Of a stretch of 43,550 nt of DNA, positions 1-43,550 are shown piece by piece. The stretch's first letter is position 1; the number at the start of each line of letters is the position of its first letter. The stretch is from a virus. Where the stretch lies: positions 1 to 43,550 of the IMG/VR virus record IMGVR_UViG_3300044713_000031; one strand, written 5' to 3'. The translations under genes were made by a program, and so were the position numbers. A model generated the notes under the pieces. That model was not told the origin of the DNA. It did no database searches and worked only from the letters and a program-made list of their open reading frames with translations.

Positions 1-41
1 AAAAATCGTTGAAAATCTGCAGTTTGCAATCAACAGCCGAT

Positions 42-127
42 GCGAAAGTGGCGGAATTGGTAGACGCACTGGATTTAGGTTCCAGCGGGTAACCCCCGTA
101 AGGGTTCGAGTCCCTTCTTTCGCACCA
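42..127 (+). tRNA. tRNA-Leu (anticodon UAG), attL side
   Basis: An 86-nt tRNA with encoded CCA. The acceptor stem GCGAAAG pairs with CTTTCGC, and the anticodon stem CTGGA/TCCAG is perfectly paired around the loop TTTAGGT, giving anticodon UAG. A long variable arm is present, as expected for tRNA-Leu. The 5' half is outside the prophage (host), while the 3' part from position 74 is the shared att core, so integration regenerates an intact gene here. Confidence 0.96.
74..127 (+). repeat. attL: attL core, 54-bp direct repeat
   Basis: This segment is identical to 43424..43477. It starts in the anticodon loop and ends at CCA; sequence diverges on both sides. It lies directly beyond the 3' end of the integrase gene, the usual arrangement for tyrosine integrases that use tRNA 3' ends. 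The exact crossover point inside the repeat cannot be read from the sequence. Confidence 0.93.
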
Positions 128-210
128 CCGGTTTTGAGATAAATCAGACAGTTAGGCTTTGTTGACTCGTCAATCATCTGATCCTTCCGTTTATCTCTGT
201 CTCTCTATCA

Positions 211-1407
211 TCAAATCGAAGCACTAGAACCGCTCTCGTCATCCTTGCGGAGTTTCGAGAGTGCCGAGGCCGCTGCGGATAGCTGACGGGTCTCCAGGTG
301 CGTGTAGATGTCGGTCGTCTTAAGGTCACTGTGGCCGAGCCACTCCTTGACCACCTTGATGTCCACACCGGCCCGCAGGAGCCGACTGGCGCACGTATGG
401 CGCAGCGAGTGGATCACGCAGTCCCGGTGCTTCACCCCGGCCTTCTCCTTGGCCCTGGTCCATATGTCCTGAGCGCGCCGCTTGTCCAGGTCAGCGAACG
501 GGCCACCTGGAACCTGCTTGCACTTCTCAAACTCCTTGCGGCATTTTGGGGTCATTGGCACCGAGCGTGGCTTACCGGTCTTCAGCACCTCGGGGCGGAA
601 CAGCTCGATCATCCCTACGTCCGATCCCCTCGGCATCACCAGCTCCTCGTGTAACAGCCCCAGGGCTTCCCCTAGGCGCAACCCGGATTCCACCAGGACC
701 ACGAACAGTCGGTGATAGCGGTGGGCGTCCAGCTTGCGCGGAGGGCCTCCCTGTGGACCAGGGCGTTCATCGTCCAGGGTGAGGACGGCCTCGAAGATGG
801 CCTTCTCGTCGGCAGGGGGCATGAAGTATTGCCGTCCGCCCCGCTCAGCCACCTCTTTGACCTTCGGGAACGAGCCGGGCACACCCTTCCAGTCCGTTTG
901 TTCGAGCGCCACGTTGAACATACGGCGCAGGCAGGCGAGATGGCGATTGATCGTTGCACCGGCCAGTCCTGAGTCGGCCAGCTTCTCCGTGAGGTCTAGG
1001 ACATGCCGGGACTGGATAGACGCGAGCGGTGTATCTGCGCCGAGGATCGCCTCAATCGCTCGACACTTCACCGCGTAGTCCTCGCGGGACTTCAGGGCAC
1101 CCCAAATCGACCGGGACTTCAGGCAGACGTCAAAGGCTTGCTTGAGCGTCATGGCCTCGTCCGCACGAAGCGCGGCACGGGCCGATGGGCTGTCCTCGCC
1201 GCGCACCAGGGCGACCAGGGCGGCTTTCGAGATGCCCGGGTTGGCGGTCATCGCCGCGACCACGGCGTTCTCTTTGCTCTGAGCGAGGCCGAGGTTGCGG
1301 GTGCCGGTGGAAAGAACCTCACGGCGACCGCCGACCTGGACGCGCATCATGTAGTACCGACGATCAGGTGAGCCGGGTTTGACTGTTCCCTTCAGCTTGA
1401 GAGGCAT
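211..1407 (-). CDS. int: Tyrosine integrase
   Basis: A 398-aa site-specific recombinase that should integrate and excise the phage at tRNA-Leu. The catalytic set is visible: R244 in SGLRLGEALG, H333 and R336 in HSLRHTCASR, H359 in WLGHSDLKTTDIYTH, and nucleophile Y368. The region about 85-185 is a SAM-like core-binding domain, and the N-terminal 70 residues are a small arm-binding-type domain. The ATG at 1407 follows the site TGGAG at good spacing. A leftward terminator separates it from the MarR-like gene upstream. In the circular phage it is directly upstream of, and co-oriented with, the RNA polymerase gene across attP. Confidence 0.95.
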   Translation of the reverse strand: MPLKLKGTVKPGSPDRRYYMMRVQVGGRREVLSTGTRNLGLAQSKENAVVAAMTANPGISKAALVALVRGEDSPSARAALRADEAMTLKQAFDVCLKSRSIWGALKSREDYAVKCRAIEAILGADTPLASIQSRHVLDLTEKLADSGLAGATINRHLACLRRMFNVALEQTDWKGVPGSFPKVKEVAERGGRQYFMPPADEKAIFEAVLTLDDERPGPQGGPPRKLDAHRYHRLFVVLVESGLRLGEALGLLHEELVMPRGSDVGMIELFRPEVLKTGKPRSVPMTPKCRKEFEKCKQVPGGPFADLDKRRAQDIWTRAKEKAGVKHRDCVIHSLRHTCASRLLRAGVDIKVVKEWLGHSDLKTTDIYTHLETRQLSAAASALSKLRKDDESGSSASI

Positions 1408-1423
1408 GGTGTATCTCCAGAAA

Positions 1424-1450
1424 CGAAAAAACCCGCCACATGGGCGGGTT
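1424..1450 (-). terminator. Leftward rho-independent terminator between MarR-like gene and int
   Basis: ACCCGCC (1431-1437) and GGCGGGT (1443-1449) form a 7-bp hairpin. Read leftward it is followed by a run of T (plus-strand aaaaaa at 1426-1431). It would limit readthrough from the MarR-like gene into int. Confidence 0.8.
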
Positions 1451-1474
1451 CGGTAAGCGAACGTAGGGCGCTCC

Positions 1475-1861
1475 CTACTGCTTCATTGCATCCCTCAGAA
1501 GTCGATTCATCGTCCGCGCAAGGTCATTGGCGAACGCTTTGCCTTCGTCGGTCAGCTCGACCACGTTGAGGCGGTTATCGGTTTCGAGGGGAGAGAGTTT
1601 GACTACGGGGCGCAGCGGGGATTGAACCACCCCCTGCCGCTGTCCACGTAGGTATCGGAGCTGGCGAGAGAGAACTGCGGGATCTTCTGATCCCACCACC
1701 TCACCGATCTCGGGTTGAGTGACTCCGGGGTTTTCGATCACGGCTAGCAATGTCGATAGGTTCGACACTGTGAACTGAGGGTTTGCCTGAAGCTCCGTCT
1801 TGGCTTGCTTCAGAACCACCCGCAGTATGTGTGCCGCTTGCTTGGCGGTCAGGATGGTCAT
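1475..1861 (-). CDS. MarR-like winged-helix regulator
   Basis: A 128-aa protein beginning MTILTAKQAAH. The ATG at 1861 is chosen over a longer reading frame because AAGGA sits about 7 nt upstream. The middle reads as a winged helix-turn-helix (GVTQPEIGEVVG, then SRQLRYLRG as recognition helix, then a beta wing), followed by the MarR-like signature LTDEGKAFANDLA and a dimerisation helix. MarR proteins bind palindromic operators as dimers; its position next to int suggests control of the lysogeny module, but the target is not known. A sigma70-like promoter lies just upstream. Confidence 0.75.
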   Translation of the reverse strand: MTILTAKQAAHILRVVLKQAKTELQANPQFTVSNLSTLLAVIENPGVTQPEIGEVVGSEDPAVLSRQLRYLRGQRQGVVQSPLRPVVKLSPLETDNRLNVVELTDEGKAFANDLARTMNRLLRDAMKQ

Positions 1862-1894
1862 CGTAAATCCTTGCGGGCTTATTCCGTTGCCCCC

Positions 1895-1923
1895 ATGATA
1901 TGTAAAGCTTGGCGAGTCCACAA
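1895..1923 (-). promoter_or_regulatory. Sigma70-like promoter of the MarR-like gene
   Basis: Read leftward: -35 TTGTGG (1918-1923), 17-bp spacer, -10 TATCAT (1895-1900, five of six consensus). The start codon at 1861 is about 30 nt below the -10 element. The -35 is poor, which would suit a weak or activated promoter. Confidence 0.5.
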
Positions 1924-2246
1924 GCAATTATGGCGCTCGTCACGCTGCTGCGATACACCCAAAACTGGCCTCTCCTGAAGTCTTCGATGTGGCCTAAAGA
2001 TATGCGGGGTAGAAGCATTGCCAGATGTATCACGTGATGAATCATGCCCTGTTCCTGTTCTTTGATTGGTTTTGATTTAGGTATTAAAGACAGCATTGAA
2101 AACGTTTATCAAGGCTTGAAAAACTCACAGTTCGTCCGTGAGCATGTGCCTGTGGGCGCAAGTTCTTGATAGTGCTTCCGTTACGGAATCGGATGAACTT
2201 GCGTCTAGTTCAGCGTTCAGTCGGTCCCACAGTGACACCGGGTAAC

Positions 2247-2420
2247 TCATCCGCTCCCCCGTGCCGCGTCGATCAGAAACAGCATCCACCCAACGGTGAA
2301 AAAGAAAGCTGCCACGTGTGTCAGAACTTGGGACTGGAGTGCTGTAGCTAGGAGACCTAGGGACATCACGAAGATGGCGTAGACAATCACGGCCTTATAA
2401 GACCGCGCAAAGTAGGGCAT
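2247..2420 (-). CDS. Small membrane protein, two TM segments
   Basis: A 57-aa protein starting MPYFARSYKAV. The ATG at 2420 has a near-perfect AGGAGG site 6 nt upstream, whereas the longer reading from 2471 has none. Two hydrophobic stretches (about residues 10-29 and 32-50, the second AAFFFTVGWMLFLI) predict a membrane hairpin. It stands alone between leftward and rightward blocks. Function is unknown; small two-TM phage proteins include exclusion proteins and holin-like factors. Confidence 0.65.
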   Translation of the reverse strand: MPYFARSYKAVIVYAIFVMSLGLLATALQSQVLTHVAAFFFTVGWMLFLIDAARGSG

Positions 2421-2509
2421 TGAACCTCCTGCGTTATCATGTGACGCCCGTGGAGTCAGGCACCGGAACATCCCGCGTGTGCGGCGACCGATGAAGCGGG
2501 CACCATTCG

Positions 2510-2794
2510 ATGAAAAAAGTTAAAGATTCAAGCGTTACGTGGACGCGCTACTCGACTCACACCGGCCAGGAATACGGCCCGAGTTACGCGCGGGATGCCA
2601 CTGGTTCAATCGTTGGCAGCGTGTCGCAATGCGTGGGCGATAAAAGCCACATATGGATTTCCAACGTAAACCCTCAGCCCGGCATGGGCGGATTCAAGCG
2701 GTCTTGCCACGCGCCATCCGAGGAGCGCGCGAGGTATTACGTCGAGTGCTGGGCCAAGTACCATCAGAAGGCAGCAGTCCATAACGAAGGGTGA
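2510..2794 (+). CDS. Hypothetical protein, 94 aa
   Basis: The protein starts MKKVKDSSVTWTRY and is rich in Ser, Gly and aromatic residues. No known motif was recognised. The stop codon overlaps the start region of the SRAP gene, so the two are probably translationally coupled in one rightward accessory operon. No strong ribosome site is visible before 2510, so the start is uncertain. Confidence 0.55.
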   Translation: MKKVKDSSVTWTRYSTHTGQEYGPSYARDATGSIVGSVSQCVGDKSHIWISNVNPQPGMGGFKRSCHAPSEERARYYVECWAKYHQKAAVHNEG

Positions 2795-2799
2795 CAGCG

Positions 2800-3765
2800 A
2801 TGTGTTACTCGGCTCAGGTTTGGGCGGACTACCACCTATTCAGGAGGAAGTTCGGCTCCGATATCTCGATCACGGACTTCTACGAGGAGTTCTACAAGCG
2901 CAAGCGCCAGGGCAATTTGTTCCCGAAGGCGGCCGACATGGCGTTTGCGAATCCAAAGAACGACGAGGAACGCTGGATCAAGGCATTGATTGATGACCTC
3001 AACGCCCAAGCGGCCCACAAACAAGAGACAGAGCTATTTGAGCAGCGCACCCGATTGAACGAAGCGGAGCGCAAGCTAGAAAAGAAGATCACAAAGACAG
3101 CCACCGAAAGTAAGCGCATCGCTACCAACAGAATCGACCGCGCACTTGCGAAGCTCGATGATCTCAAGCGCAAAGAGCTGAAGCCTCGTGACACACGCAT
3201 CTTTCCCGACTGGTACGCGCCGGTTCTGTTTGTGGAGGACGGCAAGCTCAAGCTGCTGCCCATGCGTTACCACTGCCGCCCAGCAGGGATGCCGAAGTCA
3301 ATCGATCGCACGAAAGACGGCAAGGTCAGCGGCACGTACAACGCGCGCCGCGATAATCTCGAAAGGTTCTGGCGTAAACAGTTCGGTTACACACACGGTA
3401 TTGCCGTGGTGTCGTCGTTTTATGAGAACGTGTCCCGGCACATGAACGAGGGCAGGGAACTCAAACCGGGCGAGAAGGAGGAGAACCTCGTCCTCCACTT
3501 CAATCCCCAGCCGCCGCATGACATGTTCGTGGCGTGCCTATGGTCCTATTGGAAGGAAGGGGACGAAGACCTTTATTCGTTCGCGGCTATCACCGACGAG
3601 CCGCCGCCTGAGATTGCAGCGGCGGGGCATGATCGATGCATTATCCCGATCAAGGAGGAGAACATAGACGCGTGGCTCCGTCCTGATCCGAAGAACGTAG
3701 ACGCCATGTACGCGATCCTTGATGACCGCGACAGGCCGTTCTACGAGTACGAGATGGCTGCATAA
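2800..3765 (+). CDS. SRAP (HMCES/YedK-type) abasic-site protein
   Basis: A 321-aa SOS response-associated peptidase-family protein. SRAP proteins crosslink to abasic sites in single-stranded DNA through a cysteine exposed after removal of Met1. The ATG at 2800 is chosen over the GTG at 2791 because it gives MCYSAQ, with the obligatory Cys2. Other family landmarks are YNARRDNL (NAR motif), SSFYEN (FYEW-like, with the Glu), TDEPPPE and GHDRCIIPI (active-site His). An insert of about 100 lysine/glutamate-rich residues near 70-130 forms a likely coiled coil absent from short bacterial YedK. The gene lies in the rightward block with the SieB-like gene. Confidence 0.85.
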   Translation: MCYSAQVWADYHLFRRKFGSDISITDFYEEFYKRKRQGNLFPKAADMAFANPKNDEERWIKALIDDLNAQAAHKQETELFEQRTRLNEAERKLEKKITKTATESKRIATNRIDRALAKLDDLKRKELKPRDTRIFPDWYAPVLFVEDGKLKLLPMRYHCRPAGMPKSIDRTKDGKVSGTYNARRDNLERFWRKQFGYTHGIAVVSSFYENVSRHMNEGRELKPGEKEENLVLHFNPQPPHDMFVACLWSYWKEGDEDLYSFAAITDEPPPEIAAAGHDRCIIPIKEENIDAWLRPDPKNVDAMYAILDDRDRPFYEYEMAA

Positions 3766-3789
3766 TAAATCGAAGGACAGGGGAGCTAT

Positions 3790-4281
3790 ATGGGGTTCGT
3801 AGAGTCAGTAGTTGAGCTTGTGGGCAAATCGATTAGATGGACGGTATCAGTTTTCATAGCGACACTGATCCTTCTCCTCCTGCCGCGCGTGACATCTGGC
3901 CATTTCAATCCGCTCCCCGAGAGCGTAGTGGGATACGTCTTTGCTGTTTGCGTCTTGTGCGGGACGTATATTCTGGTTTGCTTCGTCGTGTTTCTTTCTA
4001 CGAAGGCACCCGAGGGGTTCAAGGGTGTGCGTCAGATCATTGCTCGTCGCCATTTGAGCGATTTAGAGATCCAAACGCTCTCGTTTCTCGGTAAGAAGCC
4101 GACTGAAGTCCAAATGGTGGATGAGCTGACTCATCAGACTGCTTCAAAACTCCAAATCGTCCATGCTTGCACTTTACTGACGGACAAGGGCTATGCCCAT
4201 TACGACAAGTTTTACGGCTACATCGGTCTGACTGATGCCGGTCGTGCGCTCTTGGTCAAGAAGCTGCATGGAAAGAAGTAG
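3790..4281 (+). CDS. SieB-like superinfection exclusion membrane protein
   Basis: A 163-aa protein with two TM helices (about residues 15-33 and 47-70) and a cytoplasmic C-terminal domain. The C-terminal part reads like a small winged helix (LSDLEIQTLSFLG, then VMDEL-type helices, then IGLTDAGRALL). This architecture and length fit the SieB family of lambdoid phages, which aborts growth of other phages. GGGGAG precedes the ATG. It follows the SRAP gene by 24 nt. The assignment is by architecture rather than clear identity. Confidence 0.6.
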   Translation: MGFVESVVELVGKSIRWTVSVFIATLILLLLPRVTSGHFNPLPESVVGYVFAVCVLCGTYILVCFVVFLSTKAPEGFKGVRQIIARRHLSDLEIQTLSFLGKKPTEVQMVDELTHQTASKLQIVHACTLLTDKGYAHYDKFYGYIGLTDAGRALLVKKLHGKK

Positions 4282-4289
4282 ACCCTGAG

Positions 4290-4874
4290 TTAGCTCCAAA
4301 ACGCGTACACGGTGCCTTCGTAGCTCACGAATCCAACCTCTCCGCCGTACTTCAAGTCGCGTAGGTACGCCTCATAGTTGAAGTAATTCCGCAGGTTCTC
4401 TGGCATCTCACTAAGGACGCCCATCTCGTCCACGAAGTTTTCGACCCACTCCAGTTCGCTATCCGCCGAACCGGCCTGCTTGTCGTTGAAGTCGTCCTCT
4501 GTCGCGTAATGAGTGCCGACATGTTCCACGTAGGCGAGCCATGCTTCCCCGTGGTCACCGATGCGCTCGGCCATCTCGGCCACATCGGATAGGGAAGGGT
4601 TCTCGCCCAAATTCGGGAAGTCGTCGTAATCGTGAATCGACCACTCCTCCGCGCTAGGGATGGTGCCGTACCCATTGCACGGCTTGCACCGTTGGCTGTC
4701 CCGCTCATGCTCGCAATCAGGGCACGACACACGGACGTTGGGATGCTTGGACGTTCGCAACATCGCGTTGATCTCGTCCTGAATCTCGCCCTCGTCCTTC
4801 CCGTCCAGGTCGATCCACACCCCGAGAAGGTGACCGGCGTTGTAGTCGCTGAGGCTCGCAAAGTAAGCGCGCAT
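4290..4874 (-). CDS. ardA: ArdA-family antirestriction protein with inserted zinc ribbon
   Basis: A 194-aa ArdA-type DNA mimic. It opens MRAYFASLSDYNAG with GVWIDLDG, then EEWSIHDYDDFP, FVDEMG and YFNYEAYLRDLKYGG, all typical ArdA segments, and it is strongly acidic as expected for a mimic of type I restriction target DNA. Between residues 51 and 66 there is a Cx2C...Cx2C ribbon (C51, C54, C63, C66) that canonical ArdA of about 165-170 aa lacks. GGAGG lies 7 nt before the ATG at 4874; the gene follows a 96-aa gene by 2 nt. In the circular phage it occupies the position of T7 gene 0.3 (Ocr). Confidence 0.88.
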   Translation of the reverse strand: MRAYFASLSDYNAGHLLGVWIDLDGKDEGEIQDEINAMLRTSKHPNVRVSCPDCEHERDSQRCKPCNGYGTIPSAEEWSIHDYDDFPNLGENPSLSDVAEMAERIGDHGEAWLAYVEHVGTHYATEDDFNDKQAGSADSELEWVENFVDEMGVLSEMPENLRNYFNYEAYLRDLKYGGEVGFVSYEGTVYAFWS

Positions 4875-4876
4875 GG

Positions 4877-5167
4877 TCACGCCTCCGCGCCGTCGCGTTG
4901 CGGCCTCGCCTTGTTTACGTCCGCCAGTTCCCGCTCTAGCGACTCCCTGCGGCGGTCGATGGTGCAAATCAGGGCATCCCGCAGAGCGTCCCGTACAGGA
5001 GAAAAGAACTCAGCGGGAATTGAAACGCGACCCATGTGCTGCGGCCTACCTTCCGTATAGCTGAGAACGGCTACATCCACGGCGGAAGCGAACAGCTTCT
5101 CTAAGTCGAGCGCGTCGATCTGCTTAAGCGCGATCAGCAGCGTTTCCGTTGTCTCGGTCGGTTTCAT
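4877..5167 (-). CDS. Hypothetical protein, 96 aa, ArdA operon
   Basis: The protein starts MKPTETTETLLIALKQ and ends ADVNKARPQRDGAEA. GGAGG stands upstream of the ATG at 5167. It is mostly helical, with a charged C-terminal third. The stop codon is 2 nt from the ardA start, so the two are coupled. No family was recognised. A leftward terminator lies just upstream, so a promoter should lie in the intervening 20 bp or transcription must read through. Confidence 0.7.
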   Translation of the reverse strand: MKPTETTETLLIALKQIDALDLEKLFASAVDVAVLSYTEGRPQHMGRVSIPAEFFSPVRDALRDALICTIDRRRESLERELADVNKARPQRDGAEA

Positions 5168-5187
5168 CGTTGGCCCTCCAATGGGCA

Positions 5188-5214
5188 ATAAAAAACCCGG
5201 CGCTGTGGCCGGGT
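5188..5214 (-). terminator. Leftward terminator upstream of the ArdA operon
   Basis: ACCCGGC (5195-5201) pairs with GCCGGGT (5208-5214); leftward it is followed by six or more T. Its position upstream of the ardA operon suggests control of readthrough from the control region at 6.5 kb. Confidence 0.8.
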
Positions 5215-5229
5215 GTAAGCTTTCGTCCT

Positions 5230-5415
5230 ATGTGGACGTGTATTCGCTGCGGTACTGCGCTGTCAGTTGAAGACGCGCCGCCGAACGTCGATGACTTCGG
5301 GGTTCACTTCATGTGCCCCGTATGTGGCCGTAGGAACCGCCTAAAGAACATCGGCAGGGAAGGGATTGAGGATGACATCGTGCTGATGCAGATTGATGAT
5401 CCCGACCCCAAGTAA
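5230..5415 (+). CDS. Small zinc-ribbon protein, 61 aa
   Basis: The frame reads MWTCIRCGTAL ... HFMCPVCGRRN, two CxxC knuckles about 23 residues apart, the pattern of a zinc ribbon; the tail is acidic. It runs rightward between two leftward terminators. No convincing ribosome site precedes the ATG, so expression is uncertain, but the paired CxxC motifs favour a real gene. Confidence 0.55.
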   Translation: MWTCIRCGTALSVEDAPPNVDDFGVHFMCPVCGRRNRLKNIGREGIEDDIVLMQIDDPDPK

Positions 5416-5471
5416 CTCCACAGGTGCCCGCTGATATCGAACGGGCACCGATTGAGCGACCAGTTTTAGGA

Positions 5472-5499
5472 CAACAAAAACCCGGCTTGTGGCCGGGTT
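5472..5499 (-). terminator. Leftward terminator after the small-peptide operon
   Basis: AACCCGGC (5479-5486) pairs with GCCGGGTT (5492-5499), followed leftward by five T. It closes the operon of small peptides 6066-5526. Confidence 0.8.
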
Positions 5500-5525
5500 C
5501 GGTTAGCGTTCGGTTTGTTCGGTCG

Positions 5526-5648
5526 TTATCGGTGCTGGAGATACGTATGGACACCCAGAACGATAAAGCCGATAGCTACAAGCGCCGTGAAGGTGTATGC
5601 GCGAAGGCGCTGCATGCGGCTCAAATGTTGGGCTGCTTTCTGTCCCAT
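5526..5648 (-). CDS. Single-TM peptide, 40 aa
   Basis: The frame reads MGQKAAQHLSRMQRLRAY followed by a hydrophobic helix (TFTALVAIGFIVLGV) and TYLQHR. A GAGGA site lies 9-10 nt before the ATG at 5648. The basic N-terminus before the helix predicts a cytoplasmic N-terminus. It is the last gene of the small-peptide cluster, ending 27 bp before the terminator. Function unknown. Confidence 0.6.
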   Translation of the reverse strand: MGQKAAQHLSRMQRLRAYTFTALVAIGFIVLGVHTYLQHR

Positions 5649-5706
5649 TTTTCAGTTCCTCAGCTCATCGGCGTGTGCGACCAATGTTAGCACCGCAACC
5701 TCCCGC

Positions 5707-5850
5707 TCACCACGCAGGCGCGGCCCGAAGTGCACAGATACGCCCGAGTACCCAGTTCACGGCGCGCAAGGCTTCATAGGCATCGCTGGCGGCCACATAC
5801 GTAAATTCCTCTGTGCCGTCCTCTCGCGCAAACTCCACCCGGAAAGTCAT
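5707..5850 (-). CDS. Hypothetical peptide, 47 aa
   Basis: The frame reads MTFRVEFAREDGTEEFTYV, then AASDAYEALRAVNWVLG. Its ATG overlaps the stop of the preceding 41-aa gene (ATGA), so it is translationally coupled. The beta-strand then helix pattern looks like a folded small protein. Function unknown. Confidence 0.6.
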   Translation of the reverse strand: MTFRVEFAREDGTEEFTYVAASDAYEALRAVNWVLGRICALRAAPAW

Positions 5851-5972
5851 GCGACGGCCCTCCGCATTGCTATAGACCAACCCGCAGGGACATCCTCGCG
5901 AGGCCCGATGTACGCCATGCGTTCCACTGCGGAACCGATGAGTCTTACCAGTCGAAAACGATAGATTTTCAT
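5847..5972 (-). CDS. Hypothetical peptide, 41 aa
   Basis: The frame begins MKIYRFRLVRLIGSAVER and ends SIAMRRAVA. The start is 2 nt from the stop of the 30-aa membrane peptide upstream, and its stop overlaps the next start. Basic and compact; no family recognised. The coupled arrangement is the main evidence. Confidence 0.55.
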   Translation of the reverse strand: MKIYRFRLVRLIGSAVERMAYIGPREDVPAGWSIAMRRAVA

Positions 5973-5973
5973 G

Positions 5974-6066
5974 TCAGCCCCCGATCCCCAGGGCGCGGCA
6001 CACCACGTTGCCCAGGCCAGCGCCGCATACAACGCAGGCCACCAAAACCATCAGCATTCCGCCCAT
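5974..6066 (-). CDS. Membrane peptide, 30 aa
   Basis: The frame reads MGGMLMVLVACVVCGAGLGN and ends CRALGIGG, a single hydrophobic segment. AAGGA stands just upstream of the ATG at 6066. A longer in-frame reading of 62 codons starts at 6162 behind an excellent GAGGAGAGGGAG site but would run through the terminator hairpin at 6094-6114; both forms are possible. Small membrane peptides in early phage operons often act in host takeover, but no function is visible. Confidence 0.5.
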   Translation of the reverse strand: MGGMLMVLVACVVCGAGLGNVVCRALGIGG

Positions 6067-6085
6067 GTCCTTACTCCGTCTTCTG

Positions 6086-6114
6086 AAATCAAAAGGGCAC
6101 CCGTTAGGTGCCCT
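6086..6114 (-). terminator. Leftward terminator/attenuator before the small-peptide operon
   Basis: AGGGCACC (6094-6101) pairs with GGTGCCCT (6107-6114), an 8-bp stem with a 5-nt loop, followed leftward by TTTTGATTT. It lies between the leftward promoters and the 6066 gene, and inside an alternative reading frame starting at 6162, so translation of that frame could control termination. Confidence 0.7.
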
Positions 6115-6289
6115 GTGTCGTCTTCTGCCGTGTTTTGAAACTGCTTCGCTTGTCCAATGCATAACTCCCTCTCCTCGTTACCGGGTGTCCCCCCGGCTTG
6201 ATGTGCTTCCTGCGATGCCCTCTGAGACTCCAAAGGACATCGAGGGAAGCACTGCGCTAATACTGGCATCCGTAAGATAATCAAAACGA

Positions 6290-6520
6290 AGCAAGTAATA
6301 GAGTGCAGTACAACCTCGCAGCGGTATCACCCCGCTGCATGGTTACCGGCTAGAAGGGAACAGAGAGGCCCTACCTCGTCTGCTGAACCCGCATCGCTCA
6401 CGCTACGCGGCTCTACACCCTTGCTACCGTACTCGTTTACCAGTGGCGTAACCCACTGCCAGCACCTCCGCTGGCTGTTACCCTTGCGGGAACCGTTGGG
6501 CCGTGGCCCGTGTTACTTGC
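6290..6520 (-). ncRNA. Candidate structured leader RNA from promoter P1
   Basis: Directly downstream of the P1 -10 element the leftward transcript contains successive hairpins: GGGCC/GGCCC, GTTCCC/GGGTAAC, CCAGC/GCTGG, CAGTGG/CCACTG, and near its end GCAGCGG/CCGCTGC. No reading frame with coding character covers it. It may be a structured 5' leader or a stable small RNA. The 3' end is unknown; the range given is approximate. Confidence 0.35.
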
Positions 6521-6525
6521 AACCT

Positions 6526-6553
6526 ATACTAGCATCGCATCAATCATTGTCAA
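6526..6553 (-). promoter_or_regulatory. Leftward early promoter P1
   Basis: Read leftward: perfect -35 TTGACA (6548-6553), 16-bp spacer, extended -10 TGC-TAGTAT (6526-6531). The -35 lies inside an 18-bp sequence (6547..6564) repeated exactly at P2. It faces the small-peptide, ardA and int genes and is the counterpart of the T7 early promoters. Confidence 0.7.
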
Positions 6554-6564
6554 GTCATCAAGCA
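6547..6564 (+). repeat. 18-bp direct repeat, copy 1 (P1 -35)
   Basis: TTGTCAAGTCATCAAGCA is identical at 6792..6809. Each copy covers the -35 element of a leftward promoter and the bases upstream of it, a natural position for a repressor or activator site. Confidence 0.85.
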
Positions 6565-6770
6565 TCAGTGCGAGCGATTGCCGGTAGGCAGCGAGGCAAC
6601 TCCTCGCGTTCGCCGGTTGGTTTCGTTGGGGGCGGCGTGGCTAGTCCCTTCGTTCCCTTCCGGCTCCACGTTAACCCTTTGGGCGGCCCGTGGTTGCCTA
6701 GTGGTCCATCATCGCGCTGCCTGGAGACCAGGGAGCCAGTCGGCGGCGGTCCGTGCCGTGACTTGCAAAC

Positions 6771-6798
6771 AGATTAACATGGCTTTGATGCTTGTCAA
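6771..6798 (-). promoter_or_regulatory. Leftward early promoter P2
   Basis: Read leftward: perfect -35 TTGACA (6793-6798), 16-bp spacer, extended -10 TGT-TAATCT (6771-6776). Spacing and extended -10 match P1, 245 bp downstream. Both transcripts start near a shared GCAAGT sequence. Confidence 0.65.
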
Positions 6799-6809
6799 GT
6801 CATCAAGCA
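6792..6809 (+). repeat. 18-bp direct repeat, copy 2 (P2 -35)
   Basis: Exact copy of 6547..6564. Here the repeat begins within CTTGTCAAG, a 9-bp palindrome that also recurs, with the central base changed, at 7251-7259. Confidence 0.85.
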
Positions 6810-7176
6810 ATAATCGGGAGCATCCAGTGGTGGACTGTGGGCATCGTCAGGTGTCCGGCTGGGTTCGGTGCGTGATGGATGAAAACGAAAACTACAGATG
6901 CGGACAGACACGGACGGAAACAAACGAACGAACAGGGCCGAATGTTGGCCGCGTGCGTCCTTTGGGCGTGCATAGATGCCGCATCGGATATGAGAACCGG
7001 CGCGGTAGGGCTGGAATCAGTGACTTAGCTTCTCAGGTGCCGCCGTGGGTGCCTTGAGGGCTGGGCGGATGAAGGAATCGGGCGCACGCGTGCGCGCGTA
7101 GGAGGGCCTGCGGGGGTAGGTGCGCGCTTGCTCTCCGTCAGATACCCCAACGGAAATTTGCGGTGAACATTGCGGG

Positions 7177-7209
7177 CCTCAAGGTCACCTCAAGGTTACC
7201 TCATGGATA
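7177..7209 (+). repeat. Three tandem 11-bp repeats (iteron-like)
   Basis: The units are CCTCAAGGTCA (7177-7187), CCTCAAGGTTA (7188-7198) and CCTCATGGATA (7199-7209). The 11-bp period places each unit on nearly the same face of the helix, as with cooperative protein binding. They lie downstream of candidate leftward promoter P3 and upstream of the rightward gene at 7288. Confidence 0.7.
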
Positions 7210-7231
7210 CCTTCGTTACGCCAGTGGCAGT

Positions 7232-7265
7232 TGTATAAGTTGACGAGACTCTTGACAAGAGCGTC
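7232..7265. promoter_or_regulatory. Candidate operator palindrome with divergent promoters
   Basis: CTCTTGACAAGAG (7249-7261) is a 13-bp palindrome with 6-bp arms, flanked by GACG (7242-7245) and CGTC (7262-7265). It overlaps a possible leftward -35 (TTGTCA, 7253-7258) paired with -10 TATACA (7232-7237, 15-bp spacer) and a weaker rightward promoter (TTGACG 7240-7245, 17-bp spacer). Such an overlap is typical of a repressor-controlled divergent region, but no regulator is proven. Confidence 0.45.
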
Positions 7266-7287
7266 AATGTGGATCGAAATGGGCATC

Positions 7288-8013
7288 ATGACAGTCACGT
7301 ATAAATCCCCAAAAGTCACCTTAGGCACGCCTGACGATGTCGCCTATTGGACGAAAAAGTTGGACATGCCACTGGCTGAGCTTCAGGAAGCCATACGGAT
7401 CGTCGGAGATCACGTATCCGACGTAGCGAGGTTCAAGGAGCGGGGCAGTGTCTCCGTGGTGACCTTCTTATCGCAATGCCGTGAGCGCATCGACTTCATA
7501 GAACATCAGATTGATGAGCTTGAAGAGGAGCGGGAGAAGTTAGTTGAATTGTTGAGTACTTATTCGGAGCTGTACAAAACCAGCAGCAATCCATTCTTGA
7601 GTCCGCCGCCTGCTCATTTGAAGGGGTTTAAAAGCGGAGTAATCGTAGAGCCTGCATTCGCTGTACCCAATCCAGCACCAGACGCGGCACAATTTGAGCC
7701 TGTTAGTCCGCCGGTGCGGAGGGTACCTGATGCGTCTCGTATACCGCCGCCTGCGCCGCTTCGCATAGCACAACCAACGCCGCCGCCTGCTCCTATGCAG
7801 CATCCGTTGCACCATCCAGTGACTGTGGTACACAAGCTGTTAAAAGATGGAAAGCGCAGGCACATCCGCGAGCTACTGAACTATCTGGAACTTCGCGGGC
7901 TTAAGCTAAATAGCAGTAATCCAGCAGGCCTGCTTAGTTCGCTGCTTAGCAAGGATGACCGCTTCGATGCCAGTCGCAAGGATGGGTGGGGTCTTAAAGA
8001 CACTGAGGAATGA
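7288..8013 (+). CDS. DUF3606-like / winged-helix protein, possible lysogeny regulator
   Basis: A 241-aa protein from the ATG at 7288 (in-frame ATGs at 7267 and 7279 are alternatives; no good ribosome site marks any of them). Residues about 14-50 (PDDVAYWTKKLDMPLAELQ...IVGDHVSDV) resemble the small helical DUF3606 domain; about 60-95 is a coiled coil; 105-180 is a Pro/Ala-rich linker; the C-terminus (VVHKLLKDGKRRHIRELLNY ... GLLSSLLSKDDRF) looks like a HARE-type winged helix. It is the only gene reading away from the leftward early promoters and lies next to the palindrome and iterons, so it is a candidate repressor. That role is inference. Confidence 0.6.
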   Translation: MTVTYKSPKVTLGTPDDVAYWTKKLDMPLAELQEAIRIVGDHVSDVARFKERGSVSVVTFLSQCRERIDFIEHQIDELEEEREKLVELLSTYSELYKTSSNPFLSPPPAHLKGFKSGVIVEPAFAVPNPAPDAAQFEPVSPPVRRVPDASRIPPPAPLRIAQPTPPPAPMQHPLHHPVTVVHKLLKDGKRRHIRELLNYLELRGLKLNSSNPAGLLSSLLSKDDRFDASRKDGWGLKDTEE

Positions 8014-8242
8014 AAAACCCGGCACCGCTCGTAACGGTGTCGGGTTCGTTTTCATCGCGCTTGGCACGGCGCACCCACTGCGGAGGGATCGTTCCGCGAA
8101 GGAGGGCATAGATAATGGCTAGCACCCACGCGACCTCATCATAAATGGTGAGTGACGAAGGGCTGGACTCATCATCTGGCCCTATCGTCCCATTCGGGCG
8201 GCGATTTGTCCAACAGAGACGGACAGTTACTGCCTTTTGCAT
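7994..8242 (-). CDS. Possible small membrane protein, 82 aa
   Basis: The frame starts MQKAVTVRLCWTNRR and contains one TM-like stretch (VAWVLAIIYALL). It follows the lysis genes on the same strand but has only a weak GAG ribosome site, and its last codons run through the hairpin at 8016-8046, overlapping the end of the rightward gene. It could be a lysis accessory protein or a spurious frame. Confidence 0.4.
   Translation of the reverse strand: MQKAVTVRLCWTNRRPNGTIGPDDESSPSSLTIYDEVAWVLAIIYALLRGTIPPQWVRRAKRDENEPDTVTSGAGFFIPQCL
8016..8046. terminator. Bidirectional terminator closing the 7288 gene and the late operon
   Basis: AACCCGGCACCG (8016-8027) pairs with CGGTGTCGGGTT (8035-8046), a 12-bp stem with one G-T pair and a 7-nt loop. 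T-rich sequence follows rightward (CGTTTT) and leftward (TTTTTC). It lies between the converging 7288 gene and the leftward lysis genes. Confidence 0.8.
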
Positions 8243-8330
8243 GACTCAGTTGGCAGGATTGCCGAAGCAATTGTAGGCGATACCGTTAGCATATCAGCGG
8301 CCAGTATGTTGCCGTCGAAGGCAACAGTGG

Positions 8331-8531
8331 TCACCTCAGGGTTGCGCGATATGCGGCCACGTCAGCATCGAGCTGCACGACATCATCGCGGTACTCGCGG
8401 ATGACATCCGGGAGGCGATTCTTGCAGATGTCCCACACGGCGATCACCGGCAGCACAATGTATTTGAACGACACCCACGCCCACTTGTGAGTGCAGATGA
8501 AATTAACGAATGGTGTCTTCTTGAGGCTCAT
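8331..8531 (-). CDS. Small membrane protein of the lysis cassette, 66 aa
   Basis: The protein starts MSLKKTPFVNFICTHKWAW, has one hydrophobic segment (FKYIVLPVIAVW) and a charged helical tail. Its ATG overlaps the lysozyme stop (ATGA), indicating coupling. A membrane-anchored protein with a helical tail beside lysozyme could be an inner-membrane spanin-like or gp18.5-like factor; no lipoprotein partner was seen, so the role stays open. Confidence 0.6.
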   Translation of the reverse strand: MSLKKTPFVNFICTHKWAWVSFKYIVLPVIAVWDICKNRLPDVIREYRDDVVQLDADVAAYRATLR

Positions 8532-8977
8532 GGGGTATTCCAAAGTTTGATTTCCGCCTCGCGGCGGTTGACGAGGCCAGCGTTCACACGCAGCTGTCCG
8601 CTGACGGTTTCTTTGTTCCAACGGCGGAGCTGAGTCGGGACCGATGCGTAGTCGCCTTCATTCAACAGGCGAAGCAAGGTCGATGCGCGGAGCTTCGTTT
8701 CGCCTTCGTTGAACACGAAGGAGATCAAAGCGAATCGCTGGTTGTCGGTGAGCTTCACCTTGACCAGCCTACGTACCGCATCTTCGGCAGCGGCAGCGTC
8801 GTGTGCCAGCAGGAGTCGAGAGGTTTCTTTGGTGATCGTCAGGCCCGCATGTAACTCTGCGCCTGTGTGTCCGACACCGATGGTCCATGTGCCGTTTGTG
8901 TCGCGGTACGCGACTAGCCGCTCGCCTTCGACGGTCACGAGGAACGTCTCCAGACGAGGATCGAGTTGGTAAGCTAT
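8528..8977 (-). CDS. GH24 phage lysozyme (endolysin), probable AUA start
   Basis: A 149-aa T4/P22-type lysozyme cutting the glycan strands of peptidoglycan. The catalytic segment VEGERLVAYRDTNGTWTIGV carries the E-(x8)-D-(x5)-T triad. No ATG, GTG or TTG gives a sensible N-terminus: the longer ATG frame overlaps the divergent 9009 gene, while the GTG at 8938 removes the first helix. ATA at 8977 has TTGGAG exactly 5 nt upstream and yields MAYQLDPRLETFLVTVEGERL, the expected length before the catalytic Glu. No signal or SAR helix is visible, so export should depend on the holin. Confidence 0.8.
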   Translation of the reverse strand: MAYQLDPRLETFLVTVEGERLVAYRDTNGTWTIGVGHTGAELHAGLTITKETSRLLLAHDAAAAEDAVRRLVKVKLTDNQRFALISFVFNEGETKLRASTLLRLLNEGDYASVPTQLRRWNKETVSGQLRVNAGLVNRREAEIKLWNTP

Positions 8978-9008
8978 GGGAACTCCAAGGGGAAGTAGGG
9001 GACGGAAA

Positions 9009-9545
9009 ATGTGGCCGTTTAAGAAAACCCAGCGCATGTCCGTAGATGAGCGAGCCGGATTGGCCGCGACGTTCTTGCTTGATTCCCTGCACGGGATCAC
9101 AGCTGCAGTGGTGGGCGCGGCCATTGGGGAGGGTTGGGAGGAACAGCAGGACGACGCGTTTATGGTTACCGCGTTTGAGCTGCTCATCTTCCAGCTTCAC
9201 TTGGCGGATCGGCTGACCCGCGTGAAAGCTGTGGGGAAGAACGGCGGCGCGGAGTTGATGGATGCCTTGCTGCCCATCGTCAGGGATCATGCACCGGAAT
9301 TTATGCGTGCCGATTTTCAAGAGCAGTACAACATTCGGCAGCTTTTTTACGGGCAGTGCAAGGCGTTCACTCCCGCCGAAGGTCAACCGGCTTCAGGAAC
9401 TCTATTTTGGGAATTTGCCAAGATAGTTCTTACAGCCACAGAACAGGCACAGGAAATAACGAAGATGCTTGGAATCACCGCGATGTGTGGGGACATGCTC
9501 CGAGGCATCGACAATTCCTTCGAGCAACTTGGCGTCTACCGCTAG
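9009..9545 (+). CDS. Antisense accessory gene (moron), 178 aa, unknown
   Basis: The protein starts MWPFKKTQRMSVDERAGL; GGGGAC/GGA precedes the ATG at 9009. It is predicted all-helical, with an alanine/glycine-rich segment near residues 25-40. It lies rightward between the leftward lysozyme and large-terminase genes, and its stop overlaps the terminase stop by 4 nt. No family recognised. Antisense placement within the late operon suggests expression in the lysogen. Confidence 0.65.
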   Translation: MWPFKKTQRMSVDERAGLAATFLLDSLHGITAAVVGAAIGEGWEEQQDDAFMVTAFELLIFQLHLADRLTRVKAVGKNGGAELMDALLPIVRDHAPEFMRADFQEQYNIRQLFYGQCKAFTPAEGQPASGTLFWEFAKIVLTATEQAQEITKMLGITAMCGDMLRGIDNSFEQLGVYR

Positions 9546-11206
9546 TAATTGTCGTAGAAGTTCAGCCGAGGACTTGAGTACCCCAGGACTGCTTCCTCGA
9601 ACTTGCGGTACTCCTCCTCCATTAGTTCCTCCATGCGTCGATCTTCCTCGCGCGTGACATCTCGACTGAGCCATTCGGTCCAGTAGCGGATTGCCATTGC
9701 GAGCGCGTCCAGGCGGTCATCGTGTCGTAGCGATCCTCGATCACGTGTAATGCGCGTGAGCTGGTGAAACAACTGGAACCTCGGTTCGTCCTTCTGATCG
9801 GAACGAAGTAACGCAGCGTCCACGACAAGGCGGTGCTGATTCAACACAGGCTCCAGGGTATCGATGATCCGACGTTCCTTCTGGCCGGTGCTGCGAACTT
9901 CCTCGACGGTGCAGGGATAGATACGGCGAAGCACAGGCTCCAACAACGTGTTGAACATGCCGTCACCGAAGTTGGATTCGACGAGGATCGTCTTGACCTT
10001 CTCGGCACGTGCAATGTGTGCGATGGTTTCCAGTGACGTCTCGGAGTACCCGCCAGGGATTCCACCGGCACGACGTAGGTACACCATGCCGCGCAACATC
10101 TTCGTCACTGTGTAACCAGTCTCGTCACCACCTCGGCCCGAAGGGTCGATAGTCATGAGAGCGCCAGTGAACTCCTCCATGTCCTTTGAGACGTACATAG
10201 GACGATGCAGGCGGTCGCCGGTGAATCCGACAGCGGGTATGTCGTTGACAACTTGGTCGGGCGCCGAGGCCCACACGATGCGAATGGGCGCTACTTCACG
10301 ATCAATGTCGAACACGATGAGGTCAGAGAGCTTGAGCGGGTAACGCTCGCTGTCCGACAACGTAGTGTCGAGCATGAACTGAAGCATGAAGCCTGAGCGT
10401 CCATAAGACGCCTCACGTTCCAGCAAATCTTCCTCATGGAATCGAGTGGGTTCCACAGGTGACCACGGGAGACCGCGCTTCTCCTCGAATGCTTCCGCAA
10501 TGAAAGGAGCTAGGCGACCAGCGTATTGCTGATAGTGCTTCTGATCTTTCGGATACCGTGCAGGCCACACACGGATTTCATAGCCGCGCTCAGGGAGTCG
10601 GTTGTAGATGGACTCCTCAGTCTGCGGCGTGCCTAGGTAGATGATCTCGGACGTCGGCAGTGGCTTAAGGATCGCGTCAAACTCTTTGATTAGTTCCGAC
10701 AGCTTCTCGCGCTGTGCCACGGTGGCAGAGTTCTTCACCACCTCAACGTCGTCCGCAATGATCGTGTCAGCACGGGAGCCGGTGAGCTGACCGGTGATAC
10801 CAACGGACTTCACTGAAGGCGATTGGTCGGGCAGGGCAGGGCCAACATCGAATGCGAGGTTGGAGTCACGCTGGTCACCACGGGGTTTCAAGTGTGCCAG
10901 CTCGGGAACCGTCTCGATCAATCGCTTGACGAAGATGGAGAACGCATCCGCGCGATCCTTCGACGCAGATACGACGAGAATCTTGTGCTGTGGGTTCTTC
11001 CACAGAAGCCAGCAGACATACGCGGCAGTAAGCCACGACTTACCGATACCGCGGAAAGCTTCGATCACCCGGCGACGCGGGCCGTGTTGCAGGTACGAAC
11101 CGATGTCGTACTGAACGGGCGTAGGGGCGGGGAGATTGAGGTGCTTCCATATTTGGAAGACGAAGTTTCGGAAGTCGAGGAAGGGATGTTGCTGGTCAGG
11201 AGGCAA
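9542..11206 (-). CDS. Terminase large subunit (gp19-like)
   Basis: A 554-aa packaging ATPase-nuclease (T7 gp19 is 586 aa). Walker A is EAFRGIGKSW (about residues 49-58), Walker B is ADTIIADDVE (about 146-155), and the nuclease acidic motifs are TIDPSGRGGDETGY and HDDRLDALAMAIRYW. The frame opens right after a stop codon, and the TTG at 11206 is the only early start; the ribosome site AAGGT is rather distant. It packages DNA into the prohead with the small subunit, encoded just upstream on the same strand with a rightward gene between. Confidence 0.95.
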   Translation of the reverse strand: MPPDQQHPFLDFRNFVFQIWKHLNLPAPTPVQYDIGSYLQHGPRRRVIEAFRGIGKSWLTAAYVCWLLWKNPQHKILVVSASKDRADAFSIFVKRLIETVPELAHLKPRGDQRDSNLAFDVGPALPDQSPSVKSVGITGQLTGSRADTIIADDVEVVKNSATVAQREKLSELIKEFDAILKPLPTSEIIYLGTPQTEESIYNRLPERGYEIRVWPARYPKDQKHYQQYAGRLAPFIAEAFEEKRGLPWSPVEPTRFHEEDLLEREASYGRSGFMLQFMLDTTLSDSERYPLKLSDLIVFDIDREVAPIRIVWASAPDQVVNDIPAVGFTGDRLHRPMYVSKDMEEFTGALMTIDPSGRGGDETGYTVTKMLRGMVYLRRAGGIPGGYSETSLETIAHIARAEKVKTILVESNFGDGMFNTLLEPVLRRIYPCTVEEVRSTGQKERRIIDTLEPVLNQHRLVVDAALLRSDQKDEPRFQLFHQLTRITRDRGSLRHDDRLDALAMAIRYWTEWLSRDVTREEDRRMEELMEEEYRKFEEAVLGYSSPRLNFYDNY

Positions 11207-11249
11207 TCAAAATGGATACCTTATGGGCGTCTTTATTAGGAACAGGGCG

Positions 11250-11777
11250 ATGACGAAGCAAACACCCGACTCGGCAGCGGGTCAAAATGGAGTAGACAAA
11301 AGGACTTCCGGCCGCACAGGAAACAGCGGCTGGGCCTCCTCCAAGTTTTATCTCGCAGCGATCACCGCTGCGATTGGCGGCGCTACTTACTTGATTCAGC
11401 ACAGTCAAGTGCAAGGTCGTCTAGACGACGCCAATGCGCAGCTAAAGACTTGGCGCGATAACGCTGGGAAGTACGAGGCTCAGGTGTCAGCTCTCATGGG
11501 AGAGAACGCAGCGTTGAAGTCGCAGGCCGCAGACGCTGCCACTTGCCATGCACGATTGAATCCTTATCTCCAGAACGATCCTATACTTGCGAAAATTAGA
11601 GATATCGAGCAACGGAAGGCTCATCTCGACTCCGACATTATTCAAGGTGCTGTCACTGATGGCGGTAATTGGGAGAGGGCAGATGTTTCACAAGTCGCCT
11701 ACATGCGAATTGAAAGCCAGAACTATGAGGACGAGTTAACCGGGCTTGCAAAATCCCTGCAATGCACTACGAAATAA
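11250..11777 (+). CDS. Antisense accessory gene (moron): TM plus coiled-coil protein, 175 aa
   Basis: The protein starts MTKQTPDSAAGQNG; AGGA and AGGG lie upstream of the ATG at 11250. One TM helix (about 35-50, FYLAAITAAIGGATYLI) is followed by a periplasm- or cytoplasm-facing coiled coil (LDDANAQLKTWRDNAG onward). It is divergent from large terminase and converges with small terminase. Membrane-anchored coiled-coil proteins are common among prophage exclusion genes, but no family match was recognised. Confidence 0.65.
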   Translation: MTKQTPDSAAGQNGVDKRTSGRTGNSGWASSKFYLAAITAAIGGATYLIQHSQVQGRLDDANAQLKTWRDNAGKYEAQVSALMGENAALKSQAADAATCHARLNPYLQNDPILAKIRDIEQRKAHLDSDIIQGAVTDGGNWERADVSQVAYMRIESQNYEDELTGLAKSLQCTTK

Positions 11778-11785
11778 CTAAACTT

Positions 11786-12019
11786 TCAATTTAGCTCTGT
11801 CGGATCGAACGGAAATTGCTGGAGCTTTCCTGCAAGAGTGCCGAGTGGACCATCTGGGGTGGGCATTGCTTCAATTCCGTTGTCCTTGACGAATTGACGT
11901 GCGACGTTCAACAGCGCAGCGAGACCCTTCTCACCGGCATCCATCTTCTCGATAGCGTCGGTGAGTTTTGTAGCGATTGCCGAATGCAGGGTCTCCAGCG
12001 ATTCCTTACTTGCGGCCAT
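11786..12019 (-). CDS. Terminase small subunit (gp18-like)
   Basis: A 77-aa protein starting MAASKESLETLHSAIA with the segment GPLGTLAGKLQQF, which matches the gp18 type (T7: LGGLAGALEEY). It recognises phage DNA and stimulates large terminase. Its ATG overlaps the stop of the holin gene (TAATG), so the two are coupled, as holin and gp18 are in T7. Confidence 0.8.
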   Translation of the reverse strand: MAASKESLETLHSAIATKLTDAIEKMDAGEKGLAALLNVARQFVKDNGIEAMPTPDGPLGTLAGKLQQFPFDPTELN

Positions 12020-12288
12020 TACTTCGCAAGGAACTTCTGGAACAGCCGCTCCAGGGCAGATGTGCCCAGGGATGCGATGACACACGCGAGGCCAACAGAG
12101 GCCGTGAAGGTCAACTCAGGGAAGATCAGTGTGGACGCTGCGGCACAGAGGCCGAGTGCGCCCGAGAGGATTGCACGGGATACGGCGACACGCGCCGTGA
12201 TCTTATCGCCCGATGCGAGGAGCTGACCGATGCCGATAAAAGCACCGATCAGCCCAAGCGTGGCGAGCAGCTTGGTATCTTGGTTCAT
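12019..12288 (-). CDS. Holin
   Basis: An 89-aa protein with two or three hydrophobic helices (LLATLGLIGAFIGIGQLLA, AILSGALGLCAAASTLIF, TFTASVGLACVIASLG), the layout of phage holins that open the inner membrane at lysis and release endolysin. It sits before small terminase, at the T7 gene 17.5 position. A second holin-like gene occurs at 33344. Confidence 0.85.
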   Translation of the reverse strand: MNQDTKLLATLGLIGAFIGIGQLLASGDKITARVAVSRAILSGALGLCAAASTLIFPELTFTASVGLACVIASLGTSALERLFQKFLAK

Positions 12289-12314
12289 TGAAGTTCGTTA
12301 GGTTGTCTTGATGA

Positions 12315-12980
12315 TTAGCTTTCATCCGCCGTTGCGGGTGGGTGCTTCAGAGCATCAGCAGGAGGCTCCACGCCTACTGTGTCGATCTCGTGCCTGTCGC
12401 CGTCAGCGGTCCAGTACACGTAGCCGCGATAGTCGGCCACTAGAGACCATGTGCCGATTTCGTCATTGAACTGCGGAAGCTGATGTTCCTCTGTGATTAG
12501 CGGAGGGCGTACAGTTGTCATCGTGTCGGGCAGCGACACCCCGGCAGCGAGTCGCGGGAGATATGCACCGTCTGCTTTGTTGTAAACCGATAGGCGGCTG
12601 AAGTCAGGACCTTCGACCCATGCGCCCGCGAGTGCATCCCAAACAGTCATTTTGGGTTCCATAGCGTCGTACTGAGGCGGCACGAGGTTAGTCAAGCCTG
12701 CAGGTATTCTGTCGCCCAGCTTGAGGGTGTTCGGAACCGGCCATACGGTATTGGTGTCGTAAAGCATGATGCGACGGTAGTCGTTCACCAGTTCCCATCC
12801 ACTTCCGTCATCCTTGAACCGGAACGCCCGGAACTGTTTCGCAGTTCCTTCAGTTGCGATGTCGGTTACCCACATCGGTAGGTTGTAAGTTCCATCTTCG
12901 TTCCCGTAAAGCATCACGATGCCTAGGTATTCGCGGTCGATGTTGCTGTATTGATAGCCTAGTTTTTGTGGTTGAGGCAT
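12315..12980 (-). CDS. Tail fibre-associated protein, 221 aa
   Basis: The protein starts MPQPQKLGYQYSNIDREYLG. It contains two related segments, GWELVNDYRRIMLYDTNT (about 60-77) and TWSLVADYRGYVYWTADGD (about 183-200), each followed by a Pro-rich stretch, the repeat typical of short proteins encoded after fibre genes in many phages. It probably assembles or caps the collar/fibre protein encoded immediately upstream. Confidence 0.65.
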   Translation of the reverse strand: MPQPQKLGYQYSNIDREYLGIVMLYGNEDGTYNLPMWVTDIATEGTAKQFRAFRFKDDGSGWELVNDYRRIMLYDTNTVWPVPNTLKLGDRIPAGLTNLVPPQYDAMEPKMTVWDALAGAWVEGPDFSRLSVYNKADGAYLPRLAAGVSLPDTMTTVRPPLITEEHQLPQFNDEIGTWSLVADYRGYVYWTADGDRHEIDTVGVEPPADALKHPPATADES

Positions 12981-12991
12981 GTAATGAATCC

Positions 12992-14476
12992 TTAGTAGGC
13001 GATGTAATGGAACATGAAAGTACCGGCCGCGATGTTCGCGCTTCCGCCTGCCGCGTCGATGGTCAAGTTATGCGTATGACCGCCTGCGTTTGAGATGGCG
13101 ATACCGTGCGTGTGATCGGGCGCTGCGTTGATAGTGATTGTGTGCTGGTGCGGGCCTGAGCCGTTCATGCCAATGTTGTGGCCGTGATTGCCCTGCCAAT
13201 CAGTGTTGAAGTTGTGGGCGTGATTACCAACACCGTCAGTCCCAAGTCGATCCTGCGACAAGTAGGACGTAGCACCGCTACCGTAGTTGTAGAGGATGTT
13301 GTTTGAGTAACCCTTCGACACCGTGCCACTTGCTTGCGTGTGCGCGTGACCGCCTTGGCCGTCAGTGCCGCCGCTGTGTGCGTGGTTACCCTGCGCATCC
13401 GTCCACGTATAGTGGGTGTGATCGCCTGCGGCCGATTCGCTAGCGCCGTGGGCATGACCACCACCTGCCGAAAGCGTTGGCGTATGCGTGTGATCGCCAA
13501 CCGAACTGATCCCGCCAGTATGCGAGTGCGACAGCAGGGAACCCGCGTGGTACGTGCCGACCTTGTTGGGGTCAACCGTCGCCTTGATGACGGTGCCTTC
13601 GCCCAACGCAGGAACGTTGAACGTCGTACTGCCGTCCCCTGCGCCATAGAGCGTTCCGATTGCGGCGAACAAAGCCGCGTACTGCGTGCGTGAATATGCT
13701 GTGCCATCACAGAGCATCGTGCGCGGAGGTGCGGTCTTCGATGCACTCACGACGATCTGGCCGGGGAAGTAGCGGGCCGTCACGTCCAGCTTGGTAGCCA
13801 GGATCGCCAATAGGTCCGGCGCATTCATGCGGGACACTTCTGACCAGTGGAACGCCGAGAACAAACCCGGAGCAACCTCGACGTTCATCGGTGCGTTGGC
13901 GAACTGATCTGCGAGTTCTGCCGATGCAGCAGCGTGAGCTTCAGACGTCGCAGCTGCGGTCTTGGAAGAGCCAGCGTTCAACTCATGCGTCAGCGCAGTG
14001 GCAGCAGAGTTGGCAGCAGAGTTGGCAGCAGCTTGGTTGGATGCGTCCGCTTGGGACGCCAATAGTGCAGCGTTGGATTCCGAAGTAGCAGCCGATGTCT
14101 GCGAGGCAGCGGCGGCGTCTTCATGTTCTTTCGCAGTATCAGCGAATGCAGAAGCGGAGTCGGCGGATGCAGCAGCGGCATCCTGTGACCTACTGGCGTC
14201 ACTCGCGCTCATCGCTGCTGCCGAGGCGGATGCCTGTGCGCCTGCTACGGCACCAGTGGCTTGATCGGTCAGCAATGTGACGAGCTTCTGTAGAGCGGGG
14301 AAGGTGGGCAGGGAGACGATTGCTCCCGTGCCGTCTTCCATGTCCACCGTGCCGCTTGGCTTGGTGAGCAGGTCACGCAGTTGGTTCTTGTATTGATTCC
14401 ACTTGTCCACGAGTGCGGACAGGCGAGCGGCCAACGTCGCATTACTGACGTAGCCGGGGTTATCATTGGTGGCTAT
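12992..14476 (-). CDS. Tail-collar domain receptor-binding protein with HxH repeats, probable AUA start
   Basis: A 494-aa protein. Residues about 70-200 are Ala/Ser-rich coiled coil; a phage collar domain follows (MLCDGTAYSRTQYAALFAAI, LYGAGDGSTTFNVPAL); the C-terminal third has about ten HxH motifs (HSHTGG, DHTHT, GHAHG, NHAHS, HQHT), as in T4-type fibre tips where HxH motifs bind metal ions. The TTG at 14434 has no ribosome site and would lose conserved-looking residues; ATA at 14476 has GAGGT 5-6 nt upstream and gives MATNDNPGYVSNATLAARL. The fibre stop ends 2 nt before that ATA. Confidence 0.85.
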   Translation of the reverse strand: MATNDNPGYVSNATLAARLSALVDKWNQYKNQLRDLLTKPSGTVDMEDGTGAIVSLPTFPALQKLVTLLTDQATGAVAGAQASASAAAMSASDASRSQDAAAASADSASAFADTAKEHEDAAAASQTSAATSESNAALLASQADASNQAAANSAANSAATALTHELNAGSSKTAAATSEAHAAASAELADQFANAPMNVEVAPGLFSAFHWSEVSRMNAPDLLAILATKLDVTARYFPGQIVVSASKTAPPRTMLCDGTAYSRTQYAALFAAIGTLYGAGDGSTTFNVPALGEGTVIKATVDPNKVGTYHAGSLLSHSHTGGISSVGDHTHTPTLSAGGGHAHGASESAAGDHTHYTWTDAQGNHAHSGGTDGQGGHAHTQASGTVSKGYSNNILYNYGSGATSYLSQDRLGTDGVGNHAHNFNTDWQGNHGHNIGMNGSGPHQHTITINAAPDHTHGIAISNAGGHTHNLTIDAAGGSANIAAGTFMFHYIAY

Positions 14477-14478
14477 GG

Positions 14479-16416
14479 TTACCTCACGCCGAACATTAAT
14501 CCGGTGACGCTATGAAGGTGAGCATTGCTGCTTTGACCGCCGGGGAGGCGGATGCGGTACTGCTGCGCACCTGTAGTTGGGTTGTCGATGTAGTTCACGG
14601 CCATGCTGAGAATGCCGCCGCCGCTAATGGCGTACCAAACGCGACGAAGCTCAGTCCATGTGCCACCGTCGAGTCGATCAATGCACATATAAAAGCCAGC
14701 AACGCTACCTGCTGCGTCGTTCTCCATTAGGCATTCGAGCAACAACACGGGACGGTGGACTTCACCTAGGCGCACCGGGGCGTTCAAAGTGAATCCTGCG
14801 GTAGCACCGCCGCCACTCGCGTAGATCGCAAGGCCACCGATGTTCACCGGGGCGATTGCCTGGAACTGATCGGTCACGTTGCCAGCAGTGATGGTCCCGG
14901 CGAATCGAGCGTTACCGCCTCGGTCAACAGCGAATACCGCGTTGTTCCAGTTCTTCACACCGGCCCCGATCCACATTGGGTAGGGATCGCCAGGGTTGTT
15001 TGTCATCTCCACGCGGAACTCCTGTGGATTGATGATGTTGCCATTGCCGTCGAGCTGGAACGTGCGGAATGTACCGCCGTTCACTTCACCCATGTTGGCC
15101 GACAGTGCGGACAGCGAATTGACGCGCATCTTGTCGGCAGTGACCGAGCCGTCAACGATAAGCTGACCAGTGATGCCCACGGTGGACACTCCGCCCACAG
15201 TACCGACGACGAAGGGGTACTTCATCTGCTGCACACCGCCGTTGCTGGTGTACGTCGGAGAGACGATGCCGAATCGGTCTGCCATCACAATGAAGTTCGA
15301 GCCGGTCTTTGAATCGACACCCAGGCCGATACCTGCGATCACCGGAGTGCCGTTGATTGCACCGCCATTGATTCGCACGGTCCAGTTGGCAGACCACTCG
15401 GGAGAACTGCTGGGATCGCCACTGCCTTTCACCAGGGCCTCAAAGCGTTGCGATAGGTTCGCAAAGGAGCCATTTGAGAATGCTTCGACCTGAGTCTGCG
15501 CAATGATCTGTGCCTGATCCTTGGTCGTGTACGTGGTCGCCAGGGTCTGATAGATCGCCTTGTTGGCGGTATCGAAGTCAGAGCGCACCGTAGTGATCGC
15601 GGATGCACGTGCTTCATTCTCAGTCGCTACGGCCTGTTCGACCGTCGTGATGTGAGACTCGGCGACACCGATTGCAGCATTGAGCTGCGTGGCGAGCGTC
15701 GCGCGCGCTTCGCTCTCAGTTGCCAATGCCTGACGCACTTCGAGAACCTGCGCCGCCGTGTCGTCGAACTTGGCGAACAGCTCAGTGACTTGTTCGACCA
15801 GCGAGGTCTTATCATCCTGGATGATTCTGAGGGTTGTTTCAGCGAAGGCGAGGCGTCCGTCGAGTTGCCTGCGAGCGTCAAACATCTGATCGCTTCGCAG
15901 TAACTCATCCATCATGGTCTCTGCTGAGTCGTCAATATCATCGAGCTTGCTGACAAGCAGGCCCATCACGGGCGACTGCATGAGCTGATCGATGATCTCT
16001 TGAATAGGTAGTGACGGATTGCCGCCACCAGGATTCGGCCAGCCTGAGCCGCCTCCAGGGAGGCCGCCACCGCCATAGCTGCCGAAGTCGATCTGCTCCT
16101 GCATGACAAACAGAAGTTGCCGCGAGAGCATGTTGAGTTCCGCAGCGGGAAGCATCGTGCCTTCTTGGATATGCACGAGGCTGTCATCACGCGGAGTGAA
16201 ACGACGGATAGTCACGAGGATGCCGACCGGAGCCGATCCGCTCAGGCGAACCGTCGTCGGATTGATCCAGTTGAAGGATTGCTCGACAGCATCCCCCGTA
16301 TCCCCTGCGAACACGCGGATGTCATCCGTGTGCAAGTAGGGGAACGGGATGGTGTAGTCGGCGACATCCTCCGCCAAGTACATGACGAAGGAGTAGCCGC
16401 GTGCCAGTTGCGCCAT
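14479..16416 (-). CDS. Tail fibre: T7 gp17-type N-terminus fused to gpJ/DUF1983-like C-terminus
   Basis: A 645-aa protein. Residues 1-115 (MAQLARGYSFVMYLAEDVAD ... VTIRRFTPRDDSLVHIQEG) match the T7 tail-fibre anchor domain. A glycine-rich hinge and coiled coil follow (about 115-310). From about 330 the sequence (ALVKGSGDPSSS, VDSKTGSNFIVMADRFGIV, VDGSVTADKMRVNSLSALSA, MGEVNGGTFR) resembles the C-terminal part of siphovirus tail-tip proteins (lambda gpJ, DUF1983). The end is probably the receptor-binding part, with the collar protein downstream as a second tip component. Confidence 0.88.
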   Translation of the reverse strand: MAQLARGYSFVMYLAEDVADYTIPFPYLHTDDIRVFAGDTGDAVEQSFNWINPTTVRLSGSAPVGILVTIRRFTPRDDSLVHIQEGTMLPAAELNMLSRQLLFVMQEQIDFGSYGGGGLPGGGSGWPNPGGGNPSLPIQEIIDQLMQSPVMGLLVSKLDDIDDSAETMMDELLRSDQMFDARRQLDGRLAFAETTLRIIQDDKTSLVEQVTELFAKFDDTAAQVLEVRQALATESEARATLATQLNAAIGVAESHITTVEQAVATENEARASAITTVRSDFDTANKAIYQTLATTYTTKDQAQIIAQTQVEAFSNGSFANLSQRFEALVKGSGDPSSSPEWSANWTVRINGGAINGTPVIAGIGLGVDSKTGSNFIVMADRFGIVSPTYTSNGGVQQMKYPFVVGTVGGVSTVGITGQLIVDGSVTADKMRVNSLSALSANMGEVNGGTFRTFQLDGNGNIINPQEFRVEMTNNPGDPYPMWIGAGVKNWNNAVFAVDRGGNARFAGTITAGNVTDQFQAIAPVNIGGLAIYASGGGATAGFTLNAPVRLGEVHRPVLLLECLMENDAAGSVAGFYMCIDRLDGGTWTELRRVWYAISGGGILSMAVNYIDNPTTGAQQYRIRLPGGQSSNAHLHSVTGLMFGVR

Positions 16417-16533
16417 TACATCTCCGTAGGTGCTTGATTTAATGGGGTGAAAAATGCGACCAGAAAGGACAGAAGCCTATCGGTCGAGTTAAAATGTCGC
16501 TGAGCGCAACTTTGCTGCGCAGGATTGAAAGCA

Positions 16534-17220
16534 ATGGATAAGAGAAAACTTACCGCGCCCGATGAGCACCCGAGTGCAGGTGACGTCGCTGTGGCAGTTC
16601 TGCGAGGAGCTGTTGGGGCACTTCCTGCTGGTTCGACGCTAGTTGAATTGTTCAACTTGGTCGTGCAATCACCGTTAGATAAGCGTCGCAACGCATGGAT
16701 GGAAGTGGTTGCAGAACGCCTTGAGGAACTCGCGCATCAGGGTGTTGATGTCGAAGCACTCAAGGAAGATGAGGAGTTCATATCTGCCGTAATGACCTCC
16801 ACCATCATTGCCGTTCGCACGCACAAGGCGGAAAAACTTGAGGCTCTCCGCAACGCGGTCTTTAACGTTGTAGGGCCTCAAGCGCCGGACGAGGCAAAGC
16901 AATCAATCTTTTTCGACTTGATCGATTCGTTATCAGTGCTACACATTCAAGTACTGAAGTTCGCGAAAGCACCCTTGGTGCCAGGGCACTTTTTCATGGG
17001 CGGTCTAATGGGTCACCTACAAAACGCATTCCCTGAGCTACGGGAACAAGACATGCTAGCTCGATACATTTGGCAGGATTTGTTCAACCGGTTGTTGGTC
17101 AACATTTCGGTGGATGGGCTACTCAGTTCCATGACAGCACAGGGACTGCGAGAGACTCGCATCACGCGACTCGGTGCTGAGTTCTTGGCTTTCATTGAGG
17201 ACCATTCGGAAACTGATTAG
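16534..17220 (+). CDS. Antisense accessory gene (moron), 228 aa
   Basis: The protein starts MDKRKLTAPDEHPSAGD; AGGA lies 9 nt before the ATG (a TTG at 16525 is less likely). A hydrophobic helix (VLRGAVGALPAGSTLVELF) is followed by SPLDKRRNAWMEVVAERLEE and KLEALRNAVFNVVGPQAPDE. From memory this order of motifs occurs in a widespread uncharacterised bacterial/prophage family; no function is assigned. It is rightward between the fibre and gp16 genes and overlaps the gp16 end by 29 nt. Confidence 0.7.
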   Translation: MDKRKLTAPDEHPSAGDVAVAVLRGAVGALPAGSTLVELFNLVVQSPLDKRRNAWMEVVAERLEELAHQGVDVEALKEDEEFISAVMTSTIIAVRTHKAEKLEALRNAVFNVVGPQAPDEAKQSIFFDLIDSLSVLHIQVLKFAKAPLVPGHFFMGGLMGHLQNAFPELREQDMLARYIWQDLFNRLLVNISVDGLLSSMTAQGLRETRITRLGAEFLAFIEDHSETD

Positions 17221-20200
17221 CGACCTGATCGCCAATGTTGCGGAACCCGGTGGCGTTGTTTAGCCACATGAGTTTCCAGAGGTTGCTTACGTCCTGCTTG
17301 GACAGTTGGTGATCCTGCGCCGCTAGGCGGCCAGGGATACCCACGACGTTCCACATCCGCTCCGCCGTAGCGAGCGTAGGGATGCCCTTGATACCCGAGT
17401 CGAGTCCCGAGGATCGCCCATAGGCGAACACTGGATCGTAGCCAGCGATGTCATGCACACCCGTATCGACGAGCATCGGAATGATCGAGGAGTATGAAGA
17501 CATCTGAATGCCCGAAAGCGTGAGCGCCTTCAGGTCCATTTGTTTCTCTCGTTCCTCGGGATTGCCAACGGTGTTGATGTACGTGCGAGCACCCATGCCA
17601 AGCGTTGCGAACAACGTAGACAACGTGACCATGTGGAATGCCTGCCAATCCCTCATGTGCATTGCGTTGAGCATGTGGGCCTCGTAGGAGGCCGTCATGA
17701 ATCGACGGAACTGCGTAAAGGGTTTACCGGCAGCGGAGTGCATCATCTCGATGCTGTCACCCGCGAGACCTTCCGTGACCTGACGACGAGTAACGGTCGC
17801 CATGTATGCGGAGATAGCTTCGCGTGTGTCCACGTCCCACTTCGGCCACTCGTCGGCAATCTTGTCTACCGTCTTGATGCCCTTGATTTTCGAGAAGATC
17901 GCCTCTTGTGCTTCGGCAGTCATGCCGTGGTTACGCAGACGATCTATCCATGCCTGACTTACCTTGCGTCCGTTCGCCAGCTCCAGCAGTTTCATCATGG
18001 AACCGCGTGCAGCCCACACCTGGAGCCTCGATAGTATCGGAGCCATTCCAGAGAGAACCGACTGTGCCCGTTTGAGAACCTGCTGAGTGTTGTCGATCTT
18101 GTTCAACACCTTTCCGCTACGGCTGGTCTTGTCGAACATCGATTCACCCAACGCATCCGTGCGGAGGTACACGGGGTTACGCGTGAGATCAGTGCCGGGA
18201 GCGTACATGTCGGCGTATAGGCGCATCTCTTTCTCTGCGAAGTCGCCGTTCGCCATGCGCTTGAACAGCTTGTTCACTCCAGGCATTGCCCTCAGTGAAG
18301 TACGCAGTCCTGCATACGCCATCGTCGGTCCGATTTCAGCAGCCATCGACCAGCCCATTTGATTCATGTAGAGCAAGTGGCTGTAGTCGCGGATCATGCG
18401 GCCAGCCCGTGAGGCAGCACCGCCAGGGTTCAACTCTGTCGAGCGGCCGAGCGTCGTGTTCACACCGATGTCGAACATGCGGCCCATGTCCTTGCCCTTG
18501 CCACCGGACTTCGATGCTTCGTCCACAACCTGCTTGCGTAGCGCGTCGAGTTCAGCCTGTGTGCCTACGCCCAGCTTGGACTTCAATGCAGTCCAGCCAG
18601 CCATGTCGCGGGCGTACCGATCGATCAAGTGACCGACATCGTTCTCCAGTAGATCGTGCATGGCGACCGTATGGGTTTCCCCGGTGCGTCGGCTGGTGAT
18701 CTCTGCTGAGTAGGACTCATCCATCGGGATGCGAGACTTGAAGCGTGCATGCACACCCTTGTCATCGACTTGCTTACGCATGGAGTCAGTGAGGATCGCG
18801 GCCTTCTCAGGCGGCACACCCGCGTCATGCAGCAGCGCTTCAATGCTGTCCACGTGTTCACCACTGAGCCCCATGTGGAACGAATCGTTGTCCACCGACA
18901 GCGCCTTGTCTCGGGCACGCTTGAGCCATGCATCCGCAACCTTGTCCGTAAGGTCGTCATTGAGGAACGCCGCGCCATTGTCACCGGCATCCGCCAGTTG
19001 CTTTCGCAGGCCACGCTTGATGCTCTCGCGTACCAGTTGGTCACGCACGTCATCAAAGTGGAGCTTCTTCTGCTGGAACAAATCCTCGAAGCCCTCACGG
19101 GACATCATGCGGGGGAGCCAGTTACCTCCAGGCTTCACGTCGCTAGCGCCGGGTACACCGGCCATCTTGGCTTCGTCCAGGACTTGCGCCGTAGTCTCGT
19201 TCACGCTCTTTGCGACAGCAGCGATGCGAGGGTCAACCTCAGCAGAGGAATCGCGCATGTATCGTCCTATCTGTTCGCGGAAGTCCTTTGCGGCTCCAGC
19301 GTCGAACACGGAGATGCCGTTGTCCTTTCGATAGCTAGTCCATGCGGCATCCATCGCACCGTTGAACTTCGCAGACACTTTCTCATGTAGTCGGCGGCTC
19401 ATCTGCTCAGCAGCCTCCTCCACGGCGATGTTCTTGTCCGTGTAGCCAACTCGCTCAGCGAGAAGCTTGCGCCCCACCATGCGAACGAGCGGAGAGTCTG
19501 ACTGCGCCATGCGGGCCGATAGGGATCGGCGGGCACCAAGGAATGCCGTCTTGACGTCCGCTTCTGCCTGGGCGTCATACAGACGCGTCTCGGCATCCGG
19601 CAACTTAGGCGGCATTGGGACGTCCATGGTGGACTGGTCGGGGTTCGGCACACGCGCTGAGGACAACGTATCGGCACCGAATGTATCCGGCTGAGGTTGG
19701 ACAGGATCAGGCTTTGAGTTCTTGTTGAGCTGATCGACGACTTCAGCGTGTGAGCCTTCAAGCCCCTTAAACATTCCGTGGAACGCACCACCGAGGGCGA
19801 AGCCGGTTGCTGCGTCACCCAAGACGTCATGCCATTCCATCGTCGGATCGTTTGCTTTGTTCACGAGGGACAGCGCGGTGTTCTGCGCTGCACCTGATAG
19901 ACCGGCGCGGATGATGCCAGCGGTGAGGCTGACACCGCCCACGGGGAGGGCGAGTGCGCCAACAGCGGCAGCGCCTGGATCGGTCAAGCCGACTCCGAGG
20001 CGTCCCACCGTGGACATCTTGCCCAGCGTTTCCTTCGAGTCCTTCAGTGCATACGCTTCGCCGTAGAGTGCATCAGCGTGGTCCCTACTGACAGACTTCT
20101 CCAGCAGCGGAAGGTAATCACCTAGGCCTGCCTTCTCCCACTTCTTTACTTCTTCATCGACAGGCTTACCGATCCAGTTTGGATCGGGGCTGTACTTGAA

Positions 20201-20404
20201 GTTCGTAATGAAGCGGTCAACAGCACCGATGCTGCTATTGACTGAGGATGCGCCGATCTTTGTACCTAGCGATGTAGCATCGTTCTCTCGCTTGGTTTCG
20301 TCTGCATCACGAAGCTGCTGTGCTTTCTGCGCGTCGAGTGTAGCGGCGGGCAGCGGAGCGACAGGTGTTCGCATGTCAACGAACGGGGAATCCTGATCGG
20401 CCAT
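17192..20404 (-). CDS. Internal virion protein D (gp16-like)
   Basis: A 1070-aa protein from the ATG at 20404 (AGGA 6 nt upstream). It is ejected with the DNA and forms part of the channel across the envelope in T7. T7 gp16 is 1318 aa and carries an N-terminal lytic transglycosylase; here the N-terminus (MADQDSPFVDMRTPVAPLPA) has no such domain and the protein is about 250 residues shorter. Long helical regions and Ala/Gly-rich hydrophobic stretches (VGALALPVGGVSLTAG, MVTLSTLFATLGMG) fit membrane insertion. It follows gp15 by 7 nt. Confidence 0.88.
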   Translation of the reverse strand: MADQDSPFVDMRTPVAPLPAATLDAQKAQQLRDADETKRENDATSLGTKIGASSVNSSIGAVDRFITNFKYSPDPNWIGKPVDEEVKKWEKAGLGDYLPLLEKSVSRDHADALYGEAYALKDSKETLGKMSTVGRLGVGLTDPGAAAVGALALPVGGVSLTAGIIRAGLSGAAQNTALSLVNKANDPTMEWHDVLGDAATGFALGGAFHGMFKGLEGSHAEVVDQLNKNSKPDPVQPQPDTFGADTLSSARVPNPDQSTMDVPMPPKLPDAETRLYDAQAEADVKTAFLGARRSLSARMAQSDSPLVRMVGRKLLAERVGYTDKNIAVEEAAEQMSRRLHEKVSAKFNGAMDAAWTSYRKDNGISVFDAGAAKDFREQIGRYMRDSSAEVDPRIAAVAKSVNETTAQVLDEAKMAGVPGASDVKPGGNWLPRMMSREGFEDLFQQKKLHFDDVRDQLVRESIKRGLRKQLADAGDNGAAFLNDDLTDKVADAWLKRARDKALSVDNDSFHMGLSGEHVDSIEALLHDAGVPPEKAAILTDSMRKQVDDKGVHARFKSRIPMDESYSAEITSRRTGETHTVAMHDLLENDVGHLIDRYARDMAGWTALKSKLGVGTQAELDALRKQVVDEASKSGGKGKDMGRMFDIGVNTTLGRSTELNPGGAASRAGRMIRDYSHLLYMNQMGWSMAAEIGPTMAYAGLRTSLRAMPGVNKLFKRMANGDFAEKEMRLYADMYAPGTDLTRNPVYLRTDALGESMFDKTSRSGKVLNKIDNTQQVLKRAQSVLSGMAPILSRLQVWAARGSMMKLLELANGRKVSQAWIDRLRNHGMTAEAQEAIFSKIKGIKTVDKIADEWPKWDVDTREAISAYMATVTRRQVTEGLAGDSIEMMHSAAGKPFTQFRRFMTASYEAHMLNAMHMRDWQAFHMVTLSTLFATLGMGARTYINTVGNPEEREKQMDLKALTLSGIQMSSYSSIIPMLVDTGVHDIAGYDPVFAYGRSSGLDSGIKGIPTLATAERMWNVVGIPGRLAAQDHQLSKQDVSNLWKLMWLNNATGFRNIGDQVANQFPNGPQ

Positions 20405-20411
20405 ATGGTTC

Positions 20412-22694
20412 CTACTGAGTGTTGTGGAGGTAGTCAACGAAGCTCTTGGTCTTCGTTGTGTCCAGGAGTGACTTCAGCTTCTCGGCATCCTGCTTGTTGT
20501 GCGTGTAGCCATCGGAGATCACCTTGCCGTTGAAGGTCATGCCGGTGACGCCCTGGAGAGTGTCGGGAGTCTTTGCAAGCTGATCGACTGCGCTCTGCTG
20601 ATCTTCCGGTGACGCACCGGAGATGTAGCCGTAGCCCAACTGCTTCAGCCCCTGCTTACGCACTGTGTCCTGTTCGTTCTTCTGCATCGTCCAAGTCGTG
20701 TGCTTCGCTAGCACGGCATTGGAGTCCAGCTCTACAAGGCGCGGCTCTGCACCGGGTTTGCGTTCAACTACTGCACGACTTACGCCGTCGTCGTTGACCA
20801 TCAGTACCCACTTGCCCGAGTTGTTCACCGCAGGCTGGAAGTACACGGTCCCCGTGTCGTCGATCTGCTTGTCCTTGACCATCCTTTCCTTGTAGTCCTG
20901 CGCGAGCTGAGTGAATGCTTCACCCACCTTCGGAGTCGTACCGGCTGGAACAGGGACATACATATCGCCCACACGGACGTTCGTAGCCTGGAATCGTTCC
21001 ACTGCGGCCTTCGCTGCGTCCTCGGGCTTCAGCATGCCGGTAGACATCAGTTCCTTCGTGATGTCCTGTACCTGCGTGTTGACGTAACCCTGATTGCGAA
21101 TCGGCGTGCTGGTGAACTTTCCGCTGAGGATCGAGGAGTCGCCAAACGTCGTCGGGATGACTGACGGGTGCTGCTTGTAGTACGTCGCCACGGCAGCAGA
21201 AGTTGCGCCGTGATCCATTGCAGGTTCCGTTTGCGCGATCTTCTGCAACGCTTGCTGTGGTGATAGTCCGAACGTCTGCGTCTCGATCTCGAAGCGTCGC
21301 ATCTTTGCGGAGAACTCCGGGGTCACGTTCTGTTCGTAGTAGTCCTTCGACTGCGACTTGATGTTGTTGAAGAAGCCGATGGTGCGTAGGGCGTTCTGCT
21401 GATCGGATGGGTCGAACGAACCAGAGAGCTGCTTGAGGAACGGGACCGGAGCGTTCACGCGTGATAGCGCACCGGCCACCTGTAGGGTCGCTTGGTCTCC
21501 GCCTTGCTTGTACGCGGCCAGCATCACCTTGTCAGCGGCAGCGGATACCTTGGCAGTGCCCATCGCTGCAATCTGCACAGGATCGCCGGACTGAAGCGCC
21601 TGGAATGCCATGCGTTCGTTCTCAGCACTCTCGTTCTCTTTGGCGAGACGCTGCTGTGCTTCGCGGTTGCGATTGTGCATACCAGCAGCCCACTCGGGCG
21701 TGAGATCAAACTGCTTGCGGTTCGCATCGATCTCTCGGTCAGACAGCAAGCCTTGGTCCGCCGAGTCGCCCATGCGATACAAAGCGTGGGTGAGATTGTC
21801 GGCCTGTGCTTTCTTCTGTGCATCGTCGATGATCTGCTGGCCACGCTTGGCTGCGAGGTCGAGCTGCGACTTGTACTCCGGAATGTCACCGATAGAAGTA
21901 CCGCTGGAACCCAGCGGAGTCTTCAGTACCGCCATCGCTTGCGGGATGTTCGTCTGTCCGGTCGCAAGGGATGCAGTGAATGCCTGCGTGACGATCTTGT
22001 GTGCTTCGGCTTCGCCTAAGCCACGTGCCGTGAGGGAGTCAAAGTAACCCTTGAGTCCATCCTCAGTCAGCAGTGAGCCACTCTTGATCGCAGCAGTGCC
22101 GATAGCGCCGAGGTTCTCCTCGTCACGCTTCAGTGCTTCGGCAATGGACTGTCGGTTGTACTGATCTTTCCAGCCGACTTGCGCCTTTGAGATCGCCTGC
22201 ATGAAAGCAGGTTGTGATGCCTGATCGACACCGTTCTGTTCGAGATAGTCTTTTGCTTTGCCCTGGATGAATTGATTGATCTCATTCTGAGTCTTGCCGG
22301 GTTCGAGCTGAGCAAGCTGCGGGGCCAGTTGGTTGCCGAACTCGTCCGCGAGGCGGAGGCCGTCAGTCTGTCGATACGCAGCAGTGAACTCTTGACTCAT
22401 CCCTTCGAGACTCGGGGCTTCGCCGGTTACCGCTTGCTTGTCGGCAGCCTGCTTACCGAGCTGCTCATCTTCTTTTGCTTTCTGGATGCGCGCCTTCTCG
22501 GCAGTCGCATCCTTGGTTGCCTGGACGTCCGCGTAGGTAGATGCGAACCCCTGTAGGGAACTCGCGAGTGCCCACGCCGGACTTGTGCCTGGATTGCGGG
22601 GAAGCTGCGCTTGGACCTGGAGTGGAACACTCGCGGTCTGAGGTACGTCCGTGGCAACGCGGGGATCAATCCGAGTGGTTACGTCGCGGGGCAT
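20412..22694 (-). CDS. Internal virion protein C (gp15-like)
   Basis: A 760-aa helical protein (T7 gp15 is 747 aa), rich in Gln, Ala and Lys, with long coiled-coil stretches such as ATKDATAEKARIQKAKEDEQ. Its place between gp14-like and gp16-like genes, size and composition identify it as the middle segment of the ejected core that spans the periplasm. No enzymatic motif was seen. Confidence 0.88.
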   Translation of the reverse strand: MPRDVTTRIDPRVATDVPQTASVPLQVQAQLPRNPGTSPAWALASSLQGFASTYADVQATKDATAEKARIQKAKEDEQLGKQAADKQAVTGEAPSLEGMSQEFTAAYRQTDGLRLADEFGNQLAPQLAQLEPGKTQNEINQFIQGKAKDYLEQNGVDQASQPAFMQAISKAQVGWKDQYNRQSIAEALKRDEENLGAIGTAAIKSGSLLTEDGLKGYFDSLTARGLGEAEAHKIVTQAFTASLATGQTNIPQAMAVLKTPLGSSGTSIGDIPEYKSQLDLAAKRGQQIIDDAQKKAQADNLTHALYRMGDSADQGLLSDREIDANRKQFDLTPEWAAGMHNRNREAQQRLAKENESAENERMAFQALQSGDPVQIAAMGTAKVSAAADKVMLAAYKQGGDQATLQVAGALSRVNAPVPFLKQLSGSFDPSDQQNALRTIGFFNNIKSQSKDYYEQNVTPEFSAKMRRFEIETQTFGLSPQQALQKIAQTEPAMDHGATSAAVATYYKQHPSVIPTTFGDSSILSGKFTSTPIRNQGYVNTQVQDITKELMSTGMLKPEDAAKAAVERFQATNVRVGDMYVPVPAGTTPKVGEAFTQLAQDYKERMVKDKQIDDTGTVYFQPAVNNSGKWVLMVNDDGVSRAVVERKPGAEPRLVELDSNAVLAKHTTWTMQKNEQDTVRKQGLKQLGYGYISGASPEDQQSAVDQLAKTPDTLQGVTGMTFNGKVISDGYTHNKQDAEKLKSLLDTTKTKSFVDYLHNTQ

Positions 22695-22697
22695 AGG

Positions 22698-23162
22698 TTA
22701 TCCGTTGATTGTCTTGGGTGGCGTTTGGTTGGCGTAGTAGCCACCGATGTTCGAGTACGCCTTCGCGCCGGTATTGGCGAGACTCGCTGCGAGCTGTCCG
22801 TTGATCTCTGTGGACTTGGAGCGGACCTGCGCGGAGGTTTCGAGGTCACCGTTCTCACGGTTCTTCTCGATGCGGGACACGTCAGTGCCTTCCTGCATCA
22901 TGATGTCGTTCAACACGGCATCGGAGGAGTTGCCGGATACACCGGACTCAGCGGCAGCGGCACGAGCGGCGGCTCGCTGCTGGCGTGCTACCTGCATACG
23001 ATCCATCGTCTGAGCCTGAGTAGATGCGTCGGTCTGATCCTGCTGCATCTTTGCCTGCGCTTCGAGCGCATGCTTCTGCTGATTGGAACTGTAGATTGCT
23101 GCGCCTGCCGAAACGGCGGCGGTTACCGCCATAGCGATAGGGATGACTAGGGGGCCACACAT
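22698..23162 (-). CDS. Internal virion protein B (gp14-like)
   Basis: A 154-aa protein (T7 gp14 is 196 aa) starting MCGPLVIPIAMAVTAAVSAG, a hydrophobic N-terminus followed by a Gln/Ala-rich helix (KHALEAQAKMQQDQTDA) as in gp14 homologues. It forms the outer-membrane pore of the ejection channel in T7. Its start overlaps the end of the gp13-like gene by 16 nt. Confidence 0.85.
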   Translation of the reverse strand: MCGPLVIPIAMAVTAAVSAGAAIYSSNQQKHALEAQAKMQQDQTDASTQAQTMDRMQVARQQRAAARAAAAESGVSGNSSDAVLNDIMMQEGTDVSRIEKNRENGDLETSAQVRSKSTEINGQLAASLANTGAKAYSNIGGYYANQTPPKTING

Positions 23163-23608
23163 AGGATTCTTCCAAACTCTATGAAGGGATGTCCGTTGAT
23201 CTCATGCACCTTGAATGGCTCGAAGCCGAGGTGCTGAAGCCAACGCTGTGCGCGGAGGTGACGGACATCCACGAGGTTGAACATGGCGACGTACATGGGC
23301 GACCACGCTTCCACGAACTGCCGTGACACTGCGAGGAACTCGCGGACGATGCGGCCACGCGGACCAGTGGAGAGCATCCATGGCACGCCATAGCTGTCAT
23401 CGGTTGTGTAGTCGGCAACACCGAATGCAGCTTGCGGCTGTCCATCCCAACAGGCGACGTAAGCCTCACGGCTGACTTGATGGCCCTGCTGGAGAACCGT
23501 CAGGGGATCAAGCCCCTGAGCGGTTAGTTCGGCTACATCTTCCGCGCATAGGCGCGAAGCAATGGACTCAAGCATCGCCTGAGTCGGTTCGTGGATCGTG
23601 ATTGTCAC
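23147..23608 (-). CDS. Internal virion protein A (gp13-like, DUF2833/GNAT-like)
   Basis: A 153-aa protein (T7 gp13 is 138 aa) starting at the GTG at 23608, which overlaps the gp12 stop (GTGA). The text reads as a GNAT-like fold: YVACWDGQPQAAFGVAD, FLAVSRQFVEAW, LRAQRWLQHLGFEPF. In T7 gp13 is needed for assembly of the internal core. No acetyl-CoA binding loop of the usual kind is clear, so catalysis is unlikely. Confidence 0.82.
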   Translation of the reverse strand: MTITIHEPTQAMLESIASRLCAEDVAELTAQGLDPLTVLQQGHQVSREAYVACWDGQPQAAFGVADYTTDDSYGVPWMLSTGPRGRIVREFLAVSRQFVEAWSPMYVAMFNLVDVRHLRAQRWLQHLGFEPFKVHEINGHPFIEFGRILCVAP

Positions 23609-25725
23609 ATGCGTACCTGTGTCGTGTAGGTTCCTTCCCACTGCACCGATTGCCACCACGCCGGATACGGCACGTCACTATCAAAAGCGACGTGGACCTG
23701 ATCGGACCGGGAAGCGACGAGGAACTTGTGAGTGCCGTCCTGGAGACTCGGCGAGTCCAGATGAAACTCAGCGTCCCCCGTGGTGCGGGAAGTGAACGTG
23801 TCGGAGAGTTGCGGAACGAGCGTATCGATTGCAGTAGCGCGACCCTTCGGATACACGAGGCAGCGGAAGTACGCGGCGGAGCTGAAGCGGAGAGTCATGC
23901 GACGAATCTGCAAACGTCCAATGACCTTTGCTACGTTGTTCTGATCCCGCACGAACTGCTGCGAGAGCGTTGCACGTCGGCGGTACTTGTAACCGATCAC
24001 CAGCTTACCGCCTGTCTTGTTGCCAGGGATGCGAAGCGTCTGTCCTCCGTTAACCAGCGTGGCACCTGTGATGTCCATGTAAGAACCCGGCGCTGCCCAA
24101 TCGGTAGTCTTCAACACCATCAGGCCGTTCATCGTGGGCAGCGTGAAGGGAACCGTGAGGTCCGTGTAGTTACCGAAGGCTTGGTAGACCGGAGTCACCA
24201 GCTCGCGCCTATCGAGATGAATGTCGAACTGATTGCTGATCGGTTCGTACACCGGGGCCAGTGACAAGTCGAACGTCAGCAACTCCACGCCGCCGCCTGG
24301 AGCTAGCGCGACAACGTATAGGTCGGTGCCGATTGCACTGATGTGTACCACTGCACCCACACCCGTGATCTGCCACGGATGCCATGCGGACTGCTGCTTC
24401 TCATCACCCACCCATCGAAACTGATGGACATACACCTGGGCACCGGAGGGATTCCTGTGAGACAGGAAGACCATATCGGCGTCCTGCGCAGCCGCCATGC
24501 AGCGAGTGTTGCCAGGGATGTACGAAGGAACGTGTGCAGTCACATCGGCAGCAGTGGCCGTCACCTGATCGTCCTGGATGAAATACTCGCGGACGTTGGT
24601 GTACTGACGTTTGCTGGAGTCGTTCGCAAAGAACAGACTGGAGCCAGCCAGGACAGGCTTGATACCGGGCGATACCTGATAGGTAGTCACCACATCGATC
24701 TTCGCGGACTTCGGCGTAAGCGTCGGTGTCGCGGTGAGCTGGAACATGGACGTCTTGCCGGATGCGAACAACAGCAGGCACTTCAGATACGAGACTGCGT
24801 GCGTGAGCTGTGCAACACCTTCGGACGGTGCGGCGAGATCAATCGTGTCGCTATCAAGCAACGCGGTGACCGTCGTGCGCCAGAAGTTCAAGTAGTGACC
24901 GATCTCTGACATGACGACGTTCTCACCTGCCAGGATCACAAAGCGGTCTTTGTGAAACGATAGGCCACCGATGCGCTGTCCAACGAACGAAGGGTTCGGG
25001 CAGGAGTTGGTGTCACCAGCGTATCGCTTCTCCCAATCGAGAGGACCGAAGCTGAAGTAGAAGCCGTCCGGGTTGGTGCCGTCAGGGATTCGCTTGAGTC
25101 CGTGAGGCATCGTCTCGGCATTGAACGTGCCCGTAATACCCGGCATGGCAACTTCGTTCCATACCTTCGAGGACTGCGCCTGGACGTAGTAGTTGTCGAA
25201 CGAGTTGTTCTGATCGCCGCGTACTTCCCAAATGACTCCGATGGTCGGTGTCTTCGGGAGATCAGCGAACGTCTGTACGGAGCCGTTCACGTGTCCCGTA
25301 GTGAGATCGCCGGACATCGCCACAGTAACTTCGCGGTTGGCAATCATCGTGTAGTCCTCAACCGTCACCGCGCGCAAGGACTGGCACGGATCGAACTGAG
25401 TGTTGAGGTAGGGCAGGGACGGTGCGTTGGTGACGACGACGTACTCTTTGCCGGTCACATGATCGAATACACGCACGCGGGTGCCGTAGATGCACACAAG
25501 GTAATGCTCAGCGTTGTCGCGCTGAATCGTGTGCCAGAACGCGTTCTCGGGGATGTCGCTACCGAGTACGTTGACGAACCGGGCCGGTGGCCGGGGACCA
25601 ACGCCACGTGCGGGAGAGAGGTTGAGGTTGAGACATTCCTCAAGTTGGGAGGGTTGGCGTACCGATGCGTCCTGCTGAGAGACTCCGCCAATCATCGACG
25701 GAATGGTTCCAGAGGTCAGCGGCAT
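23605..25725 (-). CDS. Tail tubular protein B (gp12-like)
   Basis: A 706-aa nozzle protein (T7 gp12 is 794 aa). The N-terminus MPLTSGTIPSMIGGVSQQ with QPSQLEECLNLNLSPARGVG is the characteristic start of this family, and the beta-rich remainder forms the tail nozzle that carries fibres. Its ATG overlaps the last base of the gp11 stop. Confidence 0.93.
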   Translation of the reverse strand: MPLTSGTIPSMIGGVSQQDASVRQPSQLEECLNLNLSPARGVGPRPPARFVNVLGSDIPENAFWHTIQRDNAEHYLVCIYGTRVRVFDHVTGKEYVVVTNAPSLPYLNTQFDPCQSLRAVTVEDYTMIANREVTVAMSGDLTTGHVNGSVQTFADLPKTPTIGVIWEVRGDQNNSFDNYYVQAQSSKVWNEVAMPGITGTFNAETMPHGLKRIPDGTNPDGFYFSFGPLDWEKRYAGDTNSCPNPSFVGQRIGGLSFHKDRFVILAGENVVMSEIGHYLNFWRTTVTALLDSDTIDLAAPSEGVAQLTHAVSYLKCLLLFASGKTSMFQLTATPTLTPKSAKIDVVTTYQVSPGIKPVLAGSSLFFANDSSKRQYTNVREYFIQDDQVTATAADVTAHVPSYIPGNTRCMAAAQDADMVFLSHRNPSGAQVYVHQFRWVGDEKQQSAWHPWQITGVGAVVHISAIGTDLYVVALAPGGGVELLTFDLSLAPVYEPISNQFDIHLDRRELVTPVYQAFGNYTDLTVPFTLPTMNGLMVLKTTDWAAPGSYMDITGATLVNGGQTLRIPGNKTGGKLVIGYKYRRRATLSQQFVRDQNNVAKVIGRLQIRRMTLRFSSAAYFRCLVYPKGRATAIDTLVPQLSDTFTSRTTGDAEFHLDSPSLQDGTHKFLVASRSDQVHVAFDSDVPYPAWWQSVQWEGTYTTQVRM

Positions 25726-26309
25726 CAGCGCGTCCAGACTTCCGAGACGTCAGTGCTGTCGTTGAACATATTGGCGCGGGGTTCGTATAGACGCTCCTCG
25801 ATCACCAGGGCGTTCAGTGCGAACTTCTCGTCGTCCTGAGTGAACGTATATGCCTGCTCGTTACCCATGACCTGAGTCTGGAACTGCGTGGCAGCTCGCA
25901 CGGTGATGTAGCGCCGTGCGGTCTCGGGTAGGTTCTGGAAGTCGTAGAACCAAATGACTTCCATCGTCGGGCCGTCGTCGGCCTCGAACTGGTTGGTGCG
26001 ATTCGTCATGTCCCACAGGAAGCCGTTACGCGGAACGATGCGGCGGTCATCGTCACTGCATGGACGAAGGGACAGAACATTTGCGGGAATCTTTACCGTG
26101 CCATCGATGGCCGGTGTGAAGGTGTAGGAGTCGTCGCGGTTGAAATACCAGCCGCGTGACTGGACTTCACGAGCTTTCGTGCGCAGCGTGTCGCGTGCAA
26201 TCGAAACGTCGGTGAACCCGAGGTTGTCGAGGGAATTCGCTGGAGTCTCACCTACGGCCTTTAGTAGTTCGTTGACCGCTTCAAGCTCGGTGGTTGGTGT
26301 TAATTCCAT
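25725..26309 (-). CDS. Tail tubular protein A (gp11-like)
   Basis: A 194-aa adaptor between portal and nozzle (T7 gp11 is 196 aa). It reads MELTPTTELEAVNELLKAVG with SARDTLRTKAREVQSRGW-type helix and FVFNGDW-like FNRDD, as in the family. The ATG at 26309 follows GGGGCTGAA; the longer frame from 26348 lacks a site. A moron and two terminators separate it from the capsid gene upstream. Confidence 0.92.
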   Translation of the reverse strand: MELTPTTELEAVNELLKAVGETPANSLDNLGFTDVSIARDTLRTKAREVQSRGWYFNRDDSYTFTPAIDGTVKIPANVLSLRPCSDDDRRIVPRNGFLWDMTNRTNQFEADDGPTMEVIWFYDFQNLPETARRYITVRAATQFQTQVMGNEQAYTFTQDDEKFALNALVIEERLYEPRANMFNDSTDVSEVWTR

Positions 26310-26383
26310 TTCAGCCCCATAAGAAATTAAATAGTGTATATAAATCAATTAGATATAACTTAACACCCGTACTAAAATAGGTG

Positions 26384-26434
26384 GTACATATGTACTAAAA
26401 TTGTAGTTGACATGTACAAAAAATGTGGTACGGT
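26384..26434 (+). promoter_or_regulatory. Moron promoter with palindromic operator
   Basis: A perfect 12-bp palindrome GTACATATGTAC (26384-26395) lies just upstream of -35 TTGACA (26407-26412), 16-bp spacer, extended -10 TGG-TACGGT (26429-26434). ACATGTAC overlaps the -35 end, repeating the palindrome's half-site. The region is AT-rich against the GC-rich phage. It drives the rightward gene at 26476 and is probably regulated. Confidence 0.65.
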
Positions 26435-26475
26435 TGTTAGTGGGGTAATTCGCCTCACTAACTAGGAGAAAGAAA

Positions 26476-26730
26476 ATGGCAAGACCTTTTGTTGCACCCG
26501 ACCCGAAAGATAGGTCAGTAAATGAACCGACGTCCGTCATCAGCGCCGCACAGATTCTGGGGTTGTATAACCAGGAAAACCCGACTGATAAGAAAGAACG
26601 TGTCGTTGATTCGGTTAAGAGTTGGTACGTGAATGAAATGGAACGTTGCGGCTGGTCGAAGGCAACGTTCCACGGAAATCAGTGTGTCGTTGAAGCCAAG
26701 GTCCAGCTCGTAACAAAGAAGGAGAAGTAG
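26476..26730 (+). CDS. Moron gene, 84 aa, unknown
   Basis: The protein starts MARPFVAPDPKDRSVNEP and has a basic C-terminus (EAKVQLVTKKEK). AGGAGA is 9 nt before the ATG. It has its own promoter, palindrome and rightward terminator, runs antisense to the late operon between capsid and gp11, and has lower GC than its neighbours, all classic moron features. Its small basic character and the operator would suit an autoregulated DNA-binding protein, but this is inference. Confidence 0.7.
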   Translation: MARPFVAPDPKDRSVNEPTSVISAAQILGLYNQENPTDKKERVVDSVKSWYVNEMERCGWSKATFHGNQCVVEAKVQLVTKKEK

Positions 26731-26750
26731 GACGGCGGTTACATGGACAG

Positions 26751-26775
26751 CTCAGTCGGTACGACCGAGTTTTTC
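26751..26775 (+). terminator. Rightward terminator of the 26476 moron
   Basis: CTCAGTCG (26751-26758) pairs with CGACCGAG (26762-26769) with one mismatch, followed by TTTTT. Confidence 0.75.
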
Positions 26776-26850
26776 CGATAAGGGTCGAGCGTTTTGAATT
26801 GCTCGATTCGTGCTTGGCACAATGAGGTTCCGTCTATGCGTATATCTCGA

Positions 26851-26890
26851 AAAAAAGCCGGAGGACAGTAATGTCCACCGGCTTTATCTT
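26851..26890 (-). terminator. Strong terminator after the capsid gene (T-phi equivalent)
   Basis: AAAGCCGG-A-GGACA (26854-26867) pairs with TGTCC-A-CCGGCTTT (26872-26885): 13 pairs, one A-A mismatch, GTAA loop, then a run of seven T leftward. It begins 6 bp after the capsid stop, as T-phi follows gene 10 in T7, and would give capsid-heavy transcription by partial termination. Confidence 0.85.
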
Positions 26891-27844
26891 TTACGTAGTC
26901 AACTTTGCCGCGATCTCGACTGCCCCAGCCACACGGAGCCAGCCGTGGCCCAAGGCGAACTTGGACAGCATCAGGGTGCCCTGACGACGAACGTCATAGG
27001 CGTCCTCGACTGCGAGGTCCAGCAGCTTCAGAGTGCCCACTGCGGACTTGTGGAACACGACGCCAGCCGTCTTGCTGTAGTCAGCGCGATAGCGAGCCTG
27101 GATCTTCGTGTTCGCCGTGTCGTCGGCGGTCGGCAGATGGTTGGTCTTCAGCAGCGGAATGCGAGCAATCGAATAGATCGTCGCCTGGGACAGCGAGCCG
27201 TTCACTTCCGGGTTGAAGTCGCGGTTCACCAAGTCCTTGACCTGAGTGAGCGCGTACCACAGCGCGGGCTTCACGACAGCAACGCAGTCCTCGTCGGGGA
27301 TGTTCTTCTCGTCGAACAACTGACGAGCCTGAAGCACCGCACCTGCGAACTTGGTCGCGTCCGTCAGCATCGCCGCATCGGCGATCACTGCACCGCCGTC
27401 CTGACCTTCCACCAAACCGGAGGTCTGACGAGCTGCCTGGATCGCACAACGCAGCTCATTGAGCTGACGCTGCTTCGCCAGTTCCAAGCCCTGCTGCTTG
27501 GTGTACTCACTACGCACATCGTAGTGGTTCATCGCTTCGTCGATGTTCGGAATGAACACGTGCGAGATCAGCATCGGATCGAGGTTAACGATCACCTCGT
27601 TGTGCTGAACGTTCAAGCCCGTAATTTCCGTTCCCGGTACGTGGTACTCAGAGCCGATGGTGCCGATTGCGGGGAACTGCGCGGACTTGCCGTGCGAGAT
27701 GTTGCGTTCGGTTACCTTACCAGCCAGCTTGTATTCGTCCTGGAACGATGCCAGAACTTCACCGCCGTACTGCTCCAGGAATAGCGCCTTGTCATCACCA
27801 GTGTTCTGCACCTGACCAAGACGATTCGGAGTAGCGTTTGCCAT
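26891..27844 (-). CDS. Major capsid protein (gp10-like)
   Basis: A 317-aa HK97-fold capsid protein (T7 gp10A is 345 aa). Typical segments are MANATPNRLGQVQNTGDDKA, FLEQYGGEVLASFQ, SAQFPAIGTIGSEYH, VIVNLDPMLISHVFI and a C-terminal VRRQGTLMLSKFALGHGWL. It follows the scaffold gene and is followed by the strong terminator. Confidence 0.95.
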   Translation of the reverse strand: MANATPNRLGQVQNTGDDKALFLEQYGGEVLASFQDEYKLAGKVTERNISHGKSAQFPAIGTIGSEYHVPGTEITGLNVQHNEVIVNLDPMLISHVFIPNIDEAMNHYDVRSEYTKQQGLELAKQRQLNELRCAIQAARQTSGLVEGQDGGAVIADAAMLTDATKFAGAVLQARQLFDEKNIPDEDCVAVVKPALWYALTQVKDLVNRDFNPEVNGSLSQATIYSIARIPLLKTNHLPTADDTANTKIQARYRADYSKTAGVVFHKSAVGTLKLLDLAVEDAYDVRRQGTLMLSKFALGHGWLRVAGAVEIAAKLTT

Positions 27845-27908
27845 TGTCTCTTGTTGCTTTCCTTGAATGATTAATTGATGCGCGTCTCACGACGAGCGGT
27901 AGTAGCCG

Positions 27909-28679
27909 TTACTTGTTGTGAGTAACGCGCATGCGTTCAACTACCTGCGCACGGAACGCAGGGTCGTTCTTGTACTTCGCACTACGGAAGTCCGCGCTCA
28001 TCTCCTCGCGGGAGTTGTACGGTTGGACGCCGTTGGATTTACCAGTACCGTTCAACAGGTTGTTCGGAGGAGTACCCCGGCCACCTTTGGAACGACGGGC
28101 GGCGAGGGCTTCAACTGCGAGTGAAGCCTTGGCGGCATTGCCGCTGGTCACTGCTTCATTGAATGCTTCCTTCTCGGCCTGAGTCAGCGCGTTCTTTGCC
28201 CAATCAACTAGGCTGCTGTACTCGGCTGAACCGCCCGCTGCACCGTAAATCGCGGAGTCGTAGGCGTCGGCATCGGCCTGTCGGCCACGGATGTACGTGT
28301 CCACTGCATCACGCGGAATGCCCTTGGCTTCCAGCGATGCATAGGTTTCGTCGGACAGCTTGCCGTCCTTCGCGTATTCCGTATTCAGTCCATCCCAATC
28401 GAGACCGGCATTGGTGACAGTCTGCTTAGCAGCGTCATCGGTGTTCTCGGTGCCCGCAGGAATTTCCTTGGTCGTAGCTTTGCCCTCGGTCCTTGCTTCA
28501 CTGGAACCTTCGGCCCCAGCCTGCGAACCGCTCGACTGCGCCTTCAGCGCCTCATGGGCAGCTACCAACTCCTCGACGGACTTGAAGCCGCCAAAGGTAG
28601 TTTCGGTATTTTCAGTCGCGGAGGATTCGCTGGCCGGGGCCGTGCTTGTATCCAGAATGATTTCAGACTTATCGCTCAT
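27909..28679 (-). CDS. Capsid assembly scaffold (gp9-like)
   Basis: A 256-aa acidic, Ser/Thr/Ala-rich protein (T7 gp9 is 307 aa). It contains TFGGFKSVEELVAAHEALKA, a disordered acidic middle, VDTYIRGRQADADAY, and a basic C-terminal tail with NDPAFRAQVVERMRVTHNK, the capsid-contacting end usual for scaffolds. It lies directly before the capsid gene. Confidence 0.9.
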   Translation of the reverse strand: MSDKSEIILDTSTAPASESSATENTETTFGGFKSVEELVAAHEALKAQSSGSQAGAEGSSEARTEGKATTKEIPAGTENTDDAAKQTVTNAGLDWDGLNTEYAKDGKLSDETYASLEAKGIPRDAVDTYIRGRQADADAYDSAIYGAAGGSAEYSSLVDWAKNALTQAEKEAFNEAVTSGNAAKASLAVEALAARRSKGGRGTPPNNLLNGTGKSNGVQPYNSREEMSADFRSAKYKNDPAFRAQVVERMRVTHNK

Positions 28680-28683
28680 GCAC

Positions 28684-28836
28684 TCAATTCACGAAGTTGT
28701 AGACGGTGAGGCCGTTCGGAAGCACAGACTTGTACTTCTCCAATGGGTCGATCTTTGGCTCACTCTTGGGCTTCGCCGGGGCGACCGTTTCTTTCTCGGT
28801 CACGTCCGGCGCTTTGTCACTCTTAGGTGGTGCCAT
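28684..28836 (-). CDS. Small protein between portal and scaffold, 50 aa
   Basis: The frame reads MAPPKSDKAPDVTEKETVAP, a Lys/Pro-rich stretch, then KYKSVLPNGLTVYNFVN. AAGGA stands 8 nt upstream of the ATG at 28836, and the start overlaps the portal end by 14 nt. Low-complexity N-terminus; function unknown. Confidence 0.65.
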   Translation of the reverse strand: MAPPKSDKAPDVTEKETVAPAKPKSEPKIDPLEKYKSVLPNGLTVYNFVN

Positions 28837-30382
28837 CAGGATTTCCTTGTTGCGCCATTGCGGCGCTTGCGATGTTGGGAGCCGCGCGAACTGCGGCTTG
28901 GTGCATGGTGTCAATCTGCGCTTCCTGCTGGAGCTGCTCGTCGGACTTGATGAGACCCTTCATGGAGATGTCGCTTGCAGCGCCGAGGCGTGCGAGGAAC
29001 TCGCCATCGTCAACGCGCTGTGCGAAGACCTGCGGGCCGAGTGCTTGCGTTGCGGCCTGTGCCCACTCCATGAGTTTCTGCATGTCTTGTCCGCGACCAA
29101 GCGCGGCCATGCCGACAACTACACGGGGCTTAATGACACCCTTGGGTAACTCGGGGAGCTGATGTGTGCGCGTCAGTCGGTCGAGGATTCGACGGACCAT
29201 GGGCAGCAACAGGTCTTCCGCAAGGATCGAGTAGATGCCACCGAGGACGTCTTCCAGCTCTTGAGCCAGATAACGAATTTCCTCAGCGGTCACACGCTCA
29301 CCGCTACGCTGAATTGCCGTGCGTACGCCGAACACGAGTTCGAGTCGCTGGCTCAACTTGTCCATCACGTTCGTGACGAAGTTAAAGTCCGCGTACTTGT
29401 CCTGCGAAACAGCCTTCAAGTCTTCCGGGTTCATCCGCAGAACATCGCCGGATTCGGCTTGAGTGATGTCCTTCGGACGTGCCTCGGAGTTCTGCTTCAG
29501 TGTCCACAGTACCTTCGCAGCAGCAGCGGCACCCTTCAGGATCGCCTTGCTGAGCTTCTCCAGTGCGTCAAAGTCACCGAAGTATTCGTACACCAGCCCA
29601 GCGCCGTAGTCCTCAGCATCTTCCTCGGGGATACGCAGGGGAATCCAGGGGCATGAGTCGATGGGATAGGAACCATCGCTACCCGGCACGATGACCGAGT
29701 TCACCTCCTGGTAAACCTGCCAGAGATCACCGTCGCGGTAGATACGCGTGTAGAGGTCGATGTTTTGCTCGGGGCCGTCGTCCTTCTTCTTCTGATCCAG
29801 GCCCAGGTGCGATTGCATCTCAGGTGACAGCGTAGAAGGAGCAACGCTATCGAGCGTCACGATCTCCAACACGGAACCCATGCCGTCACGATGGACGACG
29901 AAGCGGGTCAGTGGATAGACCTTGGCGTTCCCTTGGTCAGGGATATAGATGCAACAGTTGCCGGTTGTTACCAGGTGCTTCAGCGCGAGAGCCAATCGTC
30001 CACGCATGCCTGACGTTTCGATGTCATTGATGATGGTTCTCTCGATATCAGCGAGGCCCATCTCCAGGTCACCGAGCTGGATACCCGCCTGCTGTGCAAG
30101 CTGGGCCGCATCCATGCTGTCCGGGGACATCTTGAAGAAGCTGGCGTTCGGGGGGAACAGAGCCAGCAAAAGACGAGACGACAGGGAGTTGACGCATCGA
30201 GCGCCGGTGCCTTGGTACGGGGTAGTGCGCGTGACGCTGGTCTTACCCTTTGTCACCTGCTTATACAGCGTCGGCAGCGTGAGGTCCGCGCACTGCTTAG
30301 CCCGAGTCTCCGCATTGTTGCGGTCGGTCTTCAGTGCGTTGTATCGGACTTCGGCTGAGACGGAGTTGTCCGTCTTGCTCAA
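28823..30382 (-). CDS. Portal / head-tail connector (gp8-like)
   Basis: A 519-aa portal (T7 gp8 is 536 aa). RYNALKTDRNNAETRAKQCA with LTLPTLYKQ is the family N-terminus; SRLLLALFPPNASFFKM, VLEIVTLDSVAPSTL and RSGERVTAEEIRYLAQELE are further landmarks. The start is a TTG whose G overlaps the upstream stop (TTGA), so translation is coupled to the preceding 61-aa gene. Confidence 0.95.
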   Translation of the reverse strand: MSKTDNSVSAEVRYNALKTDRNNAETRAKQCADLTLPTLYKQVTKGKTSVTRTTPYQGTGARCVNSLSSRLLLALFPPNASFFKMSPDSMDAAQLAQQAGIQLGDLEMGLADIERTIINDIETSGMRGRLALALKHLVTTGNCCIYIPDQGNAKVYPLTRFVVHRDGMGSVLEIVTLDSVAPSTLSPEMQSHLGLDQKKKDDGPEQNIDLYTRIYRDGDLWQVYQEVNSVIVPGSDGSYPIDSCPWIPLRIPEEDAEDYGAGLVYEYFGDFDALEKLSKAILKGAAAAAKVLWTLKQNSEARPKDITQAESGDVLRMNPEDLKAVSQDKYADFNFVTNVMDKLSQRLELVFGVRTAIQRSGERVTAEEIRYLAQELEDVLGGIYSILAEDLLLPMVRRILDRLTRTHQLPELPKGVIKPRVVVGMAALGRGQDMQKLMEWAQAATQALGPQVFAQRVDDGEFLARLGAASDISMKGLIKSDEQLQQEAQIDTMHQAAVRAAPNIASAAMAQQGNPDGTT

Positions 30383-30564
30383 GTCGGGATAACCAAGCTA
30401 CTTCCGTAGGGAGTGCTAGTCGCACTGTTTAGGTCGAGCCGGAACTTCTGCCTACCAGCGTAGGCATCGGCAGTCGCCGGGGTGTTACCGTCGCGCGCCG
30501 TCAACAGGATTGCAGGCTTTTCCTGCTCGGTAGCGGTCGGAATTTCAGGTGTACTCGAACACAT
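30379..30564 (-). CDS. Tail assembly / head-tail protein (gp7.3-like), 61 aa
   Basis: The protein starts MCSSTPEIPTATEQEKPAIL and ends KFRLDLNSATSTPYGSSLVI. A short disordered protein with an R-(L/I)-D-L and Ser/Gly-rich tail just before portal is the pattern of gp7.3-type proteins of T7 relatives. The ribosome site is weak (GGAATTAAACCGAA). Its stop overlaps the portal start. Confidence 0.65.
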   Translation of the reverse strand: MCSSTPEIPTATEQEKPAILLTARDGNTPATADAYAGRQKFRLDLNSATSTPYGSSLVIPT

Positions 30565-30644
30565 TTCGGTTTAATTCCAGGGCGTGGCGTATCAAGTTTC
30601 ATTTGCTGGTAAATCCCAATTTTTCGACTTGCGTGAACATCAGC

Positions 30645-30665
30645 TCACTTTTGCGCGAAAAGTGA
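30645..30665. repeat. Inverted repeat, 8-bp arms
   Basis: TCACTTTT (30645-30652), GCGCG spacer, AAAAGTGA (30658-30665). It lies in the AT-rich gap upstream of the rightward 30769 gene; a regulator site is possible. Confidence 0.6.
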
Positions 30666-30708
30666 TCTACATTTTAATAAAGCATTTTATTTACATGTAT
30701 TTATATTA

Positions 30709-30765
30709 TTGCGCTGAAACGTAGGGCGTGTATTATCGAAGTCACATTTACAAATCGAGATTTGT
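30709..30765 (+). promoter_or_regulatory. Promoter and operator of the 30769 gene
   Basis: -35 TTGCGC (30709-30714), 16-bp spacer, -10 TATTAT (30731-30736). Between the expected start point and the ATG lies the inverted repeat ACAAATC-GA-GATTTGT (30750-30765), perfect over 7+7 bp, placed where a bound repressor or RNA hairpin would block expression. Confidence 0.55.
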
Positions 30766-30768
30766 GCA

Positions 30769-30993
30769 ATGAATAATGAATATAAAATTGCGACCGCGCG
30801 CCGCGCTGTGGAATTACTTCACGGTGGCTTGCAGAAGCAGGTCCACTTGGAAATGGCACCATATGGTCCTGACAAGGCATATACCGAATTGATGAGCGTT
30901 GCGAACGACTCGGCTGCGACCCACAGTGAAAAGGCTGAAGTTTCAGAGCTGCTTGCCAAATTACGGGAGAAGTTCCCGAGGCTCGGCAATTGA
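30769..30993 (+). CDS. Moron gene, 74 aa, unknown
   Basis: The protein starts MNNEYKIATARRAVELLHGG and ends LAKLREKFPRLGN; predicted mostly helical. It lies in an AT-rich island, antisense to the late operon, with its own promoter and an inverted repeat in the leader. No strong ribosome site is seen. No family recognised; an autoregulated small regulator is one possibility. Confidence 0.6.
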   Translation: MNNEYKIATARRAVELLHGGLQKQVHLEMAPYGPDKAYTELMSVANDSAATHSEKAEVSELLAKLREKFPRLGN

Positions 30994-31006
30994 AATTTAT
31001 TAAAAG

Positions 31007-31189
31007 CTAGCAGTTGTCGTCCCGCTCTCTCGTACGCTTTCGTAACAACGAGAGAACTACGCGGCGCTCACCAGACCTCATCAGGAATTCCTCCTTGCTC
31101 AGCGAGGGGTCGTAGATCACTTCGGGGTACAGGTGATCTAGCTGGTCGATCAGGTCGTAGGCGTGTAGCGGGATAATGTCAGTGGTCAC
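31007..31189 (-). CDS. Conserved-type small phage protein, 60 aa
   Basis: The protein starts (GTG) with MTTDIIPLHAYDLIDQLDHL and ends LLRKRTRERDDNC; AGGGAG lies 7 nt upstream of the start at 31189. The helical HAYDLIDQLDHLYP text resembles a small protein seen near portal genes of T7 relatives. It is the first gene after the phage promoter at 31257-31272. Confidence 0.65.
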   Translation of the reverse strand: MTTDIIPLHAYDLIDQLDHLYPEVIYDPSLSKEEFLMRSGERRVVLSLLRKRTRERDDNC

Positions 31190-31235
31190 AAGGACTCCCT
31201 TAGAGGTCGATGAGGAGACATAAGGGAATCCTTAT

Positions 31236-31272
31236 GGGGGAAGCTGCGCTTCCTCCTATGAACGCACTTTTA
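31236..31272 (-). promoter_or_regulatory. Phage RNAP promoter with 5' hairpin (late)
   Basis: Read leftward, TAAAAGTGCGTTCATA (31272-31257) is followed by GGAGGAAGC-GCA-GCTTCCCCC (31256-31236), a 9-bp stem with one mismatch starting at the presumed +1. The first part matches the upstream element at 43257-43242 in 13 of 16 bases. It precedes the 31189 gene and the virion operon. Specificity is inferred from the two copies. Confidence 0.65.
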
Positions 31273-31302
31273 CCCCATACTTCCGGCGGGTCGATTGGGT
31301 GA

Positions 31303-32001
31303 ATGGATATGACCGATGGAGAGATGATCCTGACCGCCCTTGGCAGCCAAACGGTTGTGCTTGGCGTCCTTGGATTCGTTGGGCGGGCACTTGGGAAGCA
31401 CTGGCTCGACAAGGATTTGAAAGAGTTCGAGCTGAAGCTCAAGGCCAGCGCAGACGAAAAGATAACTGCGCTGGCGCATGATTTAGAGAAGGCGAAGCTG
31501 GAACATCAGGTTCGCTTTTCCAAGCTGCATGAGCGCCGTGCAGAGGTGATATCCCAAGTCTATGAGTTGCTGACTGACTTCTATGGGTCGTCGCAAGTCT
31601 TCACTTCGGTTGTCAGTTATGGCGGTGATCCACCGCGCGAAGAGAAGTACAAGAAGGCGCTTGAAGATGGGGCCAAGCTCTACTTGTACTTTGACCGCAA
31701 CCGCATTTGGTTGCCAGCTTCGGTATGCGAACAAATCGAAAAGTTCGTTCGGGATATGCGTATCGCCGTGGATCGGCTGGGCGTGTACCTCCCTTATCTA
31801 GGTAAGGATGGCGAGGTCACGCCGCCCCATATCTTTAAGCAACACCTCGATGCATGGCAGGGAGCATCGGAGTCTTTTAGAGATGAGATTCCGAAGGCTA
31901 GAGGCTTACTGGAAGCGGAACTTCGGCAGATTCTAGGGGATGCTCCTTCGGTCCCCGGTCATCTGAACCAAGACCCCTCAAGCGGTGAGCCAGGAGCATA
32001 A
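31303..32001 (+). CDS. Antisense accessory gene (moron): TM plus coiled-coil protein, 232 aa
   Basis: The protein starts MDMTDGEMILTALGSQTVVL (the ATG at 31309 is an alternative start). One N-terminal TM helix (TVVLGVLGFVGRALG), then a coiled coil (LKEFELKLKASADEKITALA ... KLHERRAEVISQVYELL) and a helical domain to the end. From memory, this TM plus KLHERRAEVI arrangement is widespread in prophages and defence islands without known activity. Its last 104 bp overlap the convergent 31898 gene. Confidence 0.7.
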   Translation: MDMTDGEMILTALGSQTVVLGVLGFVGRALGKHWLDKDLKEFELKLKASADEKITALAHDLEKAKLEHQVRFSKLHERRAEVISQVYELLTDFYGSSQVFTSVVSYGGDPPREEKYKKALEDGAKLYLYFDRNRIWLPASVCEQIEKFVRDMRIAVDRLGVYLPYLGKDGEVTPPHIFKQHLDAWQGASESFRDEIPKARGLLEAELRQILGDAPSVPGHLNQDPSSGEPGA

Positions 32002-32260
32002 GGATGCAGCAACCGGCATGGGCCAGATGGTCCCGGCCACTCTCCGGGTCAACCTCCTCACCAGCAAGCGACGAGAACGTGTGACGCAGCAATGCGTCAT
32101 AGAGACGACGATGGGCGAAGCCGCCCGTCCAGTTGAACGCCGCATACTTCAGTGCACCGAAGCCGAATACATGGGCAATCTCGCTCAGCGCGTCCGCTGG
32201 GATAAGGCTAAGCGGGGCTTTTCCAGCGTCGAACTTAACGCCAGCCTTTACGGTTTCCAA
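31898..32260 (-). CDS. dATP/dGTP pyrophosphohydrolase-like (MazZ/DUF5664-type)
   Basis: A 120-aa all-helical NTP-pyrophosphatase-type protein. KFDAGKAPLSLIPADALSEI, FGALKYAAFNW and RDHLAHAGCCILMLL with the acidic GEEVDPESGRDHL are landmarks of the family that trims dNTP pools. It uses a TTG start at 32260 with GAGG 7 nt upstream and overlaps the exonuclease end. No purA-like PurZ or DpoZ-type polymerase is present, so Z-genome synthesis is not indicated. Confidence 0.75.
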   Translation of the reverse strand: METVKAGVKFDAGKAPLSLIPADALSEIAHVFGFGALKYAAFNWTGGFAHRRLYDALLRHTFSSLAGEEVDPESGRDHLAHAGCCILMLLAHRLRGLGSDDRGPKEHPLESAEVPLPVSL

Positions 32261-33042
32261 AGTTTCACCTCGTTGGTTTTGTAGTTGTAGTCGCCGTGTC
32301 GAAGGATTCGAGCGAGGCGTGCTTGAGTGATTGCGTCGTCCTGGGTGAACCCCTTGGACTCATAGGCACCCACGACGGCATCCCAAAGCGCAGCGAGGTG
32401 TTCCTCCGGGGAGGAGTCGCTAAGTGCTTCGTGGATTGGCTGAAGTAGCTCATCGGCTTTCTTCGGACCGATACCTTTGCAGCCTGGGTAGCAGTCGGTC
32501 GCATCGCCCATCAGGACTTGCTTCATCCAGAACAGGTCAGCGTCGTGCAGGCTGATCGCGCGTGTGCCGATATCGGGCTTGCCGGGATTGTAGAGACGAC
32601 ACGGAAGTGTCTGCATGTCCTTGTCGATGGACACGACGATCTTCTTGCCGGGTGCCTTACCGGTCTTCGGGTTGGTTGCCAGGAGTCCGAGGATGTCATC
32701 GCCCTCCAGGTATTCCCTGGTGATGATTTTGTCGGCGTACATTTCCTTGAGGAACTCATCGACCGCATACCACAGTGCAGGCTTCGGTTTGCCCGCGCGG
32801 TTGGATTTGTAGGTCGGGAAGATTCCCTTGCGGAAGTTGGTCGAGACGGACAGCGGGAGGATGAAGTCAGTAGCGCCGAACTTGTCTACCAGCTCCTCGA
32901 TATAGGCTTCGAGTTCTACCTTGGCCTTCTCGGGGTTGACGATCTCCGTTGCAGAGTCGTCGTCGTCAAACTTGAAGTTCTTTGTGTTTGAGAATGCGAG
33001 CTGATAACGCAGTACGTCGGCGTCAATCAGCAGTGTTAGCAA
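32248..33042 (-). CDS. 5'-3' exonuclease (gp6-like)
   Basis: A 264-aa FEN-type exonuclease that removes RNA primers and degrades host DNA. The metal ligands are visible: D7 and D9 in LLIDADV, LEGDDILGLL, VSIDKDMQTL, and LMGDATDCYPGCKGIGPKKA (the last also the H2TH/helix-hairpin DNA-binding part). The start is a TTG at 33042 embedded in the end of the previous gene, so translation is coupled. Confidence 0.92.
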   Translation of the reverse strand: MLTLLIDADVLRYQLAFSNTKNFKFDDDDSATEIVNPEKAKVELEAYIEELVDKFGATDFILPLSVSTNFRKGIFPTYKSNRAGKPKPALWYAVDEFLKEMYADKIITREYLEGDDILGLLATNPKTGKAPGKKIVVSIDKDMQTLPCRLYNPGKPDIGTRAISLHDADLFWMKQVLMGDATDCYPGCKGIGPKKADELLQPIHEALSDSSPEEHLAALWDAVVGAYESKGFTQDDAITQARLARILRHGDYNYKTNEVKLWKP

Positions 33043-33347
33043 ACGAAGAGTTCAGCCTTGACGGTGAGAGTCTTCGACCAACGCTGATGATCGTCGTGCA
33101 GGGTTTCCTCGAACTTCACGACGCCGGTACGGATCAGTTCGTCGGCCAGCTTGATAACCATGTCGCGCTTCGCGTAATGACGGAAGTCGTCAACCATGTT
33201 TAAGTTCGTGCCGCGCATGCAGGCGTCGAGGGGCAGGCGGTGTTCGTGGAAGATTTGCAGCTTCTTCGGCTCGTTCATGCCGCGCACGGTCTTTTCAAGC
33301 TCTGCCACTTGGCGCAGCAGCGTGTCTTTCGCAACAGCTTTGCTCAT
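33036..33347 (-). CDS. Hypothetical protein, 103 aa
   Basis: The protein starts MSKAVAKDTLLRQVAELEKT, a leucine-zipper-like helix, and ends TLTVKAELFVC. GAGGAAG is 7 nt upstream of the ATG at 33347, which overlaps the previous stop (ATGA). No family recognised; it sits in the replication operon. Confidence 0.7.
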   Translation of the reverse strand: MSKAVAKDTLLRQVAELEKTVRGMNEPKKLQIFHEHRLPLDACMRGTNLNMVDDFRHYAKRDMVIKLADELIRTGVVKFEETLHDDHQRWSKTLTVKAELFVC

Positions 33348-33748
33348 TTCAACTTCCTCAGTACCTTGAGTTTCGTAAGTGGCTTGATGCCGTAAGAGAC
33401 GCCGACAGTGGCGATGACCATGTAGCGCCACCAGTCAGGCAGCGACTCGTCCAGTGCGTTGAATCCGTCCATGACGAAATGCGACATGCCGGGGATGAAG
33501 CACAGAACCAGCGGAGTCATTACGATGATGAACATCGCTTCGTCCTTCCAACCGGATCGGGCGATAGCTGCGGATTCCCACTCTCCGTCTTGCTGTGCCT
33601 TCGTGATTTTTGCTTGCACCACGGCAAGCTTGAGATTGTGTTCCGCCGCATCCTCGCGCGCTTTCAGGACGCGGTTCTGTTTGATGGAATCGATGACACC
33701 GCTGAAGACAAACTTCGCAGCACCGCCGAGTAGTGATAACCAGTTCAT
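33344..33748 (-). CDS. Holin-like membrane protein, 134 aa
   Basis: The N-terminal helix (MNWLSLLGGAAKFVFSGVID) is followed by a charged coil (QNRVLKAREDAAEHNLKLA) and two TM segments (AMFIIVMTPLVLCFIPG, YMVIATVGVSYGI). GWKDEAMFIIVMTPLVLCFI with a following DGFNALDE is the text of three-TM holins from T7-like and related phages. Placed in the replication region, it may act in lysis together with the holin at 12019. Its ATG overlaps the HNH stop. Confidence 0.65.
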   Translation of the reverse strand: MNWLSLLGGAAKFVFSGVIDSIKQNRVLKAREDAAEHNLKLAVVQAKITKAQQDGEWESAAIARSGWKDEAMFIIVMTPLVLCFIPGMSHFVMDGFNALDESLPDWWRYMVIATVGVSYGIKPLTKLKVLRKLK

Positions 33749-34071
33749 CGGGTCTCCTGGAAATACGCAGCGACACGGAGAAGCTCCTCCGGTGTTGCGT
33801 TTGATTTGATGGCGTTCGCACGTGACGAGATGACACGCACGTTCCCTTTGACGTAGCCCTTGTTCGGGTTGATGCGATCCACGGTGGGGGAGTTCGGGCC
33901 TTGCGCCCGTCCACCGACGTTTCGGTAAAGCGGCAAACCAAGCACCGGGCAGAAGTCAGGAATCTCCACGTCTTCAACAGTGAGGTTGAATGGAATCCCG
34001 CGCTTGCCTGCCCGGTACTTGATGATCGACAGAAGACGACTAGCCGGTGTGGCTGCTGTCCTCAATGACAT
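33745..34071 (-). CDS. HNH / endonuclease VII-like protein, 108 aa
   Basis: FCPVLGLPLYRN, PTVDRINPNKGYVKGNVRVI and SSRANAIKSNATPEEL form the D-R-I-x-P-x-x-G-Y and N-x-x-V-I signature of phage HNH-like nucleases common near T7 gene 5. It may be a free-standing homing endonuclease or a DNA-processing enzyme. It starts with an ATG at 34071 within the last codons of the polymerase gene. Confidence 0.8.
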   Translation of the reverse strand: MSLRTAATPASRLLSIIKYRAGKRGIPFNLTVEDVEIPDFCPVLGLPLYRNVGGRAQGPNSPTVDRINPNKGYVKGNVRVISSRANAIKSNATPEELLRVAAYFQETR

Positions 34072-35879
34072 TCCGACCAGTTACTACCGACTTTGTATTC
34101 ACCATCAAGCGGGCAGCGGAAGCCGTAGCTCGCTCCCGCAGCACGGATGGATGCCACTGCTGACTTGCCAACGGTGTTGGCAATGTCCTCGTCGCATTCA
34201 ATCTGGAACTCGTCATGCACGTTGGCGATGAACTCGTAGTTCACGCCGGGGACGTAGCCCATGTCCTGCAACGCGCGGTCGAGCATCACGAGAGCCTTCT
34301 TCATGACGATGGCACCAGCGGATTGCAGCAGCGTGTTCAGTGCTGCGTGGTCCGAGCGAACATGCAACTTGCGACCATCCAGGCCGAGTAGGAAGCCGCG
34401 CTTTGTAGCTGCTACCTTCACTGCGGTAAGCAAACTGTCCAACGCAGGCAGTCCTTTCAGGAACTTCGCCTTCAGCTCCGCACCGGCCTTCTTGCCCTTG
34501 CCGACGATGGAGCCGATCTTCTGATCTCCAGCGCCATACAAGAATGCGTAGATAAAGGTCTTTGCGTTGTCACGCGTCGGCAGGCCCGCAGCGCATTGGT
34601 TCACGCTATGGATGTCGCCTTCGAGGATGACCTTCGCGTATTCGCCATTGTCATAGCGAGCCATGAAGTGAGCGAGGTTGCGAAGCTCCAGACCGGATGC
34701 GTCGGCACCTACTTGCTTTTTACCCTTCGGCACACAGAACAGTGCGCGGCAGTCAGCGCCATACGGTGTTCCCACCTTCGGCACCTGTGCTACGTTCGGA
34801 CTGCTGTGTGTCATGCGCCCGGTGACAGCGCCGTTCTGCGTGACGCGCCCGTGGATACGTCCGTCTTTCTTGATGGACTTGAACCACGCCTGCTTACCTT
34901 CGGAGAGCTGGCCGAGACGCTTCTCGACCATTAGGTACTCATTGAGCAATTCCGCTTCCGGGAACTTCATGCCTTCGAGAACTGATTCATCCACCTTCGG
35001 CTTGCCACCATCGGTGAACTGCGTTGGCTTCCATCCGTACAGCGTCGAGAGTCGATCAGAGATGTGATCCCGTGATGCAGGGTTGAATACAATTTCCTTG
35101 GTTCGTTCTACTGGCACGCCCTTGATGTATCCCTTCGCTTTGTTGTCGCGCTTGGGGATGAATGGCGGAAGCTTCACGATCCACGGTGGGAACGCTTCAC
35201 GTAATTTGTCGGCCAGCTCGGTGCGGCGCTCAGTGAGCGTCTGCTCCAGCTTGCGTGCTTTCTCCTGGTTGAACAGGAATCCGTACTTCTCCTGTCGGCG
35301 GATGATTGGCGCAACGTCATGCTCTAGCTGGATAGATTCTTCGCTGAAGCCCTTGGACAACAGGAGGTTCAACAGCTCTACCGTGACTTCAACGTCCTGG
35401 TCGCAGTAGTCATCCATCTCCTGATTCCACGCGGCCCACGGATCGCGGCCTTGTTCCTTCATCACCTTGGCGTAGTCACCCTTCCACTTGCCCAGGCGAA
35501 TGCCCCACGCTTCAAGCGAGTGACGTCCGATGAGCTGTTTGGTGAACTTGGTGGACTTACGAATGAATTTGAAGTCGCGTTCGGTCAGATCGGTGTAGAT
35601 GAGCTGGGACATCAGCAGCGTGTCTCGGATCAGACCCTTCGGTTTGAACCAGGGGTAGACCTTTTGCAGTGCAGGGATATCGAAGCCGATGATGTTGTGA
35701 CCGCAGATGCCATCGGCTTCCATCAGGATGCGAAGGGCCTGCTCGATGGTTACCGCTGCACCATGATCGTTCGCACGAATCTTCTTGCCGGTGATCGTGC
35801 ATTTGATGGCGATGCAGTGAATCGTTGTAAGTTCGTCGAGGAGGCCGTTCGTTTCGCAGTCGAATACTTGCATCAGCAT
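34062..35879 (-). CDS. DNA polymerase (gp5-like, family A)
   Basis: A 605-aa replicative polymerase (T7 gp5 is 704 aa). Proofreading motifs are FDCETNGL (D7, E9), GHNIIGFDIPAL and YCDQDVEVTVEL; polymerase motifs are DASGLELRNLAHFM (A), RDNAKTFIYAFLYGAG (B) and NVHDEFQIEC (C). The region matching the T7 thioredoxin-binding insert is much shorter (from WIVKLPPFIPKRDNKAKG to FNPASRD), so thioredoxin is probably not its clamp. Start ATG 35879; ATG 35873 is also in frame. Confidence 0.96.
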   Translation of the reverse strand: MLMQVFDCETNGLLDELTTIHCIAIKCTITGKKIRANDHGAAVTIEQALRILMEADGICGHNIIGFDIPALQKVYPWFKPKGLIRDTLLMSQLIYTDLTERDFKFIRKSTKFTKQLIGRHSLEAWGIRLGKWKGDYAKVMKEQGRDPWAAWNQEMDDYCDQDVEVTVELLNLLLSKGFSEESIQLEHDVAPIIRRQEKYGFLFNQEKARKLEQTLTERRTELADKLREAFPPWIVKLPPFIPKRDNKAKGYIKGVPVERTKEIVFNPASRDHISDRLSTLYGWKPTQFTDGGKPKVDESVLEGMKFPEAELLNEYLMVEKRLGQLSEGKQAWFKSIKKDGRIHGRVTQNGAVTGRMTHSSPNVAQVPKVGTPYGADCRALFCVPKGKKQVGADASGLELRNLAHFMARYDNGEYAKVILEGDIHSVNQCAAGLPTRDNAKTFIYAFLYGAGDQKIGSIVGKGKKAGAELKAKFLKGLPALDSLLTAVKVAATKRGFLLGLDGRKLHVRSDHAALNTLLQSAGAIVMKKALVMLDRALQDMGYVPGVNYEFIANVHDEFQIECDEDIANTVGKSAVASIRAAGASYGFRCPLDGEYKVGSNWSECH

Positions 35880-35885
35880 CCATGG

Positions 35886-36062
35886 TTAGTCGTCGAGTTC
35901 CTCGACGGTGATGACTACGCGCACACACCGAGCGGCCCCTCTGTATTGCTGAGAGGCCGCTTCGGCTGACTTGGGTAGTCCGATGGGGAAGCAGCCCGAA
36001 GCTGCGGTGAGAGGTGGTGCGTCTTGCGGGATGTAGACGACGTGTTGAACCGACTCACTCAA
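35886..36062 (-). CDS. Small protein between primase-helicase and polymerase, 58 aa
   Basis: The frame (TTG start) reads MSESVQHVVYIPQDAPPL ... CVRVVITVEELDD. The start overlaps the primase-helicase stop (TTGA); a second TTG at 36074 is also in frame. Short conserved genes occupy this place in T7 (4.x). No function seen. Confidence 0.55.
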   Translation of the reverse strand: MSESVQHVVYIPQDAPPLTAASGCFPIGLPKSAEAASQQYRGAARCVRVVITVEELDD

Positions 36063-37687
36063 AAGTCTTGACAACCAGTGCTGCCGGACTCGTCGCCATA
36101 CATGGCGTCGGGTTCAAACTGCTTCTCGAACAACAGGCCAGTGCTGGCTTCGTATCCGAGTGCGATGGTTTTGCCGGTTGCCTGTCCGGTGTGACGATCC
36201 TTCAGGACGCGGAACGTCGTGGTCTGCCGTTCGTCTTCATCGTCGGCTTGCTGATTGCGTTCGAGGCCGAACATGAAGTGGCTCCAGAAGCCGATAGCTC
36301 GGGAGCCTTTGAAGTGGCGGATCATCACGCGTCCGCCTTCTTCGTGAGGCTTACCTTCCGGTGTTGCCAAGTGAGAGATGAAGTAGAAGTACAGCCCATT
36401 GGCTTCAGTGAACGAAGCGATCTCGGCCATAATCTTTTCGAGTGCTTTCTTCTCGTCCTCCTCAGCAGCCGCTAGGGCAGTGAGGTGATCCAGGAAGATG
36501 TGCTTCACGCCCTCGGTGTGGACGAGGTACTTCATCTTGGCGAGGATGGTTTCCCATTCGGTCGAACCGAACGAGTCATACATAAACACGTTGCCGCTGC
36601 TTTCGATCTGCTCGAACGCGGCGATCAGTTCTGCTTCAGTCCACGATCCATCGGGAACATGGAATCGTCTGCCCTTGAGCTTGCCTGCTACACGTTTAGC
36701 GGTTTCCGCAGGCGGTTGCTCCAGATAGAACAGAGCGCACTTCTCACCGAGATCGATAGCGGTATGCTTGATTTCTTGCGTAAAGAAGTCGGTCTTACCT
36801 ACACCAGTGCCGGCACCGAAGCCGTACACCTCGCCAGGACGACGCCCATATGTGTAGTCGGTGAGCGATGGAAGGAACCACGGCAGTCCGAGTTCAGCAG
36901 GCTTAAGTGCCTTCTCGCGGATGTCGCTGAAAGTCACGATGCCATCGGGGCGAAAGACCTTTGCGTTGAACATCGCGGTGATGATTTCCCGCGTCCGGCC
37001 TGACTGGATCAGCTCGTTCGCATCCTTCGCAGGAAGGTAGGCGATCTTGCATTTGCCGGGGGAGAACAACAGGGCGCACTCTTTGGCCGCGTCCTGTCCG
37101 GGTTCGTCCATGTCGAACATGAGGACAACTTCCTCGAACTGTTCGAGCCACTCGATCTCACGAGCAATGGACTTCTTCGCGCCCTGCGCGCCGTTGGGTA
37201 GTGAGACGACAGGCCACTTGTTCTCTTGTGCTTGCGACACAGAGAGTGCGTCGATCTCACCTTCGGTGATGATGATGCGGCGGCCTGGACTCCAGAGGTG
37301 TTGCCCATATAGACCCGCGAGCTTCATGTCTCCTTTGAAGCTGAAGGTCTTATCAGCGTACCGAATCTTCTGCGCGACGATCTGACCATCACGGCGGTAG
37401 TTCGCGATCTGTACTTTCTTGCCGTGGTGCTCGCCAATGGTGTAGCCAAACTTGCGGCAGGTTTCTTCGGTGATGCCGCGTTTGCCTAGGGCAGCGACCT
37501 CGCCTTGGATGAAGTCGCTCATGCGCTTTCCTTTAGTTGTAGGAGGGGTGGCTTCGCCGTCGCCCTTCACGTATGCCTTGCATGCAAAGCAATACTGATG
37601 ACCATCTGTGTAGAGGGAGTTCGCATCGGAACTCCCGCACTCTTCACAGGCGACGTGTGCGACGAACTCAGACTCGCTTTCGGCCAC
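36059..37687 (-). CDS. Primase-helicase (gp4-like)
   Basis: A 542-aa bifunctional protein (T7 gp4 is 566 aa). The zinc-binding module C14, C17, C33, C36 recognises primer sites; TEGEIDALSV and MFDMDEPGQDA are Toprim primase motifs; FGAGTGVGKTDFF is helicase Walker A, followed by FLDHLTALAA (Walker B region). The C-terminus ends in GCQDF, the acidic-aromatic tail that contacts polymerase in T7. The start is GTG at 37687. Confidence 0.95.
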   Translation of the reverse strand: MAESESEFVAHVACEECGSSDANSLYTDGHQYCFACKAYVKGDGEATPPTTKGKRMSDFIQGEVAALGKRGITEETCRKFGYTIGEHHGKKVQIANYRRDGQIVAQKIRYADKTFSFKGDMKLAGLYGQHLWSPGRRIIITEGEIDALSVSQAQENKWPVVSLPNGAQGAKKSIAREIEWLEQFEEVVLMFDMDEPGQDAAKECALLFSPGKCKIAYLPAKDANELIQSGRTREIITAMFNAKVFRPDGIVTFSDIREKALKPAELGLPWFLPSLTDYTYGRRPGEVYGFGAGTGVGKTDFFTQEIKHTAIDLGEKCALFYLEQPPAETAKRVAGKLKGRRFHVPDGSWTEAELIAAFEQIESSGNVFMYDSFGSTEWETILAKMKYLVHTEGVKHIFLDHLTALAAAEEDEKKALEKIMAEIASFTEANGLYFYFISHLATPEGKPHEEGGRVMIRHFKGSRAIGFWSHFMFGLERNQQADDEDERQTTTFRVLKDRHTGQATGKTIALGYEASTGLLFEKQFEPDAMYGDESGSTGCQDF

Positions 37688-37841
37688 GCTGCACGGACCA
37701 CATTGCGTTGCGCTTGGTCACGCCGACTTTGCGCTTCAGAGAAGACAGAACGAGAGATACCGTCTCGCCCTTAACATCGCTGCGCTTCACGTTCGCGTTG
37801 AGGAATGCTTCGCGCATCGCGGTGTTGACGTTATGGGTCAT
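37668..37841 (-). CDS. Basic small protein, 57 aa
   Basis: The frame reads MTHNVNTAMREAFLNANVKR and later SLKRKVGVTKRNAMWSVQRG. AAGGAG lies 5 nt upstream of the ATG at 37841; the start overlaps the previous stop and the end overlaps the primase start by 20 nt. The high Lys/Arg content suggests nucleic-acid binding. No family recognised. Confidence 0.65.
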   Translation of the reverse strand: MTHNVNTAMREAFLNANVKRSDVKGETVSLVLSSLKRKVGVTKRNAMWSVQRGRKRV

Positions 37842-38194
37842 GCTTTCTCCTTGAGAGCTTCGATGAGGTCTTCGATGTCATCTGCATCGAAGCCGAGGTT
37901 GTCCATCACGTTTCTGACGAGAGCCAGCGTGATGCGCGGTTCACGGGGGCGGGGTGGGTGCAGCGGGAAGTCGGCGCGTTTCTGTGCAGCACCAAGCGCG
38001 TAGCGCATGTAGCGTTGACCAGTGGCGTCCTTCGCTTCTTCCTTCATGACGTCGTAGCCAGCCGCAACGATCTCGTCGATGCGAGATGCGAGGCGTCGAA
38101 TGCGGTACACACCTTCGGCCTGCCAGGATGTGATGTGTGTTTCTGCGCGCATGTGCGCGAGAACCTTTGCTGCTTGCGGCGGCAACTTGGTCAT
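37838..38194 (-). CDS. Helix-turn-helix protein, 118 aa
   Basis: The protein starts MTKLPPQAAKVLAHMRAETH; ITSWQAEGVYRIRRLASRID with IVAAGYDV is the wHTH text found in many small phage DNA-binding proteins (substrate then recognition helix, wing at GYDV). The acidic C-terminus (FDADDIEDLIEALKEKA) may contact a partner. AGGAAACACC precedes the ATG. It may be a replication accessory or regulator. Confidence 0.7.
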   Translation of the reverse strand: MTKLPPQAAKVLAHMRAETHITSWQAEGVYRIRRLASRIDEIVAAGYDVMKEEAKDATGQRYMRYALGAAQKRADFPLHPPRPREPRITLALVRNVMDNLGFDADDIEDLIEALKEKA

Positions 38195-38202
38195 GGTGTT
38201 TC

Positions 38203-38595
38203 CTATCTGAGAGTTTTGAGGGGAGCTTCGGGGCCGTAGTGGATTGCGATTACTTCGCTGCCCGCCGTCTCTAAGGCGAAGTGGAGTTCGCTCAGGGCGC
38301 GGAGTTGTTCTGAGGTGAAAGAACCGCGTGGCTCTAGTTGGTCATTCAGTCCGCCAACGAGGCAGACCTGGATGGCGCGGTGATTCATGTCGCGTGACAT
38401 GGCACCGGGAAGACTTGTTGCGCGTCCGGCTTCAATCGTTCCGTTGCGACGGATGACGTAATGAACGCCGATCTGCGAATAGCCTTGCCGACGATGCGCA
38501 GCGGCCAGCTCAGCCGCGCCAATGTCCTCGCTATCGCGGGTCATCGAACAGGTGACAAAGAGCCGGTCCACGGCGGTCAGTGGTTTCAGTTTCAC
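38203..38595 (-). CDS. T7 lysozyme (gp3.5) homologue lacking catalytic residues
   Basis: A 130-aa amidase_2-fold protein (T7 gp3.5 is 151 aa) matching T7 lysozyme in LFVTCS, GRATSLPGAMSRDMNHRAI and QVCLVGGLND. T7 lysozyme binds zinc by H17, H122 and C130 and uses Y46 and K128. Here H17 is Thr15, Y46 is Val44, and the protein ends (HYGPEAPLKTLR) without the Lys-Ala-Cys segment, so zinc binding and amidase activity should be lost. The second T7 function, inhibition of phage RNAP, could remain. GTG start overlaps nothing essential; the RusA stop overlaps it (GTGA). Confidence 0.85.
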   Translation of the reverse strand: MKLKPLTAVDRLFVTCSMTRDSEDIGAAELAAAHRRQGYSQIGVHYVIRRNGTIEAGRATSLPGAMSRDMNHRAIQVCLVGGLNDQLEPRGSFTSEQLRALSELHFALETAGSEVIAIHYGPEAPLKTLR

Positions 38596-39002
38596 GAGAG
38601 GGTGTAGATGTGGACTTCCGTGCGCGCTTGTTCGCCTGGAGCGGCGAAACGCTTGGAGGAGATCAAGACTTCAACTTGTACGTCGTCGTACCAGTGGAGT
38701 CCCGCCTTGGTGATGGCGTCCAGTGGTCCCTTTGCGTAGTTGTCCACGTCGCCCTTCGGTCGCGTCAGCTTTGAGGTGCGCGCCTTGGTGGAGATGGTTT
38801 CTACATGGACCAGGAGGGATTGTTCACCGACGTATTGGTTCTGATAGAACCCATCGGTTAGATGCTTGGCTGCTTGATCGAGCCAGTTCTTGTACGGCTT
38901 GGTGTGATACGTGCCCCAGCGTGTAACGCGGGGACGAGAAGCGGGTACAGGGTCAAACACAAAAACGACGGAGGCAACATAAGTTGCCCCCGCCCATTCC
39001 AT
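38592..39002 (-). CDS. RusA-like Holliday junction resolvase
   Basis: A 136-aa protein. FDPVPASRPRVTRWGTYHTK, then RPKGDVDNYAKGPLDAITKA and WYDDVQVEVLISSKRF form the RusA signature, with the paired acidic residues of the active site (DVDN and DD). It stands where T7 has endonuclease I (gene 3), which resolves branched DNA, so it likely replaces that enzyme. The ATG at 39002 is preferred over 39059, which overlaps SSB. Confidence 0.85.
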   Translation of the reverse strand: MEWAGATYVASVVFVFDPVPASRPRVTRWGTYHTKPYKNWLDQAAKHLTDGFYQNQYVGEQSLLVHVETISTKARTSKLTRPKGDVDNYAKGPLDAITKAGLHWYDDVQVEVLISSKRFAAPGEQARTEVHIYTLS

Positions 39003-39024
39003 CTTGTATCCCGATGCCTTCTGC

Positions 39025-39720
39025 TTAGAAGTCACCGTCGCTAGCGTCATCGCCAGCATCAGCGGACGTGTCAGCTTTCTCGCTGGTGTCCTGCTTGGTT
39101 TCGTTCAACTCGGTGTCGTCGGCTTCGTAGCCTTCTTCCTCGTCGCCTAGGCCGAACGAGTCAGCACTGTAGCCACCGCGCGATACCAGCTCGATCACCT
39201 TCACCAGCACCAGTCGGCACGACAGGTAGAACAGCTTGCTCGACGGTACCGGACCACACGTGGTCTCGAAGCCGACCCTTAGAATCGAACCGCCGAAGAT
39301 ATCGGGTGGGTTCTTCATAGTGACGCCGCGAGCGTCGATGATCGTGGGCTTCTGCGTCCACTTCTTTTCGGTCTTCTTGTTGACGCCGCTTGCTTTCATC
39401 TTGAAGTTAATCAGGATGCGGCCCGTTTCGTCGCCCTCCTTGTCAACTTCCTCGGTGAACACCGGGGCCTTGGAGTATTGCTTCTCGAACTGCTTGCGCT
39501 TGGCCGCATCGAGAGTTGCCAGATGCTCATCCCATGCAGCGTCACGGCGCTTCTCCAACTCAGCGATCAGTTCCGGCACGCCCTGCGCGTTCGGATCGAA
39601 TGCCAAGCGCGCGGAGTATTCACCTTCGGGCTTGAACTTCGTGTCCGGTACGGACAACTGCGGATAAACAGCCGTGCCGCGTGGGGTGTGGAGCGGCGGG
39701 AGCTTCTTGGGTTTTGCCAT
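39025..39720 (-). CDS. Single-stranded DNA-binding protein (gp2.5-like)
   Basis: A 231-aa protein (T7 gp2.5 is 232 aa) with an OB-fold core and a long acidic C-terminal tail ending DASDGDF with a terminal Phe, the hallmark needed for contact with polymerase and helicase. It reads MAKPKKLPPLHTPRGTAVYP and FKMKASGVNKKTEKKW in the core. Its ATG overlaps the stop of the 50-aa gene (TAATG). Confidence 0.93.
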   Translation of the reverse strand: MAKPKKLPPLHTPRGTAVYPQLSVPDTKFKPEGEYSARLAFDPNAQGVPELIAELEKRRDAAWDEHLATLDAAKRKQFEKQYSKAPVFTEEVDKEGDETGRILINFKMKASGVNKKTEKKWTQKPTIIDARGVTMKNPPDIFGGSILRVGFETTCGPVPSSKLFYLSCRLVLVKVIELVSRGGYSADSFGLGDEEEGYEADDTELNETKQDTSEKADTSADAGDDASDGDF

Positions 39721-39872
39721 TAGACTTCGGTTTCCTTGCTAGCGTTGTCGGCGGCCACGATGGCGCTGACATCAAAGCCAGCGAATGCGAGTGCCTGTTT
39801 GGTGGAAGTGGAAAGCAAGCCGGTGTCATCCAGCTCGCGGTATGCGTCACGCAGGATTGCGTTGGGTGTCAC
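39720..39872 (-). CDS. Small early protein, 50 aa
   Basis: The frame (GTG start) reads MTPNAILRDAYRELDDTGLL and then TKQALAFAGFDVSAIVAAD. The GTG overlaps the previous stop (GTGA), and the stop overlaps the SSB ATG, giving a chain of coupled starts. Helical; no family recognised. Confidence 0.65.
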   Translation of the reverse strand: MTPNAILRDAYRELDDTGLLSTSTKQALAFAGFDVSAIVAADNASKETEV

Positions 39873-40147
39873 ATGAACTTCCTCTCGATCTCGCCCTTCG
39901 CGTATTCGCGGACGACGTTGAAGGTGTCCTCGTTTTGATAGCGACAGTCGCGGTCCATGCGGGACAGCGTGTGCAATGCCTGGGATCGGTCGATCCCAAG
40001 CGCGTCGGTAACGAGGTAGAAGGCCGCCGTCAGTGCGATCACTTGGTTCGCAGGCGGTAGGTCTTGGAGAGAGCTGATGACGCGGAACGCACCAGTCGCG
40101 GCATCCTCGGGAGTGCGGAAGCCGATCTGTGCTTTCACGTCAGCCAT
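39869..40147 (-). CDS. Early protein, 92 aa
   Basis: The protein starts MADVKAQIGFRTPEDAATGA and ends VVREYAKGEIERKFM. A hydrophobic helix (ANQVIALTAAFYLVTDALG) is followed by a helical domain with SRMDRDCRYQNEDTF. The start overlaps the previous gene by 8 nt. No function recognised; it fits the class of small host-directed early proteins. Confidence 0.7.
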   Translation of the reverse strand: MADVKAQIGFRTPEDAATGAFRVISSLQDLPPANQVIALTAAFYLVTDALGIDRSQALHTLSRMDRDCRYQNEDTFNVVREYAKGEIERKFM

Positions 40148-40310
40148 GAGGATGACGAAGCGCGTGCTGGCGGATCGATTCCTTCCGCACCTGTTCAATG
40201 GCATCGAACGCGACTTGCGAATGTTCGATGTTCTTGACGGTGCGTGCGACTGCTTCCAATCGCTGCATTGGCTTCGTGTAGAACGGACGGACTGTGCGTT
40301 TCTTAGCCAT
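40140..40310 (-). CDS. Basic small early protein, 56 aa
   Basis: The frame reads MAKKRTVRPFYTKPMQRLEA and then HSQVAFDAIEQVRKESIRQH. GGAG lies 8 nt before the ATG at 40310, and both ends overlap neighbours. Basic N-terminus; function unknown. Confidence 0.7.
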   Translation of the reverse strand: MAKKRTVRPFYTKPMQRLEAVARTVKNIEHSQVAFDAIEQVRKESIRQHALRHPHG

Positions 40311-40467
40311 GCACGCGACTCCAGATGGAGGCGATGCGGCGGCCCAGCTTCTTCAGCCAGTTAGCGATGCGCCCGAGGATGTAGAGGAGGGCGATCAACA
40401 CGGCAACGATGCCGAGGATGCCGAGGAGGAACAGGAAGATCGCGTCGTGCAGTGTCCAGACGAACAT
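40303..40467 (-). CDS. Small membrane protein, 54 aa
   Basis: The frame reads MFVWTLHDAIFLFLLGILGI, continues as one long hydrophobic helix (to LYILG), then a basic amphipathic tail (NWLKKLGRRIASIWSRVHG). GGAGG is 8 nt upstream of the ATG at 40467. The layout predicts an inner-membrane protein with a positive cytoplasmic tail. The start is 2 nt from the previous stop. Confidence 0.7.
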   Translation of the reverse strand: MFVWTLHDAIFLFLLGILGIVAVLIALLYILGRIANWLKKLGRRIASIWSRVHG

Positions 40468-40469
40468 GC

Positions 40470-40610
40470 CTAGCCCTCCACCAACGCGCGAACGGCAGCG
40501 CGGAAGTCAGCAAGCGTTCCGTAGGTGGCCGGTGTGTAGACGGCCAGGACAACGCCGAACTCGTCAGCGGCAAACTGGGTTCTCAGAGCGGAGCTGTAGT
40601 GAATACTCAC
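40470..40610 (-). CDS. Small early protein, 46 aa
   Basis: The frame (GTG start) reads MSIHYSSALRTQFAADEFGV and then YTPATYGTLADFRAAVRALV. GAGG lies about 9 nt upstream. It is the first gene after the RNA polymerase. Compact alpha/beta pattern; no family named. Confidence 0.65.
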   Translation of the reverse strand: MSIHYSSALRTQFAADEFGVVLAVYTPATYGTLADFRAAVRALVEG

Positions 40611-40646
40611 TTGGTTAGTCCTCAACGGTCAAAAGGAATCAATAAA

Positions 40647-43073
40647 TTACGCAAAGAAATACGCGGACTGCTCCACCAGGGAGAGATCCAAATCGCCCGA
40701 AGGCGGGAGCGGGGGAAGGTCAGCAGCGATCTCCGAAGGGAGCTGTGCTGCCAGTTCATCGCGGAAGTCGGTAAGGACTTCGCGGCTGTACTGTTCAACG
40801 AAGGCGGCTCTCAATGATGCCGCCAGGAGGCCGGTGTTGGCCGCGTGGGTTCCGTAGCTGTCGTGGATCATGGCAAAGGACTCAACCCCGTTGTCCGTCG
40901 CCGTGCATGTAGTCAGCATCATGTGTGATGCATCGCAGGAGTGAACGAAGTTCGGAGAGATGCCGAGGGCCTGTCTGCGGCCATCGAGTTTTGTTCCTTC
41001 TACGTTCGCACTTATACGTGTTTGTCTACCGCCGACGTGAGCAACAATCTGTTCTGCAATGCTTTGTCTGTACTCCTGAAGCACCGGGAAACCGGCTGGG
41101 GTTGTCCAGCTCACCGGCATGTCACCGGATGCTGCAACCCTCGCAGCGGACTTCAGCCAGTCCATCGCTTCACGTGCGGCCACCACTACTAAACCGATGC
41201 AATCCCAAAGGACATCTGCTAGGTACTGCGCGACTTCCCATGAATCATCTTTGCCTTGCTTGCGCATCTCCTCAGATATCTGTCCCCGCATCCCGGACTT
41301 GGTGACGCCATAGGGCAGCGTCATCACCGGCCGCTTCACGATGCTGCGCGACAGTTGTCCGTCCCACTTTGCAGCGAGCGCATTGCCGCCTTCGGCTTCG
41401 CGCTTCACGCGATCCGCTGCGACGTTCATCACTTGTGTATAGATGTCAGCGGGCTTTTGCTGTGGCATCAGGTTGGTGGCAGCGCCGCCGATGGAATCCT
41501 TGAGCATGGCCGAGAAGTTCTGAAGGCCATTGCAGGAACCGTCGAGTGCAATGGGGAGGTGCGAGACGAAACTTTCGCCTTGTGCTTTGTAGCCAGCCCA
41601 TTCAAAGCAGGCGGCCAATGCGCTCCACGGTGAATCGGCTTCGGTCCAGAAGCGGTGACCGTCGAGGGGATCAATCGCGGAATCGAGGATGCGCTCCTCG
41701 TTCTCCATCACCCATTTAAGACGGTCAGCGAACGGCACCTTGTCCACGCCGAATACGTTGGCGAGGTGAATTGCCAGCCAGCGGACACCCTCCTCGCCCA
41801 ACGGCATGCCGTTGGCAAAGCACAGCAGGGACTTCGTTTGATCGTCACCCTGGGGATTCAAGGTTCCCGGTACGGGGTACACCCGGCCTCTGAAGTCCAG
41901 CGAGTGCGGGAAGTAGATGGCGTGTTCAGGCTCAAAGCGGCAAGCGAGGGCGATCGTCTGGGCCGCCGCGACCCTTTTAGATGTGGCACGAGCGTTCAGC
42001 TCATATACCTCCGCGCGCTTCCGCTTCCAAGCCTTGAACGCTTCGGGGTTCTCCTCCTTCCACCAGTCCATGCGATCCACCGACACCGGAAGACCGGGCA
42101 GGGGTTCCAGCTCGCGGCGCGGGAGATCGCCGATGCCACCACCGGCCTCCCAGGCTTCCCGCATAACAGCCAGGACGTTCGAGTTGATCTTCCAGGCGGT
42201 TGCCTGGATCGCGTTGAGGGCTTCATAGACCATAGGCATGTCCGCGTTGTCCAGCTCACGGAGGTAAGCCTTGTTCCGGGTGCGGACGATGGGGACCAGT
42301 CCGCCTGCGTCGGTCAGGTAGCCGCCCCCCTTTGATGCCTGCCAGGGCAGGGGTTGGACCAGCATGGGCATGCGGATGGGGGCGAAATGGGCCGCCGCGT
42401 CGTGGGCCTTGTCTAGCCAGTCCATGACCTCGGGGGTTCCACGGAGCAACGTGCGGCGCTTGTCCTGCCCGTGGCTCGTGTCCAGGTACAGGTGAGCGAA
42501 GCCAGTAGCTTCAATGAACAGCTCGACCATCTTCATCCCGAAGTGGATACCGTCGTGGCCGGGGAAGGCGAACTGTTCCAGCTCGGTACGGCGCATGGCC
42601 GCCGACAAGACGCTCTTGTTGTGACGCTGGGACGTACTCTTTTTGAGGACGCCCTGGAGGTGTTTATAGAGACCGGGGGATTCCTCGCGGAAACGCGAGT
42701 AATTAATGGAATCCTCTACCGCCGTGGCGATGGCCTCGGCAACGGTCTGCACGCGGGTGTCCTTTGACGTGATCGCGTTCAGGCAGTGGCGCACGGTCAG
42801 GTATGCCAGTTCAGTTGAGGGAAACTTCTCCACCCATCGGACGGCGGTGTGCTTCTTGCCGGGTTTGCCGTTGCGGGCTTCGGCAACAAATGCGTCGATG
42901 GCGGTAGCTACGGGACCGATGGTGTCCCGGATCAGGCGACGGCCAGGGCCGGAATCGGCTTCGTCTTGGCGGTCACGTTCTTTCTTATATCGGTCGATGC
43001 CAAGGGTCAGACTTTCTTCTTCGAGAGCGATCTGGCGGGTTCTGAGGTCGAGCGTGTTCTGCACGGTATCCAT
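40647..43073 (-). CDS. T7-type single-subunit RNA polymerase (gp1)
   Basis: An 808-aa polymerase (T7 is 883 aa) that should transcribe the phage middle and late genes. Catalytic motifs are present: LDGSCNGLQNFSAML (motif A; T7 D537), KRPVMTLPYGVTKSGM (motif B; T7 K631/Y639) and FVHSCDASHMML (motif C; T7 H811/D812), with MIHDSYGTHA; the C-terminus ends in YFFA, near T7's FAFA foot. Homology to T7 begins near the ATG at 43073 (GGAG upstream). An in-frame ATG at 43184 with a stronger AAGGAGG site would add 37 residues. Confidence 0.96.
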   Translation of the reverse strand: MDTVQNTLDLRTRQIALEEESLTLGIDRYKKERDRQDEADSGPGRRLIRDTIGPVATAIDAFVAEARNGKPGKKHTAVRWVEKFPSTELAYLTVRHCLNAITSKDTRVQTVAEAIATAVEDSINYSRFREESPGLYKHLQGVLKKSTSQRHNKSVLSAAMRRTELEQFAFPGHDGIHFGMKMVELFIEATGFAHLYLDTSHGQDKRRTLLRGTPEVMDWLDKAHDAAAHFAPIRMPMLVQPLPWQASKGGGYLTDAGGLVPIVRTRNKAYLRELDNADMPMVYEALNAIQATAWKINSNVLAVMREAWEAGGGIGDLPRRELEPLPGLPVSVDRMDWWKEENPEAFKAWKRKRAEVYELNARATSKRVAAAQTIALACRFEPEHAIYFPHSLDFRGRVYPVPGTLNPQGDDQTKSLLCFANGMPLGEEGVRWLAIHLANVFGVDKVPFADRLKWVMENEERILDSAIDPLDGHRFWTEADSPWSALAACFEWAGYKAQGESFVSHLPIALDGSCNGLQNFSAMLKDSIGGAATNLMPQQKPADIYTQVMNVAADRVKREAEGGNALAAKWDGQLSRSIVKRPVMTLPYGVTKSGMRGQISEEMRKQGKDDSWEVAQYLADVLWDCIGLVVVAAREAMDWLKSAARVAASGDMPVSWTTPAGFPVLQEYRQSIAEQIVAHVGGRQTRISANVEGTKLDGRRQALGISPNFVHSCDASHMMLTTCTATDNGVESFAMIHDSYGTHAANTGLLAASLRAAFVEQYSREVLTDFRDELAAQLPSEIAADLPPLPPSGDLDLSLVEQSAYFFA

Positions 43074-43083
43074 GCGTTCTCCA

Positions 43084-43115
43084 GAAAAAGAAAAGGCCCC
43101 CTTTCGGGAGCCTTT
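43084..43115 (-). terminator. Terminator-like hairpin in the RNA polymerase leader
   Basis: Read leftward, AAAGGCTCCC-GAAA-GGGGGCCTTT (43115-43092) is a 10-bp stem (one G-T pair) with a GAAA tetraloop, followed by TCTTTTTC. It ends about 10 nt before the GGAG/ATG of the 43073 start and lies inside the frame opened at 43184, so transcription, translation and termination compete here. Confidence 0.7.
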
Positions 43116-43218
43116 GAAGTCAGTAGATAGAGATGAGTGAGGGGTGCCAGGGCACCTATAAACAGAGAACTCTGAGGAGATCATCAGGGCCTCCTTAGGA
43201 AGGCCTTTAGATAATCTT

Positions 43219-43257
43219 TAGGGGGTCACTATCGTTCCCCCTAGGTACGCACTTTTA
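43219..43257 (-). promoter_or_regulatory. Phage RNAP promoter with 5' hairpin, upstream of RNAP
   Basis: Read leftward, TAAAAGTGCGTACCTA (43257-43242) is followed by GGGGG at the presumed +1 (43241). TAGGGGG (43243-43237) and CCCCCTA (43225-43219) form a 7-bp stem at the 5' end of the transcript. It matches the late promoter at 31257-31272 in sequence and in starting a hairpin, so the polymerase may transcribe its own gene. Confidence 0.65.
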
Positions 43258-43267
43258 TCCAGTTCGC

Positions 43268-43317
43268 GGCACCTGCCGGAACCTCGCGGCACCTGCGGCA
43301 CCTGGGAATGGCACCTG
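43268..43317 (+). repeat. Four direct copies of GGCACCTG near attR
   Basis: Copies start at 43268, 43288, 43297 and 43310, with a diverged fifth (GGCACCGG, 43322). Spacing is 20, 9 and 13 bp. They lie 100-150 bp inside the prophage end, a suitable place for integrase arm-type sites, or for a regulator of RNAP. No such copies are seen beside attL. Confidence 0.55.
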
Positions 43318-43391
43318 TGGCGGCACCGGGTCTAAACTGCGTTGGCATGGCTCTGTGGAATTGCTAGACTTAGCGGCTATTTAAGGTCTGG

Positions 43392-43477
43392 GCGAGAGTG
43401 GCGGAATTGGCAGACGCACCAGTTTTAGGTTCCAGCGGGTAACCCCCGTAAGGGTTCGAGTCCCTTCTTTCGCACCA
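43392..43477 (+). tRNA. tRNA-Leu(UAG)-like hybrid at attR, anticodon stem broken
   Basis: An 86-nt tRNA-like sequence with anticodon UAG and CCA. The acceptor stem GCGAGAG/CTTTCGC pairs with one G-T. The 3' 54 nt equal attL, but the 5' part differs from the left copy (acceptor, D loop, anticodon stem). The anticodon stem is CCAGT against TCCAG, leaving three of five pairs mismatched, so it is probably not functional. The 5' half appears to come from the phage attP and to derive from a different tRNA-Leu (CCAGT needs ACTGG). Confidence 0.75.
43424..43477 (+). repeat. attR: attR core, 54-bp direct repeat
   Basis: Identical to 74..127. Beyond it the sequence becomes very GC-rich (gccgccgcggcgcc), which is taken as bacterial flank. 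Confidence 0.92.
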
Positions 43478-43550
43478 TTGGACCTTGAGTTTGATTTGGC
43501 TGGTGGCCGGGGGCCGCCGCGGCGCCATCACGGGCCACTACAGGTATTTC

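Follow-up and report, generated by a model that had tools for sequence, protein, structure and literature searches.

A T7 lysozyme homologue lacking the amidase site is conserved in a lineage of integrating T7-like phages

Introduction

T7 lysozyme (gp3.5) is a textbook two-function protein, and its functions have previously been separated by laboratory mutation. Zinc is required for the amidase but is dispensable for inhibition of the phage RNA polymerase (RNAP), and residues 2–52 form the RNAP-interaction domain (PMC5445346). The K128Y variant has no amidase activity and inhibits RNAP fully (PMC5732464). Here, we examined a 43,550-nt stretch of viral DNA (IMG/VR record IMGVR_UViG_3300044713_000031; the window), in which a gp3.5 homologue appears to have lost its amidase site. 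If the enzyme is gone, why is the gene kept?

Results

The window gene is a gp3.5 orthologue in an integrated T7-like phage

The open reading frame runs on the minus strand from a GTG start (38593–38595), which overlaps the stop of the preceding RusA-family resolvase gene (GTGA), to a stop at 38203–38205 (Table 1). A preliminary description, made from the sequence alone, had called the product a T7-lysozyme homologue, and this was borne out by phmmer searches of the PDB, which returned T7 lysozyme (1ARO_L, 1.6e-22; 1LBA, 2.3e-22). Matches to Pfam Amidase_2 (6.6e-8) and to the PHROG amidase phrog_822 (1.3e-29) were also found. An AlphaFold2 model, built on an alignment of 45 sequences drawn solely from the window and its related loci, reached a pLDDT of 89.8. 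Its best Foldseek matches in the PDB were T7 lysozyme alone (1LBA, TMq 0.81) and T7 lysozyme with T7 RNAP (1ARO_L, TMq 0.84), i.e. the predicted fold is that of the PGRP/amidase-2 proteins.

Genes on the minus strand are ordered RNAP, a small conserved gene, single-stranded DNA-binding protein (SSB), RusA, gp3.5, an HTH_39 protein, primase/helicase and DNA polymerase, followed by further genes, portal, capsid, tail genes, terminase, GH24 lysozyme and integrase. This is the T7 order with endonuclease I replaced by RusA. As in T7, the gp3.5 homologue lies between the resolvase (gp3 position) and the primase/helicase, in a genome with its own RNAP, and overlaps the upstream resolvase gene. The RNAP frame is open to an ATG at 43184, but relatives suggest a start near 43073. 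Since two tRNA-Leu copies flank the element, an integrated phage is the most plausible reading of the window. A related locus (L013) sits within a Dyella silvatica contig, and both L013 and another relative, L003, adjoin the trigger factor gene tig. The window gene is the orthologue of gp3.5 in an integrating T7-like phage lineage.

Three further genes may be mentioned. The HTH_39 gene starts 8 nt after gp3.5, is weakly kept in the related locus L025, and may encode a co-regulated transcription factor. Between RNAP and SSB, the gene at 39869–40204 shares 42–80% identity across the relatives described below and gave no convincing family match. A small protein with apparent transmembrane segments (33344–33748, between DNA polymerase and exonuclease; PHROG 2524, unknown function) is a possible holin.

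Table 1. Positions of the gp3.5 homologue and of other features in the window
Feature	Position	Strand	Remarks
gp3.5 homologue without amidase site	38203..38595	minus	130 aa; T15, V44, M66 replace T7 H17, Y46, H68; K128/C130 region missing
Codons 2–50 of gp3.5, hyper-conserved stretch	38446..38592	minus	mean pN 0.016, pS 0.51; matches T7 lysozyme RNAP-interaction domain, aa 2–52
RusA-family resolvase, in place of T7 gp3 endonuclease I	38592..39059	minus	stop overlaps gp3.5 start
T7 gp2.5-like SSB	39025..39720	minus	
Winged-helix (HTH_39) protein directly after gp3.5	37838..38194	minus	kept in all dead-clade loci compared
T7 gp4-like primase/helicase	36059..37687	minus	
T7-like single-subunit RNAP, presumed gp3.5 partner	40647..43073	minus	
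GH24 lysozyme (PF00959), presumed endolysin	8528..9187	minus	E/D/T motif intact
Tyrosine integrase	211..1407	minus	
tRNA-Leu, one attachment-site copy	42..127	plus	
tRNA-Leu copy, other attachment site	43392..43477	plus	94% identical

The amidase site is missing throughout a single clade

Alignment to T7 lysozyme upheld the replacement of H17 by T15 and of Y46 by V44, and the absence of the segment with K128 and C130, all of which had been proposed beforehand; in addition, H68 is replaced by M66. No reliable counterpart was found for H122: L-INS-i aligns a proline, and the nearby H119 is a valine in L003. Homologues were then classified at T7 positions 17, 46, 68, 122, 128 and 130. The catalytic set was intact in 94 locus entries (82 distinct) comprising gp3.5 and other Amidase_2 relatives, reading HYHHKC in 92 and HYAHKC in two, and the site was dead in 15 distinct proteins (T17, V46, M/A/V at 68, gaps at 128 and 130); most intact sequences were retrieved by a search whose patterns included H17 or Y46, and the proportion of dead proteins therefore gives no estimate of frequency.

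The dead proteins form subgroup A (the window, L001–L004 and L013) and subgroup B (L015–L017, L031, L032, L034–L036 and L038), and were obtained from IMG/VR contigs and from prophages in a single bacterial family, the one to which the Dyella genome belongs (found in 4 of 234 genomes of that family). In all 15, zinc ligand H17 is changed to T and C130 is absent, while catalytic Y46 and K128 correspond to V and a gap. The third ligand, H122, is uncertain, as this position is P or has no clear match in subgroup A but is mostly H in subgroup B. In a tree built with the catalytic columns left out, the 15 proteins lie on one side of a branch (SH-aLRT 100), with a single change of state; we refer to them as the dead clade. 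Their C-terminus is short and variable, and the window protein is ∼20 residues shorter than T7 lysozyme. From these sequences we infer that amidase activity is absent in the dead clade, and annotating its members as 'amidase' or 'endolysin' is probably a mistake.

Could a metal site have been rebuilt from other residues, leaving an active amidase? Candidate ligands remain (C18, H36, H47 and C80), and most subgroup B members have a His near position 122. However, C18, H36, H47 and C80 are also conserved in the intact homologues, whose zinc ligands are H17, H122 and C130. Furthermore, comparison of the 15 dead proteins with the intact homologues revealed no His or Cys newly fixed in the dead clade, where nothing corresponds to K128 or C130. 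A rebuilt amidase is very improbable.

The protein is under strong purifying selection centred on its N-terminal half

A short, variable C-terminus might also be expected of a decaying, functionless remnant that happens still to be present. This explanation is scarcely credible, because it is contradicted by the intact frames of all 15 distinct proteins and by pairwise dN/dS values of 0.07–0.28 in the window's subgroup A. Moreover, codons 2–50 are nearly unchanged despite high synonymous divergence, and gp3.5 is better conserved than the adjoining RusA in dead-clade loci. The preliminary description had argued that enzyme activity was lost with retention of the gene, and loss of the site and retention of the gene are both supported: the site is gone from 15 proteins that are under strong purifying selection. 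It had also stated that the gene is conserved as a protein, which stands on the 14 further relatives with the same substitutions and on dN/dS; the overlap with adjacent genes, offered in its support, is a weak reason.

In subgroup A, mean pN rises from 0.016 in codons 2–50 to 0.17 in the next 55 codons and 0.28 in the remainder, with pS of 0.51, 0.59 and 0.63, respectively. Synonymous sites vary freely in all three parts, and therefore the constraint acts on the protein. A DNA-level or overlapping-gene cause of the N-terminal conservation is ruled out by the ordinary pS there. Across the 15 dead-clade proteins, 29 of 51 positions are invariant in the region of T7 residues 2–52, compared with 17 of 57 in residues 53–109 (Fisher P = 0.006), whereas conserved positions are evenly spread in the intact homologues (12/51 versus 15/57; P = 0.83); sequence pairs are not independent, and these statistics are descriptive. 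In agreement, mean identity in the N-terminal part exceeds that in the middle part by 0.21 in the dead clade, and by at most 0.03 in any 15-member neighbour-cluster of intact homologues.

This distribution bears on another possibility, namely that the protein binds wall fragments without cutting them, like the non-catalytic PGRPs of animals. The model fold matches PGRPs, and non-catalytic members that bind peptidoglycan are known (PMC8124813). However, residues in and around the T7 cleft are changed in the dead clade (H17, A20, Y46, H68, N73 and G78), conservation peaks in the N-terminal half, away from the middle and C-terminal parts, and no signal peptide was noticed in the gp3.5 homologue. 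Animal non-catalytic PGRPs share the Amidase_2/PGRP fold without catalysis, but they are innate immunity receptors and distant in sequence. We regard a peptidoglycan-binding role as quite improbable.

A GH24 lysozyme accompanies loss of the amidase site

The window does carry the separate GH24 lysozyme that had been noted at the outset (PF00959, 5.8e-38). It keeps the E-8x-D-5x-T spacing of T4 lysozyme. Of the dead-clade genomes and prophages, nine were of sufficient length for assessment and each carried PF00959; three truncated dead-clade contigs (23–28 kb) did not yield it. Among T7-like phages or genomes whose gp3.5 is intact, the family was missing from 27 and from 11 further named phages (0/38 in all). 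The association represents one evolutionary event in one clade, as seen by a lysin scan for PF00959 in which some contigs are incomplete. In the Dyella silvatica prophage, the C-terminus of the GH24 protein (L129) is shortened and divergent in comparison with its relatives.

The closest isolates by RNAP (40–44% identity) are the temperate-type T7-like phages S2B, jiawei and LUZ100. Their gp3.5 gene occupies the same position as in the window and in the dead-clade loci; in S2B and jiawei it likewise adjoins RusA, and both of these phages carry an integrase. In contrast to the dead clade, gp3.5 in these three phages keeps all six catalytic positions and GH24 is absent. The T7-like Desulfovibrio phage ProddE has GH24, like the window, but lacks Amidase_2, and its endonuclease I gene is directly followed by that of the primase/helicase, with no gp3.5 in between (L151, 8400–16000). 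ProddE lacks gp3.5 altogether, and retention of the gene is therefore not automatic. Among phages with GH24, one lineage is without the gp3.5 gene and another keeps gp3.5 without its enzyme site. A different lysozyme, GH24, appears to have taken over lysis in the dead clade.

Discussion

We consider it probable that dead-clade gp3.5 is an enzyme-free regulator of RNAP, retained after lysis passed to GH24. In this model, an ancestor of the lineage would have acquired the GH24 lysozyme, to which lysis passed, and gp3.5 would then have lost its zinc ligands, catalytic residues and C-terminal segment, once; we infer this order of events. What would have preserved the gene is its remaining function: the N-terminal half would bind and restrain the phage's own single-subunit RNAP, as in T7. 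Such restraint, through slower initiation or promoted pausing, could affect late transcription, replication and packaging. The model gains support because constraint centres on the region reported to bind RNAP in T7 (residues 2–52), and because inhibition in T7 requires neither zinc nor K128. The RNAP inhibition is that of T7 lysozyme, and is putative for the window clade, which differs from T7 in lacking H17, C130, Y46, H68 and K128.

Alternatively, the N-terminal half may have been recruited to a new partner (a replisome protein, host RNAP or another regulator), with binding to the phage RNAP gone. Consistent with this, the dead clade has 19 positions with a fixed residue unlike the commonest in intact homologues, many of them on the first strand and helix, and RNAP positions homologous to the T7 interface were not significantly more conserved than the rest of RNAP (permutation P = 0.27; difference from intact phages, P = 0.13). 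The RNAP-side comparison is little informative; most of the published T7-interface positions have already diverged from T7 in all of these temperate phages, whether their gp3.5 is intact or dead. On the other hand, the conserved region coincides with the known RNAP-interaction domain, K6, C18, H36, H47 and R51 persist or are frequent in dead and intact groups alike, and a switch of partner is an extra assumption. We consider a new partner unlikely. The derived residues of the N-terminal half (L8, R13, M20, A35, R38, Y41 and S42) are compatible both with tuning of the existing interface and with a new partner.

The initial proposal of selection for RNAP control in a temperate T7-like phage is backed in part, by the constraint on the RNAP-interaction region and by the temperate context (integrase and flanking tRNA-Leu repeats), with the control itself remaining putative. 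That dead-clade gp3.5 is a dedicated regulator helping a temperate T7-like phage to check its polymerase, e.g. around lysogeny or induction, is possible but on the doubtful side, and a role in lysogeny is speculation.

In a search of open-access papers, no account of a naturally occurring, catalytically dead gp3.5 came to light. No phage records with at least 60% identity were found, and a plasmid search gave only relatives below 60%. Loss of catalysis in PGRP-fold proteins is already known in animals. Like the K128Y protein of Lemo21/pReX strains, dead-clade gp3.5 is without a working amidase site and retains the RNAP-binding half; K128Y is one engineered change, whereas in the natural clade almost every catalytic position is lost along with the C-terminal segment. 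On the best reading, dead-clade gp3.5 would be a natural counterpart of laboratory K128Y. The clade looks like a natural separation of the two functions, with lysis given to another enzyme. It offers a way to test whether control of RNAP is by itself sufficient for gp3.5 to be retained, and how integrating T7-like phages keep in hand a polymerase which, left alone, would drive lytic growth.

Follow-up and report, generated by a model that had tools for sequence, protein, structure and literature searches.

How a temperate phage silences a self-amplifying, T7-type RNA polymerase (RNAP) is the question raised by this locus, and an excerpt of the paper describing phage LUZ100 states that the RNAP's own promoter 'raises questions' (PMC10134795). 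The stretch of DNA analysed here, which we call the window, comprises all 43,550 bases of the IMG/VR virus record IMGVR_UViG_3300044713_000031, and from its gene content it reads as an integrated prophage of a temperate T7-like (Autographiviridae-type) phage. The features that bear on this reading are the following:

42-127, left end: tRNA-Leu, called by ARAGORN
211-1407, minus strand: tyrosine integrase (Pfam Phage_integrase, 1.3e-21)
26884-26855, minus strand: predicted terminator immediately behind the major capsid gene, where T7 has T-phi
26891-27844: major capsid gene
28823-30382: head-tail adaptor, downstream of predicted promoter B
40647-43073, minus strand: T7-like single-subunit RNAP, with the Shine-Dalgarno sequence GGAG at 43082-43079
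43268-43327, minus strand: five GGTGCC repeats, between att and predicted promoter A
43392-43477, plus strand: copy of the tRNA-Leu on the attR side, 94% identical to 42-127

The tyrosine integrase adjoins the tRNA att site, the replication genes in the window are of the T7 type (SSB, primase-helicase and a family A DNA polymerase), and T7-type head genes were found as well. The tRNA-Leu copy at 43392-43477 was not reported as a tRNA by ARAGORN. The GGTGCC repeats may be integrase arm sites or repressor operators; similar GGTGCC/GGTGAC arrays occur in most relatives with an att site and are absent in L004 (L-numbers denote the relatives' RNAP loci). The integrase is preceded by a predicted hairpin terminator at 1451-1429, 21 nt ahead of its start, with a terminator-TTTCTGG layout and a TTTCGTTTCTGG tail as in the RNAP leader, and the accessory region carries an SRAP-family gene (SOS response associated peptidase) at 2791-3765 on the plus strand. 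A MarR-like regulator upstream of the integrase was considered and rejected, the only match being to a PHROG transcriptional regulator at 5e-5, with no Pfam match.

The RNAP product, with its translation taken from 43184, matches the Pfam families RNA_pol (9e-124) and RPOL_N and is thus of the single-subunit, T7-like kind. The first-pass annotation had proposed two in-frame starts for this gene, and both sites exist: the ATG at 43184-43182 follows TAAGGAGG (with AAGGAGG at 43196-43190) and lies 111 nt, or 37 codons without a stop, ahead of the ATG at 43073, which has the GGAG listed above. The methionine at the 43073 position is the first residue in all ten aligned RNAP homologues, and we therefore place the RNAP start there. 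Among 50,697 records of isolated phages, no RNAP more than 60% identical to that of the window was found, the best among the matches listed being 43.6% identical. Relatives at 74-84% identity were found in metagenomes as well as in genomes of Dyella and Rhodanobacter. Searching more widely around the Dyella genome gave matches in 4 of 398 genomes from its order and in 4 of 233 from its family, with few new loci, and a DNA-pattern search of viral contigs for more relatives returned no loci beyond the set already collected.

The leader of the RNAP gene, together with two further sites that resemble its promoter, contains the following predicted elements:

43257-43235, minus strand: phage promoter A (positions -16 to +7), 0 mismatches, aligned in eight leaders, predicted transcription start 43241
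43219-43243, minus strand: leader hairpin 1, TAGGGGG...CCCCCTA, at the transcript's predicted 5' end, predicted by folding
43178-43217, minus strand: leader hairpin 2, containing AAGGAGG (43196-43190) and ATG 43184, predicted by folding
43143-43156, minus strand: degraded remnant of leader terminator 1, GGTGCCCTGGCACC without a T-run, from the eight-leader alignment
43115-43084, minus strand: leader terminator 2, with a 10-bp stem, a GAAA loop and a U-tract
41016-40994, minus strand: phage promoter C, inside the RNAP coding sequence, 2 mismatches, predicted transcription start 41000
31272-31250, minus strand: phage promoter B, before the structural genes and followed by a 5' hairpin

The hairpin that had been described between the two ATGs is terminator 2, which reads AAAGGCTCCC-GAAA-GGGGGCCTTT at 43115-43092, continues into TCTTTTTC and stands 18 nt ahead of the RNAP start at 43073. 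A GC-rich stem followed by a U-tract is the form of an intrinsic terminator, and the predicted fold has an energy of -17.6 kcal/mol (z -3.55). Two tandem terminators are present in seven of the eight aligned leaders, with terminator 1 degraded in the window alone, and the GAAA loop of terminator 2 is not kept across the eight. Hairpin 1 has a counterpart after promoter B.

The conservation of this arrangement was assessed in a set of 90 leaders (89 loci plus the window; 66 after redundancy removal), counting any predicted terminator that ends no more than 60 nt from the RNAP start. Such a terminator is present in 49 of the 90 leaders of the full set and, 1-60 nt ahead of the RNAP start, in 30 of the 66 non-redundant leaders. 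Dinucleotide-shuffled leaders gave a mean of 0.6 of 66 and a maximum of 3 over 40 rounds, so the chance of such a site in a leader is about 1%. By the scoring rule, 36 of the 66 lack a terminator, and strong hairpins with an interrupted T-run, as in L012, L030 and L032, are not scored. Among close relatives, 13 of 15 leaders have a terminator by the rule, the exceptions (L012 and L074) having strong hairpins with a broken or weak T-run. Stem sequences vary among the Dyella, Rhodanobacter, Xanthomonas, Coralloluteibacterium and Methylovorus loci, and the distance to the RNAP start is kept, at 19-44 nt for most. Across six prophages, a terminator at the gene start was found for 6 of 220 gene calls at a stricter score, and three of those six are RNAP genes; the integrase of the window is also among the gene calls with a terminator ahead of the start, and the RNAP of the window is left out of this count because the gene caller picked a different start. 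No terminator was found in this 60-nt range in any of 11 isolated T7-like phages; in LUZ100, jiawei, CRP-113, RHEph01, ProddE and CRP-227, one lies 94-351 nt upstream of the RNAP.

The first-pass annotation had also placed a phage promoter upstream of the leader, and the sequence in question, TAAAAGTGCGTACCTAGGGGGAA at 43257-43235, does recur elsewhere in the window. The pattern TAAAA-N10-RGGRGGAA, allowing at most 2 mismatches, is matched in all 11 clade records searched, 2 to 6 times each, as opposed to 0-3 times for the reversed pattern used as a control. In T7, bases -11 to -7 form the specificity element of the promoter, according to the part of the source available (PMC10138996). Promoters A, B and C of the window share GTGCG at these positions, as opposed to CAACC in L006 and ACACA in L007, and recurrent sites with a shared specificity element within one genome make up a putative phage-RNAP promoter set. 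For the seven phages with full sets, the A, B and C spacers agree within a phage at 122 of 147 positions, where permutations give a mean of 68 (p 5e-5). L004 is an exception, with an A spacer (CACGC) unlike its own B (CAGGG) and C (CAGTG). Sites A, C and B were also located in four named prophages, those of Dyella, Xanthomonas arboricola, Stenotrophomonas sepilia and Coralloluteibacterium, which are the ones searched with a site-A sequence, and each has its own set differing in sequence from the others. Judged from these regularities, A, B and C would act as promoters.

Promoter C lies within the RNAP gene and encodes RISANVEGT, residues 686-694 of the window RNAP, which correspond to T7 758-767 in an alignment to T7 RNAP, and the specificity loop of T7 RNAP spans residues 739-770 according to an excerpt of the source (PMC4411677). 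In 20 of the 85 loci tested, the loop DNA is a better match to the phage's own leader than any of the roughly 78 remaining segments of that gene, a count that includes L074, although its match does not resemble the promoter; all 20 belong to the window's clade. Among isolated phages, with CRP-227 left out, the match was found in none of 10. Of 800 windows compared across 15 sequences at least 74% identical, codons 686-694 rank 1 for excess synonymous identity (0.49, versus a mean of 0.12 and a standard deviation of 0.083), and they still rank 1 in 13 sequences with near-duplicates removed; when the set is widened to 33 sequences with identities as low as 54%, they rank 40 of 800. We read promoter C as a functional element because the need to encode the loop does not explain codons that copy the promoter. 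The loop residues encoded at 40994-41016 vary between phages as the promoter does.

Taken together, we propose, with a probability of roughly 0.55, that the leader terminator both brakes and insulates an autocatalytic RNAP gene, and that promoter C serves the downstream genes free of this brake. The position and conservation of the terminator, the promoter sets and the constraint at promoter C are the sequence evidence pointing to this model, and from these we infer promoter activity, termination by either polymerase and an effect on lysogeny. Promoter A would transcribe the RNAP gene and thereby set up a self-amplifying loop, and terminator 2, in tandem with terminator 1 in most close relatives, lies downstream of promoter A and ahead of the ribosome-binding site of the RNAP. 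In the lysogen, the leader terminator would halt most host-RNAP read-through from the flanking host DNA, so that leakage, as we propose, would not fire the loop; it would also let through only a fraction of the transcripts made by the phage RNAP itself and would thus limit self-amplification. In the excised circle, whose order is deduced, integrase transcription would cross attP toward the RNAP leader, and the leader terminator would halt host-RNAP read-through from the integrase operon; integration would cut that path. Promoter C, lying past the terminator in the 3' part of the RNAP gene, would drive downstream genes without the brake.

In T7, T-phi is a partial hairpin terminator located after the capsid gene, and the hairpin after the window's capsid gene (26884-26855) suggests that its RNAP, too, meets hairpin terminators late. 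Phage RNAPs terminate at intrinsic hairpins, per an excerpt of one source (PMC11347151), and the accessible part of another gives an in vivo efficiency of 62% for the native T7 terminator and 98% for tandem hairpins, with two of three engineered hairpins stopping E. coli RNAP at about 99% (PMC9157156). By analogy, host RNAP should stop almost fully at the leader terminator, and a T7-type RNAP should partly read through. No sigma70-like site was found on the minus strand of the leader, and the brake model does not explain the origin of the first RNAP; for LUZ100, the authors propose a start by read-through plus positive feedback, according to an excerpt of their paper (PMC10134795). A further proposal is that in this clade a working promoter in the loop codons makes the lock (the promoter element) and the key (the loop) one DNA, inherited jointly on a change of specificity, with the RNAP throttled by a terminator behind its own promoter; we offer it tentatively, with the odds leaning somewhat against it. 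It is speculative to suppose that selection placed promoter C there so that lock and key stay joined.

Several other explanations of the leader were weighed against this braked loop. The first-pass annotation had suggested that the polymerase attenuates its own synthesis, with ribosomes starting at 43184 making a longer RNAP and blocking termination. The first half survives, in that a predicted terminator separates the RNAP gene from a phage promoter, which makes self-attenuation possible, but the control by ribosomes does not. The window does have a perfect AAGGAGG and an in-frame ATG; a stop-free run of 37 codons, however, has a probability of 0.19 at this composition, so the open frame alone is unremarkable, and a Shine-Dalgarno sequence accompanies an in-frame upstream start in just 1 of the 49 terminator-bearing leaders, that of the window, the combination being absent in all relatives examined. 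Among these 49, an in-frame ATG, GTG or TTG upstream of the hairpin is found in 7 and an in-frame stop between the hairpin and the RNAP start in 15. Six of seven relatives lack a leader ATG altogether, and the sole one in L024 falls inside the promoter. The AAGGAGG itself arises within the leader's CTAAAG/CTAAGG repeat, of which the CTAAGG form is present in 5 of 8 leaders (window, L003, L004, L024 and L059) and at least one of the two forms in all 8. The start at 43184 also sits in a predicted stable hairpin, its Shine-Dalgarno sequence and AUG being paired with mean probabilities of 0.85 and 1.0 in the predicted leader RNA; the corresponding elements of 43073 are paired likewise (0.89 and 1.0), so folding alone does not discriminate between the starts. 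An upstream frame overlapping the terminator, which a leader-peptide attenuator would conserve, is present in the window only. Translation-controlled attenuation was rejected on this conservation across the 49 leaders, and ribosome entry at 43184 has, in our view, scarcely any chance of being the explanation.

A purely insulating terminator, which blocks host-RNAP read-through while the phage RNAP passes almost freely, would suit a prophage integrated beside host DNA, and T7 RNAP is prone to read-through where E. coli RNAP is stopped by engineered hairpins with an efficiency of about 99%, as the excerpted hairpin data have it. An insulator should, however, stand ahead of promoter A, the arrangement seen in LUZ100 (181 nt) and jiawei (102 nt), and here it is downstream; L004, moreover, retains both terminators with no tRNA att copy seen in the leader stretch examined, and we consider this account unlikely. 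It is distinctly improbable that the terminator is instead the 3' end of an upstream operon, abutting the RNAP gene by chance. In L006, L007, L008 and L011 an extra gene (at 1579-2445 in L007, where it is presumably KilA-N-like) ends directly before the leader terminator, which there could serve that gene, and T4 of LUZ100 comes after the integrase; the A-type site is located further upstream in L006, L008 and L011. The window's group, however, has no gene between promoter A and the terminator, and the terminator holds its place with respect to the RNAP start despite very different upstream contexts. Also conceivable, but more doubtful still, is a riboregulated switch in which hairpin 1 relieves termination by pairing with the 5' arm of terminator 1. 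GGGGAAC of hairpin 1 can base-pair with GUUCCCC of terminator 1, and by duplex energies the L058 and L059 pairs, altered on both sides, prefer each other; yet in the other five leaders cognate pairing brings no advantage over non-cognate pairing, terminator 1 is degraded in the window, and the support amounts to essentially one covariation event.

A terminator behind a self-promoter would be a concrete, testable brake on the self-amplifying polymerase, and a promoter within the specificity-loop codons would be a record of phage RNAPs changing promoter specificity with their promoters retained. The clade also supplies several RNAP-promoter sets with distinct -11 to -7 elements. In the open-access literature, we found no report of a terminator between a phage promoter and the RNAP gene in such phages, nor of a promoter in RNAP loop codons.

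Among known systems, the temperate-type T7-like Pseudomonas phage LUZ100 has, by the available part of its description, the same order of regulator, integrase, terminator, phage promoter and RNAP as the window's phage, and its RNAP is transcribed from its own promoter (PMC10134795). In contrast to the window, the annotated terminator T4 precedes promoter phi1, the last 60 nt before the RNAP start hold no terminator, the loop coding has no promoter match, and the RNAP is about 40% identical to that of the window. Caulobacter phage S2B and Mycobacterium phage jiawei, the closest isolated relatives by RNAP among the matches listed (43-44%), likewise have the integrase followed by the RNAP, but neither has an embedded promoter signal; in jiawei the terminator is 102 nt upstream, above a site that is promoter-like by inspection, and in S2B no terminator is scored. 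T7 gene 1 similarly encodes a single-subunit RNAP with a promoter carrying a -11 to -7 specificity element, but it has no terminator within 60 nt and its loop DNA has no leader match. The engineered T7 autogene, in which the RNAP is placed behind its own promoter, is a positive feedback loop; the window's loop would be a natural one, with its leader terminator as a possible brake.
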